The position numbers were made by a program, and so were the translations under genes. Shown here one piece after another: positions 1-59,263 of a DNA stretch of 59,263 nucleotides. The notes under the pieces are model-generated. The model was not told the DNA's origin. It searched no databases and saw nothing but the letters and a program-made list of their open reading frames with translations. Source of the stretch: an uncultured Oscillospiraceae bacterium (GTDB lineage: Bacteria > Bacillota > Clostridia > Oscillospirales > Oscillospiraceae); the NCBI GenBank assembly GCA_944386985.1, contig CALXDD010000015.1:1-59263 (forward strand), read 5' to 3'. Within the stretch, counting starts at the first letter, position 1. Every line of letters starts with the position of its first letter.

Positions 1-408
1 ACCGGCCACCAGCAGAACCCCACCACCGGCTACAACCTGAAGGGGGACCCCTGCACCAAGATCGACCTGGAGACCCTTTGCCGCAGCGTCGGCATCAAGC
101 GGGTCCGGGTGGTGGACCCCTACAACCTCAAGGAGTGTGAGGATGCCGTGAGGGAGGAGCTGGCCGCCGCGGAGCCCTCCGTCATCATCTCCCGCCGCCC
201 CTGCGCCCTGCTCAAATACGTCAAGCACAAGGCGCCCCTCATCGCCCACAGCGACAAGTGCGTGGGCTGCAAGAGCTGCATGAGGATCGGCTGCCCCGCC
301 ATCTCCATTGTGGACGGCAAGGCCAAGATCGACAACACCCTGTGCGTGGGCTGCGGCGTGTGCCAGCAGATGTGCAAGTTTGACGCCCTCGAGGCGCCCC
401 AGGCGTAA
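1..408 (+). CDS. iorA: Indolepyruvate:ferredoxin oxidoreductase subunit alpha, C-terminal end (partial)
   Basis: The gene enters from the left edge, so only the last 135 residues are visible. The tail carries two 4Fe-4S ferredoxin clusters, seen as CVGCKSCMRIGCP and CVGCGVCQQMC. Upstream of them is the thiamine-pyrophosphate enzyme end (GHQQNPTTGYN). With the beta subunit it decarboxylates aryl pyruvates to aryl-acetyl-CoA and reduces ferredoxin, in the cytoplasm of anaerobes. The beta subunit starts 12 bases after this stop. The following plus-strand genes encode an aryl-CoA ligase and an aminotransferase, which supports an arylpyruvate substrate. Substrate preference among the aromatic 2-oxo acids cannot be read from this fragment. 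Confidence 0.93.
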   Translation, partial: TGHQQNPTTGYNLKGDPCTKIDLETLCRSVGIKRVRVVDPYNLKECEDAVREELAAAEPSVIISRRPCALLKYVKHKAPLIAHSDKCVGCKSCMRIGCPAISIVDGKAKIDNTLCVGCGVCQQMCKFDALEAPQA

Positions 409-420
409 GGAGGTACGGAT

Positions 421-993
421 ATGGAAACAAAGAACATTATGATCGTCGGCGTGGGGGGACAGGGGTCCCTCCTGGCCAGCAAGCTGCTGGGCCGGCTTCT
501 TTTAGACAAGGGCTATGACGTGAAGGTCTCCGAGGTCCACGGTATGTCCCAGCGGGGCGGCAGCGTGGTCACCTACGTCCGCTTCGGTGACAAGGTCTAC
601 TCCCCTATCATCGACAAGGGGGAGGCGGACTTCATCGTCTCCTTCGAGCTGCTGGAGGCCGCCCGCTGGACGGAATACCTCAAAAAGGACGGCAAGATCG
701 TCACCAACACCCAGCAGGTGAACCCCATGCCGGTGATCACCGGCGCGGCGGCGTATCCGGAGAATCTGGCGGAGAAGATGACCGCTGCGGGCATCGATGT
801 GGACGCCTTCGACGCGCTGAAGCTGGCCGAGGAGGCGGGCAGCAGCAAGGCGGTGAATATTGTCCTCATGGGCCGTCTCAGCCGCTACTTTGATATCCCT
901 GAGAGTGAGTGGCACGCCGCCATTGAGAAGAGCGTTCCCGCCAAGTTCTTAGAGATGAACCAGAAGGCGTTTACCCTGGGCCGCGAGGCTTGA
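421..993 (+). CDS. iorB: Indolepyruvate:ferredoxin oxidoreductase subunit beta
   Basis: 190 residues, the usual length for this subunit. It begins with a glycine-rich IVGVGGQGSLLASKLLG segment and has the conserved GMSQRGGSVVTYVRFG motif of the gamma-type domain of 2-oxoacid:ferredoxin oxidoreductases. It is the small partner of the alpha subunit encoded just upstream. The shine-dalgarno AAGGAGG lies 8-9 bases before the ATG. The pair oxidatively decarboxylates indolepyruvate and related aryl pyruvates to the CoA ester. The next gene (fluC) starts one base after the stop, so the transcript probably continues. Confidence 0.95.
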   Translation: METKNIMIVGVGGQGSLLASKLLGRLLLDKGYDVKVSEVHGMSQRGGSVVTYVRFGDKVYSPIIDKGEADFIVSFELLEAARWTEYLKKDGKIVTNTQQVNPMPVITGAAAYPENLAEKMTAAGIDVDAFDALKLAEEAGSSKAVNIVLMGRLSRYFDIPESEWHAAIEKSVPAKFLEMNQKAFTLGREA

Positions 994-994
994 C

Positions 995-1363
995 ATGGGC
1001 AGCTTTCTTGCGGTGGGGCTGGGGGGCGGCGTGGGGGCCATGGGCCGCTACGCCCTGAGTCTTCTGCCTTACCAGGGGACCTTTCCCCTTTTGACCTTTG
1101 TCACCAACCTTTTGGGGGCGGTGCTCATCGGCTTTATTGCGGGTCTTGCGGGCCAGGAGCGCCTCGGCGGCGGCTGGACCCTCTTTTGGAAGACCGGCGT
1201 CTGCGGCGGCTTCACCACCTTCTCCACCTTTTCCTTAGAGAGCCTCACCCTGTTGGAGAAGGGCCGGTACGCCCTGGGCGGGCTGTACATGGTTCTCAGC
1301 GTGGCGCTGTGTCTTGCAGGTATTCTGGCGGGCCGACGGCTCAGCATGATGGCCAAGGGATAA
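995..1363 (+). CDS. fluC: Fluoride ion channel FluC/CrcB
   Basis: 122 residues with four hydrophobic segments. It has the family's TFVTNLLGAVLIGF segment and the signature GGFTTFSTFSLE. FluC forms a dual-topology dimer in the membrane that lets cytoplasmic fluoride escape. The ATG is one base downstream of the iorB stop, so it is translated with the oxidoreductase genes. I found no fluoride riboswitch in front of it. Pairing of a fluoride channel with iorAB looks like simple co-transcription. FluC genes often occur in pairs, but only one is present here. Confidence 0.93.
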   Translation: MGSFLAVGLGGGVGAMGRYALSLLPYQGTFPLLTFVTNLLGAVLIGFIAGLAGQERLGGGWTLFWKTGVCGGFTTFSTFSLESLTLLEKGRYALGGLYMVLSVALCLAGILAGRRLSMMAKG

Positions 1364-1368
1364 GAGAC

Positions 1369-1399
1369 AAAAAACCGGCGGAGGCATTGCCTCCGCCGG
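1369..1399 (-). terminator. Rho-independent terminator between fluC and the next minus-strand gene
   Basis: An 11-base perfect stem CCGGCGGAGGC with loop ATT spans 1375-1399. The A-run at 1369-1374 becomes a T-tract on the minus strand, so it ends the 1417-1851 gene. On the plus strand the stem is not followed by T residues and would be a weaker stop for fluC. Confidence 0.85.
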
Positions 1400-1416
1400 G
1401 GGTCAGGATCGCGCGG

Positions 1417-1851
1417 TCATACAGTTTCCTCCTGCCGGTACCTCTTCCACTGGTTCAGAAGGTCTATCAGCAGGATGAGAACGCAGCTGAGAACCAAGGT
1501 TCTGGCAAAGGATACGGCCTCCATATGCTGCCACGCAGCCGGGAGAACCGGGTGGGCCAGCCATACCAAAGCCCCCGCCAGCATCACGCCAACGGCCCAC
1601 CATCCGCTGCCCGGCTTACGCTGCTGCTTTGTCTCCGAAGCATAAATGGAATACAAAAACAGCAGCAGAATAATTGCGCCGAGCAGCACCCGGTCAACCC
1701 AGTCCGGAAGGAATGGAGACAGAGACTCCAGTCCCAAGAGAAAAAGGAAACACAAAAATCCCACCAGCAGTCCCATCAGAAACGAGGAAGGGAAGGCAGA
1801 GCGGTCAAATGTCTGGCGCAGCGCACGGCGCGCAGGATCTGTTGTACGCAT
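1417..1851 (-). CDS. Small membrane protein of unknown function
   Basis: 144 residues. I do not recognise the family. After a basic N-terminal stretch there are about four hydrophobic segments: residues 24-43, 52-69, 84-102 and 113-131. The first pair and last pair are separated by a short hydrophilic part with SETKQQRKPG. A clean AGGAG lies 7 bases before the ATG, and a strong terminator follows the stop, so it is a single-gene transcript facing the ior/paaK genes. No catalytic motif is visible. It could be a small transporter subunit or an envelope protein; nothing in the neighbourhood decides it. Confidence 0.6.
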   Translation of the reverse strand: MRTTDPARRALRQTFDRSAFPSSFLMGLLVGFLCFLFLLGLESLSPFLPDWVDRVLLGAIILLLFLYSIYASETKQQRKPGSGWWAVGVMLAGALVWLAHPVLPAAWQHMEAVSFARTLVLSCVLILLIDLLNQWKRYRQEETV

Positions 1852-2044
1852 GGTGTCATCTCCTGATCGTTATTCCGTGATGAAATTCATCCCTTTGTCG
1901 TTGAATCCTTTCTGATGCCAAGTGTATTGGGGAAAACGAGAGACTGTATATATAGTGTATAAATTTTCTTTGTAAAAATCAAGGAAACCTGGTATTTCGG
2001 ACAAAATATTACATAAAATTCCTATCACACCAAGGAGAACGTCA

Positions 2045-3343
2045 ATGGAACGCTACTATCAGCCTGAAATTGAGTGCGCCAGCCGGGAGCAGATCCTCCG
2101 CTGGCAGAACGAGCGCCTTGTAAAGCAGGTGCAGCATGTGTGGGACAGCGTCCCCTACTATCGCAAAAAGATGGAGGAGAAGGGCGTCACCCCCGCCGAT
2201 ATCAAGGGCGTGGAGGATCTCCACAAGCTCCCCTTCCTCACCAAGGACGATCTGCGGGAAGCCTATCCCTACGGCCTTTTAGGCAAGCCTTTGAAGGACT
2301 GCGTCCGCATCCAGTCCACCTCCGGCACCACCGGCAAGCGGGTGGTGGCATTCTACACCCAGCACGACATTGACCTGTGGGAGGACTGCTGCGCCCGGGC
2401 CATCGTGGCCGCCGGCGGAACCGACGAGGATGTGTGCCACGTCTCCTACGGCTACGGCCTTTTCACCGGCGGTCCCGGCCTCAACGGCGGCAGCCACAAG
2501 GTGGGCTGCCTCACTCTGCCCATGTCCTCCGGCAACACCGACCGGCAGCTGCAGTTCATGGTGGACCTGGGCTCCACCATCCTCTGCTGCACCCCTTCCT
2601 ATGCCGCGTATCTGGCTGAGTGCATCCATGAGCGGGGCATCCAGAGCAAGATCAAGCTGAAGGCGGGTATCTTCGGCGCTGAGGCATGGAGTGAGGAGAT
2701 GCGTCAGGACATCCAGAGCAAGCTGGGCATCAAGGCTTACGATATCTACGGCCTCACCGAGACCAGCGGCCCGGGCGTGGCATTTGAGTGCTCCGCCCAG
2801 ACCGGCATGCACATCAACGAGGACCACTTCATCGCCGAGATCATCGACCCCAACACCGGCGAGGTGCTGCCCGAGGGCAGCAAGGGCGAGCTGGTGTTCA
2901 CCTCCATCACCAAGGAGGCATTTCCCCTGCTGCGCTACCGCACCCGTGACATCTGCGTGCTGACCCGGGAGAAGTGTCCCTGCGGCCGCACCCATGTGAA
3001 GATGAGCAAGCCCATGGGCCGCAGCGACGATATGCTTATCATCAAGGGCGTCAACGTCTTCCCCTCCCAGATCGAGACGGTGCTGCTGGAGCAGGGCTAT
3101 CCCGCCAACTATCAGATCATCGTGGACCGGGTGAACAACTCCGACACCCTGGAGGTCCAGGTGGAGATGACCCCCGAGAACTTCTCCGACTCCCTGGCCC
3201 ACATCACCGACATGGAGAAGAGCCTGGTGGGCGCGCTGAAGGCCATGCTGGGCATCTATGCCAAGGTCAAGCTGGTGGCGCCCAAGACCATTGCCCGCAG
3301 CGAGGGCAAGGCGGTCCGTGTCATCGACAAGCGGAAGATTTAA
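2045..3343 (+). CDS. paaK: Phenylacetate--CoA ligase family enzyme
   Basis: 432 residues, the standard PaaK length. It shows the adenylation loop STSGTTGKR (about residue 96), the YGLTETSG motif near 240, and the C-terminal GVNVFPSQIE segment typical of phenylacetate-CoA ligases. The family links an aryl acetate to CoA through an acyl-adenylate. Next to iorAB, an ACT protein and an aminotransferase, it probably works on phenylacetate or indoleacetate. In peptide-fermenting anaerobes the reaction may run toward the free acid to conserve energy, which is an inference. SD is AAGGAGAAC before ATG 2045. I see no convincing promoter in the AT-rich 193 bases upstream. Confidence 0.92.
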   Translation: MERYYQPEIECASREQILRWQNERLVKQVQHVWDSVPYYRKKMEEKGVTPADIKGVEDLHKLPFLTKDDLREAYPYGLLGKPLKDCVRIQSTSGTTGKRVVAFYTQHDIDLWEDCCARAIVAAGGTDEDVCHVSYGYGLFTGGPGLNGGSHKVGCLTLPMSSGNTDRQLQFMVDLGSTILCCTPSYAAYLAECIHERGIQSKIKLKAGIFGAEAWSEEMRQDIQSKLGIKAYDIYGLTETSGPGVAFECSAQTGMHINEDHFIAEIIDPNTGEVLPEGSKGELVFTSITKEAFPLLRYRTRDICVLTREKCPCGRTHVKMSKPMGRSDDMLIIKGVNVFPSQIETVLLEQGYPANYQIIVDRVNNSDTLEVQVEMTPENFSDSLAHITDMEKSLVGALKAMLGIYAKVKLVAPKTIARSEGKAVRVIDKRKI

Positions 3344-3362
3344 GGAAAGAGGAGACGACGCT

Positions 3363-3794
3363 ATGGGTATTCATCAGATTTCTGTATTTCTGGAAAACCG
3401 GGCGGGACAGCTGGCGGAGATCACCTCCATTCTGTCCGACAACAAGATCGACATGCGGGCCATCTCCATTGCGGAGACCAGCGACTACGGCGTTCTGCGC
3501 CTGATCGTCAGCGAGCCGGAGCGCACCGCCTCCATCCTCCTCAGCCACGGCTTCATCCTCTCCATGACCCCTGTGGTGGCCGTGGCCGTCCCCGACGAGC
3601 CCGGCGGGCTGGCCCGGGTGCTCCACATTCTGGCGGAGGCGGAGATCGATATCGAGTATATGTACGCCATCATCGGCCGCATTGCCGGCCGGGCTTATAT
3701 GATTTTCCGGGTCAACGACGAGGAGAAGTTCCGCGTTACCCTGGCCACCAGCGGACTGGCCACCATCTCCAAGGAGGAGCTGGGCATCCAGTAA
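3363..3794 (+). CDS. Tandem ACT-domain protein
   Basis: 143 residues formed by two ACT domains, about 3-70 and 72-143. The first begins with IHQISVFLENRAGQL and the second with the repeat-like VAVAVPDEPGGLARVLHIL; both fit the beta-alpha-beta-beta-alpha-beta pattern with the ligand-binding G-x-L turn. Such proteins bind amino acids and regulate partner enzymes. It lies 19 bases behind the paaK-like ligase and 42 before an aminotransferase, a pairing commonly seen in anaerobes. It is likely the aromatic amino-acid sensor of this pathway. The start at 3363 is chosen because GAGGAG precedes it; the upstream in-frame codons overlap paaK. Confidence 0.9.
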   Translation: MGIHQISVFLENRAGQLAEITSILSDNKIDMRAISIAETSDYGVLRLIVSEPERTASILLSHGFILSMTPVVAVAVPDEPGGLARVLHILAEAEIDIEYMYAIIGRIAGRAYMIFRVNDEEKFRVTLATSGLATISKEELGIQ

Positions 3795-3836
3795 TGGCGC
3801 TGCCCCATATTTCTCAGAGAAAAGAGGTAATTTACC

Positions 3837-5003
3837 ATGCAGGAAATGAGCAGAAAAAATAAACTGTTTACCGATTCCGTTATCCGCCGGATGACCCGGA
3901 TCGCCATTGCCAACAACGCCATCAACCTGGCCCAGGGTTTTCCCGACTTTGATCCCCCCAAGGAGATGATGGACCGTCTGGAGGAAGTGAGCCACCAGGG
4001 TCCCCACCAGTACCCCATCACCATGGGCGCCCCCAATTTCCGCCAGGCCCTGGCCCGCAAGTGCGGCCGCTTCATGGGCCGGACCCTGGACCCGGAGACG
4101 GAGATCGTGGTGACCATCGGCTCTACCGAGGCCATGGTGGACACCATCTTCGCCCTCACAAACCCAGGGGACAAGATCATTATGTTCTCCCCTTATTTTG
4201 AGAACTACCGGGCCCAGGCGATCTTCGCCGACTGTGAGCCGGTATTTGTCCCCCTGGTCCCCCCTGCGTTCAACTTCGACCCCAACGTCCTGGAGGACGC
4301 CTTCAAACAGGGGGCCAAGGCGATTCTTATCTGCAACCCCTCCAACCCCAGCGGAAAGGTGTTCACCTATGACGAGCTGAAGCTGATCGCCGACCTCTGC
4401 GTCAAGTATGACGTCTACGCCATTATGGACGAGGTCTATGAGCACATCGTCTACGACGGCCACAAGCACATCTATATGAACAGCCTCCCCGGCATGTGGG
4501 AGCGGACGGTGAGCTGCTCCTCCCTGAGCAAGACCTACTCCGTCACCGGCTGGCGCTTAGGCTATGCTATCGCTCCTGAACCCATTATGGAGCGGATCAA
4601 GCAGTACCACGATTTCAACACTGTGGGCGCTCCTTCCCCCTTGATGGAGGCCGCTGTGGTGGGCCTTGATATGCCGGACAGCTACTACGAGGAGTTCGGC
4701 GCACACTACGCCCACATGAAGAAGCTGTTCACCGACGGCCTGAAGAATATCGGCATCCCCTTTACCGATCCTCAGGGCGCCTACTTCGTCCTGGCCAACA
4801 TCGGGCCCTATATGAAGAAGGGACAGAGCGATGTGGAATTCTGTGAGGAGATGACCCGGAAGGTAGGCGTGGCCTGCGTTCCCGGCAGCTCCTTCTTTAT
4901 GGAGGATATCAACGACATCGTCCGCGTCCACTTCGCCAAGAAGGACGAGACCCTCATTGAGGCGCTCAACCGTCTGGCGGACATCAAGGCCAAGATGGCC
5001 TGA
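3837..5003 (+). CDS. Pyridoxal-phosphate aminotransferase, class I/II (probable aromatic aminotransferase)
   Basis: 388 residues, fold type I aminotransferase. The PLP lysine is in SLSKTYSVTGWRLGYA. NPSNPSGKV and DEVYEHIVYDG are also family landmarks, and INLAQGFPDFDPP near the start is typical of the aspartate/aromatic subgroup. It would convert aromatic amino acids to the 2-oxo acids used by iorAB. An AAAGAGG site precedes ATG 3837. A strong terminator follows the stop at 5019, closing the ior-fluC...paaK-ACT-aminotransferase set. Exact amino-acid preference is not determinable from sequence alone. Confidence 0.93.
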   Translation: MQEMSRKNKLFTDSVIRRMTRIAIANNAINLAQGFPDFDPPKEMMDRLEEVSHQGPHQYPITMGAPNFRQALARKCGRFMGRTLDPETEIVVTIGSTEAMVDTIFALTNPGDKIIMFSPYFENYRAQAIFADCEPVFVPLVPPAFNFDPNVLEDAFKQGAKAILICNPSNPSGKVFTYDELKLIADLCVKYDVYAIMDEVYEHIVYDGHKHIYMNSLPGMWERTVSCSSLSKTYSVTGWRLGYAIAPEPIMERIKQYHDFNTVGAPSPLMEAAVVGLDMPDSYYEEFGAHYAHMKKLFTDGLKNIGIPFTDPQGAYFVLANIGPYMKKGQSDVEFCEEMTRKVGVACVPGSSFFMEDINDIVRVHFAKKDETLIEALNRLADIKAKMA

Positions 5004-5018
5004 GCCAAAAGAGAAAAA

Positions 5019-5046
5019 CGGACGTGCCCCGGCACGTCCGTTTTTT
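5019..5046 (+). terminator. Terminator after the aminotransferase gene
   Basis: A 10-bp stem CGGACGTGCC / GGCACGTCCG with a two-base spacer (CC) is followed by TTTTTT at 5041-5046. An A-run before it makes it able to act on the minus strand too. Confidence 0.92.
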
Positions 5047-5090
5047 CTGCCCGCCTTTGGAAAGGGAAGAGGGGCGGATCAGGGGAAAAG

Positions 5091-5130
5091 CAGCGCAGGC
5101 CGCCGGCTTTTTGACCGGCAGCCTGCGCTG
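5091..5130. repeat. Long inverted repeat in the gap behind the MATE gene
   Basis: Arms CAGCGCAGGC (5091-5100) and GCCTGCGCTG (5121-5130) are perfect, and CCGG occurs on both sides inside the loop, making a two-level hairpin. It sits 41 bases past the MATE stop (minus strand) but lacks a good T-tract, so it is either a weak terminator or an mRNA 3'-end stabiliser. Confidence 0.55.
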
Positions 5131-5170
5131 CGCTCAAGTCCGCCTGCGGCAGGGAGGGAGAGGGAAAAGC

Positions 5171-6526
5171 TCACTGCAAGTAGGCGGCAGGTCCAGCGAC
5201 TTGGGTACGATTCCAATAGCCGCTGCGGTAGAATGCATAGGAGAGGGCGGCGCCGATGGCCCAGCCTACCGGCCAGGCGCACCAGATGCCGATGGAGCCG
5301 AACTCCGCGGAGAACAGGAAGGCCAGCACCACACGCAAAATGAGATCGGAGAAGGTGGCCACCATGAACCGGCGCATGGCGCCGGCGCCACGGAGCACGC
5401 CGTCGGCAATCAGCTTTACCGACACCAGGAAGTAGAAGGGGGAGACGATCCGCAGGAACAGCACGCCGGTGTCAATGGCCGCTCCGGTGGGTTCCGGCAT
5501 GAAAAGGTACACCAGCCACTTGCCCGCCAGTAGGTAGGCCGCTACCAGAGGAATGCACAGCAGCCACACCATCTGAAGGCCCGCCTGGAAGCCCTGGTCC
5601 ACACGTTCCCGCTTGCCGGCGCCTAAGTTCTGGGCCACAAAGTTGGACATACCGTTGCCCAGGGTGGTGAAGGAGGTCACAACCATATTGTTGAGCTTGA
5701 TGGCGGCGGAATAGCCTGCAATGACGCTGCTGCCGTAGCTGTTGATGATGCTCTGCAGCACGATGTTGCCCACAGAAATGAAGCTTTGCTGAAGGATACT
5801 GGGCACCGCTACCACCGCAATGTCGCCCAGAATGGGCCAGGAGAACCACACATGGCCCTCATCTGCCGGAATGCTTTTCAGCCGCCGCAGCAGCGCCAGC
5901 ACCGCCAGCACGCAGCTGACGCCCTGGCAGAGGAAGGTGGCCCAGGCCACGCCGTCCACTTCCATGCCAAAGCCCTTCACAAACAGGACATCCATGAAGA
6001 TATTCGCTGTGGAGGAGGCGGCCAGGAACAGGAAGGGGGTCCTGGAGTCGCCCATGGCGGAGAAGATGCCGGTGGCGATATTATAGAAGAACAGGAATAT
6101 GAGACCGCCGATGTAAATGTTCAGATACAGGATGCAGTCGGCAAAGATGTTGTCCGGAGTCTGGATGGCCCGCAGCAGGGTTGGGGTCAGCAGAAAACCC
6201 GCAGCCATCAGCACCACGCACAGTGCCAGCGCAGCCAGAAAGGTGGTGCTTACCGCCGTCTTCATTTTGCCCCAGTCCTTGGCGCCGAAAAACCGGGATA
6301 CCACCACGGAGCAGCCGATGTTGCAGCCAAACGCAAAAGCTAAAAATACCAGCGTTACCTCGTAGGCGTTGCCCACCGCGGCCAGGGCGTCCTCCCCTAC
6401 AAACTTGCCCGCCACCAGACTGTCGGCAATGTTATAAAGCTGCTGGAAGATGATGCTTCCAAACAGGGGCAGGGAGAATTTCCACAGGGCAGTCCGGGGA
6501 TTGCCTACCGTCAAATCCTTGTTCAC
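5171..6526 (-). CDS. MATE family multidrug efflux transporter
   Basis: 451 residues with 12 predicted membrane helices. It has the internal two-fold repeat of the MATE family. The N-terminal part shows PLFGSIIFQQLYNIADSLVAG and the second half NNMVVTSFTTLGNGMSNFVAQNLGAG. It would expel cationic drugs or metabolites using a sodium or proton gradient. The start is GTG at 6526, placed by AGGAGGAATCATT upstream. It is divergent from a LysR regulator gene, with overlapping promoters and an inverted repeat between them, so it is probably controlled by that regulator. Confidence 0.93.
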   Translation of the reverse strand: MNKDLTVGNPRTALWKFSLPLFGSIIFQQLYNIADSLVAGKFVGEDALAAVGNAYEVTLVFLAFAFGCNIGCSVVVSRFFGAKDWGKMKTAVSTTFLAALALCVVLMAAGFLLTPTLLRAIQTPDNIFADCILYLNIYIGGLIFLFFYNIATGIFSAMGDSRTPFLFLAASSTANIFMDVLFVKGFGMEVDGVAWATFLCQGVSCVLAVLALLRRLKSIPADEGHVWFSWPILGDIAVVAVPSILQQSFISVGNIVLQSIINSYGSSVIAGYSAAIKLNNMVVTSFTTLGNGMSNFVAQNLGAGKRERVDQGFQAGLQMVWLLCIPLVAAYLLAGKWLVYLFMPEPTGAAIDTGVLFLRIVSPFYFLVSVKLIADGVLRGAGAMRRFMVATFSDLILRVVLAFLFSAEFGSIGIWCAWPVGWAIGAALSYAFYRSGYWNRTQVAGPAAYLQ

Positions 6527-6577
6527 AACAATGATTCCTCCTGAAATGATCTTCTTTTCCTCTTTTCATGCGCCAAA

Positions 6578-6616
6578 AGTATATCACTTGCATGATATGT
6601 TGAGAAGTGATATGAT
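6578..6616. promoter_or_regulatory. Overlapping divergent promoters and LysR operator
   Basis: Plus strand: TTGCAT (6588-6593), 17-base spacer, TATGAT (6611-6616) for the LysR gene. Minus strand: TTCTCA (6606-6601), 17-base spacer, TATACT (6583-6578) for the MATE gene. An inverted repeat TATCACTT (6582-6589) / AAGTGATA (6605-6612) overlaps all four elements, as expected for a LysR-type regulator controlling its own and the pump gene. Confidence 0.65.
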
Positions 6617-6662
6617 GGAATAACAGGTATGATTTTTTGATATGAGAAAAGGAGGGGACGCT

Positions 6663-7556
6663 ATGGTCAGCTATGATCACTACCGGGTTTTTTGCTGTGC
6701 CGCCCGGCATCACAGTTTCAGCCGGGCAGCACAGGAGCTGATGACCAGCCAGCCGGCGGTAAGCCGCAGCGTGGCGGCCCTGGAGCAACAGCTGCAGTGC
6801 CGGCTTTTTCAGCGCACCGGCCGGGGCATTGCCCTGACGCCGGAGGGACGGCGGCTTTATGAGGCAGTGGCCGCCGGATGCGAGGCCCTGGAGGAGGCGG
6901 AAGGAGTTATGGCCGCCGCCCGGGCCATGGAGACCGGCGCGGTGCGGATCGGTACCACGGAGCTGGCCATGCGGTATGTGCTGATTGCCGCGATCGGACA
7001 GTTTCAGCGGCAGCATCCAGGGATAAAGTTTCGAGTCAGCAGCCACAGCACCAGCGCGGCGCTGGACAGCCTTCAGGAGGGTGAGGCGGATCTGGCGGTG
7101 GCGCCCGCACCGGTGAATGCTTCCCCTGCCCTGCAGCAGGAGGTGCTCCTCTCCTTCCAGGATATTTTTATCGCCGGACGGCCTTTTTCAGAGCTGAAGG
7201 GACAGACTCTGCCCCTCCGGGCACTGGAGGAATATCCGCTGATTTGTCTGACCCCGGACACCTCCTCCCGACAGTTTTTGGAACAGCTGTGCCGCCGCCA
7301 TGGTCTGACCGTTTCGGCGGATATGGAGGTAACGTCGGCAGATCTGGTGCTGCCCCTGGTCCGGGAGGGACTTGGGATTGGGTTTCTGCCCCAGCTGCTG
7401 GCCAGGGAGGCCATGGCGGCGGAGGAGGTCTTCCCCCTGACGCTGCGGGAGCCGATCCCCCGGCGGCAGGTGTGTCTGGTGACGGACCCGGCCCGGCCCC
7501 GCAGCCGGGCAGCGGAGGGGTTTTTGGCCTTTCTCAGACGGGGGCAGTGGGGATAA
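6663..7556 (+). CDS. LysR family transcriptional regulator
   Basis: 297 residues. The N-terminal winged helix-turn-helix (about 1-60) has HSFSRAAQELMTSQPAVSR, and the rest is a periplasmic-binding-protein-like effector domain with GEADLAVAP and VREGLGIGFLP. I chose ATG 6663 because AAGGAGG lies directly ahead; an upstream ATG at 6642 would place the SD inside the gene. It is divergent from the MATE pump and shares the inverted-repeat operator with it. The effector is unknown. A bidirectional terminator follows. Confidence 0.92.
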   Translation: MVSYDHYRVFCCAARHHSFSRAAQELMTSQPAVSRSVAALEQQLQCRLFQRTGRGIALTPEGRRLYEAVAAGCEALEEAEGVMAAARAMETGAVRIGTTELAMRYVLIAAIGQFQRQHPGIKFRVSSHSTSAALDSLQEGEADLAVAPAPVNASPALQQEVLLSFQDIFIAGRPFSELKGQTLPLRALEEYPLICLTPDTSSRQFLEQLCRRHGLTVSADMEVTSADLVLPLVREGLGIGFLPQLLAREAMAAEEVFPLTLREPIPRRQVCLVTDPARPRSRAAEGFLAFLRRGQWG

Positions 7557-7606
7557 AAGAAGTTCGTGGGACAGCGCAGGGTTATCTGTCCGGTATGCAA
7601 AAAAAT

Positions 7607-7641
7607 GCCCGGTCTGCAGAAAAAGCAGACCGGGCGTTTTT
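7607..7641. terminator. Bidirectional terminator between lysR and rubredoxin
   Basis: An 11-bp stem GCCCGGTCTGC / GCAGACCGGGC with a 7-base A-rich loop, T-run on the plus side and A-run on the other, serves the convergent lysR-type gene and rubredoxin gene. Confidence 0.92.
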
Positions 7642-7656
7642 GATGGAAAAATTCGA

Positions 7657-7818
7657 TTACTCCTCCACGGAGAACTGATCCTTGCCGACGCCGCACAGGG
7701 GGCAGACGAAGTCATCGGGCAGATCCTCCCATTTGGTGCCGGGAGCAATACCGTTATCAGGATCGCCCGCAGCCTCATCGTACACATAGCCGCAAACATC
7801 GCAAACATACTTCTTCAT
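7657..7818 (-). CDS. Rubredoxin
   Basis: 53 residues, the standard rubredoxin size. Two iron-binding knuckles are seen as [14 protein letters not shown] and [11 protein letters not shown]. It carries single electrons, typically to rubrerythrin or oxidoreductases that remove peroxide and oxygen in anaerobes. Start at 7818 follows AAGGAGG by 9 bases. It has its own promoter with a perfect palindrome overlapping the initiation region (7902-7920), so it is likely controlled by a repressor. No redox partner gene is adjacent. Confidence 0.96.
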
Positions 7819-7901
7819 TGGTAGAATCCTCCTTATTCTCACAATATAGAACATATAGAAACCGTTCCTCAGTCCGGGACAGGGAGGCGACAGTCTCTTG
7901 G

Positions 7902-7950
7902 CTGGATATAGTATATCCAGTTTATAGGGAAAAATCTGTTGCATAAGCAA
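7902..7950 (-). promoter_or_regulatory. Rubredoxin promoter with palindromic operator; short terminator of the ABC operon overlaps
   Basis: On the minus strand TTGCTT (7950-7945), 18-base spacer and TATAAA (7926-7921) form a promoter. Directly after the -10 lies a 19-base perfect palindrome, CTGGATATA G TATATCCAG, at 7902-7920. A small hairpin GTTGC-TTAT-GCAAC (7951-7938) followed by GATTTTT overlaps the -35 and probably ends the ABC transporter mRNA. The palindrome does not match Fur, PerR or Rex boxes that I know. Confidence 0.6.
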
Positions 7951-7965
7951 CACTTATAAAAAGAT

Positions 7966-9834
7966 TCAGCTCAACTCCATCTGACCGGTATACAGCTGAT
8001 AATATTTGCCGCCCTGGGCAATGAGATCGTCATGGTCGCCGCGCTCGATGATCTCGCCCAGCTCCAGCACCATGATGGCCTTGGCGTTGCGGACGGTGGA
8101 GAGCCGGTGGGCGATGACAAAGACGGTGCGCCCCGCCATGAGGCTGTCCATGCCCTTTTCAATGAGCTTCTCCGTCCGGGTGTCGATGGAGGAGGTGGCC
8201 TCATCCAGGATCAGCACCGGCGGGTCTGCCACAGCGGCCCGGGCGATGGCCAGCAGCTGCCGCTCCCCCTGGGAGAGGCTGCCGCCGTCGTCGGTGATCC
8301 AGGTGTCGTAGCCGTGGGGCAGGTGGCGGATGAAGGTGTCGGCGTTGGCCAGCTTGGCGGCGGCCACCACCTCCTCGTCGGTGGCGTTCAGCTTGCCGTA
8401 GCGGATATTGTCGGCAATGGTGCCGGTGAAGAGGTGGGTGTCCTGAAGGACGATGCCGAGGCTCCGGCGGAGGCTGTCCTTCTCAATGCGGCGCACGTCG
8501 ATGCCGTCGTAGGTGATGGTGCCGCTCTGAATCTCATAGAAGCGGTTGATGAGGTTGGTGATGGTGGTCTTGCCCGCGCCGGTGGAGCCCACAAAGGCGA
8601 TCTTCTGGCCGGGCTTTGCGTAAAGGCTGATGCCGTGGAGGATCTCCTTGCCGGGGACATAGCTGAACACCACGTCGTTGAAGCGGACGTCGCCCCGGAG
8701 AGGTACCAGAGCGCCGTCCGGCTCCTTCCAGGCCCAGCCGTCTCCTCGATCCTCACACTCGGTGAGACTGCCGTCGGCGGCCTTTCGGACGTGGACCAGC
8801 TTCACGTCGCCCTGGTCGATCTCACCGGGCAGCTCCAGGATATCGAAGACCCGCTCGGCGCCGGCAATGGCCGCCAGAAGGTTGTTCACCTGCTGGCTGA
8901 TCATGCTCACCGGCTGGCTCACCTGGCGGACGTACTGGAGGTATACCACCAGGGACCCAAGGTCCAGGCCCATGTAGATGGACAGGAAGGCCCCGGCACA
9001 GCAGGTGAGGGCATAGTTGATGTGGGAGATGTTACCCATGGCCGGCATCATGGCCCCGGCAAAGGACTGGGCGGCAGTGGCGCTGCGGCGGTAGGCCTCG
9101 TTGCGTGTGCGGAAGCCCTCCCGCGCCTTGGCTTCGTGGTTGAAGACCTTGATGACCTTCTGGCCCTCGATCATCTCCTCAATATAGCCGTTGACCACGC
9201 CGATGTCCTGCTGCTGCCGGGCGAAGAAGATCCGGCTGCGCTTGCCGATGGTCATGACCACCAGCAGCATGAGCCCCAGGCAGAAAAGGGTCACCAGGAA
9301 AAGGACCGGACTGAGATAAAGCATCATGATTACCACGCCGGCAAAGGTGAGCATGCCGGAGACCATGCTGGCCAGGCCGTTGTTCATGATCTCGGTGATG
9401 GTCTCGATGTCGTTGGTGTAGCGGCTCATGAGTTCGCCGTGGGTGTGGGTGTCAAAATAGCTGAGGGGCAGGGTCTGCATCTTGGCGAAGAGGTCCCGCC
9501 GCAGGGCGTAGCTGGTCTTCTGCGAGATGTGGACCATGATGCGGGAGTAGGTGAAGGAGAAGGCGGCCCCGGCAATATAAATGAGGGCCATGAAGGCCAG
9601 AAGCTTTGCCAGAAGGGCGTAATTCCCGGGGACAATGGCGTCGTTGACCAGGGTCTTCAGCAGGTAGGACCCTCCTACGGTACAGACACTGTACAAAATC
9701 AGGCACACCGCCACGATCACCAGCAGCCACTTGGAGCGGCCGATATAGCGCATCAGATTGCCGATGGTCTTGCCCATGTTCTTGGGCTTCTGGTAGCCGT
9801 GGCGATTGGGCCCCATTCCTCTTCCGTTAGCCAT
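7966..9834 (-). CDS. ABC exporter half-transporter, catalytically complete subunit
   Basis: 622 residues: membrane domain (about 30-345, six helices) fused to an ATPase domain. Walker A is GSTGAGKTT, the signature is LSQGERQLL and Walker B is VLILDEATSS with the catalytic Glu present. There is a long insert before the ATPase domain (VKLVHVRKAADGS...). It overlaps the upstream half-transporter gene by 8 bases; the two should form a heterodimeric multidrug or lipid exporter of the BmrCD/LmrCD kind, in the cytoplasmic membrane. The marR gene heads the operon. Confidence 0.94.
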   Translation of the reverse strand: MANGRGMGPNRHGYQKPKNMGKTIGNLMRYIGRSKWLLVIVAVCLILYSVCTVGGSYLLKTLVNDAIVPGNYALLAKLLAFMALIYIAGAAFSFTYSRIMVHISQKTSYALRRDLFAKMQTLPLSYFDTHTHGELMSRYTNDIETITEIMNNGLASMVSGMLTFAGVVIMMLYLSPVLFLVTLFCLGLMLLVVMTIGKRSRIFFARQQQDIGVVNGYIEEMIEGQKVIKVFNHEAKAREGFRTRNEAYRRSATAAQSFAGAMMPAMGNISHINYALTCCAGAFLSIYMGLDLGSLVVYLQYVRQVSQPVSMISQQVNNLLAAIAGAERVFDILELPGEIDQGDVKLVHVRKAADGSLTECEDRGDGWAWKEPDGALVPLRGDVRFNDVVFSYVPGKEILHGISLYAKPGQKIAFVGSTGAGKTTITNLINRFYEIQSGTITYDGIDVRRIEKDSLRRSLGIVLQDTHLFTGTIADNIRYGKLNATDEEVVAAAKLANADTFIRHLPHGYDTWITDDGGSLSQGERQLLAIARAAVADPPVLILDEATSSIDTRTEKLIEKGMDSLMAGRTVFVIAHRLSTVRNAKAIMVLELGEIIERGDHDDLIAQGGKYYQLYTGQMELS

Positions 9835-11563
9835 CGATATTCGCTCCTTCCTGCTGGGATTGGTAGACGTCGCGGTAGATCTCGCTGCGCTCCATCAGTT
9901 CCGCGTGGGTGCCCGCGTCGGAGATTCGTCCGTCGTCCATGACCACGATGAGGTCCGCATCCATGACGGAGATGATCCGCTGGGCGATGATGATTTTGGT
10001 GGTGTCGGGCAGCTGGGTGCGGAAGGCGGAGCGGATCTTGGCGTCGGTGGCGGTATCCACGGCGCTGGTGGAGTCGTCTAAGATCAGCACCTTGGGCTTT
10101 TTCAAAATCGCCCGGGCGATGCACAGCCGCTGCTTCTGACCGCCGGAGACATTGACGCCTCCCTGCCCAAGATCCATGTCCAGCTCTCCGGGGAGGCGGT
10201 GGAGAAACTCATCGGCGCAGGCGGCCCTGCAGGCATCCCAGATCTCTTCGTCGGTGGCGTGCTCATTGCCCCACAGGAGATTTTCACGGACGGTGCCGGA
10301 GAAGAGCGTGTTCTTTTGCAGCACCATGGCGCAGCTGTCCCGGAGATGCTCCATGGTGTAGTCCCCCACGGGACGGCCGCCCACCCGGACAGTGCCCCTG
10401 GTGGCTTCATAGAGCCGGGGGATCAGCTGCACCAGGGTGCTCTTGGCGCTGCCGGTGGCGCCGATGATGCCAACGGTCTGGCCGCTTTTGATGTGGAGGT
10501 CGATGTCCTCTAAGTTATAGGCCTCGCTGGCGGCGTCGTACTTGAACCACACATGGTCGAAGTCGATGGAGCCGTCCTGCACCTTGGCGGAGGGGTCCGC
10601 CTTGTCGTCGGCGATGTCGGGCACCTCCTCCAGCACCTCGATGATGCGCTTGCCGCAGGCCACGGACCGGGTGAGCATCATCAGCATCATGGACACCATC
10701 ATCAGGCTGATCAGCACCTGGGTGATATAGGTGAAGAAGGTGGTGAGCAGGGCTACCTCCAGGGCGCCGGACTGGACCATGGGAGCGCCGTACCACATGA
10801 CGGCAATGATGGTGCCGTAGGTGATGAGCATCATGGTGGGCATGGCAATGACCACACGGCCGTAGGAGATTTCGGAGATGCTGCGGAGGGCATGGTTGCG
10901 CTTTTCAAATTTCTGGTTTTCAAAGTCCTCCCGGACGAAGGACTTTACCACCCGCACGGCGTTCAGGTTCTCCTGAACGGTGAGGTTCAGATCATCGGTC
11001 CGCTCCTGGAGAATGCGGAACTTGGGGGCCACGGTGCCGATGATGAGGGCGATCCCCACTGCCAGCAGGGGCAGGGCCACCAAAAATACCCGGCTGAGCT
11101 GGAGGGAAATGCCGATGGCCAGCACCAGAGCGCTGACCAGCATCACCGGAGCCCGCACCAGAAGCCGCAGGGACATCATGAGGGTCATCTGCATGGTGTT
11201 GCAGTCGGTGGTGAGGCGGGTGATGAGGGAGGCGGTGGAAAACTTCTCAATGTTGCGGAAGGCGTAGTCCTGGATGTGGCTGTACTGGGCGTCCCGGAGG
11301 TTGGCGCCGAAGCCCTGGCCGGCCCGGGCGGAGAAAAAGGCGGCGCAGACACCAAGGGCCATGGACACCAGAGCCATCAGCACCATGAGAAGGCCGTGGC
11401 GGAGAATGGAGGAGGTATCCCCGGTGGGGATGTAGTCGTCCACGATGGTGGCCATCATCAGCGGCAAAATCAGTTCGAACACGGCCTCCGCGCCGGAGCA
11501 CAGGGCACCCAGCAGAATCCATTTGCGGTATCCGCCGGTGTAGGGCCAGAGTTTGCGGATCAT
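9827..11563 (-). CDS. ABC exporter half-transporter, degenerate-site subunit
   Basis: 578 residues with an N-terminal six-helix domain and a C-terminal ATPase. Walker A is GATGSAKST, the signature is VSGGQKQRL, and Walker B reads VLILDDSTSA, with Asp at the position of the catalytic Glu. That substitution is the hallmark of the impaired nucleotide site in heterodimeric exporters such as BmrC or TM287, while the partner encoded just downstream keeps Glu. Its start overlaps the marR stop by 4 bases and its end overlaps the partner gene, so translation of the three is coupled. Confidence 0.94.
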   Translation of the reverse strand: MIRKLWPYTGGYRKWILLGALCSGAEAVFELILPLMMATIVDDYIPTGDTSSILRHGLLMVLMALVSMALGVCAAFFSARAGQGFGANLRDAQYSHIQDYAFRNIEKFSTASLITRLTTDCNTMQMTLMMSLRLLVRAPVMLVSALVLAIGISLQLSRVFLVALPLLAVGIALIIGTVAPKFRILQERTDDLNLTVQENLNAVRVVKSFVREDFENQKFEKRNHALRSISEISYGRVVIAMPTMMLITYGTIIAVMWYGAPMVQSGALEVALLTTFFTYITQVLISLMMVSMMLMMLTRSVACGKRIIEVLEEVPDIADDKADPSAKVQDGSIDFDHVWFKYDAASEAYNLEDIDLHIKSGQTVGIIGATGSAKSTLVQLIPRLYEATRGTVRVGGRPVGDYTMEHLRDSCAMVLQKNTLFSGTVRENLLWGNEHATDEEIWDACRAACADEFLHRLPGELDMDLGQGGVNVSGGQKQRLCIARAILKKPKVLILDDSTSAVDTATDAKIRSAFRTQLPDTTKIIIAQRIISVMDADLIVVMDDGRISDAGTHAELMERSEIYRDVYQSQQEGANIDG

Positions 11564-12009
11564 GTGCGGTGTACCTCACTTTCCAAGTTCATGATGATTC
11601 GGGAGAGCAGTTCCTGAAACTGCTGCTGCTCCTCCGGGGAGAGGGCGGAGCGGAAGAGAGCCTCGGTGTCCACCAGGGCGGAGTGGAAGGTCTCAGCCAC
11701 CTGAACGCCCAGAGGGGTCAGGGTCAGAAGACGGCAGCGGCCGTCGGTGGGGCTGGTCTGCCGGAGGAGCATGCCCTTTTCCGCCAGACGGTCCACCACG
11801 CCGTTGACAGTGGAGGCCTTCAGCCTGAGTTCCCGCTCCAGGTCCCGCTGGGCTACATCATGGCGGTCCTGGTTGATGGCCAGAAATCGCATGGCGTAGG
11901 CCTGTACCGGAGTGACGCCGAACTGCCGCACCCGGTTTTCCAAACACTGCCGTGCCAAGTGGCCGCAGTAGACCACCTGCCGTCCCAAATTGGATGAATT
12001 TTCCATCAT
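11560..12009 (-). CDS. MarR family regulator of the ABC exporter operon
   Basis: 149 residues with a winged helix-turn-helix: RDLERELRLKASTVNGVVDRLAEKGMLLRQTSPTDGR is split here as recognition helix plus wing. It is the first gene of marR-ABC-ABC and overlaps the next gene by 4 bases. GGAGGGTG precedes two adjacent ATG codons; I take the first. A 12-base inverted repeat, TTAG-CGCA-CTAA (12037-12048), lies just upstream and is a plausible autoregulatory site. The likely trigger is a substrate of the exporter. Confidence 0.93.
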   Translation of the reverse strand: MMENSSNLGRQVVYCGHLARQCLENRVRQFGVTPVQAYAMRFLAINQDRHDVAQRDLERELRLKASTVNGVVDRLAEKGMLLRQTSPTDGRCRLLTLTPLGVQVAETFHSALVDTEALFRSALSPEEQQQFQELLSRIIMNLESEVHRT

Positions 12010-12036
12010 TCACCCTCCGTTCTATCCCAAAAATCG

Positions 12037-12048
12037 TTAGCGCACTAA
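12037..12048. promoter_or_regulatory. Candidate MarR operator
   Basis: Inverted repeat TTAG CGCA CTAA located 28 bases upstream of the marR start. MarR-type operators are commonly short palindromes at this position. Confidence 0.4.
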
Positions 12049-12129
12049 ATAATACGCCAAGAAATTCTTTCCGTCAATAGGGAATTTTTGATAACCTGTG
12101 AACAATTTGTGAATGTTCTTTGAGGGGTG

Positions 12130-12167
12130 TTGACATAACAGGAAACCTTCGCTACAATGACATTGTA
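12130..12167 (+). promoter_or_regulatory. Orphan sigma-A-type promoter with overlapping palindrome
   Basis: TTGACA (12130-12135), 17-base spacer, TACAAT (12153-12158). A 15-base perfect palindrome TACAATG A CATTGTA (12153-12167) covers the -10 and expected start point, as an operator would. No gene-sized frame follows on this strand before the hairpin at 12219. Confidence 0.65.
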
Positions 12168-12255
12168 CATGAGATATGTTTCTTTTTCTTTTCTCCCTCT
12201 CTCCATTTTCTAAGAAGCAAAACGCCGCGTACCATCTGGTACGCGGCGTTTTGTG
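12165..12255 (+). ncRNA. Candidate regulated small RNA
   Basis: About 90 bases between the promoter at 12130 and the hairpin at 12219-12252. The middle is a pyrimidine-rich stretch, almost only T and C, at 12178-12209. The end is a 15-bp stem AAAACGCCGCGTACC / GGTACGCGGCGTTTT. A 14-codon frame starting ATG 12169 (MRYVSFSFLPLSIF) exists but has no SD. It could be a small RNA, or a leader peptide remnant. Confidence 0.4.
12219..12252. terminator. Strong hairpin terminator
   Basis: A 15-bp perfect stem with loop ATCT; the TTTT on each side is part of the stem. It is the likely end of the transcript from 12130 and could also back up the ridA terminator on the minus strand. Confidence 0.75.
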
Positions 12256-12351
12256 CCTTGCAAGATATGGGAGGAAGGCCCTTGCCGCACGGCTCTCAAA
12301 ACAGAAAAAGCCGTTGACAGAGGAGACAGAAACTGATTGTTTTTCCTATAG

Positions 12352-12393
12352 AAAAAGGCCGCCGCGAAACGTTGTGTTCGCGGCGGCTTTTTT
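12352..12393. terminator. ridA terminator
   Basis: An 11-bp stem GCCGCCGCGAA / TTCGCGGCGGC (12358-12368, 12377-12387), with AAAAA before it (T-tract on the minus strand) and TTTTTT after it. Confidence 0.88.
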
Positions 12394-12402
12394 GTTCTGT
12401 GT

Positions 12403-12780
12403 TTACTTGACGGCAATGGCCTCGATCTCCACCAGAGCGTCCTTGGGCAGACGGGCTACCTCCACGGCGCTGCGGGCGGGGGCCTCGCCGGTAAAGAAGG
12501 AGGCGTACACCTCGTTCATGGCGGCGAAGTTATTCATGTCGCTGAGGAACACAGTGGTCTTGATGACGTCGCTCATCTCATAGCCCGCGGCGGCCAGAAC
12601 AGCCTTCACGTTCTCCAGAGACTGACGGGTCTGACCGGTAATGCCACCTTCGGCAAAGGCACCGGTAGCAGGGTCGATGGGCAGCTGGCCGCTGGTGATG
12701 GTCAGGCTGCCGGCAGTGACACCCTGGCTATAGGGACCGATAGCGGCGGGCGCCTTATCGGTGGCAATGATCTTCTTCAT
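12403..12780 (-). CDS. ridA: RidA-type enamine/imine deaminase
   Basis: 125 residues, the standard length. Motifs include [12 protein letters not shown] at the N-terminus, [18 protein letters not shown], and the C-terminal [23 protein letters not shown], split here as the YjgF/RidA signature. It hydrolyses reactive enamines released by PLP enzymes. The start at 12780 follows GGAGGAG by 6 bases. A strong promoter, TTGACA-N16-TACAAT, lies at 12842-12815 on the minus strand. It forms a single-gene unit with its own terminator. Confidence 0.95.
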
Positions 12781-12814
12781 GGGAATCTCCTCCGTTTCTG
12801 TTGGTGATGGCTTC

Positions 12815-12842
12815 ATTGTATCAGATTCCTTCGAAATGTCAA
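12815..12842 (-). promoter_or_regulatory. ridA promoter
   Basis: Minus-strand TTGACA (12842-12837), 16-base spacer, TACAAT (12820-12815), 35 bases upstream of the ridA start. Confidence 0.8.
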
Positions 12843-12880
12843 TGGAGGGCCGCGATTTGCAGGGGGATGAAAATTTTTCG

Positions 12881-12904
12881 TTGCACGGTTTTGTGCAATT
12901 TTTT
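12881..12904 (+). terminator. Hairpin with T-run ahead of the phage block
   Basis: TTGCAC (12881-12886) and GTGCAA (12893-12898) pair around GGTTTT and are followed by six T residues. It stands 35 bases before the first phage gene, so it would either insulate the block from upstream readthrough or act as an attenuator. Confidence 0.45.
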
Positions 12905-12938
12905 CCACAGTGCCCCCGTGGTTGGAAAGGATGAGTAT

Positions 12939-13226
12939 ATGAGCAGGAGAAAGAGCCGGGAGGACCTGATCGGACTTTTGGAGCGGCTGGCCTTCTACCA
13001 GCCCAACGACGCCATCCGCATGGCCATGGAGGAGGGGGTGGACATCCGGAAGCTCCGTCTGGAGGGCGTGGCGGAGTTCAAGTGCCACGCCAACGGGGCG
13101 ATGGAGCTGAAGTTTTTTGACCGTACCAAGGCCCTGGAGCTGCTGCTGGCCCTGGAGGGGGAGCAAAAGGACAGCGGCGGACTGATGGGCTTTCTCCAGC
13201 AGCTGAGCGGAGGAGAGAGCACATGA
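12939..13226 (+). CDS. Phage terminase small-subunit-like protein
   Basis: 95 residues. The C-terminal half carries [18 protein letters not shown], a segment found at the end of PBSX/SPP1-type small terminases. The N-terminal DNA-binding region is much shorter than in typical 150-250 residue proteins. The gene overlaps the large terminase gene by 4 bases (ATGA), which supports the role. GGAAAGGA precedes ATG 12939. If the DNA-binding part is truly missing, packaging-site recognition could be altered or lost. Confidence 0.7.
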
Positions 13227-14476
13227 GAATCCAAAGCTTTTCCGAAAAACAGAGGCGGGTGCTGCTGTGGTGGTGTCCAGGATCGGAGGACAGCCGCAGA
13301 GAGGCCATCATTTGTGACGGGGCCGTCAGAAGCGGCAAGACACTGGCCATGGGACTCAGCTTTTTTTGCTGGGCTACCGCCGCCTTTCACCAGCGGCAGT
13401 TTGCGCTGTGCGGAAAAACCATTGTGGCCCTCAGGCGCAATCTGGTCAATGAGCTGACGCCCCTGCTGGGGGAGCTGGGCCTCAGCGTCAGCGAACGGCG
13501 CAGCGCCAACCAGATGGTGGTCCGGGGGGAGGGGCACGAGAACCTCTTCCATCTCGTCGGCGGTAAGGACGAGGGCAGCGCGGCGCTGATCCAGGGCGCC
13601 ACCTTCGCCGGGGTGCTGATGGACGAGGTGGCCCTTATGCCCAGAAGCTTCGTGGAGCAGGCGTTGGCCCGGTGCAGCGTGGAGGGCAGCAGACTATGGT
13701 TCAACTGCAACCCTGAGGGGCCCCAGCACTGGTTTTATCGGGAGTGGATCCGACGGGCCGAGGAGAAAAACGCCCTCTACCTCCATTTTACCATGGCCGA
13801 TAACCCCAGCCTCTCCCCCGCTATGCGGCGGCGGTATGAAAACCGCTACTCCGGGGCGTTCTACCGCCGGTTTGTATTGGGGGAATGGTCCGCGGCCGAG
13901 GGACTCATCTACGATTTCTTTTCCCCGGAGGAGATGGTACAGCCGGTGCCGGAGGGGGAGCTGGAACGGTACTGCGTCTCCATCGATTACGGCACCGCCA
14001 ACCCATGCTCCTTTGGATTATGGGGGCTGCGGGACGGAGTGTGGTATCGGGTGGACGAGTATTATTACGCATCCCGGGACACCGGCGTACAGAAGACGGA
14101 TCAGGAGTATGTGGCGGATCTGAGACGGCTGGCTGCGGGCCGGCGGCTTTGGCGGGTGGTGGTGGATCCCTCCGCCGCCAGCTTTATCACCGCACTGCGC
14201 CGGGAGGGCTTTCCCGTGGTGAAGGCGGAGAACGACGTGCTGGCGGGCATCCGCCTGACGGCAGGGCTTCTCAAAAGCGGAAGGCTGGTGATCTGCAGGC
14301 CCTGCCGGGATCTTCTGCGGGAGATGGCCCTCTACTGCTGGGAGGCCGGCGGCCAGGGCCGGGAGGTCCCTCTGAAGCAGAACGACCACGCCATGGACGA
14401 TATGAGATATTTCGCATCTACAGTGGCGGGCGGGGTTAAGGGGGACGGCTTTGCCGCCGTGTCTGTGGAGCGGTGA
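13223..14476 (+). CDS. Phage terminase large subunit (PBSX-type)
   Basis: 417 residues. Walker A is CDGAVRSGKT (about residue 31-40), Walker B is AGVLMDEVAL, and the RNase-H-like nuclease shows SIDYGTANP, VVDPSAASF and MDDMRYFAS with the expected acidic residues. It is the ATP-driven DNA packaging motor and head-filling nuclease. All key motifs are intact, so the protein looks active. The next gene (portal) starts 23 bases after the stop. Confidence 0.95.
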   Translation: MRIQSFSEKQRRVLLWWCPGSEDSRREAIICDGAVRSGKTLAMGLSFFCWATAAFHQRQFALCGKTIVALRRNLVNELTPLLGELGLSVSERRSANQMVVRGEGHENLFHLVGGKDEGSAALIQGATFAGVLMDEVALMPRSFVEQALARCSVEGSRLWFNCNPEGPQHWFYREWIRRAEEKNALYLHFTMADNPSLSPAMRRRYENRYSGAFYRRFVLGEWSAAEGLIYDFFSPEEMVQPVPEGELERYCVSIDYGTANPCSFGLWGLRDGVWYRVDEYYYASRDTGVQKTDQEYVADLRRLAAGRRLWRVVVDPSAASFITALRREGFPVVKAENDVLAGIRLTAGLLKSGRLVICRPCRDLLREMALYCWEAGGQGREVPLKQNDHAMDDMRYFASTVAGGVKGDGFAAVSVER

Positions 14477-14499
14477 GCACAGGAAAGGAAGGAAACTGT

Positions 14500-15666
14500 A
14501 TGGCGTTTTTCAAACGAAAGGAGGAGGGGGTGGCGGCGGCCTCCACCCAGCTGCGCAGCCGGGACGCACTCCCATGGAACAGTCTGATGGACATGGTCCC
14601 CCTGGGGGGCGGGGAGGCCCGGCTCTATCAGGCCATCCGGCAGGGAGTTCCGGCGGTGGACGCCGCCCTCTGCAAGATCATCCGGCTGGCCGGGGGCGTG
14701 TCGGTGGGCTGCAGGACACAGGACGTCCAGCAACGGATGGACCGCTTCCTCAAAACCGTGCCCACAGGCCGGGGACAGGTGGGCATCAATGCATTTTTGG
14801 ACATGTACCTCGACTCCATGCTCACCTTCGGCCAGGCGGTGGGGGAGATGGTGGTGGACCCGGAGGGGCGGGACATCGCCGCTCTGGTCTGCGGAAGGGT
14901 GGAGGATGTGCAGATCCGGGAGGGGGAGTCTCCCTTGGCCTTTACCCTCTGGGGCTACGGCAGCGATGGCATGCCCCGGCCGCTGCCCCGGCAGGATCTG
15001 CTCCTCTTCACCCCCTACAACCCCGAGGCCCACAGCCCCTATGGGGTGTCCATGCTCCGGTCCATGCCCTTTCTGACGGAGCTTCTGGGGAAGATCTACT
15101 CCGCCATGGGGGCCAACTGGGAGAGGATGGGCAACGTGCGGTTCGCCGTGGTGTGCAAGCCCCAGAACGGGGAGATGGACCCGGCCACGGCCCAGGAGCG
15201 CAGCCGGCAGATCGCCCGGGAGTGGAGCCGGGCCATGCAGAGCTCCAAGACCGGCAGCGTCCGGGATTTTGTGGCCATCGGGGATGTGGATATCCGGGTC
15301 ATCGGCGCGGACAACCAGATTTTAGACAGCGAGGTGCCGGTGCGGCAGATTTTGGAGCAGCTTATTGCAAAGACAGGGATCCCTCCCTTTATGCTGGGCC
15401 TCAGCTGGTCCTCCACGGAGCGGATGAGCACCCAGCAGGCGGACATCCTCACCTCTGAGCTGACGGCCATCCGCCGGGGGCTTACCCCGGTGGTGGAGAA
15501 GATCTGCCGGCTATGGATGCGGCTCAATGGGATTTATGAGCCCTTTGAGGTGCTGTGGGACGACATCAACCTCCAGGACGAGCTGGATGAGGCCAAGGCG
15601 GAGTGGTACCGCCAGCAGGCGAGGAAGCTGGAGCTGGAAAATCTTCAGATGGAAGGGAAGCTGTGA
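14500..15666 (+). CDS. Phage portal protein
   Basis: 388 residues. The C-terminal half holds the portal landmarks SEVPVRQILEQLIAKTGIP and SSTERMSTQQADIL, and the tail QARKLELENLQMEG is a short amphipathic helix. The portal ring is the DNA gate of the head and binds terminase and connector. ATG 14500 follows AAGGAAGGAAA; a GTG at 14473 overlapping the terminase stop is a weaker alternative. The last 56 bases are duplicated at 15793-15848 behind a hairpin-rich insert. At its stop, GTGA at 15663 recreates the overlap seen at the true protease start. Confidence 0.92.
   Translation: MAFFKRKEEGVAAASTQLRSRDALPWNSLMDMVPLGGGEARLYQAIRQGVPAVDAALCKIIRLAGGVSVGCRTQDVQQRMDRFLKTVPTGRGQVGINAFLDMYLDSMLTFGQAVGEMVVDPEGRDIAALVCGRVEDVQIREGESPLAFTLWGYGSDGMPRPLPRQDLLLFTPYNPEAHSPYGVSMLRSMPFLTELLGKIYSAMGANWERMGNVRFAVVCKPQNGEMDPATAQERSRQIAREWSRAMQSSKTGSVRDFVAIGDVDIRVIGADNQILDSEVPVRQILEQLIAKTGIPPFMLGLSWSSTERMSTQQADILTSELTAIRRGLTPVVEKICRLWMRLNGIYEPFEVLWDDINLQDELDEAKAEWYRQQARKLELENLQMEGKL
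15611..15666 (+). repeat. Left copy of duplicated portal 3' end
   Basis: The last 56 bases of the portal gene including TGA. They match 15793-15848 at 46 of 56 positions by my manual count. The two copies encode the same peptide except one Gln/Ala change. Confidence 0.9.
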
Positions 15667-15848
15667 GAGTTACTCGCCGCGGGTGCGGCGTCCAAGCGTT
15701 TTGCGGAGCAAAGCCTTGCCGCAGGGGAAATTTATTTTCCCCGAGGATTCTAATCAAGGAGGTCCCCGCCGCTTGCAAAGCGGTGGGGCAGAGCCAGCAG
15801 GCGAGAAAATTGGAACTGGAAAATTTGGCAATGGAGGGGAAGCTGTGA
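15663..15848 (+). CDS. Possible 61-residue frame through the hairpin insert
   Basis: The frame starts GTG 15663, overlapping the portal stop (GTGA) behind GGAAGGGAAGCT. It runs without a stop through the whole insert and ends at TGA 15848 in the duplicated portal tail, ending in QARKLELENLAMEGKL. The protease GTG (15845) overlaps that stop in the same way. Ribosomes could therefore pass portal, this frame, then protease by termination-reinitiation. It may be only a coupling device with no useful product. The Cys- and Arg-rich middle resembles nothing I know. Confidence 0.35.
   Translation: MRVTRRGCGVQAFCGAKPCRRGNLFSPRILIKEVPAACKAVGQSQQARKLELENLAMEGKL
15667..15792 (+). repeat. Hairpin-rich insert, copy 1 (portal/protease junction)
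   Basis: 126 bases forming four stem-loops: 15676-15689 (GCCGC/GCGGC), 15700-15712 (TTTGC/GCAAA), 15724-15742 (GGGGAAA/TTTCCCC) and 15764-15788 (CCCCGCCGCTT/AAGCGGTGGGG). The linker after stem 1 is GTCCAAGCG and before stem 3 is CCTTGCCGCA. The same order of stems and the same linkers occur at 31040-31226 in the sense direction of the EF-G-like gene. I see no protein machinery for moving it. It could be a structured RNA, a hairpin mobile element or both. Confidence 0.8.
15793..15848 (+). repeat. Right copy of duplicated portal 3' end
   Basis: Second copy of the portal tail, following the insert directly. It contains the SD GGAGGGG and overlapping start of the protease gene, so it is functionally needed by that gene even though it is no longer part of the portal frame. 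Confidence 0.9.
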
Positions 15849-16738
15849 CAGTGACGGATGTGAAAAAAACAGGCGGCGTGGAGCAGGGCGGCGTTACCGA
15901 GGCGGATCTGGCGGAGATCAACCGCCTGGCCAAGGGAGAGCTGACGGCGGAGCAGGTGTACACCTTCGCTCTGCGGCTGTGCGACAACGAGGTGGACCGG
16001 GATTTTGAACGGTTCTCCCTCAATAGCCTCCAGCAGCTGGGGAAGCTGTTTGTGGGCAAGAGCGGCATCTTCGACCACCAGTGGTCCGCCGCCGGACAGA
16101 CTGCCAGGATCTATCGGACAGAAGTGGCCGAGGAGCCGGGGCGGATGACCATGGCGGGCGAGCCCTGCCGGTATCTGAAGGGCTATGCCTATATGCTTCG
16201 CTCAGAGAAGAACCGGTCCCTGATCGAGGAGATCGAGGGCGGGATCAAGAAGGAGGTCAGCGTGGGCTGTGCTGTAGGGCGCCGGGTATGTTCCGTATGC
16301 GGCGGGGAGATTTCCCAATGTGGGCACATGCCCGGGCGGCAGTATGACGGGAAGCTGTGCACCGCTGTTTTGGAGGACCCCACCGACGCCTATGAGTGGT
16401 CCTTTGTGGCCGTGCCCGCCCAGCGGGAGGCCGGGGTCTTGAAGAAGACCATGGTCTGCCGGGGCTTCGACGAGGGGGAGCGGCTGCGCCTGGAGAAGGA
16501 GGCCGCCGCCGGCCGCAGCTATTTAGCGGCTTTGCGGAAGGAGCTGGTGCGCCTGGCGGGACTGGCGGAGGAGGATCTGGACTGCGCCATTTTCGCCAGA
16601 GCGGCGGAGCGCATGGAGGAAGAAGAACTGCTGGAACTGACACGGGTGCTGAAAAAGCGGGTGGAGGGCCGCAGATGGCCCGGCCCCCAGCTGGCAGCGT
16701 TTCGCGGCGGCGACAGCGGAGAGGCATTCCTGGTGTAA
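15845..16738 (+). CDS. Phage capsid maturation protease
   Basis: 297 residues. The region about 60-200 fits HK97-type prohead proteases: His in GIFDHQWS, catalytic Ser region KKEVSVGCAVG, and AYEWSFVAVPAQREAG. Between them is a likely zinc knuckle, CSVCGGEISQCGH, seen in some Gram-positive phages. The C-terminal third is charged and may be a fused scaffold. The start is GTG 15845, overlapping the stop of the duplicated portal tail, with GGAGGGG upstream. It cleaves scaffold or capsid during head assembly. Confidence 0.85.
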   Translation: MTVTDVKKTGGVEQGGVTEADLAEINRLAKGELTAEQVYTFALRLCDNEVDRDFERFSLNSLQQLGKLFVGKSGIFDHQWSAAGQTARIYRTEVAEEPGRMTMAGEPCRYLKGYAYMLRSEKNRSLIEEIEGGIKKEVSVGCAVGRRVCSVCGGEISQCGHMPGRQYDGKLCTAVLEDPTDAYEWSFVAVPAQREAGVLKKTMVCRGFDEGERLRLEKEAAAGRSYLAALRKELVRLAGLAEEDLDCAIFARAAERMEEEELLELTRVLKKRVEGRRWPGPQLAAFRGGDSGEAFLV

Positions 16739-16758
16739 GAAAAAAGGAGGAGCAGAGT

Positions 16759-17094
16759 ATGGTATCTTTTAACGGCATTGGTCAGTGGTGCGCCACCTTC
16801 CTGGGGGAGAACATTCCCGAGGGCAGCGTGGTGAAGGTGAGCGAGGCCCAGACGGTGGCGGCCTGCAGCGCGGGGGAGCCCTTCTGCGGCGTGGCGGTGG
16901 CCGGACGGGACGGCGCTTGCAGCGTGCAGGTGGGCGGCTTTGTGACGGTAAGCTACAGTGAGACGGCGCCTGCGGTGGGGTTTACCGGACTCAGCGCCGA
17001 CGGCAGCGGCGGCGTGAAGAGCGATGAGAGCGGCGTGAAGCGCTGGGTGGTGGAGACTGACGAGACCGCCCAGACCGTCACGGTGCTGCTGTGA
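16759..17094 (+). CDS. Probable capsid decoration protein
   Basis: 111 residues, acidic, glycine- and serine-rich, predicted mainly beta. It lies between protease and major capsid protein, where decoration or stabilisation proteins sit. The fragment GEPFCGVAVAGRDGACSVQVGG, quoted in part as FCGVAVAGRDG, resembles head-fibre or gpD-like proteins that bind the shell surface. AAAGGAGGAG precedes ATG 16759. The assignment rests mostly on position and size. Confidence 0.6.
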   Translation: MVSFNGIGQWCATFLGENIPEGSVVKVSEAQTVAACSAGEPFCGVAVAGRDGACSVQVGGFVTVSYSETAPAVGFTGLSADGSGGVKSDESGVKRWVVETDETAQTVTVLL

Positions 17095-17114
17095 GAAAAA
17101 AGGAGGAGACGAAC

Positions 17115-18146
17115 ATGGAATATCTTCTGAACAATGTGAAGCTGGAGAAGGGAATGTACGGCGAGTCCGGCAAGACCTTTTCCCAGGTGCTGGAGGCCTG
17201 CGACCCCAGCGAGGCCTATCGGGGTACCCCTATGGAGGGGCTGGACGCCTTTCAGCGACAGCTCAAGCGCTTTGACATCCATGTGAAGGGCAGCGGCAGC
17301 GACATGGTGGAGAAATTTTTCCACACCACCGAGTCCGCCGTGCTGTTCCCGGAGTTTGTGGCCCGGGTGGTGCGGCAGGGCATGGAGGAGGAAAATGTCC
17401 TGCCCCACATCACCGCCGCCGTCACCACCTTTGACGGCCGGGATTACCGCTCCATCGCCTCGGTGCCCTCCGAGGAGGACAAGCGCCTGGCCCGGGTGGA
17501 GGAGAACGGCCAGCTGCCCCAGACCCAGGTGCGGACCCAGGAGAATCTGGTAAAGCTCCACAAGCGGGGCCGGATGCTGGTGGCCTCCTACGAGGCCATC
17601 CGCTTCCAGCGGCTGGACCTGTTCTCCGTGACATTGCGCCAGATCGGCGGCCACATCGCCCGGATGCAGCTGGAGGACGCCATTTCCGTGGTGATGGACG
17701 GGGACGGCAACGAAAATGCCGCCAAGAGCTACATCGTGGGCACCGAGCCGATCTCCGGCACCAAGGGGACCCTCGACTACGGCGCGCTGCTGGACTTCTG
17801 GGGAGAGTTTGACCCCTACACCATGAACACCCTCCTGGTGGGCGGCGATGTGATGCTGCAGCTTCTCAAGATGGAGGAGTTCCAGAACCCCCTCACCGGC
17901 CTCAACTTCCAGGGCACCGGTACCCTGACCACCCCCCTGGGGGCGAGACTTCTCCGGACCGGGGCCATGCCCAAGGGCAAGCTCATTGGTCTTGACAAGA
18001 ACTACGCTCTGGAGATGGTCACCGGCGGTCAGGTGCAGGTGGAATACGACAAACTCATCGACCGCCAGCTGGAGCGGGCGGCCATCACCTGCATCTCCGG
18101 CTTTGCCAAGCTCTTCCAGGACGCCTCCCGTGTGCTGGAGATCTGA
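17115..18146 (+). CDS. Phage major capsid protein
   Basis: 343 residues, a usual size for HK97-fold capsids. The gene follows protease and decoration genes and precedes the connector genes. NILPHITAAVTTF-like text (here VLPHITAAVTTF) and the C-terminal GLDKNYALEMVTGGQVQVEYDK region fit capsid proteins that expose an E-loop and end in a P-domain strand. AGGAGGAG precedes ATG 17115. The protein is intact, so heads could form. Confidence 0.85.
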   Translation: MEYLLNNVKLEKGMYGESGKTFSQVLEACDPSEAYRGTPMEGLDAFQRQLKRFDIHVKGSGSDMVEKFFHTTESAVLFPEFVARVVRQGMEEENVLPHITAAVTTFDGRDYRSIASVPSEEDKRLARVEENGQLPQTQVRTQENLVKLHKRGRMLVASYEAIRFQRLDLFSVTLRQIGGHIARMQLEDAISVVMDGDGNENAAKSYIVGTEPISGTKGTLDYGALLDFWGEFDPYTMNTLLVGGDVMLQLLKMEEFQNPLTGLNFQGTGTLTTPLGARLLRTGAMPKGKLIGLDKNYALEMVTGGQVQVEYDKLIDRQLERAAITCISGFAKLFQDASRVLEI

Positions 18147-18185
18147 CGGGAAAAGGGAGACCATCATCACAAGGAGGCTGGGAAA

Positions 18186-18536
18186 ATGACTGAGGAGATT
18201 TTTGCCATTGCCAAGGTATTGGTGACGCCCTCTTTAGAAGAGGAAACGGTGCTGCAGCGGCTGTGCGTTGGGGCGGAGCAGGAGCTCCGCTCCGCCCTGC
18301 GGCCCGGTGTCACGGCGGAGGACTGCAGCGATCTGTTCCTCTGCGCTGCCGCCTGGCTGGCCGCCGCCAATCTGGCGGGGGGCCGGTGCGGCACCGGTAC
18401 GGTCCGGGTGGGGGATGTATCTGTAGGCGGCGGAGACTGGGACGGCACCGCCCGGCGGATGCGCCAGCAGGCCTGGAAGATCATGGCCCCCTACTGCGGC
18501 GGCGACGGCTTCACCTTTGTGGGGGTGCCGGGATGA
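18186..18536 (+). CDS. Head-tail connector protein (gp6-like)
   Basis: 116 residues, mainly helical. It follows the capsid gene and overlaps the next small gene by ATGA. LCVGAEQELRSALRPGV and LFLCAAAWLAAANLAGG match the helical layout of phage connector adaptors that extend the portal. AAGGAGG is ahead of ATG 18186. It is called mainly from gene order and fold type. Confidence 0.7.
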   Translation: MTEEIFAIAKVLVTPSLEEETVLQRLCVGAEQELRSALRPGVTAEDCSDLFLCAAAWLAAANLAGGRCGTGTVRVGDVSVGGGDWDGTARRMRQQAWKIMAPYCGGDGFTFVGVPG

Positions 18537-18856
18537 AGGGGCGGCTGGAGCGGTTTTTTGCCGCCTGCGGCCAGTGTGTGACGCTGTGCCGGGGAGAGAA
18601 GCAGATCGCCCTGCGGGCCTCAGTACAGCCCCAGACCTCCGGCGGGGAGGACCCCACCGCCGCCACCCCTCTGGGGGCGGTGGATGAGCGGCGGTGGGTC
18701 TACATCGGCCCGGGGAATACGGCCCTTTTCCGCCACGATCTGGTGGAGAGCGGCGGGGAGCGGTACCGGGTGCTCTCCGCCACACCGGTATATCTGGGGG
18801 AGACGGTGCTCTACTGGCATGGTCTCCTCCGGCTGGAGAGGGAGGCGGCAGGATGA
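18533..18856 (+). CDS. Head-closure/head-tail joining protein
   Basis: 107 residues. The start at 18533 overlaps the previous stop (ATGA), and the end overlaps the next start the same way. Its beta-rich text, including VDERRWVYIGPGNTALFRHD and LGETVLYWHGLLRLE, fits stopper or joining proteins found at this position. It would plug the portal channel after packaging. The assignment is from order and size. Confidence 0.62.
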   Translation: MKGRLERFFAACGQCVTLCRGEKQIALRASVQPQTSGGEDPTAATPLGAVDERRWVYIGPGNTALFRHDLVESGGERYRVLSATPVYLGETVLYWHGLLRLEREAAG

Positions 18857-19374
18857 GCAGCGGATTGGAGCAGGTGCGCCAGGAGGTGCTGCGGTGTCTG
18901 ACGGCGGCGGAGATCCCAGCCGTCGCCGCCTGGGAGTCCCGGTGGGCCGGACGGTATGAGCGCCCGGTGATTGTGGTGGGACTCCGGCAGGCCGACAGCG
19001 TCAGCGCCGCCCTCTGTGATTATCTGGGGCAGGTGTTCGAGGAGGACACCGACTCCTGGCGGGAGGTGTACGGCCGGCGGCTGGAGGTCAGCGTGGAATT
19101 GGAGGCCTACGGCCCCGGAAGAGAGGGGGCCAGGGGCTGCACGGAGATTTTGGAGCAGGCCCACGACGCTCTTCTGGCGGGACTTGCTGAGGGGCTTCGC
19201 CCCGGGGAGATGTGCTGGGAGGCGGCGGCATGGGACCGGGAGACGGAGCACGTCCGCCAGGTTGCCGTTCTCCAATGCACTGCCGCCTTTGTGGCCCAGG
19301 CCCGGGAGGAGCCGGGACTGTTTTTGGATTTCAAATTGAAAGGAGCGCCTGATTTTGAGCAGTATCGTACATGA
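18853..19374 (+). CDS. Probable tail terminator/neck protein
   Basis: 173 residues. It sits between the head-closure gene and the tail sheath gene, the usual place of the tail terminator. VRQEVLRCLTAAEIP at the start and the mixed alpha-beta layout (PVIVVGLRQAD, LEVSVELEAYGPG) resemble YqbJ/gpU-like proteins. It overlaps its neighbours by 4 bases and 20 bases. The function is inferred from position. Confidence 0.55.
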   Translation: MSSGLEQVRQEVLRCLTAAEIPAVAAWESRWAGRYERPVIVVGLRQADSVSAALCDYLGQVFEEDTDSWREVYGRRLEVSVELEAYGPGREGARGCTEILEQAHDALLAGLAEGLRPGEMCWEAAAWDRETEHVRQVAVLQCTAAFVAQAREEPGLFLDFKLKGAPDFEQYRT

Positions 19375-20413
19375 GAGGCCGGGAGTGTACTCCTCTTACG
19401 ACGCCTCGATGCTGGTGCGCCGGGGCACCGCCTCCAAGGTGGTGGGTGTGGCCGCCCTGGCCGCCCAGGGGGAGACGGACCAGGTGGAGCTGGTGACCAG
19501 CTATGAGGAGGGCCTGACCGTCTTCGGCGCCGACGGAGAGGGGCAGGGGATGGCGGAGATCCTCCGTCTCCTCTTCCTCAACGGCGTGACCGCCGTGCGG
19601 GCGGTGCGAGCGGCGGACGCGGAACACTACCAAGACGCCTTTGACCTTCTCAGCATGGAGGAGGACATCCAGGTGGTGGTGTGCGACAGCGGCGAGCTGA
19701 CGGTGCAGCAGCTGCTGCGGACCAGTCTGGAAAGCGCCAGCGCCGCCCGGCGGGAGCGCATCGGCGTGGTGGGCAGCAGCGGCGAGGACGTGTCCGCCCT
19801 CATCACCCGGGCCGAGGGGCTCAACAGCGAGCGGATGGTGCTGGTGGGACCCGACGTCACCGACCAGGGGGGAAAGACCCTCAGCGGCGTTTTTGCCGCG
19901 GCAGCGGTGGCGGGGGCCATCGCCGCAAACAGCGATCCGGCGGTGCCCCTCAACGGCACGGGACTCCAGGGATTGGGGGGAGTCAGCGTCCGGTACAGCG
20001 AAAACGACATCGATCTCCTGGTACGGGGCGGCGTGACGCCCCTGGAGGCCATGGGCGGCGTGGTGTCGCCTGTGCGGGGTATCACCACCCGGACCAAGAC
20101 GGGGGGCGTCGAGGACACCACCTGGCGGGAGCTTACCACCATTATGATCGTGGATGACGTGATCCCCGCCGTCCGCACCGCCCTGCGCAGCCGCTTTACC
20201 CGCACGAAGAACACCCTTCAGACCCGGGGCGCCATCCGCTCCCAGGTGATTGTGGAGCTGGAGAACAAGTTGGCGGCGCAGATCATCGACGGGTACGGCG
20301 AAGTGACGGTGGAGGCGGACAGCGTGGACCCCACGGTGTGTCTGGTGGAGTTCAGCTTTGCTGTGGCCCACGGTCTCAACCAGATCTATCTCACCGCCCA
20401 CATCACGGTATAA
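19355..20413 (+). CDS. Contractile tail sheath protein
   Basis: 352 residues. The start is TTG 19355, preceded by AAAGGAG, and the N-terminus IVHERPGVYSSYDAS is typical of XkdK-like sheath proteins. RSQVIVELENKLAAQIIDGYGEV near the end (quoted in part as ELENKLAAQIIDGYG) is the conserved core strand region. It shows the particle is of the myovirus, contractile kind. At 352 residues it is a compact sheath without large surface domains. Confidence 0.9.
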   Translation: MSSIVHERPGVYSSYDASMLVRRGTASKVVGVAALAAQGETDQVELVTSYEEGLTVFGADGEGQGMAEILRLLFLNGVTAVRAVRAADAEHYQDAFDLLSMEEDIQVVVCDSGELTVQQLLRTSLESASAARRERIGVVGSSGEDVSALITRAEGLNSERMVLVGPDVTDQGGKTLSGVFAAAAVAGAIAANSDPAVPLNGTGLQGLGGVSVRYSENDIDLLVRGGVTPLEAMGGVVSPVRGITTRTKTGGVEDTTWRELTTIMIVDDVIPAVRTALRSRFTRTKNTLQTRGAIRSQVIVELENKLAAQIIDGYGEVTVEADSVDPTVCLVEFSFAVAHGLNQIYLTAHITV

Positions 20414-20425
20414 AGGAGGAACAGT

Positions 20426-20818
20426 ATGGCAAGTGTGACAGGATTTCCCACCAGCAGTGACATTTATCTGGAGCTGGAGGGAAAGAAAGTGGCGGTGGTC
20501 CAGAGCTATACCGCAAAAGCCACCCGCACCAGCACCCCGGTGGAGGCTTTCGGAGAGTCGGAGCCGGTGGGGACCATCGCCTCCCAGAACCAGTATGTGC
20601 TGGAGCTGACGCGGCTCTATGCCACAGACGACGCCATTGCCGACGGCATCGATTTCTACGCCCTGGCGGACTTCTCCCTGGTGATCTGTAAGCCGGACCG
20701 CCGGGTGATCTACAGCGGCTGCAACTGGAACGCTATCGCGGAGGAGGGAAAGCTGGGGACCATGGTGGCGGAGAAGGTGTCTGTGGTGGCCCAAAAGCGT
20801 ATGGAAGTGATGGGCTGA
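20426..20818 (+). CDS. Tail tube protein
   Basis: 130 residues, close to XkdM-type tubes. Text such as FPTSSDIYLELEGKKVAVVQS and KATRTSTPVEAFGESEPVG is characteristic. AAAGGAGGAAC precedes ATG 20426. It directly follows the sheath gene, as in other contractile systems. Its stop overlaps the start of the next frame (TGATG). Confidence 0.88.
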   Translation: MASVTGFPTSSDIYLELEGKKVAVVQSYTAKATRTSTPVEAFGESEPVGTIASQNQYVLELTRLYATDDAIADGIDFYALADFSLVICKPDRRVIYSGCNWNAIAEEGKLGTMVAEKVSVVAQKRMEVMG

Positions 20819-21372
20819 TGGACCAGAGAGAGCTGGTGGAGATCACCTTCCGCCTTCCGCTGACAGCCCTGGGGCAGCTGTCTTCGCTGCTGGAGGCGGC
20901 GGGACAGGCAAGGACGCAGGAGCCGGCAGAGAGCGGCCAAGGGGCTTCTTTTGACGAGAAGCAGTTTGAGACCATCCGGTCCGGAGAGCCGGAGCTGTAC
21001 CGGAGCCGGGAGGCGGCGATGGGGGAGCTGGAGCAGTCTTCCAATCGGGAGGAGGCGGCCAGTGACCCGGAGCTGCCGGAGGCGCGGGCAGCGAAACCCG
21101 AAGAACCCGGTTTGCCGGAGAGCCGGTGGACGGAGCGGATTGCGCCGGTATTTCCGGAGGAGACGGTGCGGCCGTCCCGGGAGATCGAGCCGGGAACGAG
21201 CATCCGACAGGAGCGGGATGTGTCTGTTCAGCGGCTTGTTCAGGGGACGGCAGAGGCCGTGCGGACTACAGAGACGGTAGAGCAGACAGCGGCGGGGATA
21301 ACGCCCCGGGCGCTGTCCGCTCTGTGGGAACGGGACGCCCGCCGGTATGACGGCGGGTTCGCCCTGAAATGA
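20818..21372 (+). CDS. Unknown 184-residue protein in the tape-measure position
   Basis: I do not recognise this protein. It begins with a short hydrophobic helix (LVEITFRLPLTALGQLSSLLEA). It then becomes acidic, low-complexity and rich in Glu, Pro, Ser and Arg, and ends ALSALWERDARRYDGGFALK. In related clusters the space between tube and LysM genes holds a tail assembly chaperone and a tape measure of 500-1500 residues. Here this is the only gene. It may be a chaperone, a greatly reduced tape measure, or a replacement. It has no transmembrane segment typical of tape measures. Confidence 0.6.
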   Translation: MDQRELVEITFRLPLTALGQLSSLLEAAGQARTQEPAESGQGASFDEKQFETIRSGEPELYRSREAAMGELEQSSNREEAASDPELPEARAAKPEEPGLPESRWTERIAPVFPEETVRPSREIEPGTSIRQERDVSVQRLVQGTAEAVRTTETVEQTAAGITPRALSALWERDARRYDGGFALK

Positions 21373-21388
21373 GAGGAGGAAGCGGCGG

Positions 21389-21943
21389 ATGAATCTGACA
21401 CCCATGCGGTATAAGACTTTTGTCTGGCCCCACAACCCCCACACCTACTCCATCTCCTTCCAGCGGCAGGTGGCGGGGCACAAGGTGCCCTTTGGCCGCT
21501 ACTGCCTTCAGGACCTGGGGCTGACGGCCCGGGTTCTGGAGGGGGAGGGGGTCTTTGCGGGGCCGGAAGCCTATGACCAGTTCAAGGAGCTGGCCTCCCT
21601 CTTCTACGGCGGGGGAACCGGCCTGCTGATCCATCCTGTGTGGCAGACCTCCAACGCCTACTTTACGGAGCTGTCGCTGACAGAGAAGCCTCTGCCGGAC
21701 TATGTGGCCTACCGCTTCGCCTTTCAGGAGGACTCCTCCAGCTGCCGTACCGGGTTGACGCTCTTGTCGACGGAGGGGACGGCCTCTGCGGCGGAGACCG
21801 CCTGCACGGTGGCCCAGGGAGATACCCTGTGGGCCATTGCCGCCCGGTATGGCGTGACGGTGGAGGAACTGCTGGCGGCCAATCCCGCTATTTCCAACCC
21901 CAACCGCATCCAGGTGGGGCAGAAGGTGGTGATCCCGGGATGA
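21389..21943 (+). CDS. LysM-domain tail protein (XkdP-like)
   Basis: 184 residues. The N-terminal part (YKTFVWPHNPHTYSISFQR) is of the DNA-circulation/XkdP type, and a LysM domain covers about 136-184: CTVAQGDTLWAIAARYGVTVEELLAANPAI, quoted in part as GDTLWAIAARYGVTVEEL. It joins tail tube and hub and may contact peptidoglycan. GAGGAGG precedes ATG 21389. The stop overlaps the next start (ATGA). Confidence 0.88.
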   Translation: MNLTPMRYKTFVWPHNPHTYSISFQRQVAGHKVPFGRYCLQDLGLTARVLEGEGVFAGPEAYDQFKELASLFYGGGTGLLIHPVWQTSNAYFTELSLTEKPLPDYVAYRFAFQEDSSSCRTGLTLLSTEGTASAAETACTVAQGDTLWAIAARYGVTVEELLAANPAISNPNRIQVGQKVVIPG

Positions 21944-22896
21944 ATCTGCGGCTTGTTACCTGCGACGGCAAGACCTATCTGGCCCCGACGGTGACGGAGT
22001 GGCGGCTGCGCCGCACCGGCGGCGTGCCCTGCGACGATCTGGAGGCGGTATGCCTCTTTGACGGACAGCTGATGGAGGTGCTGCCCCGGATTTACCGCTT
22101 TTCCGCTTATCAGGAGGATACTCTGGTTTTACGGGGGGTAGTGGACGAGTACCGGGCGGAGGTATCGGAGAGGGGAAGACTTCTCACGATAACCGGCCGG
22201 GGAATGGCGGCGCTGCTGCTGGACAACGAGGCGGAGGCGGTGGAGTACCAGGGGGCCACCGTGGGGGAGATTTTGCGCAACCATGCGGCTCCCTGGGGCG
22301 TACAGAGCGGGACCTGTCGGGATCTCCAGTGCGCCGGGGTATACCGGGTGGACAGCGGCAGCAGCCAGTGGCAGGCTGTCAGCGGCTTTACCCGCTATGT
22401 CGGCGGCTTCCTGCCCTGGTTCACCGCCGACGGCACGCTGCAGGTCTGCCCGATGGCGGGCAGCGGCGTCCACCGGAGTATAGACAGTACCGCCGCGGTG
22501 ACGGACTGCTCTGTCCGCTTTACCCGTTACGGCATTCTCTCGGAGATGCTGGTGAAGGACAAGAGCCGCCAGACCTCCCAGCAGGTGGTGAACCGGGAGT
22601 TTTTGAATCTGGGCGGCAGCCGGAGGCAGGTGCTCTACACCCCCGGCGTCAGCACTCTGGCGGCCATGCGGTATACCGGCGAGTATCAGATCCAGCGGAG
22701 CATGGAGGGAACGCGGCAGGTGGAGCTGACGGTAGCCGGGGCATTCGCCGCACAGCCCGGCGATGTGGCCTGGGTTACCTACCCGCCTCTCGGCCTGACG
22801 GGGGGATATGACGTGGTGGAGGCAGAGAGCCGGGGCGGCAGCGCCGGTGAGACCACCACTCTGACATTGGAGGAGAGAGACCATGTGGATATCTGA
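21940..22896 (+). CDS. Baseplate hub protein (XkdQ/gpD-like)
   Basis: 318 residues. It follows the LysM gene with a 4-base overlap. It has the late-control-D layout: beta domains with YRAEVSERGRLLTITGRGMAALLLDNEA (quoted in part as LLTITGRGMAALLLDNEA), then VKDKSRQTSQQVVNREF, then a C-terminal beta domain. It forms the trimeric hub that carries the spike. The ATG at 21940 is chosen for the overlap; longer upstream reading would run into the LysM gene in another frame. Confidence 0.82.
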   Translation: MNLRLVTCDGKTYLAPTVTEWRLRRTGGVPCDDLEAVCLFDGQLMEVLPRIYRFSAYQEDTLVLRGVVDEYRAEVSERGRLLTITGRGMAALLLDNEAEAVEYQGATVGEILRNHAAPWGVQSGTCRDLQCAGVYRVDSGSSQWQAVSGFTRYVGGFLPWFTADGTLQVCPMAGSGVHRSIDSTAAVTDCSVRFTRYGILSEMLVKDKSRQTSQQVVNREFLNLGGSRRQVLYTPGVSTLAAMRYTGEYQIQRSMEGTRQVELTVAGAFAAQPGDVAWVTYPPLGLTGGYDVVEAESRGGSAGETTTLTLEERDHVDI

Positions 22897-23284
22897 GAAG
22901 CTGGGGGGACGGAGCGGCGGCTCCTTCGCCGAGGCCGGCGTGGCCACCATCGGCGGGGCGGCAGCGGCGGTGGAGACCTGCGGCGAGGAGCGGGGAATTC
23001 CCGTCTACGCCCCCGGCGGTATGACCTGGAGGCCGCGGGCCGGGGATACGGTGCTGGTGCTGAAGGGCGGTACCGGCGGGGAGGAGCGATATGTGATTGC
23101 CGCTTCCTCCGGCGGAGGCGACAGTCTGGAGCCGGGGGAGCTGGCGTTGGAGGTGGAGAGCGGCTCTATCCGGCTGCGGCTGGATGGGACCATTGAGCTG
23201 CAGGGGCGGGTGGAGATTACCGGCGATCTGTATGTCAACGGTCATCTCTATGTGCCGCCCACTGCTTCTATATCGGTGATATAG
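22883..23284 (+). CDS. Baseplate spike-like protein (gpV/gp45 type)
   Basis: 133 residues. The first half is an OB-like fold (YAPGGMTWRPRAGDTVLVLKG), and the end is a repetitive beta stretch, GSIRLRLDGTIELQGRVEI followed by TGDLYVNGHLYV, typical of membrane-piercing spikes. It overlaps the hub gene by 14 bases. GGAGGAGAGAGACC lies upstream. There is no obvious metal-binding HxH apex. Confidence 0.7.
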   Translation: MWISEKLGGRSGGSFAEAGVATIGGAAAAVETCGEERGIPVYAPGGMTWRPRAGDTVLVLKGGTGGEERYVIAASSGGGDSLEPGELALEVESGSIRLRLDGTIELQGRVEITGDLYVNGHLYVPPTASISVI

Positions 23285-23293
23285 GAGGACACG

Positions 23294-23644
23294 ATGGAAT
23301 TATTGCTGCGAGAGGGAGACTATGTCCCCGACGGCCAGGGCGGCGTGGTGCGCCTGGAGGGGGACGAGGCGCTGCTGCAGCGGGTGCTGTTTCGCCTCAG
23401 CGCCCGGCGGGGAATGCTGCCGATGCTGCCTCAGCTTGGCAGTCGGCTGTACCTTTTGGGCAGAGAGAACCCGGAGGGCCGGCTCTCCGCCGCCAAACAG
23501 TATGTGACCGAGGCTCTGGCAGAGGAGGATGTGACCGTGGAGTCTGTGGAGCTGGAGCAGGGGGAGAAAGGGACGCTTCTCCTGCGGGCCTGCCTCAGCC
23601 GGGAAGATAACGCTGTGACGGCGGAAGTGGCCATATCCGTATAA
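23294..23644 (+). CDS. Baseplate wedge protein (gp25/XkdS-like)
   Basis: 116 residues. RRGMLPMLPQLGSRLYLLGRE and AKQYVTEALAEEDVTVESVEL match the gp25/W family, which seeds the sheath around the tube. AGGAGG precedes ATG 23294. It stands directly before the baseplate J gene, the usual order. Confidence 0.8.
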   Translation: MELLLREGDYVPDGQGGVVRLEGDEALLQRVLFRLSARRGMLPMLPQLGSRLYLLGRENPEGRLSAAKQYVTEALAEEDVTVESVELEQGEKGTLLLRACLSREDNAVTAEVAISV

Positions 23645-23656
23645 GGGGGAGAGACG

Positions 23657-24718
23657 ATGCTGAAAACTTTGGAAGAAATTTATCAGGAGATGCTGGAGGT
23701 GTTTGCCCGGCAGTCCGGCTACCGGCCCCATTCCGCCTGCGATCTGGCGGCCCGGCTCTATGCCGCCGCCGCCCAGGTCCAGGCCCTGTACGCCCAGGCG
23801 GCCTGGGTGCTGGATCAGAGCTTTCCCCAGACGGCCCAGGGGGAATTCCTGGACTATCACGGCGAGACCCGGAACATCAGCCGCATTGCCGCCACCGCTG
23901 CGGAGGGAGTGCTCCGCTTCTCTATTGATCAGACGGTGGGCCAGAACCTCAATATCCCGGTGGGGACGGTGTGCATGACCGCTGAGGGAGTACGCTATGA
24001 GACCACGGAGGCCGGGGCCATTTCGGCGGGCCAGCTGTGGACGGAGGTAAACGCCCGGGCAGTGGAACAGGGCGAGAGCGGCAACGTGGGGGCGGATCGG
24101 GTGGTGCTGATGGCAGTGGCTCCGGCGGGAGTGGCACGGTGCACCAATCCCCAACCCTTTACCGGAGGCGCCGATCAGGAGGATGACGAGGCCCTCCGCG
24201 CCAGAATTCTGGACAGCTACCGCCGCCTTCCCAACGGCGCAAATGCCGCCTATTATGAGCAGGAGGCCATGCGCTTTGAGGGAGTGGCGGCAGCCAAGGC
24301 CGTGGGCCGTCCCCGGGGCGTGGGCACGGTGGATGTGTATATCGCCGCCGCCTCCGGCGCTCCGGAGGAGGCGCTGCGGCAGGCGGTGGAGGAGACGCTG
24401 CAGAAAAGCAGGGAGATCGCCGTGGAGTTGCAGGTGCTGGCGCCGACGCTCTATCCTGTGACGGTGAAGGTGGCACTGGCGCCTGCGGAGGGATATACCT
24501 TTGATCAGGCCAAGACCGATGCGGAAGACGCTCTGGCAGGCTACTTCGGCGGCCATCTTCTGGGCGAGGCGGTCACATTGGCAAGACTTGGAAATTTACT
24601 CTACTCCCTCGACAGTGTGGCCAACTACCGCTTCAGCGCCCCTGGGGCGGATGTGGAGGCGCTGCCCTCCCGCCTGCCCACGCTGGGTACGGTGACAGTG
24701 ACGGAGATGGAGGGCTGA
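23657..24718 (+). CDS. Baseplate J-like protein (XkdT-like)
   Basis: 353 residues. LDQSFPQTAQGEFLDYHGE, AVEQGESGNVGADRVVLM and ALRARILDSYRRLPNGANAA are classic baseplate J segments. It builds the wedge that links hub and fibres. GGGGAGAGACG precedes the ATG. It ends two bases before the next gene. All domains look intact. Confidence 0.92.
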   Translation: MLKTLEEIYQEMLEVFARQSGYRPHSACDLAARLYAAAAQVQALYAQAAWVLDQSFPQTAQGEFLDYHGETRNISRIAATAAEGVLRFSIDQTVGQNLNIPVGTVCMTAEGVRYETTEAGAISAGQLWTEVNARAVEQGESGNVGADRVVLMAVAPAGVARCTNPQPFTGGADQEDDEALRARILDSYRRLPNGANAAYYEQEAMRFEGVAAAKAVGRPRGVGTVDVYIAAASGAPEEALRQAVEETLQKSREIAVELQVLAPTLYPVTVKVALAPAEGYTFDQAKTDAEDALAGYFGGHLLGEAVTLARLGNLLYSLDSVANYRFSAPGADVEALPSRLPTLGTVTVTEMEG

Positions 24719-24719
24719 G

Positions 24720-25286
24720 ATGGGATACGGCACATATTTGCAGGAGCTGCTGCGGCCCTTAGGCGTCTATGATCTGACGGCGGGAAGCCTCAGCGCCAGT
24801 GAATTGGAGGCAATGGGGACGGGGCTGGACGGGGCTGCCGGAGCGGCGGATTATACCCAGCGGGAGTGCATTACCGCCACGGCGGAGGACGAGGGCCTAT
24901 CCCGGCGGGAGAGCCTTTTTGCCCACCGGCCTGTCCAGGTCAGCGTGCCCCTCCGGCGGGAGGCCATCCATGCTCTGCTCCAGATCAGCGGTGACAGCTT
25001 CACGCTGGAGGCCATCAACCGGGCCATCCAGGGCTGCGGCATCAAGGCCCTGGCCCAGGAGACCGGCGTGTGGGGGTATATTCGGATAATCTTCCCGGAT
25101 GTGGCGGGGGTTCCGGAGGAATTTGACCAGATCCGGGATATTATCCTGGATATTATTCCCTGCCACCTGGAGACAGAGTTCTACTTCCGTTATCTCACCT
25201 GGGCGGAGCTGGAGGCACAGCAGATGACCTGGGCCATGATCCACCAGGCGGGGCATACCTGGTATACGCTGGAACTGGCGGTGTGA
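24720..25286 (+). CDS. Tail protein, XkdU/YmfQ (DUF2313) family
   Basis: 188 residues. The sequence LQELLRPLGVYDLTAGSLSA at the start and CHLETEFYFRYLTWAELE near the end match YmfQ-type baseplate periphery proteins. In most clusters the next gene is a tail fibre. Here no fibre gene follows; a 91-base gap leads to a peptidase gene. GAGGGCTGAG precedes the ATG. Confidence 0.85.
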   Translation: MGYGTYLQELLRPLGVYDLTAGSLSASELEAMGTGLDGAAGAADYTQRECITATAEDEGLSRRESLFAHRPVQVSVPLRREAIHALLQISGDSFTLEAINRAIQGCGIKALAQETGVWGYIRIIFPDVAGVPEEFDQIRDIILDIIPCHLETEFYFRYLTWAELEAQQMTWAMIHQAGHTWYTLELAV

Positions 25287-25338
25287 CGGCGGCGAAAAAA
25301 ACGGGTGCCGGGTGCAAGCGGGCGGCATAGAATGAACA

Positions 25339-25354
25339 GGGCGGCGCGCCGCCC
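25339..25354. repeat. 16-base perfect GC palindrome
   Basis: GGGCGGCG followed by CGCCGCCC, in the 91-base gap between the last baseplate gene and the peptidase gene. It is not followed by T residues. It could be a pause or protein-binding site, or a scar where tail-fibre genes were lost. Confidence 0.5.
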
Positions 25355-25377
25355 ACACCAACGAGAGGAGAACGCGG

Positions 25378-26037
25378 ATGCTCAGCAGCAGAGACATCGG
25401 CCTTCTGCGGCCGGACGTGGCGGCCAACTGCAGGCTCTGGCTGGAGCGCTGCAGCGCTGCGGGACTGAAGGTGCTGGTTACCAGCACTGTGCGGGACGGC
25501 GAGTATCAGGCTTGGCTCTATGAGCAGGGCCGCAGCCGACCCGGCACCATTGTCACCAACAGCCCCACCCCCACTTTTCACTCCGACAAGGCGGGACTGG
25601 CCTTTGATTTTTGCAAGAATGTGAAGGGACAGGAATACAGCGATCCAAGCTTTTTCCGGTCCGCCGCGGCCTTGGCAAAAGAGATGGGGTTCAGCTGGGG
25701 AGGAGACTGGAAGAGCTTTCCCGACGGCCCCCATATCCAATGGGACCAGGGGGGCCGCTGGACCAGCGCCATGATATTGAAGGGAACCTATCCCGGCGCC
25801 ATGCCGTTGTTTTCGGAGAAGGAGGAGACCATGACCCAGGAGGCGTTTGACAAACTGATGGACGGCTATCTGGCCAGACTTCGGGAGGAACCTCCCGGGG
25901 ATTGGAGCAGGGAGGCCAGAGCCTGGGCGGAACAGAGCGGCCTGTTCGGCGGCGACGAGGCGGGAAGCATGCAGTACAGAATGTTTCTCACTCGGGAACA
26001 GTTGGCAGCAGTTTTGTACCGCATGCGTCAACAGTAA
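25378..26037 (+). CDS. M15-family peptidase (endolysin-like) with C-terminal SLH-like domain
   Basis: 219 residues. Zinc and catalytic residues of the VanY/Ply500 fold are seen in FHSDKAGLAFDF and GGDWKSFPDGPHIQW. The last 65 residues, with REARAWAEQSGLFGGDEAG and FLTREQLAAVLYRMRQQ, look like one S-layer-homology repeat that binds cell-wall polymer. It would cut peptide bridges in peptidoglycan. It is the last gene of the phage block, with a strong terminator 10 bases later. No holin gene is next to it. Confidence 0.85.
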   Translation: MLSSRDIGLLRPDVAANCRLWLERCSAAGLKVLVTSTVRDGEYQAWLYEQGRSRPGTIVTNSPTPTFHSDKAGLAFDFCKNVKGQEYSDPSFFRSAAALAKEMGFSWGGDWKSFPDGPHIQWDQGGRWTSAMILKGTYPGAMPLFSEKEETMTQEAFDKLMDGYLARLREEPPGDWSREARAWAEQSGLFGGDEAGSMQYRMFLTREQLAAVLYRMRQQ

Positions 26038-26046
26038 GAATCCGGC

Positions 26047-26082
26047 AAAGACTTCCGGCGGACTCGCCGGAAGTCTTTTTTC
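26047..26082 (+). terminator. Terminator ending the phage block
   Basis: A 14-bp stem AAAGACTTCCGGCG / CGCCGGAAGTCTTT with loop GACT, continuing into a T-run. Confidence 0.92.
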
Positions 26083-26113
26083 TGCCCGAAAAGGGGAAAA
26101 AAACCAAGTGCTG

Positions 26114-26142
26114 GCATGGCGCTCCCCAACTCCACATATATA
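26114..26142 (+). promoter_or_regulatory. Possible sigma-E-type promoter of spoIIID
   Basis: GCATGG (26114-26119), 15-base spacer, CATATATA (26135-26142). This partly matches the sigma-E pattern (-10 CATACAAT). spoIIID is a sigma-E gene in Bacillus subtilis. The match is incomplete. Confidence 0.35.
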
Positions 26143-26173
26143 TGGACCATAACGGGATAGGGAGTGTAAGCCA

Positions 26174-26425
26174 TTGAAGGGAAATATCGAAGAGCGTGCC
26201 TGCCAGTTGGCTGCGTACATCATAGAAAACGGCGCCACCGTTCGTGCCGCCGCCCGGAAGTTCGGCATCAGCAAGTCTACCGTACATAAAGATATCAGCG
26301 AACGGCTGCCGGCCTTCAACAGGACGCTGTATACCCAGGTGAAGGAGGTGCTGGACACCAACAAAGCCCAGCGCCATATTCGCGGAGGCATCGCTACCCG
26401 TAAAAAATACCGGGGAGAGGTGTGA
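26174..26425 (+). CDS. spoIIID: Stage III sporulation transcription factor SpoIIID
   Basis: 83 residues, the usual size. The helix-turn-helix reads GATVRAAARKFGISKSTVHKD, quoted in part as AARKFGISKSTVHKD, followed by ERLPAFNRTLYTQVKEVLD and the basic tail RHIRGGIATRKKYRG. It is a mother-cell regulator acting between sigma-E and sigma-K. The start is TTG 26174 with AGGGAG upstream. It follows the terminator of the phage block by 91 bases. A 71-residue unknown gene follows and may be co-transcribed. Confidence 0.96.
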   Translation: MKGNIEERACQLAAYIIENGATVRAAARKFGISKSTVHKDISERLPAFNRTLYTQVKEVLDTNKAQRHIRGGIATRKKYRGEV

Positions 26426-26453
26426 GATCCTTTTCAATTCAGGAGGGCTTTCT

Positions 26454-26669
26454 ATGACATGTGGAAACCATGGCCGCTGCCGCTCCGAGAGCTCCCGCAA
26501 GCAGGAGCCGGTGCCGGTGAAGCGCTATGTCCATCCTATCTGCTGTGCGCCGGCATCCTCCGGCCGCTGCCAGGCACTGGAGGAAATTTTGATGGCGCTG
26601 GAGAGGCAAAACTCGCTTTTAGAGGCACTTTGCCGCACTTTAGGGGGGCGGGACGGCGGAAACTTGTGA
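26454..26669 (+). CDS. Small cysteine-containing protein of unknown function
   Basis: 71 residues, no family recognised. AGGAGG lies 8 bases before ATG 26454, which supports translation. Cysteines occur at CGNHGRC, ICCAPASSGRC and EALCRT, and the C-terminal half is a likely short helix (LEEILMALERQNSLLEALCR). It is 28 bases behind spoIIID on the same strand, so it may be a small sporulation protein. Confidence 0.55.
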   Translation: MTCGNHGRCRSESSRKQEPVPVKRYVHPICCAPASSGRCQALEEILMALERQNSLLEALCRTLGGRDGGNL

Positions 26670-26707
26670 ATAATTGGAAAACTTGCGGCGGCGGAGCGGC
26701 TTGACCC

Positions 26708-26736
26708 TTGTCACCGGCGGCGGTTTGTGGTATAAG
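26708..26736 (+). promoter_or_regulatory. Promoter of the LCP gene
   Basis: TTGTCA (26708-26713), 17-base spacer, TATAAG (26731-26736). The start codon is 153 bases downstream, leaving a long leader with an inverted-repeat GCGGCG TTTT GCGCCGC near 26833-26851. Confidence 0.6.
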
Positions 26737-26888
26737 AGAGTACATATCCCATAGACTGCGCGGCCGCCCCGCTGCTGAAAGTTTTTGGCATATCGGGAAA
26801 CTTTTCGGCCTCTTCCGCCGTCTTACGATACAGGGCGGCGTTTTGCGCCGCACTCAGATTCTGCCCCTTTAAAGGAGAGAGAGAACCC

Positions 26889-27911
26889 ATGGCTTCACAC
26901 CGGAGAAGAAGGCGCCGCCGCAGCGGTGCTGAGAAACTGATCCTGGCCCTTTGCATCGTGCTGTTTTGCGGGATGGGCGTGGTTGGCCTGTACCGCTGCT
27001 TTGTCCATCCGCCGGAGGTTCCCGACGAGGAGCCGGATGAAACCCAGGCAGAGGATGTCGACACTGAGATCGAGCAGCCCCCCAAGCGCCAGCGGAAGGA
27101 GAGCTGCTACACCATTCTGGTCTCCGGTGAGGACGACGGCAACGGCGGCAGCGATACCAATATCCTGGTTTATGTAGACGCCAAAAGCGGGGTGATCAAC
27201 GCCCTCAGCGTGCCCCGCGATACCCTCATCAACACAGATTGGAACGTACCCAAGTTCAATGCCTCCTACAATGTAGGCGGTGTGGAGCGGCTGCAGGAGG
27301 AATTGAGCAACCTTTTGGGTATCCCGGTGGACTTCTATGTGTCCGTGGATTTAAGCGGCTTTGTGGAGCTAGTGGACGCTATCGGCGGCGTGTGGTTCGA
27401 TGTGCCGGTGAACATGAATTATGACGACCCCACCCAGAACCTCCATATCCACTTTGACAAGGGCTATCAGTATCTGGAGGGGAAGGACGCGGTGAAGGTG
27501 GTCCGCTTCCGCCAGAACAACAACGGCACCGGCTATCCCAACGGCGATCTGGGCCGCATTGAGACCCAGCAGGCTTTCCTTACCGCTGTGGCAAAGCAGA
27601 TGCTGGACAATCTGGGCAGCAATCCGATTCAGGCCATCAAGGATTACGCCAACCTCTTCTATAAATATGTGGATACCGACCTGGAGGTGGGAGAGCTGGC
27701 CTGGGTAGGCGAGCAGGCGCTCACTGCGGGAATGGACAACATCCACTTCTATACCCTGCCCGGCGACGGCGCCAATCTCCACGATATGAGTTTCTACAGC
27801 GGCAGCTATTATGTGGTGAATCCCGAGGAGACGCTGGCCCTTGTCAATGCGTCCTTCAATCCCTACGACCAGGATCTGACCCTGGACGACATGGATATCC
27901 TGGTCCCCTGA
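26889..27911 (+). CDS. LytR-CpsA-Psr (LCP) family cell-wall polymer ligase
   Basis: 340 residues. A basic start RRRRRRRSGAEKLI is followed by one membrane helix (about 20-40), then an acidic linker, then the LCP domain. Landmarks are LSVPRDTLINT, KFNASYNVGGVERL, YVSVDLSGFVELVDAIGGV and NGDLGRIETQQAFL with the conserved Asp and Arg residues that hold the lipid phosphate. It attaches teichoic-acid-like or polysaccharide polymers to peptidoglycan outside the membrane. AAAGGAGAGAG precedes the ATG. It may supply the polymer to which SLH proteins such as the next gene product bind. Confidence 0.95.
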   Translation: MASHRRRRRRRSGAEKLILALCIVLFCGMGVVGLYRCFVHPPEVPDEEPDETQAEDVDTEIEQPPKRQRKESCYTILVSGEDDGNGGSDTNILVYVDAKSGVINALSVPRDTLINTDWNVPKFNASYNVGGVERLQEELSNLLGIPVDFYVSVDLSGFVELVDAIGGVWFDVPVNMNYDDPTQNLHIHFDKGYQYLEGKDAVKVVRFRQNNNGTGYPNGDLGRIETQQAFLTAVAKQMLDNLGSNPIQAIKDYANLFYKYVDTDLEVGELAWVGEQALTAGMDNIHFYTLPGDGANLHDMSFYSGSYYVVNPEETLALVNASFNPYDQDLTLDDMDILVP

Positions 27912-27943
27912 CCGCCTCTTTGGGGGCGTAGGAGGTACAAGCC

Positions 27944-29395
27944 ATGAAAAAGCGGCTCTTTGTGCTGATCTTGTGCGTATCCCTGCTGTGGAGCATCCCG
28001 ACCCAGGCCGCCGTCACCGGTACGGCGGACCATTTCCAGGCATCCCGCACCTATGAAAACAACTTCTCCGATGTAGCCGGCGGCAGCTGGTACTACGAAA
28101 ACGTCAAATCCCTCTATGAAATGGGACTGGCCCAGGGGAAGGCCGAACAGACCTTCGCTCCCGGGGACAGCGTGACGGTGGGGGAAGCGGCGGCATTTGC
28201 CGCCCGGCTTCTAAGTCTCTATGAGTATGGCGATGCGGAGAGCGGAGCGGCGTCCTGTCCCGCTGAGGGGGCCTGGTACCTGCCCTATGTTCAGTCTCTC
28301 CAGTCCCGGAATGTGATTGCCCGGGAATTTGAGGGACTTTACACCACTCCCGCTACCCGGGCCCAGATGGCCTATATTACCGCCCGGATTCTGCCGGAGA
28401 AGGAATTCTCTGAGATCAACGCCACCGCTGTCTCCGTGGGCTATGCTACCCGAAAGTACATTCAGGATGTGAATGAATATACCGCGCATCAGAAGGAAAT
28501 CCTGCAGCTCTACAAGTGGGGCATCGTTTCTGGTTCCGACGCGGCGGGGAACTTTCGGCCAAACAGCACCATCACCCGGGCGGAGTATGCCGCTTTGCTG
28601 ACCCGTGTGGCGTATCCGGCGCTGCGGGTCCGGCTGGATTGGGATGTGTCCGGCGCCTACACGGCGAAATCCGCCACCTATCAGAGTTTGGTGGAGCCGG
28701 GGACCTTCCGCCGCAGCCATATGCCGGAGGACACGGAGGCTGTCGACAGCAACCTGCGCTGGATGCTGGCCCAGGGCCGCAGCACCATCGAACTGCAGAT
28801 GGAGCCGGATTGGGTGACCAGGGAGCATGTGAGCCAGCTGATGCAGCAGTACCTTAACCAGATCCGCCAGTATGTGGAGCAGGGCTACAATGCGGTGTCC
28901 TGCAGCTACGGCGAGAGGACCGGAGATGTGATCCTCCGGTTCTACAGCAGCATTTTTTCTGACCAGATCTTCTCCTCCGCCCGGCGGGAGACCCTGCAGC
29001 GGGCCATTGAGGTCCACGACCAGCTGTGGCAGAACGGTACGATCCGGGGAGGTATGTCGGAGTATGAGAAGGCCAGGGATTATTTTACCTGGATCTGCGA
29101 AAACTGCGCCTACGACTACCGGGCTGACGACACCTCCGTGTCCCACTCGGCCTACAGCGTTTTCTTTATGGGCAGCGCCGTGTGCGACGGCTATGCGGCG
29201 GCCTACAACCTCCTTTTGAAGCTGGAGGGAATCTCCTGCGGCACCGTTTCTACGGAGGACCACATCTGGACGGTGGCGGAGCTGGACGGGAAAACCTACC
29301 ACATCGACCCCACCTGGGGCGACCAGACCGGCGCGATCCGGTATGAATATTTCGGTATGACCGAGGCGCAGGCCATGGGCAGGTTCGCCGCATGA
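27944..29395 (+). CDS. Secreted SLH-domain protein with transglutaminase-like domain
   Basis: 483 residues. The signal peptide ends near WSIPTQAAV (about residue 23). Three S-layer-homology repeats follow: FSDVAGGSWYYENVKSLYEMG, CPAEGAWYLPYVQSLQSRN and EILQLYKWGIVSGSDAAGNF, given in part. The C-terminal third has a transglutaminase/protease-like core with the Cys-His-Asp set in GSAVCDGYAAAY, EDHIWTVAEL and HIDPTWGD. It is anchored on the wall and may cross-link or cleave proteins there. AGGAGG lies ahead of the ATG, and a long terminator follows. Confidence 0.92.
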   Translation: MKKRLFVLILCVSLLWSIPTQAAVTGTADHFQASRTYENNFSDVAGGSWYYENVKSLYEMGLAQGKAEQTFAPGDSVTVGEAAAFAARLLSLYEYGDAESGAASCPAEGAWYLPYVQSLQSRNVIAREFEGLYTTPATRAQMAYITARILPEKEFSEINATAVSVGYATRKYIQDVNEYTAHQKEILQLYKWGIVSGSDAAGNFRPNSTITRAEYAALLTRVAYPALRVRLDWDVSGAYTAKSATYQSLVEPGTFRRSHMPEDTEAVDSNLRWMLAQGRSTIELQMEPDWVTREHVSQLMQQYLNQIRQYVEQGYNAVSCSYGERTGDVILRFYSSIFSDQIFSSARRETLQRAIEVHDQLWQNGTIRGGMSEYEKARDYFTWICENCAYDYRADDTSVSHSAYSVFFMGSAVCDGYAAAYNLLLKLEGISCGTVSTEDHIWTVAELDGKTYHIDPTWGDQTGAIRYEYFGMTEAQAMGRFAA

Positions 29396-29407
29396 ACAAT
29401 AACGCCA

Positions 29408-29452
29408 TACGCCCCGGCGGAAGGAACTCCTTCCGCCGGGGCGTATTTTTTT
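29408..29452 (+). terminator. Terminator after the SLH-transglutaminase gene
   Basis: A 17-bp perfect stem with loop AACT, followed by seven T residues at 29446-29452. Confidence 0.95.
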
Positions 29453-29455
29453 GAG

Positions 29456-29484
29456 GTATGGACAAGGGCGATCCGGGCATACTA
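29456..29484 (+). promoter_or_regulatory. Sigma-G-like forespore promoter of spoVAF
   Basis: GTATG (29456-29460), 17-base spacer, CATACTA (29478-29484). The -10 is an exact match to the sigma-G pattern CATnnTA, and the -35 matches gyATR. It starts immediately after the preceding terminator and ends 31 bases ahead of spoVAF, a forespore gene. Confidence 0.75.
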
Positions 29485-29515
29485 CAGAGGAATACGGAAG
29501 AAAGCGGGGGCTTTG

Positions 29516-30934
29516 ATGGAGAAGCTGAGCAGTTCATTGGCAGAAAACCGGCGGGAGCTGGACCGCCGCATCGGTGTGGGACGAAGTTTTGACGTGATCT
29601 CCCGGGATCTGACCATCGGAGGAAAAGCGGCTCGGCTTTATGTGGTGGACGGCTACGGAGACGACGGCGTGCTGGAGCGGATCTTGTCCTTTCTCCTGCA
29701 GGTGACGCCGGAGCAGATGGCATCAGTGGCGGACATGGACCAGCTCATCACCCGCTATGTCACCTTTGGGGAGGTGTCCTCAGAGGACCAGCTGGAGACC
29801 ATCCTTACCGGGGTATTTCTGGGGAAGACCTGCCTTTTGGTGGAGGGCTTTGGCCGCTGCGCCCTCATCGACGCCAAAATGTTCCCGGGCCGGGAGGTCC
29901 AGGAGCCTACCAACGGGCGGGTTCTTCGCGGCTCCCACGACGGCTTTGTGGAGATCCTGCTGAAAAACACGTCCCTGATCCGCCGTCGGGTCCGGGACGA
30001 ACATCTGACTTTGGAAAACCACCAGGTAGGAGGCAGCAGCCGCACAGACGTGGTGCTGGCCTACATGGAGGACCGGGTGGACCGGGAACTTTTGGAGGAG
30101 GTGCGGAAAAAGCTCCTGGCCATCGATGTGGGCTCTGTGGCCATGAGCCAGGAGAGCGTGGCGGAGGCCATGATGCCCCGCCAGTGGTACAATCCCTTCC
30201 CCAAGGTGCGCTACACCGAACGGCCCGACGTGGCCACTGCCTGCATCATGGAGGGCAATGTGGTGGTACTGGTGGACAACTCCTCCTCGGTGATGCTGCT
30301 GCCCACCAACTTCTTTGCCTTTATGGAGGAGGCCAACGACTTCTATTTTCCCCCGCTGGTGGGCACCTACTTCCGCTATATCCGCATGGTGGTGTTCCTC
30401 ATGAGCCTGGTGATCACGCCAGTGTGGTATCTTCTGGCAAAAAGTCCCCACAATGTGCCGGACTGGCTGCAGTTTATCACTGTGGAGGAGATGGGTCAGG
30501 TCCCCCTTTTGGTACAGCTGCTGCTGGTGGAGTTTATTATCGATCTTCTGAAGCTGGCGTCGCTCAATACGCCGGATGTGCTGAGCAACTCCTTCTCCAT
30601 GATCGGGGCGCTGATCCTGGGGGATTTTGCCGTTCAAGCCCGGTGGTTGGTACCGGAGGTGCTGGTATATATGGCCTATGTGTCCATTGCCTCCTTTGCC
30701 CAGCCCAGCTTTGAAATGGGGTATGCTTTCAAGATCATGCGGGTAGTCTTGCTGCTGCTTATTGCGCTTTTGGATTGGTGGGGATTTGCTATTGGCATGG
30801 TGCTGTGGCTGGTACTGCTCTTTACCACCAAGCCCATTGCCGGAAAGGGATATATGTACCCCCTCTGGCCCTTTGACAAAAAAGCATTGGGGCGGTTGAT
30901 GGTCCGCCGTCCCATCAACCGGGACAACACATGA
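29516..30934 (+). CDS. spoVAF: Spore germination protein SpoVAF (GerA family A subunit)
   Basis: 472 residues. The N-terminal domain has RSFDVISRDLTIGGKAARLYV and KTCLLVEGFGRCALIDAKMFPGR, and the membrane part begins near TYFRYIRMVVFLMSLV. NPFPKVRYTERPDVATACIMEG is the conserved bridge, quoted here in part as FPKVRYTERPDV. SpoVAF sits in the inner membrane of the spore and assists germination signal flow and dipicolinate release. I chose ATG 29516 over TTG 29513. The SD is weak (GCGGGGG). The sigma-G-like promoter fits its expected timing. No other spoVA genes are in the window. Confidence 0.88.
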   Translation: MEKLSSSLAENRRELDRRIGVGRSFDVISRDLTIGGKAARLYVVDGYGDDGVLERILSFLLQVTPEQMASVADMDQLITRYVTFGEVSSEDQLETILTGVFLGKTCLLVEGFGRCALIDAKMFPGREVQEPTNGRVLRGSHDGFVEILLKNTSLIRRRVRDEHLTLENHQVGGSSRTDVVLAYMEDRVDRELLEEVRKKLLAIDVGSVAMSQESVAEAMMPRQWYNPFPKVRYTERPDVATACIMEGNVVVLVDNSSSVMLLPTNFFAFMEEANDFYFPPLVGTYFRYIRMVVFLMSLVITPVWYLLAKSPHNVPDWLQFITVEEMGQVPLLVQLLLVEFIIDLLKLASLNTPDVLSNSFSMIGALILGDFAVQARWLVPEVLVYMAYVSIASFAQPSFEMGYAFKIMRVVLLLLIALLDWWGFAIGMVLWLVLLFTTKPIAGKGYMYPLWPFDKKALGRLMVRRPINRDNT

Positions 30935-30965
30935 AAAGTCCGCCGCATAATTTTTGCGGCGGACT
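30934..30965. terminator. Bidirectional terminator between spoVAF and the EF-G-like gene
   Basis: A 13-bp stem AAAAGTCCGCCGC / GCGGCGGACTTTT with a 9-base loop serves both convergent genes. It lies directly beyond the duplicated EF-G 3' end. Confidence 0.9.
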
Positions 30966-30974
30966 TTTTATAGG

Positions 30975-31039
30975 GATTACTCAGCTTCGGCCAGTGCCTT
31001 TGCCTCGGCAATCGCCTTCTCCTGAGCCGCAGGAGGACA
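30975..31039 (-). repeat. Displaced copy of the EF-G-like gene's 3' end
   Basis: 65 bases identical to 31227-31291 except one base (GCA/GCT, both Ala). It includes the stop codon but has no gene in front of it; the hairpin-rich insert adjoins it directly. Confidence 0.93.
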
Positions 31040-31226
31040 GATCCCCACCGGAGCGCTGCTCCGGTGAGGGCCCCGTAGGATTGAACATGCGCGGGGCGAG
31101 TGAATCGCCCCTTGCGCCAAGGTTTTCCCGGAAGGGAAAACGCTTGAACGCCGCATGTGCGGCGGACGAGGAGTGACCTCCCGCAAAGAACCCCCGGCCT
31201 GTTGGCCGGGGGTTCTCCGAAAGTCT
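31040..31226 (-). repeat. Hairpin-rich insert, copy 2 (downstream of the EF-G-like gene)
   Basis: 187 bases between the two copies of the gene end. In the sense (minus) direction the order is a terminator hairpin, then stem 1 GCCGC/GCGGC (31163-31150), stem 2 TTTTCCC/GGGAAAA (31140-31123), stem 3 GGGGCGA/TCGCCCC (31111-31093) and stem 4 CACCGGAGC/GCTCCGGTG (31066-31046). The linkers GTTCAAGCG and CCTTGGCGCA match those at 15667-15792. Stem sequences differ from copy 1 on both sides while pairing is kept. Confidence 0.85.
31185..31215 (-). terminator. Terminator directly after the EF-G-like gene
   Basis: A 12-bp stem GAACCCCCGGCC / GGCCGGGGGTTC with a 4-base loop, then TTT on the minus strand. 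It is inside the insert-side sequence; no counterpart exists in the portal copy. Confidence 0.75.
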
Positions 31227-31291
31227 GATTACTCTGCTTCGGCCAGTGCCTTTGCCTCGGCAATCGCCTTCTCCTGAGCCGCAGGAGGACA
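31227..31291 (-). repeat. In-gene copy of the duplicated EF-G 3' end
   Basis: The terminal 65 bases of the EF-G-like gene (encoding PPAAQEKAIAEAKALAEAE and stop). Pairs with 30975-31039. Confidence 0.93.
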
Positions 31292-33292
31292 CTCCTCGTA
31301 GCGGACAAAGTGGAAGGTGAAGGAGCCGCGGGACTGACTCATGGACCGAAGGTCAATGGCGTAGGTCATCATCTCCGCCATAGGCACCTCGGCGGTGACG
31401 ATCTGATCGCCGTCGCCGGTGGGGTCCATGCCCATAACACGGCCCCGGCGCTTATTGAGGTCGCCGATGATGTCGCCCATGTAGGTGTCGGGGATGCGGA
31501 CCTTCAGCTCGCCGATGGGCTCCAGCAAAACGGGATTGGCCTCGGGCAGGGCGGCCTTGTAGGCCAGCTGGGCGGCGGTCTTGAAGGCGATTTCGGAGGA
31601 ATCCACCGGGTGGTAGGAGCCATCCACCAGAGTGGCCTTCAGATACACCACCGGGTAGCCCGCCAGTACGCCATGGGCGCAGGCCTCCCGGAGACCCTTC
31701 TCAACGGCGGGGAAGAAGTTCTTGGGCACGCTGCCGCCGAAGACCTCCTCAGCGAAGATCATATCCTCGCTCTCGTCCTGGGGCTCAAAGACAATGTGCA
31801 CATCGCCGAACTGGCCGCTGCCGCCGGTCTGCTTCTTGTGACGGCCCTGCTTACGGACCTTCTTGCGGATCTTCTCCCGGTAAGCAACACGGGGGGTATC
31901 CAGCTCCACATCCACGCCGAAGCGGCTCTTCAGCTTGCTGACCAGCACGTCGATCTGGATGTCGCCGGCGCCGGTGACCACAGTCTGGTGGGTCTCGGCA
32001 TTGTTGACCACGGTAAAGGTGGGATCTTCCTCGTTAAGACGGTTGAGGCCGGTGCCCACCTTCTCCTCCTGACCCCGGGTCTTGGGCGCGATGGCACGGG
32101 AGTAGCAGGGCTCGGCAAAGGGCACGCCCTGAAGCTTCACGATCTTCTTGGGATCGCAAAGAGTATCACCAGTGCGGACATAGTCCATCTTGGCAATGGC
32201 GCCGATGTCGCCGCAGGGGATCTCCTTGACCTCCTCGGTCTTCTTGCCCTTGATGGTGTACAGACGGCCCAGCTTCTCGGTTTTGCCGGTGGTGGTGTCG
32301 TACAGAGACATATCGCTGGTAATCTTACCGGAAACCACCTTCACCAGGGAGTATTTGCCGTACTGATCAGAGATGGTCTTGAACACAACGGCGGCGGTGG
32401 GGCCGTCGGGATTGTGGGGCACATCCACAGGATCGCCATTCTCATCCTCGCCCACAGCGGCGCGGATGACCATGGGGGAGGGAGCCAGCTCCACGATGGT
32501 CTGCAGCAGCATCTCGGTGCCGAGACCGGTGAAGGCGGAGCCGCAGAGCACCGGGGTGACAGTGCCGTCCCGCATACCCACCATCAGACCCTTGCGGATC
32601 TCGTCCTTGGTGAAGGGCTCGCCGGAGAAGTACTTCTCCATATATTCCTCGCTGGCCTCAGCCACAGCTTCCATCAGCTGGTCGTAGAACTCATCCACCA
32701 CCTTGACCTTGCTCTCGGGGATGGGGATCTCCTCCCGCTTCTTGGCGTCGTTGATGCGGTAGGCCTTCTTGTTGAGCACGTCGATGATGCCGATGGTCCG
32801 CTTGTTGTCGTCCCAGATGGGCACCACCACAGGGGCCAGAGAACTGCCCAGCTTGGAGCGCAGGGCCTCCAGAGTGATGGAAAAGTTGGCGTTTTCCTCG
32901 TCCTCCTTGGAGATGTAGACCATGCAGGGGCGGTTGGCCACCTTCAGATACTTCCAGCAGCGCTCAGCGCCCACGCTGAGACCGTCCTTGGAGGCGCACA
33001 CCAGGATGCCCACCTCAGAGGCCCGGATGCCGGACTGGACCTCACCGGCAAAGTCGAAGTTGCCCGGGGTGTCCAGCACGTTGATCTTCACGCCCTTGTA
33101 CATCACGGGCGTCATGGCCATGGAGATGGAGATCTTGCGCTTGATTTCCTCCGCGTCATAGTCACAAACGGTGTTGCCGTCTACCGTCTTGCCCAGGCGG
33201 TCGATCGCACCGGTAATATACAGCATGCTCTCCACCAGAGAGGTCTTCCCGTTGCCGCCGTGTCCCAGCAGGCAGATGTTGCGAATTTCCAT
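31229..33292 (-). CDS. Elongation factor G-like GTPase paralogue
   Basis: 687 residues with the five-domain EF-G layout. G1 is GHGGNGKTS, G3 is DTPGNFDF and G4 reads ISKED in place of NKxD. The His that activates water in EF-G (DTPGH) is Asn here. The switch I region (EEIKRKISISMAM) also lacks the canonical RGITI. Domains IV-V are present (SGQFGDVHIVFEP). This places it in the EF-G2/EF-G-like group, whose role is not settled; it may be a slow GTPase that binds ribosomes. The gene has a promoter with TATAAT and carries the duplicated 3' end with hairpin insert. Confidence 0.88.
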   Translation of the reverse strand: MEIRNICLLGHGGNGKTSLVESMLYITGAIDRLGKTVDGNTVCDYDAEEIKRKISISMAMTPVMYKGVKINVLDTPGNFDFAGEVQSGIRASEVGILVCASKDGLSVGAERCWKYLKVANRPCMVYISKEDEENANFSITLEALRSKLGSSLAPVVVPIWDDNKRTIGIIDVLNKKAYRINDAKKREEIPIPESKVKVVDEFYDQLMEAVAEASEEYMEKYFSGEPFTKDEIRKGLMVGMRDGTVTPVLCGSAFTGLGTEMLLQTIVELAPSPMVIRAAVGEDENGDPVDVPHNPDGPTAAVVFKTISDQYGKYSLVKVVSGKITSDMSLYDTTTGKTEKLGRLYTIKGKKTEEVKEIPCGDIGAIAKMDYVRTGDTLCDPKKIVKLQGVPFAEPCYSRAIAPKTRGQEEKVGTGLNRLNEEDPTFTVVNNAETHQTVVTGAGDIQIDVLVSKLKSRFGVDVELDTPRVAYREKIRKKVRKQGRHKKQTGGSGQFGDVHIVFEPQDESEDMIFAEEVFGGSVPKNFFPAVEKGLREACAHGVLAGYPVVYLKATLVDGSYHPVDSSEIAFKTAAQLAYKAALPEANPVLLEPIGELKVRIPDTYMGDIIGDLNKRRGRVMGMDPTGDGDQIVTAEVPMAEMMTYAIDLRSMSQSRGSFTFHFVRYEECPPAAQEKAIAEAKALAEAE

Positions 33293-33345
33293 AGTAGGTC
33301 TCCTTCCGTTGATAGCGTTCCCTCGGGCTTTGGCCCAATGTGTAA

Positions 33346-33374
33346 ATTATAACCGATTTGGGAAGGATGCACAA
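33346..33374 (-). promoter_or_regulatory. Promoter of the EF-G-like gene
   Basis: Minus-strand TTGTGC (33374-33369), 17-base spacer, TATAAT (33351-33346), 54 bases upstream of the start codon. Confidence 0.7.
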
Positions 33375-33426
33375 GTTGTTTTTTTGGCAAATTTCACATC
33401 CCTCCGGTTTTGTGACATGATCCAAA

Positions 33427-33470
33427 AAGCGCCTGCTCGTTTTGGTAAAAATCCATACGAGCAGGCGCTT
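33427..33470 (-). terminator. Terminator of the rlmB-membrane protein operon
   Basis: A 14-bp stem AAGCGCCTGCTCGT / ACGAGCAGGCGCTT with a 16-base loop, followed by T residues on the minus strand, 18 bases past the stop of the 763-residue gene. Confidence 0.85.
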
Positions 33471-33487
33471 GACAACAAAAAAATAGG

Positions 33488-35779
33488 TTACAGGTGGTCG
33501 GCGTTCCAGGCCAGCAGCAGCACAGGGAGGGTCCACAGCAGCAGAAACAGCATCAGCTGTCCCGGCGACAGCAGGGAGGTGCGGCCCACGAACATGAGGT
33601 AGAAGGACAGCAGCGCTCCCGCCACGCTGCCCAAAAGGGAGATGCCGTTGCCAAGGCGTACCGCCCGGCACAGCCGCTTCCCTCCGGCCACCGCCTCCAG
33701 ATAGGGGGCCAGTCCCTCACGGTAGAGCAGGGCATTGGGCCGGAGGTCCTCCATCACCGTGGAGGAAAGATTCAGCCGCTCGTTAAGGTCCAGCATCAGC
33801 CCGCCTCCGTCGCCGCCGAAGAAGGACTTGATGCCCCGAAGGGACAAATTGGGGTCCCGGGTGATGAAAAGAGGGGTGATGCCGTTGCGGCGCATGGCGT
33901 GGAGTGCCCAGCCCACACTGTCTGCCGGCTTGTAGTCCATGGGGTAGATGGCCACCAGCTCACCGTCAATGGATAAGTACAGAGCATTCTTGTGCTCTAA
34001 GCTCTTGGGCAGGCGCACCGACATCCGCCGCAGCAGGGCGGCGGTGCCGAGGATGGCGGTCTCCCCGTAGATGGAGGCGGAGACGCCCCCCTCGTCGTGG
34101 ATGTGGAAGTGCTCCAGGTGCTCCCGGCGGCCCCGCTCGTTGCTCATGTAGGCGGCAAAGAGCCGGGACCAGCCGCAGTCATAGGCGATGGCCAGGCTGC
34201 CGGCGTAGGAGGCAACCTTCCGCCGGTCCTCGCTGATGATCCGGGGGGTCCCCAGGCGAACGGTTCCCGGGGGAAAGAGGTCCTGGTCGGTTACCAGCAT
34301 CTCCTTGCTGTAGCTGAGCTGCTGGGCGCCGTAGAATCCGGCCACCGCGCTGCCGGACACCCCCATCCGCTTGGCGATACGGAGGTAGGGGAGACTGTAG
34401 ACAAAGGGAAGGGACAGCGTCGAGGAGGCAGTGAGAATGGCGGACCAGCACCAGAGGAAGTTGCTCCCCTTTCCCTGGCCCACGGAGGCCAGCAGGGCGA
34501 ACACCAGGGAGCCTATAAACACCACCGGCAGGAGAAGGTGCTGCCAGCGGGCGGACACGTCCTCTTTGACGGTGCGGTTATAGAAGGTGGCGGAGCGGCC
34601 GTGCTGCTTGACAGCGCCGTGAGGGGTCAGATCCACCACATAGGCGGGCTGGCCCAGGGCAACCAGACGGAAGCCCTCCCGAAGGGCGCCGGCCTTCCAG
34701 CATTCGCCCCACAGCGCCAGAGCCATGGCCGCTGCCGACACGGCCCAGAAGGGGGCGGCGTTCCACCGGTCCGGCAGCACCGTCATGGCGGCGGTGTCTG
34801 CCAGGGTTACCAGAGCCCCCACGGATACCAGGGTAAAGCAGTTGAGCCGCCGGCGGGTAAAGCCGGCCACAAAGATGGGAAAGCCGGCGATGCACACCGC
34901 CGCCAGCAGCACCGCCCCCGTCACAGAGCGGATGAGGGGCATGGTGCTGTAGTAGGGGATGGTCACTCCAAAAGCCTCCACTACGCCGGGGACCCAGCAG
35001 AGAAGGGAGAGGACTGTGGCTGCCACGGCATTTTTCCGCAGCCGGAGGTAGAGGCGCTTTTGCCGCACGGTGGCCTCCGCCAGGGAGGGCTCCTCCCCGG
35101 ACAGGTCTACGGTGTCCGCGGCCCGGTCGCTGTGGGAGCGGTGGATCTTCTCCTGCTCCTTCTGGGTCTTCTTCCGCTGCTCCTTGTAGCGGCGCTGGTC
35201 CTCCTTCCGATCCTCCATTACCGCATCCACCGTGGAGGCCACCACCGTGGCTACGGAGATGGCCCCCTCCGCGTCGGGGGCGTGAGGGACCTCCGGGGCG
35301 GCGGGAGCCTTCTCCGGAGGAGCGGGGTCCTCCAGATCCTCCGGAGGCGGAGGGGCGGGGCGGTGGAGATAGGAGGCCAGACGGCTGAAAAGCCCAGGCG
35401 CTTCGTCTCCGTAGTCCTCCTCATCCTCCTCCGGCTCTTCTCCGGCGTCGTCAGCAGGCGCGGAGGACTCGGTCCCTTCCAGATCCATGGGAGGACCGAA
35501 GATGTCCTGAGGCGGGAGAAAAGCGGGCTCCTCCGCCTCCGGCTCCTCTGCAGGGGCGTGGGCGTGCTCCGCCTGGTCCCAAAGCTCCTCCAGGGAGGCG
35601 GGCTCCTCTGGTCCTTCCGTCTCCTCCGGCGGTTTTGGGGAAGGAGCCTCAGGCGCGGGAGTTTCCTCCTGGGCAGGCGGCGTCAGATCCAGGTCATCTG
35701 CACTCAAAAGGGTGAAATGGGCAGTAAATTCCCCCAGATCCAGATCATCATAGGAAGATTTTTGCTCGTTTTCTTTCAT
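33488..35779 (-). CDS. Degenerate P-type-ATPase-like membrane protein
   Basis: 763 residues. Residues 1-230 are acidic, Pro-rich and without fold. Eight membrane helices then follow in a 4 + 2 + 2 order, as in heavy-metal P1B ATPases. The text after the sixth helix, LRIAKRMGVSGSAVAG then MLVTDQDLFPPGTVRL, lines up with the P1B stretch before and at DKTGT, but the phosphorylation motif is replaced by DQDLFPPGT. There is no TGES actuator motif and no CPC metal site. GITPLFITRDPNLSLRGIKSFFG resembles the P-domain helix and hinge. It is thus probably a non-pumping derivative. It is co-transcribed with rlmB (20-base gap, SD AAGGAG). Confidence 0.7.
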   Translation of the reverse strand: MKENEQKSSYDDLDLGEFTAHFTLLSADDLDLTPPAQEETPAPEAPSPKPPEETEGPEEPASLEELWDQAEHAHAPAEEPEAEEPAFLPPQDIFGPPMDLEGTESSAPADDAGEEPEEDEEDYGDEAPGLFSRLASYLHRPAPPPPEDLEDPAPPEKAPAAPEVPHAPDAEGAISVATVVASTVDAVMEDRKEDQRRYKEQRKKTQKEQEKIHRSHSDRAADTVDLSGEEPSLAEATVRQKRLYLRLRKNAVAATVLSLLCWVPGVVEAFGVTIPYYSTMPLIRSVTGAVLLAAVCIAGFPIFVAGFTRRRLNCFTLVSVGALVTLADTAAMTVLPDRWNAAPFWAVSAAAMALALWGECWKAGALREGFRLVALGQPAYVVDLTPHGAVKQHGRSATFYNRTVKEDVSARWQHLLLPVVFIGSLVFALLASVGQGKGSNFLWCWSAILTASSTLSLPFVYSLPYLRIAKRMGVSGSAVAGFYGAQQLSYSKEMLVTDQDLFPPGTVRLGTPRIISEDRRKVASYAGSLAIAYDCGWSRLFAAYMSNERGRREHLEHFHIHDEGGVSASIYGETAILGTAALLRRMSVRLPKSLEHKNALYLSIDGELVAIYPMDYKPADSVGWALHAMRRNGITPLFITRDPNLSLRGIKSFFGGDGGGLMLDLNERLNLSSTVMEDLRPNALLYREGLAPYLEAVAGGKRLCRAVRLGNGISLLGSVAGALLSFYLMFVGRTSLLSPGQLMLFLLLWTLPVLLLAWNADHL

Positions 35780-35799
35780 GGGAACTCCTTCGGCCCCGG

Positions 35800-36555
35800 T
35801 CAGCCAAGACGCTGGCGGACGGCCTCATACAGCAGAATAGCGGCGGCGGCGGAGGCATTGAGGGAGGAGATGCGGCCCTTCATGGGGATGCTGACAAGAA
35901 AGTCGCAGTTCTCCCGCACCAGACGGCCCATGCCGTCCCCCTCGCTGCCGATGACAATGGCGGCGGGGCCCTTCAGATCTGCCTCATAGAGGGGCACGCT
36001 CCCCTCGGCGGCGGTGCCGAAGATCCACACACCCGCCTTCTGCAAATCCTTGAGAAGGGAGGGGATGTTGGGGACCCGGGCCACCGGCATATAGCTCACC
36101 GCCCCGGCGCTGGTTTTGGCCACCACGGCGGTCAGCCCGGCGCTGCGGCGCTTGGGGATGATGACGCCGTGGGCCCCGGCGCACTCAGCGGTGCGGATGA
36201 TGGCCCCCAAATTGTGGGGATCGGAGATCTCATCGCAGACCACCAGAAGGGGCGGCTCCCCTTTGTCCCGGGCGGCGGAGAGAATGTCCTCCACCGAGGC
36301 GTAGGCCTTGGCGGCGGCCAGGGCGATAACCCCCTGGTGGCTGTGGGTCTCGCTCATGGCGTCCAGCTTCCGCCGGTCGCACTCCACCACCACTACTCCC
36401 GCCTTCCTGGCCTGGGCGGCCAGGGCGGAGAGGGTTCGGTCCGTCTCCCCCTTGGCGATGTACAGCTTATCAATAGGCATGCCTGAGCGCAGGGCCTCCG
36501 TCACTGCATTGCGGCCCTCCAGCAGGCCCTCCTGGGCGTGTTCCTGTTCCTTCAT
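35800..36555 (-). CDS. rlmB: 23S rRNA 2'-O-ribose methyltransferase RlmB/TrmH family
   Basis: 251 residues of the SPOUT class. The substrate-binding N-domain (LEGRNAVTEALRSGMPI) is followed by the knot with DEISDPHNLGAIIRTAECAG, VIGSEGDGM and IPMKGRISSLNASAAAAI. It methylates a guanosine ribose in 23S rRNA using SAM. SD AGAAGGAG precedes ATG 36555. It is the first gene of a two-gene unit with the P-type-like protein. A promoter candidate lies at 36635-36663. Confidence 0.93.
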   Translation of the reverse strand: MKEQEHAQEGLLEGRNAVTEALRSGMPIDKLYIAKGETDRTLSALAAQARKAGVVVVECDRRKLDAMSETHSHQGVIALAAAKAYASVEDILSAARDKGEPPLLVVCDEISDPHNLGAIIRTAECAGAHGVIIPKRRSAGLTAVVAKTSAGAVSYMPVARVPNIPSLLKDLQKAGVWIFGTAAEGSVPLYEADLKGPAAIVIGSEGDGMGRLVRENCDFLVSIPMKGRISSLNASAAAAILLYEAVRQRLG

Positions 36556-36634
36556 GACAAACTCCTTCTATAAAGCGGCGAAAAAGTTTCGCATGGATGT
36601 ATATACGAAAAATTTCCAATGAATGGCGGTGATA

Positions 36635-36663
36635 AGTATACCACAGACGCGGCACGATAAAAA
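36635..36663 (-). promoter_or_regulatory. Promoter of rlmB operon
   Basis: Minus-strand TTTTTA (36663-36658), 17-base spacer, TATACT (36640-36635). Confidence 0.5.
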
Positions 36664-36704
36664 GACCATTCACAGAAATTTCATAGAAAAGATACAAGCA
36701 GTTC

Positions 36705-36733
36705 TTGTTACTTTTCCCGTTTTGTGGTAGCAT
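36705..36733 (+). promoter_or_regulatory. ftsH promoter
   Basis: TTGTTA (36705-36710), 17-base spacer, TAGCAT (36728-36733), 60 bases ahead of the start codon. Confidence 0.5.
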
Positions 36734-36793
36734 ATCAAATAGATTGCTATGCGGCGGGAACGCCGGCTTTCCCATAACTGCAAGGAGAGAGAC

Positions 36794-38956
36794 ATGGAGA
36801 ATAATCAGAATAAAAACAATCGGGATAACAAGAACAAACGGAATATGAGCGCCCTTTTGACGCTGGTGCTGTGGGCACTGCTGTTGACGGCGGCGCTGCA
36901 GTATTTGAACACCTATCTGGGAAGTCCCCGCAGCTCCACCACCACCCACGAGATCATGTACAGCGAGTTTGAGGATCTGGTGGAGGAGGGCCATGTGGAG
37001 AAGGTCACGCTGAAGGACGGGATGCTGACCATCTACCCCCAGGAGGGCTACGCCTATACCGGTGATAACGGCAAGACCTATACGGACAACTACACCCTTT
37101 TCACCATGGACGTGGGCGACCCCAATCTGTTCACGCTGCTCAATGACAACGACGTAGAATTTACCAAGCCCTATGTGGCGGAGATGCCTCTGATCCTGGA
37201 GCTCATCGTAGGCTATCTCCTGCCGGTGGTGGTGATGGTGCTGGCCTTCAGCCTTCTCTTCCGCTTCATGGCGAAGAAGGGCGGGGGCTTCGGCGGCATC
37301 GGCAGCGTGGGAAAGAGCAACGCCAAGGTCTACATGGAGAAGCAGACCGGCGTCACCTTTGCCGATGTGGCCGGTCAGGACGAGGCCAAGGAGAGTCTGG
37401 AGGAGATTATCGACTTCCTCCACAACCCCGCCAAGTACACCGCCATCGGCGCCAAGCTCCCCAGAGGCGCTCTGCTGGTGGGTTCCCCCGGTACCGGCAA
37501 GACCCTTCTGGCCAAGGCCGTGGCCGGCGAGGCCAACGTGCCCTTCTTCTCCATCTCCGGCTCCGGCTTTGTGGAGATGTTTGTGGGCGTGGGCGCCAGC
37601 CGTGTCCGGGATCTGTTCCAGGAGGCGGCCAAGGTGGCCCCCTGCATCATTTTCATTGACGAGATCGACGCCATCGGCAAGACCCGTGACACTCGTTTCG
37701 GCGGCAACGACGAGCGGGAGCAGACCCTCAACCAGCTGCTGGCGGAGATGGACGGCTTCGACCCCTCCAAGGGCATCATCGTCCTGGCCGCCACCAACCG
37801 CCCTGAGGTGCTGGATAAGGCTCTGCTGCGGCCCGGCCGGTTCGACCGCCGCATCACCGTGGACCGGCCCAATCTGGCCGGCCGTCTCAAGACCCTTCAG
37901 GTCCACACCCGGAAGATCCGCCTGGCGGAGGACGTGGACCTCAACAAGATCGCTCAGGCCACCGCGGGCTGCGTGGGCGCGGACCTCGCCAACATGGTCA
38001 ATGAGGCCGCCCTCCGGGCGGTGCGCATGGGCCGCAAGGCGGTGAACCAGGAGGATCTTCTGGTGTCCTTTGAGGTGGTTATTGCCGGCAGCGAGAAGAA
38101 GGGAACCGTCATCACCGAGACGGAGAAGCGGATCATCGCTTACCACGAGGTGGGCCACGCCCTGGTGGCCGCCAAGCAGAAGAACTCCCAGCCTGTCACC
38201 AAGATCACCATTGTCCCCCACACCCAGGGGGCTCTGGGCTACACACTGAACCTTCCCGAGGAGGAGAAGTTCCTCATGAGCCGGGAGGACATTTTGGCGG
38301 AGATCCGCACCCTGCTGGCGGGCCGCAGCGCCGAGGAGGTGGTGTGCGAGACCCAGACCTCCGGCGCCGCCAACGACATTGAGCGGGCCACGGAGCTGGC
38401 CAGGAACCTGGTGGCCCGGTTCGGCATGTGCGAGGAGTTTGACATGATGGCCCTCGGCACCGTCAACAGCCAGTATTTGGACGGCAGCTACTCCATGACC
38501 TGCGCCCAGGAGACCTACGCCGCCGCTGATCGGGCGGTGGTGCAGATCATTCGCAAGTGCCACCAGGAGGCCAAGGAGCTGCTGGAAGCCAACCGGGATA
38601 TGCTGGACGCGGTGGCCCAGTACCTCCTGAAGAAGGAGACCATCACCGGTCAGGAGATGATGGCCATTCTGGAGGGCCGGGACCCGGAGAAGACCGATTA
38701 CTTCGGCATCAACCCCGGCACCGCGGCCAAGATCGACAGCGGCATCGAGCCGCCCGCCCGCTCCATCCACATGACCAGCCAGCCGGTGCAGTCCCCTGCG
38801 GTCTCGGAGGAGTCCCGGGACGAAGCCGAAGGAGAAAAGCCTCAGTCGGAGAAGCCTCAGGAGGAAGCCGGGGAGGAGAAACCTCAGGCGGAGGCCTCCG
38901 GCGGGGACAGCAGTCAGACCGACGGCCCGGCCCAGGGGGAGGCCAAAGAGGAATAA
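36794..38956 (+). CDS. ftsH: ATP-dependent membrane metalloprotease FtsH
   Basis: 720 residues. Two membrane helices (about 20-38 and 135-157) flank a small extracellular domain. The AAA domain has Walker [10 protein letters not shown], Walker [13 protein letters not shown] and the [22 protein letters not shown]. The zinc site is HEVGH with a downstream Asp. It degrades membrane and regulatory proteins. The C-terminal 60 residues are an acidic, Ser/Glu/Pro-rich tail with EKPQ repeats. SD AAGGAGAGAG sets the start at 36794 and not the upstream ATG at 36749. Confidence 0.96.
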
Positions 38957-39075
38957 ACGCAGCTGATGGAGACCCCGGGCTGGCATTCCCCGCCGGTCCG
39001 GGGCTGTTGCTTTGAAAAAATTTGCAGTGAGGGAACAAAAGCCGCTGCATTTCGTCTATAATAGAAGAAGAACCA

Positions 39076-39104
39076 TTGACGCGAGAGAAAAAATTCGGTA
39101 TTAT
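39076..39104 (+). promoter_or_regulatory. Promoter of the BIG2 protein gene
   Basis: TTGACG (39076-39081), 17-base spacer, TATTAT (39099-39104). A perfect TATAAT also occurs at 39057-39062 but lacks a -35 partner. Confidence 0.7.
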
Positions 39105-39141
39105 GTCAAGTAGATTACAGAAGATCTGGGAGGTGCCCGCC

Positions 39142-39996
39142 ATGGAGATGCGAAAATGTGAAGTCTGCGGTGAGATGTATTCCACCACCTACCGCACATG
39201 CCCTTTCTGCGAGGAGGAGGAGGCTATGCGGAGGGGGAAGCCCATGCACCGTCACGCTTCTGATTTCCGCAACAAGCGTGGGGGAAACGCCTTGGGTGTG
39301 CTGGCGCTGGTGCTGGCCCTGATCGTGGTGGGCGGCGGCGTCTGGGCCTTTTTTGGAGACAGTATCGCCTCTCTGGTGGGCATCCGCGAGACCTCCGGCA
39401 CGGAGGGAAATTCTGTGGACTCCGGCGATTCCGTTGAGCCTCTGGCCCTGGTGCTGGACCAGACCGCGCTGACCCTGCAGGCCGGCACTACCGGCTCCCT
39501 CTCCGTCACCGGCGGTGGGGAGAGCCGCACCTGGAGCAGCGACAACACTGCTGTGGCAGAGGTGAATGAAAACGGTCTGATTACCGCAGTGGCCGCCGGG
39601 GAGGCGGTGATCTCCGTCACCGACGGCACGAATACCGCACAGTGTACCGTTCAGGTCACCGATGGGGAGATTACGGGCGGAGAGGCCACCGGTGGAGAAA
39701 CCACAGGTGGGGAGACCACCGGCGGTGAGACAACGGCAACGGGAGGGGAGACCACCGGCGGTGAGACCAGCGGCGCGGCGCTTACCCTCAACCGGGAGGA
39801 CTTTACCCTGCCTGTGGGGCAGAAGTGGCAGCTGAAGGTGAGCGGCACCAGCAGCACGGTTACCTGGTCCATCGCGGACACCTCGATTGCGACCATCGCC
39901 TCTGACGGCACGGTCACCGGCGTCAGCAAGGGTGTTACCACCGCCACCGCAAAAGTGGATGGACAGACGCTGGAATGCATTGTCCGCATCAGCTAA
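39142..39996 (+). CDS. Zinc-ribbon membrane protein with two BIG2 domains
   Basis: 284 residues. It starts with a zinc ribbon (CEVCGEMYSTTYRTCPFC), then one membrane helix (GVLALVLALIVVGGGVWAFF), then two bacterial Ig-like BIG2 domains, ending in VAAGEAVISVTDGTNTAQCTV and VSKGVTTATAKVDGQTLEC. Between them lies a repeat linker of Gly-Gly-Glu-Thr-Thr units (about residues 172-212). The Ig domains would be outside the cell and the ribbon inside. GGGAGG precedes ATG 39142. Confidence 0.85.
   Translation: MEMRKCEVCGEMYSTTYRTCPFCEEEEAMRRGKPMHRHASDFRNKRGGNALGVLALVLALIVVGGGVWAFFGDSIASLVGIRETSGTEGNSVDSGDSVEPLALVLDQTALTLQAGTTGSLSVTGGGESRTWSSDNTAVAEVNENGLITAVAAGEAVISVTDGTNTAQCTVQVTDGEITGGEATGGETTGGETTGGETTATGGETTGGETSGAALTLNREDFTLPVGQKWQLKVSGTSSTVTWSIADTSIATIASDGTVTGVSKGVTTATAKVDGQTLECIVRIS
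39660..39780 (+). repeat. Short tandem coding repeat (GGETT units)
   Basis: About seven imperfect 15-base units encoding GGETT/GGEAT in the linker between BIG2 domains. Such repeats can change copy number by slippage. Confidence 0.7.
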
Positions 39997-40003
39997 TGAT
40001 AGC

Positions 40004-40039
40004 AACACCCCCGGCGTTTCCCAACGTCCGGGGGATGTT
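40004..40039 (+). terminator. Hairpin after the BIG2 gene
   Basis: CCCCCGG / CCGGGGG core extended by CGTT/AACG and AACA/TGTT with single bulges; no T-tract follows. Confidence 0.5.
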
Positions 40040-40051
40040 CCTGTCTGCAAG

Positions 40052-40094
40052 AATAAATGCTGCAGAGTATTGTATTCTGCAGCATTTATTTTTT
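40052..40094. terminator. Bidirectional terminator between BIG2 and XpaC genes
   Basis: A 15-bp perfect stem AATAAATGCTGCAGA / TCTGCAGCATTTATT with a 9-base loop and a TTTT extension, one base from the stop of the minus-strand gene. Confidence 0.85.
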
Positions 40095-40095
40095 C

Positions 40096-41643
40096 CTATT
40101 TTTCCTGCACCTGCTGGCCGCCGAAGTCTCTCGCGGCGCTGGCGCTGTCCCGGCGGAGCATGCTCTCCATCACCCGGATATCGCTCTCCACATCCATCAC
40201 ATCGCTCTTGTAGAGGTTGTCCAGCTGGCGGACAAAGCCGTCCACAATGCTGTCCATGGTGCTCTCGATACGCTGCTTGGCCTCCCGAAGGTTCTCGCCC
40301 TCCACGCCGGTTTCCTCAAAGTCGGCGTAGGTGTCCAGCAGCTTCTGAGTGGTAGGCAGGTAGTAGTCAAAGAAGGTGTGCATCTTTTCCACCTTTTCCG
40401 GGTGGGCAGAGACCTCCTTGAGGATCTGCGCCGTGATCTGTTCCAGACGGTCAATCTTTGCCGACAGCTCCTCGTCGTCGATGCGGTCGTTGGCGGCGCG
40501 GATGTCCCCGATGATCTTCTCATAGCGGCTGTCCCCCTGCACCGGGGGCTTCTCCGCCTTGGGAGCCTCCTCCTTCTCCGGCTTGTTGACCTTGGCGTCA
40601 TACCGGAGAAAATACCCCATCTCCAGATCCAGGTAGACGTCGTTCAGATATTCCTTGTCGATCAATTTCTCCAGTTCCCGGATCACCTTGGGGCGGCTGC
40701 GCCCCACCCGTTTGGCCAGCTCATCCAGCTCGATGGCATCGGATTTTCCCATGGCCCGCAGATACTTGGCGGCCCGTCGGGCCAGAATAGCTTGCCGCTG
40801 CCCCACAAAAAACAGCAGCACGCCTGCGGCGGTACAGCTCAGCGCACTGAGGAGAAGATCCCATATAGGATCGTATCCGCTGAGCAGCCAGCTCACTTCC
40901 TCTGCCAGCTGGGGAATGCCTGTCAGCAGCAACAGCACACCAATAATCCGCAGGGCAATGCTGATTTTCCGGTTTTTCATTGTCCCTGCGTTCTGCTTCT
41001 TGCTTTTCTCCTTATTTTTAGGAGACGATACAGCGGCGCTGGTCTGCTGGGTCTGGGACTGCCGGGCCTGCTGAGGCGGCCGCTGAGACGCCTGGGGCTG
41101 ATTGGGATTCTGCTGGGCTTCACCCTGAGGCTGCGCCTGCTGATAGGGCTGCTGGTAAGGCGGCTGCTGAGGCGCGCCCTGGGGCCGGACTTGCTGGTAG
41201 GGCGGCTGCTGAGGCATCCCCTGGGGCCGGACTTGCTGGTAGGGCGGCTGCTGAGGCGCACCCTGGGGCCGGGCCTGTTGGTAGGGCGGCTGCTGGGGCG
41301 CACCCTGGGGCCGGACTTGCTGGTAGGGCGGCTGCTGGGGCGTCCCCTGGGGCCGGGCCTGCTGATAGGGGGACTGCTGCTGAGGCGGCACGCCCTGAGC
41401 GGGCTGCCGTGGCGCGCCCGCCTGACCGCCCGGACGGTTCCGGGCCTTTCCGCCGCCAAAGAGACTCTCCGCCCACCAGACAAATTCGTTGACAGCGTTA
41501 TTCTCCCCCTGGTCTATCGCCAGCTTGTAGACGAGATAGGCCAGTCCCACCGGCCAGATGAAAAGCAGCAGCAGGATCAGCAGCGGCAAACAGAGCTCAC
41601 TTCGTCTCCTGGGCGGCCTCCCTCCCATTTGCTGTTGGTTCAT
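40096..41643 (-). CDS. XpaC-like membrane protein with proline/glutamine repeat region
   Basis: 515 residues. One membrane helix near residue 20-42 is followed by about six 14-residue repeats of the form PQGAPQQPPYQQVR. Two more helices follow (ISIALRIIGVLLLLTGIP and LLLSALSCTAAGVLLFF). A winged-helix-like part comes next (IELDELAKRVGRSRPKVIREL), and a coiled-coil C-terminus matches the XpaC/5-bromo-4-chloroindolyl phosphate hydrolysis family (THFFDYYLPTTQKLLDTYAD-like). The usual TelA partner is not next to it. Start 41643 is set by AAAGGAGAG. The function of XpaC proteins is unclear, possibly stress or toxic-anion resistance. Confidence 0.8.
   Translation of the reverse strand: MNQQQMGGRPPRRRSELCLPLLILLLLFIWPVGLAYLVYKLAIDQGENNAVNEFVWWAESLFGGGKARNRPGGQAGAPRQPAQGVPPQQQSPYQQARPQGTPQQPPYQQVRPQGAPQQPPYQQARPQGAPQQPPYQQVRPQGMPQQPPYQQVRPQGAPQQPPYQQPYQQAQPQGEAQQNPNQPQASQRPPQQARQSQTQQTSAAVSSPKNKEKSKKQNAGTMKNRKISIALRIIGVLLLLTGIPQLAEEVSWLLSGYDPIWDLLLSALSCTAAGVLLFFVGQRQAILARRAAKYLRAMGKSDAIELDELAKRVGRSRPKVIRELEKLIDKEYLNDVYLDLEMGYFLRYDAKVNKPEKEEAPKAEKPPVQGDSRYEKIIGDIRAANDRIDDEELSAKIDRLEQITAQILKEVSAHPEKVEKMHTFFDYYLPTTQKLLDTYADFEETGVEGENLREAKQRIESTMDSIVDGFVRQLDNLYKSDVMDVESDIRVMESMLRRDSASAARDFGGQQVQEK
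41140..41370 (-). repeat. 42-base tandem coding repeats in the XpaC-like gene
   Basis: About six units of 42 bases, each coding 14 residues rich in Gln, Pro and Tyr. The units differ by few bases, so the array may expand or contract. Confidence 0.8.
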
Positions 41644-41644
41644 C

Positions 41645-41854
41645 TTACTTCTCTCCTTTTTTCCGAAGCTTCTGCTTATGGCCGGCCTCGTCCACCACAT
41701 AGGTGTTGTCCAGCTGGTTTTTCAGGTCGCCCAGCACTGCGTTGATATACTCTCTCCGCAATGCGGCCTGCTCCTGCTTCTCCTCCGGGGTCAGACCAAC
41801 GCTTTTGGCCTTGTGGGCCAGCTGGTTGATCCGGTCAATTTTTGCTTGCTCCAT
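41645..41854 (-). CDS. DUF896 (YnzC-like) protein
   Basis: 69 residues. IDRINQLAHKAKSVGLTPEEK and RREYINAVLGDLKNQLDNTY, quoted in part, are family signatures. Members are short helical hairpin proteins linked to the SOS and stress regulons in Bacilli, with no settled biochemical role. The start at 41854 follows GGAAGGAG. It ends one base before the XpaC-like gene start, so the two are translated together. Confidence 0.93.
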   Translation of the reverse strand: MEQAKIDRINQLAHKAKSVGLTPEEKQEQAALRREYINAVLGDLKNQLDNTYVVDEAGHKQKLRKKGEK

Positions 41855-41934
41855 GGGGCTTCTCCTTCCTTTTCGGAAAAAGTTTAATCCGATTTGAAAT
41901 ATTACAGCCAAATATTACGATTTGAAATCAATTT

Positions 41935-42714
41935 TTACAGGTATCTCTGGAGGACGATCATGGTGCGGCCCTTCTTGCTGAGGCCGCCCACCTGGGCCAC
42001 CACGCACTTGCCGAGGCCGCGGACGGTGATCACATCCCCCTCCGCCACCAGCTTGTCCCCCTTGCAGCAGTCCACATGGTTCACCTGGACCCTGCCTGCG
42101 GCGATGAGCTCTGCGGCCCTGGTGCGGCTGATAGAAAAGCCGCTGGCGGCCACCGCGTCCAGCCGCAGGCGCATCACCGTGTCACGGATCTCCTTGACCT
42201 GCTGCTGGGGTACCACCAGGTCGCCAAGAGGAATCTCCTCCACAGCGAGCCGGGCCCGGCCGGCGCTGGTCCAGTTTTGCAGGAGGAAGGGGGCGATGTC
42301 CGTGGCGGCGATCAGGTCGCACTGTCCCGGGGATACCAGCAGGTCTCCCAGCTTCTCCCGGGTGATGCCAAGGGCCATGAGGCTGCCCAAAAAGTCCCGG
42401 TGGGTGGGCTCCTCGCCGCCCCGGCATTTTGCCCGCAGAACCGCAAGAACGCTGTCGTCCCCCTCACACCAGTTGGGGAGGAACTGGAGGAGCTTTCGTC
42501 CCGCCTGGGGGTAGCCGCCGTTCCACACATAGCCGCTGTGGATCCCGGCGGCGTTCAGCATGGCCTGAACGGAGGCCTGCTCCGCCTCGGTGAGGAAGGG
42601 GGTGGCGGTGGGAATGCATTTGCGGTCCATCTGCTCGTATTTATCCAAAACCCGGGCCAGCAGCATCCGTTCCTCGGGGGAGGCGGCCCGGCTGAGAAGA
42701 GCTGTCTTGTCCAT
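41935..42714 (-). CDS. ylmH: YlmH-type S4 RNA-binding protein
   Basis: 259 residues. The N-terminal PLP-independent domain has TPFLTEAEQASVQAML. The C-terminal S4 RNA-binding domain shows SISRTRAAELIAAGRVQVNH and GDVITVRGLGK. YlmH proteins act on stalled ribosome complexes or on cell-division-linked translation. It is usually found in the ylm cell-division cluster, but here it follows an ABC exporter by 3 bases and is presumably read from the same transcript. Confidence 0.9.
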   Translation of the reverse strand: MDKTALLSRAASPEERMLLARVLDKYEQMDRKCIPTATPFLTEAEQASVQAMLNAAGIHSGYVWNGGYPQAGRKLLQFLPNWCEGDDSVLAVLRAKCRGGEEPTHRDFLGSLMALGITREKLGDLLVSPGQCDLIAATDIAPFLLQNWTSAGRARLAVEEIPLGDLVVPQQQVKEIRDTVMRLRLDAVAASGFSISRTRAAELIAAGRVQVNHVDCCKGDKLVAEGDVITVRGLGKCVVAQVGGLSKKGRTMIVLQRYL

Positions 42715-42717
42715 AGT

Positions 42718-44469
42718 TTATCCGTTGAGGTTCTGGGTGTTGTACAGCTGGGCGTAGTCCCCACCCTTGGCCATCAGCTCCTCATGGGTGCCCTCCTCCA
42801 CGATGACGCCGTCCCGGACCACCAAAATGCGGTGGGCCGCCCGGACGGTGGAGAGGCGGTGAGCGATGATGAGGGTGGTGCGGCCCCGGGCCAGTTCGTC
42901 AAAGGCGTGCTGGATCTTGGACTCGGTGACGCTGTCTAAGGCGGAGGTGGCCTCGTCTAAAATAAGGATGGGGGGATTCTTCAAAAAGATCCGGGCGATG
43001 GCGATGCGCTGCTTCTGCCCGCCGGACAGCAGAGCGCCCCGCTCCCCCACATAGGTCTCAAAGCCGTGGGGCATGGCCATGATGTCGTCGTAGATCTCCG
43101 CGCGGCGGGCGGCCTCCATCACCTCGTCCACCGAGGCGTCGGGCCGGCCGTAGCGGATATTCTCCATGATGCTGGCGGCGAAGAGGAACACATCCTGCTG
43201 CACCACGCCGATGTTCCGGCGAAGGCTCCGCTGCTTCACATCCCGGACGTCCAGACCGTCGATGGTAATGCTGCCCTCGGTGACGTCGTAGAACCGGGGG
43301 ATCAGGTTGCAGAGAGTGCTTTTGCCGCCGCCGGAGGGGCCCACCACGGCGATGGTCTCCCCGGGCTGTACATGGAGGTTGATGTGGTGGAGGACTTCGG
43401 TGTCGTCCCGCTCGTAGGAGAAGCTCACGTCCTTCATCTCAATCTCGCCCCGGACGTTTTGCAGTTCCACAGAGTCCTCCTTGTCCTTCAGCTCCGGCTC
43501 GATGGACATGAGTTCGATGAACCGGTGGAGACCGGCGAAGCCGTTGGCGAAAAGCTCGTTGAAGTTGGCCATCTTCCGCATGGGAGTGATGAAGGTGCTG
43601 ATATAGAGGTTGAAGGTGATGAGGTCCATGTAGTTCATGTCCCCGTCCATGATCATCTTGCCGCCCACGGCGATGACCACCAGGGGCAGAAGGCACATGA
43701 AAAAGTCCAGGGTAGCGTTGAAGCGGCCCATGGCCTTGTGGAAATTCCGCTTGGAGGTTTTGAACTGCTCGTTGGCAGCGTTGAATTTGGTGGCCTCGGC
43801 GCCCTCATTGGAGAAGGCCTTGGCGGTGCGCATGCCGGAGAGGCTGGACTCAATGTCGGCGTTGATTCCGGCCATGGTCTGCTTCACCGCCCGGGAGGCG
43901 TCCATCATGCTGCGGCGGTTGACCATGGTGACCACCACAAAGATGGGCACTAAGATCAGCACCACCAGGGCCAGCTGCCAGCGGATGGTGAACATGATGG
44001 CAATGGCTCCCAGCACGGTCACCAGGGAGGTGAAGAGGTCCTCCGGGCCGTGGTGGGCCAGCTCGGTGATGTCAAAAAGCTCGGCGGTCATGCGGCTCAT
44101 CAGGTGTCCGGTGCGGTTTTTGTCGTAGAATCCGAAGGACAGGGTCTGAATGTGGGAAAAGAGGTCCCGCCGGATGTCCGCCTCCACCCGGATGCCGAAG
44201 GTGTGGCCCCAGTAACAGACGATATACTGCAGCACCGCCCGCAGCACATAGGCCAAAAGGAAGATGGCCATGACGGCGAAGAAGGCGCGGTAGAGACTGT
44301 TGGGCAGCAGATCGTACATGCACATTCTGGACACATAGGGAAAGGCCAGGTCGATCATGGACATAAGAAAGGCGCAGGTGATGTCCGTGAGAAAAAGCTT
44401 TTTATGAGGCTTGAAGTAGCTGAAAAAGATAGCAAGAGTGCCTTTTGTCTGAAAATCCCGGGTGGTCAT
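42718..44469 (-). CDS. ABC exporter, homodimeric type
   Basis: 583 residues: six-helix membrane domain and ATPase domain in one chain. Walker A is GPSGGGKST, signature LSGGQKQRI, Walker B ILILDEATSA, all complete. It is most similar in layout to MsbA/BmrA multidrug or lipid exporters. The promoter is at 44503-44531. The gene starts the unit exporter-ylmH, with DUF896 and XpaC further downstream after an 80-base gap. Confidence 0.94.
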   Translation of the reverse strand: MTTRDFQTKGTLAIFFSYFKPHKKLFLTDITCAFLMSMIDLAFPYVSRMCMYDLLPNSLYRAFFAVMAIFLLAYVLRAVLQYIVCYWGHTFGIRVEADIRRDLFSHIQTLSFGFYDKNRTGHLMSRMTAELFDITELAHHGPEDLFTSLVTVLGAIAIMFTIRWQLALVVLILVPIFVVVTMVNRRSMMDASRAVKQTMAGINADIESSLSGMRTAKAFSNEGAEATKFNAANEQFKTSKRNFHKAMGRFNATLDFFMCLLPLVVIAVGGKMIMDGDMNYMDLITFNLYISTFITPMRKMANFNELFANGFAGLHRFIELMSIEPELKDKEDSVELQNVRGEIEMKDVSFSYERDDTEVLHHINLHVQPGETIAVVGPSGGGKSTLCNLIPRFYDVTEGSITIDGLDVRDVKQRSLRRNIGVVQQDVFLFAASIMENIRYGRPDASVDEVMEAARRAEIYDDIMAMPHGFETYVGERGALLSGGQKQRIAIARIFLKNPPILILDEATSALDSVTESKIQHAFDELARGRTTLIIAHRLSTVRAAHRILVVRDGVIVEEGTHEELMAKGGDYAQLYNTQNLNG

Positions 44470-44502
44470 AGAAATTCCCCCTCAATACATTTCTAATTTG
44501 TT

Positions 44503-44531
44503 ATTGTAGCATGGACGTTCCTTTGAAGCAA
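44503..44531 (-). promoter_or_regulatory. Promoter of the ABC exporter gene
   Basis: Minus-strand TTGCTT (44531-44526), 17-base spacer, TACAAT (44508-44503), 34 bases from the start codon. Confidence 0.6.
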
Positions 44532-44692
44532 CACCCAACCCCCTCCAATTCCCACAGATTCCGCCAGGGTACAGTCTTCGGGTTTTGGCAGATAGAGAAA
44601 AACAGCTCGGCTGGGGGCGTTTGCCCAAGTGGGGATCCGACCTGTCCTGCAATGTCCTGCCAGGCACCGCCCCCGCCGGTCGCACATAGGAT

Positions 44693-44716
44693 GTGAGGGA
44701 CCGAACGGTCCCTCAC
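44693..44716 (+). promoter_or_regulatory. Hairpin in the collagen gene leader
   Basis: A 10-bp perfect stem GTGAGGGACC / GGTCCCTCAC with loop GAAC, 28 bases before the start codon and not followed by T residues. It may be an operator or an mRNA-stabilising leader. The rest of 44532-44692 shows nothing I can name. Confidence 0.5.
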
Positions 44717-44744
44717 TATGAACTTACTTTGGGAGGATTTCCCT

Positions 44745-46448
44745 ATGATGCATCATCATTGCAACCCCTGCGACTGCTGTGAGAGCTGCGATCCCTGCCG
44801 CTGCGGTGAAAAGGTGGTCTGCTGTCCCGGTCCCAGAGGTCCTCGGGGCCTGCCTGGCCCTATAGGGCCCCAAGGTCCTCAGGGGCCGAGAGGTGAGACC
44901 GGCCCCCAGGGTCCTCAGGGCCCCCGTGGTCCCCAGGGGCCTCAGGGTCCGCAGGGCCCCCGGGGTGCTACCGGACCTCAGGGCCCCCAGGGCCTGACCG
45001 GCGCCACCGGCGCAACGGGGGCTACGGGTCCCCAGGGTCCCGCCGGTGAGGCGGCCACCGTCGCGGTTGGCACAGTCACCACCGGCCAGCCCGGCACCCA
45101 GGCATCCGTCACCAATTCCGGCACGGATACCAATGCTGTACTGAATTTCGTCATTCCTCAAGGCGCCACCGGCGCAACCGGTCCCCAGGGTCCGGAGGGT
45201 CCTCAGGGTCCCCAGGGTCCCCAGGGTCCCCAGGGGCCCGCAGGTCCTACCGGCACAACGGGCGCTACCGGCGCGACGGGTGCCACCGGAGCTACAGGTC
45301 CCCAGGGCCCCGCCGGTGAGGCGGCCACCGTCACGGTTGGCACGGTCACCACCGGCCAGCCCGGTACCCAGGCTTCCGTCACCAACTCCGGCACCGATGC
45401 CAACGCCGTGCTGGACTTCGTCATCCCCCAGGGTGCAACCGGCGCAACCGGTCTCCAGGGTCCGGCGGGGCCTCAGGGTCCCCAGGGCCCCGCCGGTCCT
45501 ACCGGTGCAACGGGCGCCACCGGTCCTCAGGGTCCGGAGGGTCCTCAGGGGCCTGCCGGTGAGGCGGCCACCGTCACGGTTGGCACGGTCACCACCGGTC
45601 AGCCCGGTACTCAAGCCTCCGTCACCAACTCCGGCACCGACACCAACGCCGTGCTGGACTTCGTCATTCCCCAGGGCGCCACCGGCGCTACCGGCCCCCA
45701 GGGTCCGGAAGGTCCCCAAGGTCCGGAAGGTCCCCAGGGGCCTGCCGGAAAGGCTGCTACCATCACGGTTGGTACAGTCACCACCGGCGAGCCCGGTACC
45801 CAGGCATCTGTCACCAATTCCGGTACCGACACCGACGCTGTGCTGGACTTTGTCATTCCCCAGGGCGCCACCGGTTCCACCGGTTCTTCCGGCGCCGCCG
45901 GCGCCGCCGGGAGGGCCGCCACCGTCTCCGTAGGCACCGTTACTACCGGCGCGCCCGGTACCAGCGCCGCCGTCACCAATTCCGGGAGCAACACCGACGC
46001 CACCCTGGATTTCGTTATTCCGCAGGGGAACAACGGCGTTGCTTCCTACTGGTCCGGCACCAACTCCGCCGTTACCCTGTCCCCTGGTCAGGCGATCCCT
46101 CTGACTCTGGCGGCGAACAGCCCCGGCAGCGGCATTACCCTCAGCGGCACTACCGTCACGCTGCCGTCGGGCACCTATCTCGTCAACTACTCCACCAATG
46201 CCGAGTCCGGTGGAAGCGGCAGCGGCAGCAGCAGCGTGGTCACCACGCTGTCTCCTACAGTCAATGGCTCCGCTATTTCCACTGCCGTCGCCACTGCCAT
46301 TCTGGAGCGGGGCGACATGTCCACACTGGCCAGAACCTTCCTGCTTACCGCTGCCAATGGCGATCAGCTGAAGCTGGTCAACGCCACCGGAAACACCTAT
46401 TCCACCCAGTACAGCAATACCAATCTGGTGCTGCTGCGCCTGGCGTGA
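44745..46448 (+). CDS. Collagen-like surface protein with BclA-type C-terminal domain
   Basis: 567 residues. The N-terminus is rich in His and Cys ([18 protein letters not shown]). A Gly-X-Y region ([12 protein letters not shown] onwards) is interrupted by five 40-residue modules of the pattern AATVxVGTVTTGxPGTxASV. The last 135 residues form a BclA-like jelly-roll trimer domain ([18 protein letters not shown] ... TNLVLLRLA). Such proteins coat spores or cells as trimers. GGGAGG sets the start at 44745; the earlier ATG at 44718 lacks one. No signal peptide is seen, as in exosporium proteins assembled inside the mother cell. Confidence 0.88.
45046..46027 (+). repeat. Five long coding modules separated by Gly-X-Y stretches
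   Basis: Modules begin near 45046, 45313, 45559, 45748 and 45910. The second and third are nearly identical. They share the ends [17 protein letters not shown] and alternate with collagen stretches of differing length. Confidence 0.85.
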
Positions 46449-46456
46449 CAGACAAA

Positions 46457-46488
46457 AAAATCGCTCCCGCGAAAGCGGGAGCGATTTT
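46457..46488. terminator. Bidirectional terminator after the collagen gene
   Basis: A 14-bp stem AAAATCGCTCCCGC / GCGGGAGCGATTTT with loop GAAA serves the collagen gene and the minus-strand small gene. Confidence 0.92.
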
Positions 46489-46499
46489 CTGTCGGCATA

Positions 46500-46670
46500 T
46501 TACTCGTAGAGCACCTCGTCGTCATAATCGTCACACTCACGGCAGCACTTGCCGCGGAAATCGGACAGGCAGCCGGTGATCTTGTCCCAGAATGCGACGA
46601 TCAGGCAGGTGAAAGCGGCAAGGGCCAGGGCGGCGCCAACGATTTTCAGCACTAAGCGGGCAACTCTCAT
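46500..46670 (-). CDS. 56-residue single-pass membrane peptide
   Basis: MRVARLVLKIVGAALALAAF leads into a hydrophobic helix reaching about residue 27. A short Cys-rich acidic tail follows (GKCCRECDDYDDEVLYE). AAAGGAGG lies 8 bases before ATG 46670. A promoter, TTGTAT-N17-TACAAT, lies at 46734-46706 and a terminator follows, so it is a complete single-gene unit. I do not recognise it. The tail could bind a metal or a partner protein. Confidence 0.75.
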   Translation of the reverse strand: MRVARLVLKIVGAALALAAFTCLIVAFWDKITGCLSDFRGKCCRECDDYDDEVLYE

Positions 46671-46705
46671 GATGGGGTCCTCCTTTATTGTTCACTGATG
46701 GGTAT

Positions 46706-46734
46706 ATTGTACACCATTCCGCCGGAAAATACAA
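46706..46734 (-). promoter_or_regulatory. Promoter of the 56-residue gene
   Basis: Minus-strand TTGTAT (46734-46729), 17-base spacer, TACAAT (46711-46706), 36 bases from the start codon. Confidence 0.7.
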
Positions 46735-46806
46735 TTCCTTTTTTGTGAAATTACCAAACAGCGGTTCTTCCCGGCGGATGGGATGTATCCGTCTTGAAAA
46801 AATGGA

Positions 46807-47175
46807 TCAAAATCCGATATACAGCTCTATGGAGATGCGGTCCTCTCCCACCGTCACCGAAGCGGTGTCCGCGATCTGTCCCACCAGGGCCAGCTCGCTG
46901 TCGCCGGTGAACCGGTCGCCCCCGGTCAGGGCCCAGAACTCCTCCACCATGGCGGGGTTTCGGACGGCGGGCTGCAGAAGTTCCGCCATTTTGTCCATCT
47001 CTCCCCGGCGCTGGGGAACAAAATTTCCATCCACCCGCAGCCGGAGGCCGTCCGCCTCCCGGCGCAGCGACAGATCTATCTCCGTTCCTCCCGCCAGCAG
47101 CAGCGCGTTGTAGATCTCGTCCACCACCCGGCGCATCTTTCTTCTGGCGTTCTGGATATGCTTTCCCTGCTTCAT
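46807..47175 (-). CDS. Unknown cytoplasmic protein paired with the DUF1576-type membrane protein
   Basis: 122 residues, family not recognised. It begins with a basic helix (GKHIQNARRKMRRVVDEIYNAL, in part) followed by strands LSLRREADGLRLRVDG and a C-terminal strand VGEDRISIELYIGF, an alpha/beta layout. There are no membrane segments. It starts 4 bases after the stop of the upstream membrane protein gene, so the two products are probably partners. Confidence 0.55.
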   Translation of the reverse strand: MKQGKHIQNARRKMRRVVDEIYNALLLAGGTEIDLSLRREADGLRLRVDGNFVPQRRGEMDKMAELLQPAVRNPAMVEEFWALTGGDRFTGDSELALVGQIADTASVTVGEDRISIELYIGF

Positions 47176-47179
47176 GGTA

Positions 47180-48433
47180 CTATTCCTCCGGTTCCGGCCG
47201 CAGGGCCTGGATAATGGGCAGCATCAGCACGCAGGTGAGTCCCGCGGCAAAGCCGTTGTTGTAAAGATTCATCCCGCCGTGGAGAAAAGCGGTGTGCTGT
47301 ACGATGGTCATGTGCATGAATCCGGCCAGGAACCCCCAGAACACGCCGAACTGTCCGGCAATGGGAGCAAGTCCTGTGCACAGCAGGGTGGCCAGCAGCA
47401 CTGCCGGGGAGTTGATGGGGATATTGCCCATAAGCCGGGAGGAGGCCACCGCTCCCAGGGCCACGGGGATTACGTTGCGGGGGTGCTTGCCGAAGGCGGC
47501 AAAGCCCACTACGGAAAAAATACAGCACAGCAGCGGCCCGTTCAGATCCGCTCCCATCCACCTGAGATACAGCGCCCCCAGCGCACCGGTCAGCGACATA
47601 TTCACAAAGGTGGGGCCTAATCCGTCCAGGGCTGTGAAATCCGCCACCGCCCGGCCGGAGTGGCGGAAAATGGGCCGGTACTGCTGCCAGCTGCGGCAGC
47701 CCATCACCGCTCCCAGGATCAGAAGGGCCGCCAGAAGTCCCCAGGTCAGTACATCCGGCAAAATTCCGTTGTCCCGGCTCCAGCTGCTCACATCCGCAAA
47801 CTCCACCCCAAAGCCCTTGAGAATACTGGCCATCCCAAGGCCGATGAAGCCGGCGGCAAAGCCCACATTGTAGAGATTATAGCCCTGGTGGATGCGCACG
47901 GTGTAGGCCGACACCGGAGGCAGGAAAAAGCCGATGGCGATACCGCACAGCGCCATGGTGAGCATCCGAAGGCCGTAGCGGGCGTTGTTCATGACAAAGC
48001 TCACCAACGGGGACAGGCAGGTGCCGAAAAAGGTAACATAGACATACTTGGAAAAGGGCTCCCGGCGATAGCGGGAATAGATCCAGCCTCCCGCCAGAAT
48101 GGGCAGGGTGTTCACCAGATTCTTCCCCATAAGGGCAAAGCCCGCCATCATATAGAGACAGGCCACCGACAGCCCTGTGAAGGGCATCTTCAGACGCCGG
48201 ACCAGGAGCGTGCTCAAAAGCAGCACCAGCCCCGCGTTCAGCAGCGCGCCCCCCAGACCGCCGGTGACGATGGAGTCGGTAATGAGCCCTGTCTCCGCCT
48301 GCTGGATACGCAAAAAGCCCTCAATCAGTGTTTTGTCCGGCTGGGCGATCACCGCGCAGAGCAGCAAAATGCCTGCCGTTCCCATCAGTACCGCAAATAA
48401 AATCCGATCTGTTTCCCTGGCCTTCTCCGCCAT
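47180..48433 (-). CDS. Multi-pass membrane protein, DUF1576 type
   Basis: 417 residues with 10-12 hydrophobic segments. Two halves share similar text, HQGYNLYNVGFAAGFIGLG and HGGMNLYNNGFAAGLTCVL, so it looks like an internal duplication. FMHMTIVQHTAFLHGG is conserved-looking and could line a transport path. The start at 48433 follows AGGTGG; longer antisense reading upstream is not coding. Family members have no assigned substrate. The small gene behind it is likely part of the same unit. Confidence 0.7.
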   Translation of the reverse strand: MAEKARETDRILFAVLMGTAGILLLCAVIAQPDKTLIEGFLRIQQAETGLITDSIVTGGLGGALLNAGLVLLLSTLLVRRLKMPFTGLSVACLYMMAGFALMGKNLVNTLPILAGGWIYSRYRREPFSKYVYVTFFGTCLSPLVSFVMNNARYGLRMLTMALCGIAIGFFLPPVSAYTVRIHQGYNLYNVGFAAGFIGLGMASILKGFGVEFADVSSWSRDNGILPDVLTWGLLAALLILGAVMGCRSWQQYRPIFRHSGRAVADFTALDGLGPTFVNMSLTGALGALYLRWMGADLNGPLLCCIFSVVGFAAFGKHPRNVIPVALGAVASSRLMGNIPINSPAVLLATLLCTGLAPIAGQFGVFWGFLAGFMHMTIVQHTAFLHGGMNLYNNGFAAGLTCVLMLPIIQALRPEPEE

Positions 48434-48679
48434 AGCCCACCTCACTTTTTCGTGTCGTCCGGTGTCCGTCCTTCCTTCGGGGAGGCGCGTTCCTGTTCTA
48501 CCAAATAGTGTATAGGATGGCGGGGATTTTGACAAGTATACCACCAAAAAATGCAAAGAATTTGACAAGGATTTTCCAAAATCCCAGAACGCCTGTGCGA
48601 TATTTCCCTTCCCACTGCCGGTAAACTGTGATACAATACCGACAATCATTGCAAGATGCGGAGAGGAGGCGTCGGCGCC

Positions 48680-50746
48680 ATGGCGGATCTCAAGACGGAT
48701 GTGCGGTACATCAGGGGCATTGGGGAGCAGCGGGCCAAGGCCCTTCAGAAGCTGGAGATCCGTACCCTCCGGGACCTGATTTCCTATTTTCCCCGGGCCT
48801 ATGAGGACCGGAGCGTCCTGCGGGAGATCCGGGATCTTCAGGACGGGGAGACGGCCTGCGTCAGCGCTATGGTGGCCGCCGCTCCCACCCTCAGTCACAT
48901 CCGAAAGGGCCTCGATCTGGTGAAGCTCCGGGCGGTGGACGATAGAGGCGTTCTGGACATCACCTATTTTAATCAGGCTTATCTCAAGGACAGCCTTCTC
49001 CCCGGGGAGACCTATCTCTTCTACGGCAAAGCCGAAGGCAGCGGGCGAAAGTGGAAGATGGTGAACCCTGTGGCAGAAAAGGAGGGGGCCGGGCTGCTGT
49101 GCGGCCGCATCGTCCCCATCTACAGTCTCACCGCCGGGGTGACGCAAAACCTCCTCATCAAGTCCATCACCCAGGGCCTCACAGTCTGCCGGGATCTGCT
49201 GCCGGACCCTCTCCCCGACGAGGTGCGGCAGGCCCACAACCTCTGCCACATCAGCTACGCCTACGATCACGTCCACTTTCCCCAGAGCGCCGACACCCTG
49301 GCCATCGCCCGGCGGCGGCTGGTGTTTGAGGAGCTGTTTTTGCTGACGCTGGGCCTTGGGAGGCTCCGCAGCCGCCGGACCCAGGCCGCCGCCCGGCCCT
49401 GCCGGGCGGACCTGGGGGATTTCTATGCCGCCCTGCCCTTTACCCTTACGGAGGCCCAGCAGCGGGCCGTGGGGGAGGTGCTGGAGGACATGGCAAAGCC
49501 CCGGCCCATGAACCGGCTGGTCCAGGGGGACGTGGGCTCCGGCAAGACCATGGTGGCCGCCGCCGCCCTTCTCTGTGCCGCCCGCAGCGGACTCCAGGCT
49601 GCTCTCATGGCCCCCACCTCCATTCTGGCGGAGCAGCACTACAAGGGACTGGGACCTCTTCTGGAATCCCTGGGGGTCCGGTGCGCCCTCCTCACCGGGG
49701 CCACCGCCGCCAAAACCCGGCGCAGCATCTTAGAGCAGGTCCGGGACGGCTCCATCCAGGTGGTCATCGGTACCCACGCCCTCATCAGCGCCGACGTGGT
49801 CTACCACCGTCTGGGCCTGGTGGTCACCGACGAGCAGCACCGCTTCGGCGTGGACCAGCGCTCCGCCCTGTCGGAGAAGGGGCGAGTGGGGGAGGAGCAG
49901 CCCCACCTGCTGGTCATGTCCGCCACCCCCATCCCCCGGACTCTGGCCCTCATCATCTATGGGGATCTGGACGTGTCCGTTATCGACCAGCTGCCCCCGG
50001 GCCGCCAGCACATCAGCACCTCCGCCGTGGACGGCAGCTATCACCCCAGGATCTACGACTTTCTCCGCCGGGAGATCGGGGCGGGCCGCCAGGCTTACAT
50101 CATCTGCCCCATGGTGGAGCAGGAGGACGGCGGTATGGGGGACGAGCGGAAGGCGGTGACGGAGTACGCGGCCTATCTCCAGAAAGAGATCTTTCCGGAG
50201 CTGAAGGTGGCCTTTGTCCACGGAAAGATGAAGCCCAAAGAGAAGGAGGCGGTGATGACCGCCTTTGCCGCCGGGGAGAGTCGGATTCTGGTGTCCACCA
50301 CGGTGGTGGAGGTGGGCGTGGATGTGCCCAACGCCTCGGTGATTGTGATTGAAAACGCCGAGCGCTTCGGGCTCAGCCAGCTCCACCAGCTCCGGGGCCG
50401 GGTAGGCCGGGGCAGCCACAAATCCTACTGCATTTTGGTCAGCGACAACCAGAATGAGGAGACCCGGGAGCGGCTGAAGGTGATGACCCGCACCGGAGAC
50501 GGCTTCCGCATTGCCGAGGAGGATCTCCGGCTTCGGGGATCCGGCGATTTTTTCGGCAGGCGGCAGCACGGTTTGCCCGCCATGAAGATCGCGGACCTCA
50601 GCTGCGATATGTCCCTTTTGCGGGAGGCCCAGGAGGCCGCCCGGCAGCTGCTGGCGGAGGACCCGGAGCTGGCGCTGCCCCAGCACAGGGTCACCCGGCA
50701 GCGGATGGAGGAGCTTTTCGACGAGGCCGCCGGGGCGCTGAATTGA
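48680..50746 (+). CDS. recG: ATP-dependent DNA helicase RecG
   Basis: 688 residues, the standard size. The wedge/OB domain is N-terminal (TDVRYIRGIGEQRAKAL). Motor motifs are QGDVGSGKT, MAPTSILAEQHY, VVTDEQHRFGV and MSATPIPRTL, and the second motor has QLRGRVGRG. It reverses stalled replication forks and processes recombination branches. ATG 48680 is preceded by GGAGAGGAGG at some distance; the alternative 48656 is less likely. Terminator follows immediately. Confidence 0.96.
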   Translation: MADLKTDVRYIRGIGEQRAKALQKLEIRTLRDLISYFPRAYEDRSVLREIRDLQDGETACVSAMVAAAPTLSHIRKGLDLVKLRAVDDRGVLDITYFNQAYLKDSLLPGETYLFYGKAEGSGRKWKMVNPVAEKEGAGLLCGRIVPIYSLTAGVTQNLLIKSITQGLTVCRDLLPDPLPDEVRQAHNLCHISYAYDHVHFPQSADTLAIARRRLVFEELFLLTLGLGRLRSRRTQAAARPCRADLGDFYAALPFTLTEAQQRAVGEVLEDMAKPRPMNRLVQGDVGSGKTMVAAAALLCAARSGLQAALMAPTSILAEQHYKGLGPLLESLGVRCALLTGATAAKTRRSILEQVRDGSIQVVIGTHALISADVVYHRLGLVVTDEQHRFGVDQRSALSEKGRVGEEQPHLLVMSATPIPRTLALIIYGDLDVSVIDQLPPGRQHISTSAVDGSYHPRIYDFLRREIGAGRQAYIICPMVEQEDGGMGDERKAVTEYAAYLQKEIFPELKVAFVHGKMKPKEKEAVMTAFAAGESRILVSTTVVEVGVDVPNASVIVIENAERFGLSQLHQLRGRVGRGSHKSYCILVSDNQNEETRERLKVMTRTGDGFRIAEEDLRLRGSGDFFGRRQHGLPAMKIADLSCDMSLLREAQEAARQLLAEDPELALPQHRVTRQRMEELFDEAAGALN

Positions 50747-50775
50747 AAAATCCCCGCCTTTTGGCGGGGATTTTT
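50746..50775. terminator. Bidirectional terminator between recG and the histidine kinase gene
   Basis: A 13-bp stem AAAAATCCCCGCC / GGCGGGGATTTTT with loop TTTT. Confidence 0.93.
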
Positions 50776-50793
50776 GCCTGCTCTGTGCTTATT

Positions 50794-52995
50794 TTAAAGA
50801 GAAAATGAAAATATTACGCCGTTTTCGGTGCTGCGGGCGGAGCAGCGGCCGCCGTGGAGCTCGATGATGCTTTTGGCGATGGCCAGTCCCAGGCCGGTGC
50901 CGCCTCCGGACCGGGCCTCGTCGGCCCGGTAGAAGGTGTCCCACACCTTGGAGAGGGCCTCCTCCGACAGGGGAGGGCAGTCGTTTCGGATGAAAAAGCC
51001 GGTCTTCTGCCGCCCTGCCTCGATGGAGATGGCGATATTGCCCCCGGCTGGGGTGTATTTCACCGCATTGCTGATGAAGTTTTCCACCACCTGGCCGATC
51101 CGGCCCTCGTCGGCGGTAATGGGGCAGGTCTCCGGCAGCCGCAGCGTCACATGAAGATCCTTGGCCCCGGCGGTCCGGCTCAGCCTCTCCCAGATGGACC
51201 GGGTCAGCTGAGCAAGGTCAAATTCATCCCGGGCCAGCTTGATTTTCCCCGCCTCCAGGCGGCTGAGATCCAGCATTTCCAGTACCATGGCGTCCATTCG
51301 CTCCGTCTCTGAGAGGATCACGCTTAGGTATTTGTCCCGCTTCTCCTCGGCGATGTGCTCCTTCAGGCCCTCGGCGTAGCTGTGGATCACCGCCAGGGGC
51401 GTCTTCAGCTCGTGGGCGATGCTGGAGGTCATCTGCCGCCGGTTTTCCTCGGCGGTCTTGGCGTAGGTCAGGGCGGTGTTCAGCCGGTTTATCTCATTTT
51501 TCTGCCCCTGACAGCGGTCCCGGTTGTTCAAAAATCCCCGCAGCAGGTCACTCCCCTCCCGCCAGCGCCACGCCTCATTGTACTGCCGGTCCGGTGTGTC
51601 GCTCCCATCCAGAAGGGCCTTCCCGATACTCTGGGCGGGGCGGATCAGCTGCCGCCGGAGGACTGTGCGCCCCGCCAGGATCAGGACTGCCGCCAGCACA
51701 AAGGTCCAGGCGTAAATTTTCCAAAGGCTCCAAAAGGCGTTGCGGAGGGGGGAGGCGTACACCATGCTCACCAGATAGCACTGCACCTCCGGGGCCTCCC
51801 CCTGGTAGCCGTTTTTCCCGGCATAGTAGGCGTTCCAGGAGGTCTCACCCTCATAGGTGGTGCAATAGCTCACGGAGATCCGCACCAGGTCCCGCCATTG
51901 GTACTGATCCGGACTCACCGGAGATTCCGCCGCCATAGAGGGGCCCAGTTCCTCCACCAGAGCCACAAGATTGGGATACCGCTCTCCCCGGTAGAAGAAG
52001 GCGGGGGAGTCCTCCCGCCAGTTGGCTTGGTAATAATCGGCATAGAGGGTGACAGTCTCCGGGACCTCTGGATCTTCATAGAGGAGCTGCCATGGGAGAT
52101 CGTAGCCCTCTATCACTTGGGAGAGGATATAGCTGCCGCTGCCCCTCTTCCGCAGGGCCTCCTCTACATCCTCATACAGTACCCCCTCGATTCTGGCAGG
52201 CAGGAAGGTAGTTCCGTCAAAGGCGCCGGTAAGGCGCAGAGCACGGGGACTGCGGGAGATTCCGCTGTACGCTCCCAGGCATTCCTGTCCCTTCTCGGTA
52301 AGGCATTCCCGGTCCAAAAGGGCAATCCCCTGATGTTTCCCCAGCGCCTCTCCGGCGTCCCATTCCTCCTCCGACATATATTGGAGATACATGGAATCCT
52401 GCCAGCTGGTGGCCAGAAGATTCCCCTCTCTGTCATAAATCGCAGAAGCAGTGTAGAACTTCTCGTGATCCCACATGAGAAGAAAGTAGTCATCATAGAT
52501 TTTCCCGTAACTGCGTGCGCCCACCACATCGCTGCTGAGCGTCTCCCAGAAGGCCAGCTCCTGGCCGTTGGGGAGGTTGTCCCGGCGGCTCAGATGAAAT
52601 GCCAGGAGATCTGAGAGGTCGGACGCCCGGTTCTCACTGGCATCCTGTACCTGATAGGCGCCATACTCCGCCGCGGCGGCGGTGAGGAGCCCCATAGATG
52701 CCGCCCACAGCGTCAGCAGCAAAGCAGAGAGCAGTATGGTGACGGCGGTGAGGGAGCCAATGGGCTGATTTTTCCTCTTTGCCCGTATCCATCCCACGGT
52801 GATGATGCCAAAAGCGAGGAGAATTTTTACGATCCCCTCAACAATCTGGTTTTCTACCAGCTGCCGGACACTGTCTGTCTCCTGATAAAAGGAGATCATG
52901 TCTCTTCCGATTTCAAAGTAGTGGTAAAAGTCTACAGCTGCCCAGAACAGGAGCAGCGCGGCGACGGCATAATATCCTTTCGAAATCTGTTTCAC
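50794..52995 (-). CDS. Sensor histidine kinase
   Basis: 733 residues. Three N-terminal helices (about 7-25, 43-67, 74-105) precede a large outside domain of roughly 300 residues, then a fourth helix near 413-435. The kinase core has the phospho-His in SSIAHELKTPLAVIHS, the N box VENFISNAVKYTP and the G box GGGTGLGLAIAKSI. The start is GTG 52995, overlapping the response regulator stop by 4 bases (GTGA). The outside domain has no named fold that I recognise. Confidence 0.92.
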   Translation of the reverse strand: MKQISKGYYAVAALLLFWAAVDFYHYFEIGRDMISFYQETDSVRQLVENQIVEGIVKILLAFGIITVGWIRAKRKNQPIGSLTAVTILLSALLLTLWAASMGLLTAAAAEYGAYQVQDASENRASDLSDLLAFHLSRRDNLPNGQELAFWETLSSDVVGARSYGKIYDDYFLLMWDHEKFYTASAIYDREGNLLATSWQDSMYLQYMSEEEWDAGEALGKHQGIALLDRECLTEKGQECLGAYSGISRSPRALRLTGAFDGTTFLPARIEGVLYEDVEEALRKRGSGSYILSQVIEGYDLPWQLLYEDPEVPETVTLYADYYQANWREDSPAFFYRGERYPNLVALVEELGPSMAAESPVSPDQYQWRDLVRISVSYCTTYEGETSWNAYYAGKNGYQGEAPEVQCYLVSMVYASPLRNAFWSLWKIYAWTFVLAAVLILAGRTVLRRQLIRPAQSIGKALLDGSDTPDRQYNEAWRWREGSDLLRGFLNNRDRCQGQKNEINRLNTALTYAKTAEENRRQMTSSIAHELKTPLAVIHSYAEGLKEHIAEEKRDKYLSVILSETERMDAMVLEMLDLSRLEAGKIKLARDEFDLAQLTRSIWERLSRTAGAKDLHVTLRLPETCPITADEGRIGQVVENFISNAVKYTPAGGNIAISIEAGRQKTGFFIRNDCPPLSEEALSKVWDTFYRADEARSGGGTGLGLAIAKSIIELHGGRCSARSTENGVIFSFSL

Positions 52996-53669
52996 ACGCA
53001 GTCCTCCAGCCGGTAGCCCGCCTTGATGACGGTCTTGATGCACCCGGCGGCGTCTCCCAGCTTCTCCCGCAGGCGTTTGATGTGGGTGTCCACCGCCCGG
53101 GCCTCTCCCTCGTAGTCATAGCCCCAGCACTTCACCAGCAGCTGCTCCCGGCTCATAACCATGTTTTTGTTCTGCATGAGGCACCGGAGAAGGGCGTACT
53201 CCTTGGGGGTGAGGGAGATCTCTTTTTTCCCCGCCCACACTTTCTGGGAGGACAGCTCCAGTGTGATTCCTCCCGCCTCCAGCCGGTCTTTGGTGCGCAT
53301 GGTACCCCGGCTGCGGCGGATGAGAGCCATGGTTTTGGCATAGAGCACCGACATGGTGAAGGGCTTGGTGATGTAGTCGTCGGCCCCCAGCTCGTAGCCC
53401 AGGAGCTTGTCCTCCTCGTCGGAGAGGGCGGTGAGGAACAAAATGGGTACGTCGCTGTGCTTTCGAAGGGCGCGGCAGACGGCGAAGCCGTCCAATTGGG
53501 GCATCATGATGTCCAGCAGCACGGCGTCGAAGGAGACGGTCTCCGCCAGCTCCAGGGCTTCAGCGCCGTCCCGGGCCTCTTGAGGGAGCTCCCCCTTGCT
53601 GCGGAAGTAGTCGCACAGGACTTCCCGCAGTTTGGATTCGTCCTCCACAATCAGAATGTGGTTGTCCAC
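52992..53669 (-). CDS. OmpR-family response regulator
   Basis: 225 residues. The receiver has the acidic pair in ILIVEDESKL, phospho-Asp in AVLLDIMMPQLDG and Lys in GADDYITKPF. The C-terminal winged helix has LTPKEYALLRCLMQNKNMVMSREQLL, quoted in part as LTPKEYALLRCLMQNK. I prefer GTG 53669 because AGGAGG is well spaced; GTG 53678 overlaps the SD. It partners the histidine kinase translated by overlap. Target genes are not evident. Confidence 0.93.
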   Translation of the reverse strand: MDNHILIVEDESKLREVLCDYFRSKGELPQEARDGAEALELAETVSFDAVLLDIMMPQLDGFAVCRALRKHSDVPILFLTALSDEEDKLLGYELGADDYITKPFTMSVLYAKTMALIRRSRGTMRTKDRLEAGGITLELSSQKVWAGKKEISLTPKEYALLRCLMQNKNMVMSREQLLVKCWGYDYEGEARAVDTHIKRLREKLGDAAGCIKTVIKAGYRLEDCV

Positions 53670-53816
53670 CAGTCTCACCTCCTCCTGAAAACAGGATAGC
53701 GCCGGGATGTGTATTCTCTGTGACGTCCGGTATTTTTTCTCCGGCAGCCCGGATGGGCCGGCGGATCACCGTGGTTTTCAGTATACCATCTCCCGGAAGA
53801 AATAGCAAAGCCGCCG

Positions 53817-53853
53817 CAGGGACGGTTGTCCCAGCAGCGGCCTTGTCCTTTTC
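53817..53853 (-). terminator. clpC terminator
   Basis: Imperfect stem with GCCGC..GC..GGGAC / GTCCC..GC..GCGGC and loop AACC on the minus strand, followed by a short T-rich stretch. Confidence 0.6.
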
Positions 53854-53866
53854 AAAAAGCGCGTTC

Positions 53867-56260
53867 TCACACAAGCTGGGCGGGCACCACCTCCACGCCT
53901 CCCGCGGCGGCGGCGAGGCGCAGGCAGCCGCCGGGGGACACGGTTCCCTCCAATACCTGGCGGGCGATCACGTCCTCCACCTTCTGCCGGATGGCCCGGC
54001 GGAGGGGCCGGGCCCCGTTGGCCGGGTCCTCCGCCTCCCGGGCCAGCTGCTCCACCGAGTCGTCGGTGATCTCCAGCGTCACCCCCAGAGCGGCAGCCCG
54101 CCGGGCAGTCTCCTCCAGCATCCGCCGGGCGATGGCGGTGAGGGCCTGGTGATCCAGGGCACGGAAGACGATGGTCTCGTCAATGCGGTTGAGAAGCTCC
54201 GGGCGGAAGGTCCGCTTCAGCTCCCCCAGCACCGTCCGCCGCCGCTGGCCGTCGTCAATGCGGCTCTCCCCAAATCCAAGGGGCACGCCGCCGGTAATGG
54301 CCCGGGCCCCGATGTTGGAGGTCATCACCACCACGGTGTTGCGGAAGTCCACCTTCCGCCCCTGACCGTCGGTGAGGGTGCCGTCCTCCAGCACCTGCAG
54401 CAGCAGGTTCCACACGTCGGCGTGGGCCTTCTCAATCTCATCCAGCAGCACCACGGCGTAGGGGCGGCGGCGGACCCGCTCCGTCAGCTGTCCCCCCTCC
54501 TCATGGCCCACATAGCCCGGCGGCGCGCCGATGAGCCGGGAGACGCTGTGGCGCTCCATATACTCGCTCATGTCGATGCGGATGAGGGCGTCCCGCTGGC
54601 CGAAGAGGGTTTCCGCCACGGCCCGGCACAGCTCCGTCTTGCCCACACCGGTGGGACCCAGTAGCAAAAAGCTTCCCACCGGGCGGCGGGGGTCCCCCAT
54701 GCCCACCCGGCTGCGGCGGATGGCCTTGGCGATGGCGGCCACCGCCTCCTCCTGGCCGATGACCCGGCGGCGCAGCTCCTCCTCCAGATCCTGAAGCTGT
54801 CGGGCCTCCCCCTGGGTCAGACGGGTGACGGGAATGCCGGTCCAGGCCGACAGCACCCCCGCCACGTCCTCCGCCTCCACCCGGTCTCCGGCGCAGTCGG
54901 AGCGCTGCTGCTCAAAGTTTTTGCGGATGCCGTCCAGCCGTTTCGCCGCAGCGGCGTCACCCCGGGCCAGGGCCTCCGAGCGGTCCCGCTGGAGAAGCCG
55001 CAGCTTCTCAGAGAGAGCCGCCGCCTCCGCGGAGGACTCCCCTTCGCCCATCCGCACCCGGGAGGCCGCCTCGTCCATGAGGTCGATGGCCTTGTCGGGG
55101 AGGAATCGCTCCGGAAGATACCGGCGGGAGAGATCCACCGCCGCCTCCAGGGCGGCGTCGGTGATGGTGAGGCGGTGGTGGTCTTCATACTTCTCCCGGA
55201 TGCCCCGGAGGATCTGCAGGGCACCCTCCCGGTCCGGCTCCTCCACCCGCACCGGCTGGAAGCGCCGCTCCAGGGCCGCGTCCTTTTCAATGTGGCGGCG
55301 GTACTCCTCCAGGGTGGTGGCTCCCAGCACCCGGATCTCTCCCCGGCCAAGGGCGGGCTTGATGATGTTGCCCGCGTCGATGGAGCCCTCGGCGCTGCCG
55401 GCCCCCACCACGGTGTGGAGCTCGTCCAGAAAGAGGATGATGTTCCCCGCTCGTTTTACCTCCGCCACGGCGGTCTTCACCCGCTCCTCAAATTCCCCCC
55501 GATACTTGGTGCCCGCCAGCATGGCGGGAAGATCCAGGGAGAGGAGCCGCCGGTCCAGCAGATCCTCCGGCACGTCCCCGGCCACAATGCGCTGGGCAAG
55601 GCCCTCCGCCACGGCGGTCTTGCCTACCCCCGGCTCCCCTAAGAGCACCGGGTTGTTCTTGCTGCGGCGGCAGAGAATCTCAATGACCCGCAAAATCTCC
55701 CGGTCCCGGCCGATCACCGGGTCCAGCCGTCCGGACCGGGCGGCTGCGGTGAGGTCGGTGGCGTACTCGTTGAGGGTCTTGGTGCGCCCGTCGGGCCGGG
55801 GCGGCTCCGCCGCGGGCCGGAGGGGCTGGCTGATGCGCTGGAGGACCATGGACTGCAGCCGCCGGGGTTCCACCCCCGCCTGCCGCAGCATGGTCAGCGC
55901 CATATTGCCCCCCTCCTTCAAAATACCAAGCAGCAGATGCTCCGTACCCACACAGCTTCCGGACAGCCGCAGGGCTTCCCCGGCGGCGTACTCAATGGAC
56001 CGGCGGGCCTGGGGAGTGAAGCCCTGGGTGGGGGAGGCCCCCGGCGTTCCCTGGCCCATGGCGTGGATGAGAAGATCCCGTGCCTTGTCGTAGGAGAGTC
56101 CCTGCTCCCTGAGAAGGCGGGATGCCACTCCCGCCTCCTCCCGGAGAAGGCCCAGCAGCAAATGCTCCGTGCCCACATAGCCGTGGCCCAGTTCCTCCGC
56201 CGCCTGATGGCTCAGCTGCAGCACACTGCGGGCCCGGGGCGTAAAACGGTTGTCCGTCAT
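53867..56260 (-). CDS. clpC: ClpC-type AAA+ chaperone
   Basis: 797 residues. Two N-terminal repeats ([20 protein letters not shown] and [19 protein letters not shown]) are followed by AAA-1 with Walker [15 protein letters not shown], a coiled middle domain, and AAA-2 with [16 protein letters not shown]. The P-loop and arginine-finger motifs are intact. With ClpP it degrades misfolded proteins. The ATG at 56260 follows AAAGGAG. No ctsR, mcsA or mcsB genes are next to it, and I found no CtsR repeat operator upstream, so its control differs from Bacillus. Confidence 0.95.
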
Positions 56261-56375
56261 GGTATCGCTCCTTTGCATTACAATTCATATTGCAGAGGAA
56301 TTATCCCCCAAACTGCGGGAGAATAAGCTGCACTTCCGGGCTTCCCAGCAAATTTTTGAATTTTTATTTTTCGCC

Positions 56376-56403
56376 TTGCAATTTTCATCATCTATGCTAC
56401 AAT
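56376..56403 (+). promoter_or_regulatory. Ferredoxin promoter
   Basis: TTGCAA (56376-56381), 16-base spacer, TACAAT (56398-56403), 34 bases before the start codon. Confidence 0.7.
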
Positions 56404-56436
56404 GTGAGTACAGTCTAAAAAATGGAGGTGCACCCC

Positions 56437-56607
56437 ATGGCTCACAAGATTACCGACGCTTGCGTCAGCTGCGGTACCTGCGCTGAGAACTGCCCCGTTG
56501 AGGCTATTTCCCAGGGCGATTCCCAGTATGTGATCGATGCCGATACCTGCGTGGATTGCGGCGCCTGCGCTGCCAACTGCCCTGTTGACGCCATCGTTGC
56601 CGAGTAA
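56437..56607 (+). CDS. 2[4Fe-4S] ferredoxin, clostridial type
   Basis: 56 residues, the classic clostridial length. Both clusters are complete: CVSCGTCAENCPVEA and CVDCGACAANCPVDA. It is the general low-potential electron carrier and the expected acceptor for iorAB electrons. GGAGGTG precedes ATG 56437. It has its own promoter and terminator, so it is a single-gene unit. Confidence 0.97.
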   Translation: MAHKITDACVSCGTCAENCPVEAISQGDSQYVIDADTCVDCGACAANCPVDAIVAE

Positions 56608-56623
56608 GTTCACTGCATACGGA

Positions 56624-56653
56624 AAAACACGCCGCCAAGCGGCGTGTTTTTTT
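56624..56653 (+). terminator. Ferredoxin gene terminator
   Basis: A 12-bp stem AAAACACGCCGC / GCGGCGTGTTTT with loop CAA and a T-run. Confidence 0.93.
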
Positions 56654-56742
56654 GCACTTCCGGGAGGCGTGCGGTCCCTCTTGCCTCCCGGCGGTTTTTT
56701 CGGTACAATATTCCTGACATCAAACAGGGGGAGGCGCGGCGG

Positions 56743-57459
56743 ATGGAGCGGTGGGAGGTCCTGTGGCCCGGCGGGCCCGGCTTTTTCTATGACGACGCCC
56801 TCTTTCCGCCGGGTACCGACGCCTTTTTGCTGGGGGCCTTCCCAAAACTCCGCCGGGACGCCCTGGTATGCGATCTGGGGGCGGGGACGGGACTCATCGG
56901 CCTTTTGCTGCTGGCCCGGGAGCCAAGCATCCGCCTTCACAACGTGGAGCTTCAGAAGGCCCCTTTGCGCCTTGCGGAGCGGACTGCCGCCGCCAACGGC
57001 TTTACGGTACAGCAGCACCTGGGGGACCTTCGCACCATGCCGGACCTTCCGGAGACGGGGCGGTTTGATTTGGTGGTGTCCAACCCGCCCTACTTCGCCG
57101 CCGCAGCCGGTCCCGCCTGCGGGGAGGAGGCATTGCGCCTTGCCCGCAGCGAGGAGGGGTGCACCATCTTTGACGTGTGCCGCCGGGCCGGGCGGCTTCT
57201 CCGCTGGGGCGGGACCTTCGCGGCGGTGTACCGGCCGGAGCGGCTGTGCGATCTGCTGGAGGCCATGCGCCGCTTCAAGCTGGAGCCCAAGCGGCTGCGT
57301 CTGGTGCAGCACAACAGCGCTGCAGCGCCCTCTCTGGTGCTGGCGGAGGGCCGCCGGGGCGGAAAGCCGGGGCTTACGGTGGAGCCGCCCCTGGTGCTCC
57401 ACCGCCCGGACGGCAGCGACACGGAGGAGCTGGAGGAGATTTATTTTCGCCGCCGGTGA
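56743..57459 (+). CDS. tRNA1(Val) adenine-N6 methyltransferase-like protein (TrmN6/YfiC)
   Basis: 238 residues with a Rossmann methyltransferase fold. The SAM site is VCDLGAGTGLIGLLL, and the catalytic N6-adenine motif is VVSNPPYF. The family methylates A37 of a tRNA or other adenines. The start is ATG 56743 with GGGGGAGG upstream. rsmI follows 34 bases later, the order seen in many Firmicutes. Confidence 0.9.
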   Translation: MERWEVLWPGGPGFFYDDALFPPGTDAFLLGAFPKLRRDALVCDLGAGTGLIGLLLLAREPSIRLHNVELQKAPLRLAERTAAANGFTVQQHLGDLRTMPDLPETGRFDLVVSNPPYFAAAAGPACGEEALRLARSEEGCTIFDVCRRAGRLLRWGGTFAAVYRPERLCDLLEAMRRFKLEPKRLRLVQHNSAAAPSLVLAEGRRGGKPGLTVEPPLVLHRPDGSDTEELEEIYFRRR

Positions 57460-57493
57460 GGGGCGGAAGATTTTCACACAAAGGAGCCTTACT

Positions 57494-58321
57494 ATGGCAG
57501 GAATCTTATATCTGGTGGCCACCCCCATCGGCAATCTGGGGGACATGAGTCCCCGGGCCCTGGAGACATTGGAGACGGTGGATTTTATCGCCGCCGAGGA
57601 TACCCGGGTGAGCGTGAAGCTGCTCAACCACTTCGGCATCAAAAAGCCCCTGGTGAGCTACCACCAGCACAACCAGGCCTCCGCCGGTCAGGCGGTGCTG
57701 CGGCGGCTTTTGGCCGGGGAGCACTGCGCCCTGGTCACCGACGCGGGGATGCCCGCCATCAGCGACCCCGGAGAGGATCTGGTGCGGCTGTGCGGACAGG
57801 AGGGCATTGAGGTAGTGGCGGTGCCAGGGGGCTGCGCCCTGGTGTGCGCCCTGGCCTTGTCCGGCCTGCCCACCGGCCGCTTCACCTTTGAGGGATTTCT
57901 CACCGTGAACCGGAAGGGGCGGCGGGAGCACTTGGCGTCTTTGAAAAGCGAGGAGCGGACCATGGTGTTCTACGAGGCCCCCCACAAGCTGCTGACTACC
58001 TTAGAGGACCTGTACGAGGTTTTCGGAGACCGACCCATCTCCCTGTGCCGGGAGCTCACCAAGCTCCACGAGGAGACCATCCGCACCACCCTGGCCCAGG
58101 CGGTGGAGCGGTACCGGGAGACGCCTCCCAAGGGGGAGTTCGTGCTGGTGGTGGCCGGTGCGGAGCCTCGGGAGGAGACGGCTGTGACATTGGAGGAGGC
58201 GGTGGCCCTGGTTCTCCGCCGCCGGGAGGAGGGCATGCGAATGAAGGACGCGGTGAAGGAGGTAGCGGCCCTTACCGGCGTCAACAAAAATGAGCTCTAT
58301 GCCGCCGCAGTGAAAGAATAG
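57494..58321 (+). CDS. rsmI: 16S rRNA (cytidine-1402-2'-O)-methyltransferase RsmI
   Basis: 275 residues. LVATPIGNLGDMSPRALE starts the tetrapyrrole-methylase-like fold; VTDAGMPAISDPGE and FEGFL are further landmarks. It 2'-O-methylates C1402 of 16S rRNA. The C-terminal KDAVKEVAALTGVNKNELYA is the usual end. AAGGAG precedes ATG 57494. The gene pairs with the trmN6-like gene in one transcript, ended by the terminator at 58326. Confidence 0.96.
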   Translation: MAGILYLVATPIGNLGDMSPRALETLETVDFIAAEDTRVSVKLLNHFGIKKPLVSYHQHNQASAGQAVLRRLLAGEHCALVTDAGMPAISDPGEDLVRLCGQEGIEVVAVPGGCALVCALALSGLPTGRFTFEGFLTVNRKGRREHLASLKSEERTMVFYEAPHKLLTTLEDLYEVFGDRPISLCRELTKLHEETIRTTLAQAVERYRETPPKGEFVLVVAGAEPREETAVTLEEAVALVLRRREEGMRMKDAVKEVAALTGVNKNELYAAAVKE

Positions 58322-58325
58322 AACC

Positions 58326-58360
58326 GGCCGCCGGGGAGGGCACTCTCCGGCGGCCTTTTT
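58326..58360 (+). terminator. rsmI terminator
   Basis: A stem GGCCGCCGG / CCGGCGGCC extended by GAG/CTC inside, followed by TTTTT. Confidence 0.9.
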
Positions 58361-58401
58361 CCGTTCAGGGCCTTTTGGAAAAAAGCAAAAGCTTCCATCA
58401 G

Positions 58402-58437
58402 AAAAAAGCAGGTTCCTCAAGATTGAGGAACCTGCTT
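58402..58437 (-). terminator. tex terminator containing the stop codon
   Basis: Stem AAGCAGGTTCCTCAA / TTGAGGAACCTGCTT with a minimal loop, then a T-run on the minus strand. The last codons and TGA (58419-58417) of tex lie within the hairpin. Confidence 0.88.
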
Positions 58438-59263
58438 CATGGAGAGGCTGATACGCTTTTTCTTCTCGTCCACGTCCAGGACGATGACCTTTACAATATC
58501 CCCCACGCTCACCGCCTCGGAGGGGTGGCGGATGAACTTTTTGCTGACCTGGGAGATGTGGACCAGGCCGTCCTGATGGACGCCAATGTCCACAAAAGCG
58601 CCGAAGTCGATCACGTTGCGGACAGTGCCGGTGAGCACCATCCCCGGCTTCAGGTCCTTCATCTCCAGCACATCGGTGCGGAGAATGGGAGGCGGCAGCT
58701 CGTCCCGGGGGTCCCGGCCGGGCTTTTGCAGCTCCTTGGCCACATCCAGCAGGGTGGGCACGCCGACCCCGCACTCCTCCGCCAGCTTTTCCGCCCCGGC
58801 GGCCTGAATGGCTCCGCTGAGATCCCTCAGCCGTCCGGACGCCGCCTCAGCGGCGGTGTGGCCGGTGAGGGAGAGGAGCTTCTCCGCCGCGGCGTAGCTT
58901 TCCGGATGAACGGCAGTGTTGTCCAGCACGTTCTTGCTCTCCGGCACCCGGAGGAAGCCGGCGCACTGCTCAAAGGCCTTGGGGCCCACCTTGGGCACCT
59001 TCAGAATCTGCTTGCGGGAGGTAAAGGGGCCGTTTTCCTCCCGGTACTTCACGATATTCTTCGCTGTGGCGGCAGTGAGACCCGCTACCTGCTGGAGCAG
59101 GGAGGGAGAGGCGGTATTCACGTCCACCCCCACCGCGTTGACGCAGTCCTCCACCACGGCGCTGAGAGCCTCGTCCAGCCGTTTAGGGGGCATGTCGTGC
59201 TGGTACTGGCCCACCCCGATGGCCTTGGGGTCGATCTTCACCAGCTCCGCCAGGGGGTCCTGG
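58417..59263 (-). CDS. tex: Transcription accessory protein Tex, C-terminal part (partial)
   Basis: The gene runs off the right edge; 281 residues are visible. They include the helix-hairpin-helix part (PSLLQQVAGLTAATAKNIV and KVPKVGPKAFEQCAGF) and the C-terminal S1 RNA-binding domain (VLTGTVRNVIDFGAFVDIGV and DGLVHISQVSKKF). Tex binds nucleic acid and affects transcription and stress tolerance. It converges on rsmI. The reading frame is open to the window edge. Confidence 0.95.
   Translation of the reverse strand, partial: QDPLAELVKIDPKAIGVGQYQHDMPPKRLDEALSAVVEDCVNAVGVDVNTASPSLLQQVAGLTAATAKNIVKYREENGPFTSRKQILKVPKVGPKAFEQCAGFLRVPESKNVLDNTAVHPESYAAAEKLLSLTGHTAAEAASGRLRDLSGAIQAAGAEKLAEECGVGVPTLLDVAKELQKPGRDPRDELPPPILRTDVLEMKDLKPGMVLTGTVRNVIDFGAFVDIGVHQDGLVHISQVSKKFIRHPSEAVSVGDIVKVIVLDVDEKKKRISLSMKQVPQS

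What the first reader, a model, noticed from the sequence alone, without database searches (positions are those of the whole stretch)
15667..15792. The two inserts share four stem-loops with compensated changes: possible new structured mobile RNA/DNA element
Stem 3 is GGGGAAA/TTTCCCC here and GGGGCGA/TCGCCCC at 31093-31111. Stem 2 is TTTGC/GCAAA here and TTTTCCC/GGGAAAA there. Stem 4 differs in sequence but pairs in both. Linkers GTYCAAGCG and CCTTGSCGCA are kept. Changes on both sides of stems indicate selection for structure. Both copies point in the gene's sense direction and both come with a host-gene-specific 3'-end duplication, so site-specific integration at one common sequence does not explain them. 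I do not know a named family of this kind.
Basis: partly seen in the sequence, partly recalled or inferred. Interest (0 to 1): 0.92.

Follow-up and report, generated by a model that had tools for sequence, protein, structure and literature searches.

The report
Guide-bearing DNA element replacing gene ends
Gut bacteria of the Flavonifractor-Oscillibacter group carry many copies of a tiny non-coding mobile DNA element that appears to find its place inside a gene by base pairing with a short built-in guide and to bring a spare copy of the gene's end so that the gene keeps working.

Summary
The two inserts are real and belong to a large, unnamed family: 35 model matches at E <= 1e-5 in the window's genome, 33 of 295 sampled genomes of the order. 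Four stems covary massively (97.4% of cells paired, 33 of 37 pairs with double changes), almost without G.T intermediates, which fits folded DNA better than RNA. Typical order: gene-U-guide-element-U'. U completes the gene; U' is a second, truncated gene extremity starting 0-4 nt after the element. U and U' differ mainly at synonymous sites (254 of 299 changed codons; neutral expectation 23%), so they are two once-functional alleles, not a decayed target duplication. 5' of stem 1 lies a stretch complementary to the gene across the insertion point in 85 of 127 distinct loci (controls 1.5-1.7%); it tracks its own genome's target at shared sites (75 of 86 pairs). My reading: a mobile element that homes to gene extremities by base pairing and replaces the gene end it displaces. 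It resembles IS608 guides and fungal gene-end-replacing homing elements but meets the definition of neither. The enzyme is unknown; copy A has no clear guide.

The parts
14473..15666 (+). host gene of copy A: phage portal protein in a prophage (start codon may be 14500)
   Evidence: PHROG portal protein E 9e-159; Pfam Phage_portal 23.2 bits, below its cut-off of 39.1
15611..15666 (+). U of copy A: gene end, with stop codon, attached to the gene
15672..15789 (+). element A, four stems H1-H4 (15675-15690, 15693-15718, 15724-15742, 15764-15788); no canonical guide found 5' of H1 (score 6, not across the insertion point)
   Evidence: R1 match 103.5 bits; DNA fold z -4.8; guide test
15793..15848 (+). 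U' of copy A: second, displaced portal gene end, continuous with the next phage gene
   Evidence: phage record MT835769 has its portal gene followed directly by that next gene
31229..33292 (-). host gene of copy B: EF-G-like gene (fusA type)
   Evidence: EF-G domains in Pfam
31229..31293 (-). U of copy B: gene end attached to the gene; insertion point J near 31293/31294
31166..31181 (-). guide of copy B, complementary to the gene across J (score 13, target -6 to +10)
   Evidence: pairs with its target in the unconstrained DNA fold
31042..31167 (-). element B, four stems H1-H4 (31149-31164, 31118-31146, 31093-31111, 31043-31074)
   Evidence: R1 match 105 bits
30975..31039 (-). U' of copy B: displaced gene end (1 difference from U in 65 nt)

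Best explanation
A family of non-coding mobile DNA elements that home into gene extremities. The mobile unit runs from the insertion point J to the element's 3' end: a replacement gene end U (the stop codon ends a median 60 nt after J at gene 3' ends), a guide of about 13 nt, and about 120 nt folding on one strand into four hairpins. The guide pairs with the element's own strand of the gene across J. The unit is placed at J; its copy of the gene end keeps the gene intact and the resident end U' is pushed behind the element. SHOWN: anatomy, structure conservation, guide complementarity in two thirds of the repeat-bearing loci and its tracking of the target, two allelic gene ends, occupied and empty sites, tandem units. 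INFERRED: the guide selects the site; the unit passes between strains through an occupied allele or a single-stranded DNA form; an enzyme acts in trans. The enzyme is unknown.
For: U/U' repeats in 61 of 88 and 81 of 90 copies (control 1.0% of 991 mismatched pairs); U' starts within 6 nt of the element end in 78 of 90, in practice 0-4 nt. Complementarity score >=8 in 40 of 55 and 63 of 78 loci; lying across J in 35 of 55 and 52 of 78, against 1.5% and 1.7% of mismatched controls; 85 of 127 distinct loci, 3 loci being in both sets. In loci chosen for a guide, mismatches are lowest at target -2..+5 and rise to chance by -7 and +11. At the same site in other species the guide fits its own genome better in 75 of 86 ordered pairs, worse in 2, tie in 9. 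254 synonymous against 45 non-synonymous changed codons at gene 3' ends and 42 against 15 at gene starts; neutral expectation 23% synonymous. fusA site occupied in G000, G001, G010, no element within about 290 nt in G003, G007, G009; empty portal site in a phage. Tandem units with period U+guide+element. 22 one-sided against 667 two-sided changed cells outside one wobble pair. 82 distinct sites among 128 loci, elements at one site more alike (mean 0.78 against 0.71).
Against: No enzyme found. 20 of 55 and 26 of 78 repeat-bearing loci have no complementary stretch across J by the test, copy A among them. 27 of 88 copies in the first set lack a strong repeat, including all 7 examined of G042. 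Guide fit to U versus U' does not say which it belongs to (10 against 6, 2 ties); the 21 against 13 favours U by its design. Another genome is closer to U than U' is in only 6 of 32 informative loci, and closer to U' in 6, so a foreign source of U is directly visible in few cases. The second set was picked by a stem-2 pattern and so favours canonical copies.
Confidence: 0.6

Rival explanations
1. RNA-level element: a small self-splicing or reverse-transcribed unit whose guide acts like a group I internal guide sequence (complementary to the joined exons x|y) and which is spliced out so that U' is used.
For: The guide is complementary to the continuous x|y junction, as P1+P10 of group I introns (recalled). 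102 of 117 classified copies are in gene sense. U against U' is largely synonymous.
Against: Hardly any G.U pairs. 15 of 117 copies antisense at gene starts. Reverse transcriptase (PF00078) in only 4 of 14 copy-rich genomes (several of these are incomplete). No Rfam match at its cut-off in the window. U already ends the gene, so no splicing is needed. A frameshifted U' exists in L016.
Confidence: 0.12
2. Fold-back replication error: nascent DNA switches template within the gene end, which creates the inverted copy (guide) and the repeat together; the guide is a consequence and has no targeting role.
For: Guide and target form an inverted repeat around U. Correction between the arms of inverted repeats (recalled process) could keep guide and target alike, as seen.
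Against: J lies at a fixed place inside the duplex and U' starts at the element end. Two different alleles are present. The same sites are used in several genera.
Confidence: 0.12
3. Ordinary transposon or MITE with a long (50-110 bp) target-site duplication whose copies diverged after insertion.
For: Repeats flank the element directly; 18 of the 102 gene-3'-end loci show no changed codon.
Against: 85% synonymous changes against 23% expected if U' decays freely. Guide complementarity. In the repeat-bearing copies whose flanks I read, the complete gene lay on the 5' side of the element, whereas a plain duplication should allow both sides.
Confidence: 0.08
4. Non-autonomous IS200/IS605-type or REP-type element moved by a Y1 transposase in trans.
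For: Same polarity as IS608: guide directly 5' of a hairpin, target read by base pairing (PMC5934647); a bulged stem. Y1 in 8 of 18 element-bearing and 2 of 11 element-free genomes.
Against: No Y1_Tnp match in near-complete G206 (20 copies), G119 (12 copies), G066, G042, G321; in 4 of 14 copy-rich genomes, several of them incomplete. The guide is three times longer and spans the insertion point; a gene end is carried.
Confidence: 0.06
5. Not mobile: a structured 3'-UTR regulatory or terminator element.
For: Mostly behind stop codons, in sense.
Against: Occupied/empty polymorphism, tandem arrays, gene-start antisense copies, gene-end repeats.
Confidence: 0.02

Closest known systems
IS608 and the IS200/IS605 family (single-stranded DNA transposition with guide sequences; PMC5934647, abstract and sections 3 and 13 read)
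   Same: Hairpins read on one DNA strand; guide directly 5' of a hairpin; target site read by base pairing and so re-programmable; the same strand carries target and guide.
   Different: Guide about 13 nt spanning the insertion point, where natural IS608 has 4 nt (12-17 nt only after engineering); carries a replacement gene end; no transposase gene; Y1 enzyme not found in several rich, near-complete genomes.
Gene hybrids made by mobile endonuclease ORFs in fungal mitochondria: Allomyces atp6, Glomus atp6/atp9/cox2/nad3 (PMC3630166, passages read)
   Same: Insert brings a foreign gene 3' end that replaces the resident one; the resident end remains downstream; the two ends differ in DNA far more than in protein.
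   Different: Those carry a homing endonuclease ORF; here there is no ORF but a guide and hairpins, at many different genes (9-55 copies per genome in this genus) and in bacteria.
REP/REPIN elements with RAYT transposases (PMC3733652 and PMC8266576, abstracts read)
   Same: Short palindromic, multi-copy DNA elements, predominantly downstream of genes.
   Different: REPs are 20-40 bp; the abstracts mention neither a target guide nor a carried gene end.
Integrative islands that restore the 3' end of their target gene (recalled)
   Same: Element carries a copy of the gene end; the displaced end lies at the far side.
   Different: Those bring a site-specific integrase and use one site; here dozens of sites, no gene in the element, no shared core sequence beyond a G at -2.

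Membership tests
IS200/IS605 (IS608-like) | Y1 HUH transposase encoded in the element or available in the genome | tested here: not met
   The element is about 120 nt; PF01797 in 4 of 14 copy-rich genomes (several incomplete) and in 8 of 18 element-bearing genomes, no match in near-complete G206, G119, G066, G042, G321
IS200/IS605 (IS608-like) | guide 5' of the end hairpin pairs with the cleavage/target site | tested here: met
   complementary stretch across J in 35 of 55 and 52 of 78 loci, controls 1.5% and 1.7%; pairing reaches both sides of the site, unlike IS608
IS200/IS605 (IS608-like) | single-stranded circular intermediate and cleavage chemistry | not testable with these tools
   needs biochemistry
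Gene-end-replacing homing elements (Allomyces/Glomus type) | inserted gene end replaces the resident one, which stays downstream as a relic | tested here: met
   two allelic ends, empty sites; that U rather than U' is the newcomer is inferred from U' being continuous with the old downstream gene in copy A
Gene-end-replacing homing elements (Allomyces/Glomus type) | homing endonuclease ORF in the insert | tested here: not met
   between U and U' lie only the short element and at most some tens of nt more in the loci read
Group I / group II introns | conserved catalytic core (Rfam models) | tested here: not met
   0 Rfam matches at gathering score in the window; no match over its cut-off at an element in 5 loci scanned at E <= 1
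Retroelements (group II, DGR, retron) | reverse transcriptase in the genome | tested here: not met
   PF00078 in 4 of 14 copy-rich genomes; several of the others are incomplete
IscB/OMEGA guide RNA | IscB-type RRXRR nuclease in the genome | tested here: not met
   PF14239: 0 of 30 genomes over the cut-off, one weak match in an element-free genome
Transposon with target-site duplication | flanking repeats are copies of one target, neutral afterwards | tested here: not met
   85% synonymous against 23% expected
REP / RAYT | 20-40 bp palindrome | tested here: not met
   about 120 nt with four hairpins; the GTAG/CGTC tag was not searched for
Structured RNA family | match to a curated Rfam family | tested here: not met
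   at an element only matches below cut-off, e.g. Collinsella-1 (18 bits, cut-off 35) in one of ten loci

The most novel reading that the evidence does not exclude
A natural programmable DNA insertion system: a 120-nt folded DNA end with a 13-nt guide directs seamless replacement of gene ends at many different conserved genes, using an enzyme of a kind not yet associated with guided insertion.
Probability: 0.45. Interest if true: 0.96.

Novelty: categorically new. Interest (0 to 1): 0.9.

Why it matters
If the guide really chooses the site, this is a natural case of long-guide DNA targeting by a non-coding element, something so far built by engineering in IS608 (PMC5934647), and it solves the parasite's problem of living inside essential genes by bringing a spare gene end. 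It gives a directly testable target code, a natural set of guide-target pairs (85 of 127 distinct loci examined here), and a search for an unknown enzyme in culturable gut bacteria such as Flavonifractor plautii. It also means that gene ends and 3' regions in these common gut bacteria are shaped by mobile DNA.

Tried and rejected
Candidate enzymes tested by family search: Y1_Tnp, RVT_1, RRXRR/IscB; none follows the element. No other protein family was tested. A split autonomous copy (left and right halves apart, with an ORF between) was sought with a right-half model R2: the 33 of 37 G000 hits that were listed all lie at copies already matched by the full model; no solo right end was followed up in G032 or G042.

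Replication-strand bias: no consistent GC skew on the element strand (38 of 76 positive for gene-end copies, 5 of 11 for gene-start copies) and copies 4 kb apart in opposite orientation (G032 contig C3), so no evidence for lagging-strand locking.

Wobble pairing in the guide: no excess of G.T over other mismatches. A mirror-like relation of the GGG runs around stem 4 was looked at; my pattern was too loose and I draw nothing from it. Two first attempts at gene calling around J used longest ORFs or a polluted codon table and gave wrong strands, for instance for fusA; only one search is used. One search looks only at genes on the 5' side of the element, so it cannot by itself show that genes never lie on the other side.

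The guide counts (score only) include stretches that do not lie across J; one search recounts with that condition and is the one to use. A check for inverted repeats failed on its argument form and was not repeated, so terminal inverted repeats were not tested.

Collinsella-1 RNA: one weak hit in one of ten loci, taken as chance. Viral contigs: 33 pattern hits, of which 6 loci (7 matches) fit the model. Literature searches of the held open-access library showed no paper that, from the titles and abstract starts listed, describes these elements; several searches listed only the top rows (e.g. 20 of 92, 15 of 283), and subscription papers and most preprints are not in the library.

Full report
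OBSERVATION. Both inserts are as described. Copy A (15672-15789, +) follows a phage portal gene, copy B (31042-31167, -) follows a fusA-type gene. Each is followed by a second copy of the gene's end. Rfam shows no match at its cut-offs in the window.

A FAMILY. blastn found many further copies in the same genome. A covariance model (R1, 122 positions, 37 pairs) built from 14 of them gave 46 matches at E <= 1 there, 35 of them at E <= 1e-5, matches in 23 of 60 relatives at E <= 0.01, including all 11 genomes of the genus with 9-55 matches each, and in 33 of 295 genomes sampled from the order at E <= 1e-5.

STRUCTURE. On 93 aligned copies (89 distinct) 97.4% of cells form a standard pair against 73.6% in shuffles, 33 of 37 pairs have changes on both sides, and the covariation score is 0.562 against 0.147 (0 of 500 shuffles reach any observed value; slid controls 0.050-0.105). 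The alignment was fitted to the model, so the absolute percentages lean upward. Outside one wobble pair in stem 4, only 22 of 3130 cells are one-sided changes such as G.U, against 667 two-sided changes (summed). Structured RNAs usually show many more wobble intermediates (recalled), so I read this as complementarity kept in DNA. The unconstrained DNA fold of unit B gives all four stems plus the guide-target helix (z -9.3).

GENE ENDS. With flanks read for 88 copies, 61 have a strong repeat between upstream and downstream flank. In a second set of 90 copies, chosen by a stem-2 pattern and therefore canonical ones, 81 do (control 1.0%), and in 78 U' begins within 6 nt of the element end. Tandem arrays repeat the whole U+guide+element unit (C8, C25, C31, C56, C83; L065). 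Of 117 loci that could be classified (of 125), 102 lie at gene 3' ends in sense and 15 at gene starts in antisense, for example lepA (this call looks only at genes 5' of the element); J lies a median 60 nt before the end of the stop codon. U and U' differ at 299 codons in the 3'-end class, 254 of them synonymous; random change of the same size gives 23% synonymous (maximum 30% in 300 runs). In the gene-start class it is 42 against 15. The two ends therefore diverged as working genes. This is the pattern reported for Allomyces and Glomus mitochondrial genes whose ends were replaced by mobile endonuclease ORFs (PMC3630166, passages).

EMPTY SITES. The fusA site is occupied in G000, G001 and G010, and no element is seen within about 290 nt of the stop codon in G003, G007 and G009 of the same genus; G005 cannot be judged because its sequence ends 42 nt after the stop. 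It is occupied again in Flavonifractor (L098; L180 and L232). The portal gene of phage record MT835769 runs straight into the next gene, so in the window U'-next gene is the old arrangement and U+element is the insert.

GUIDE. The bases directly 5' of stem 1 (or 5' of an extra hairpin H0) are often complementary to the gene across J. By score alone, 40 of 55 loci of set one reach 8 (control 5.2%) and 63 of 78 of set two (control 9.7%). Counting only stretches that lie across J, it is 35 of 55 and 52 of 78, against 1.5% and 1.7% of mismatched controls, or 85 of 127 distinct loci (3 loci are in both sets). Pairing covers about target -5 to +9. The only target motif is G at -2 (78% of 49 targets). 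Where the same site is occupied in different species with different silent bases, the guide fits its own genome better in 75 of 86 ordered pairs, worse in 2, tie in 9 (per locus 38, 2, 4 of 44). The guide test fails for copy A (score 6) and succeeds for B (13). Twenty loci of set one and 26 of set two have no stretch across J by this test; whether they lost it, keep it elsewhere or never had one is open.

SOURCE OF U. 128 loci fall on 82 distinct sites; elements at the same site are more alike than at different sites (mean 0.78 against 0.71) but range from 0.48 to 0.98. Among 32 divergent loci with same-site homologues, another genome is closer to U than U' is in 6 and closer to U' in 6. Transfer between species is thus visible in some cases; in most the donor would be a nearer, unsampled relative. 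Whether the guide fits U or U' better is undecided (10 against 6, 2 ties).

MECHANISM. Shown: anatomy, DNA-like covariation, guide complementarity and its tracking of the target, allelic gene ends, polymorphic sites, arrays. Inferred: the guide picks J; the occupied allele is copied or moved into the empty one so that U replaces and U' is displaced; a single-stranded form is used. IS608 offers the closest chemistry: a 4-nt guide directly 5' of a hairpin pairs with the target, and 12-17 nt pairing was obtained by engineering (PMC5934647). But no Y1 enzyme is found in near-complete rich genomes such as G206 (20 copies, 7 contigs) and G119, reverse transcriptase is found in 4 of 14 copy-rich genomes, and IscB in none of 30 over the cut-off. 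Only these three protein families were tested. How a guide and gene end for a new gene are first acquired is not explained; fold-back synthesis or correction between inverted repeats are possibilities.

VERDICT. Probably not RNA in the first instance, not a plain duplication, but a new kind of small mobile DNA with guide and spare gene end. Each half has a precedent; I found none of the combination in the searches named in Tried and rejected.

Noticed in passing
L098 (U' region, 719-746), L124 (1059-1086): A second, unrelated repeat family (containing GGAAAGGAGGAGCAAGG) interrupts a displaced gene end in L098 and lies beside an element in L124; the motif is absent from the window.
   Followed up: partly
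G042 copies, L106-L109, L128, L129: In another family of the order the elements (104 right-half matches) sit inside composites of further palindromes and none of the 7 examined shows a strong gene-end repeat; stem 2 differs in sequence.
   Followed up: partly
L338, L339, L340 (GenBank MT838705, MT838853, MT839134): Unverified faecal 'phage' contigs of 4.5-5 kb carry elements near their ends; in MT838853 the flank looks like the start of lepA, so these are probably bacterial DNA in the virus fraction.
   Followed up: partly
L032:1024-1251 (-): A T-box leader lies close to the tandem array on contig C25 (96.7 bits).
   Followed up: no
window about 13.2-18.1 kb: Tailed-phage head module (terminase, portal, major head) in the same contig as core genes such as fusA; the element has entered a phage structural gene.
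   Followed up: partly
element 5' side of e.g. L012:3301, L048, L022: Some copies carry an extra hairpin (GGGGCCCCGC..GCGGGG) between guide and stem 1; it resembles the motif of stem 4 and may mark a subfamily.
   Followed up: no
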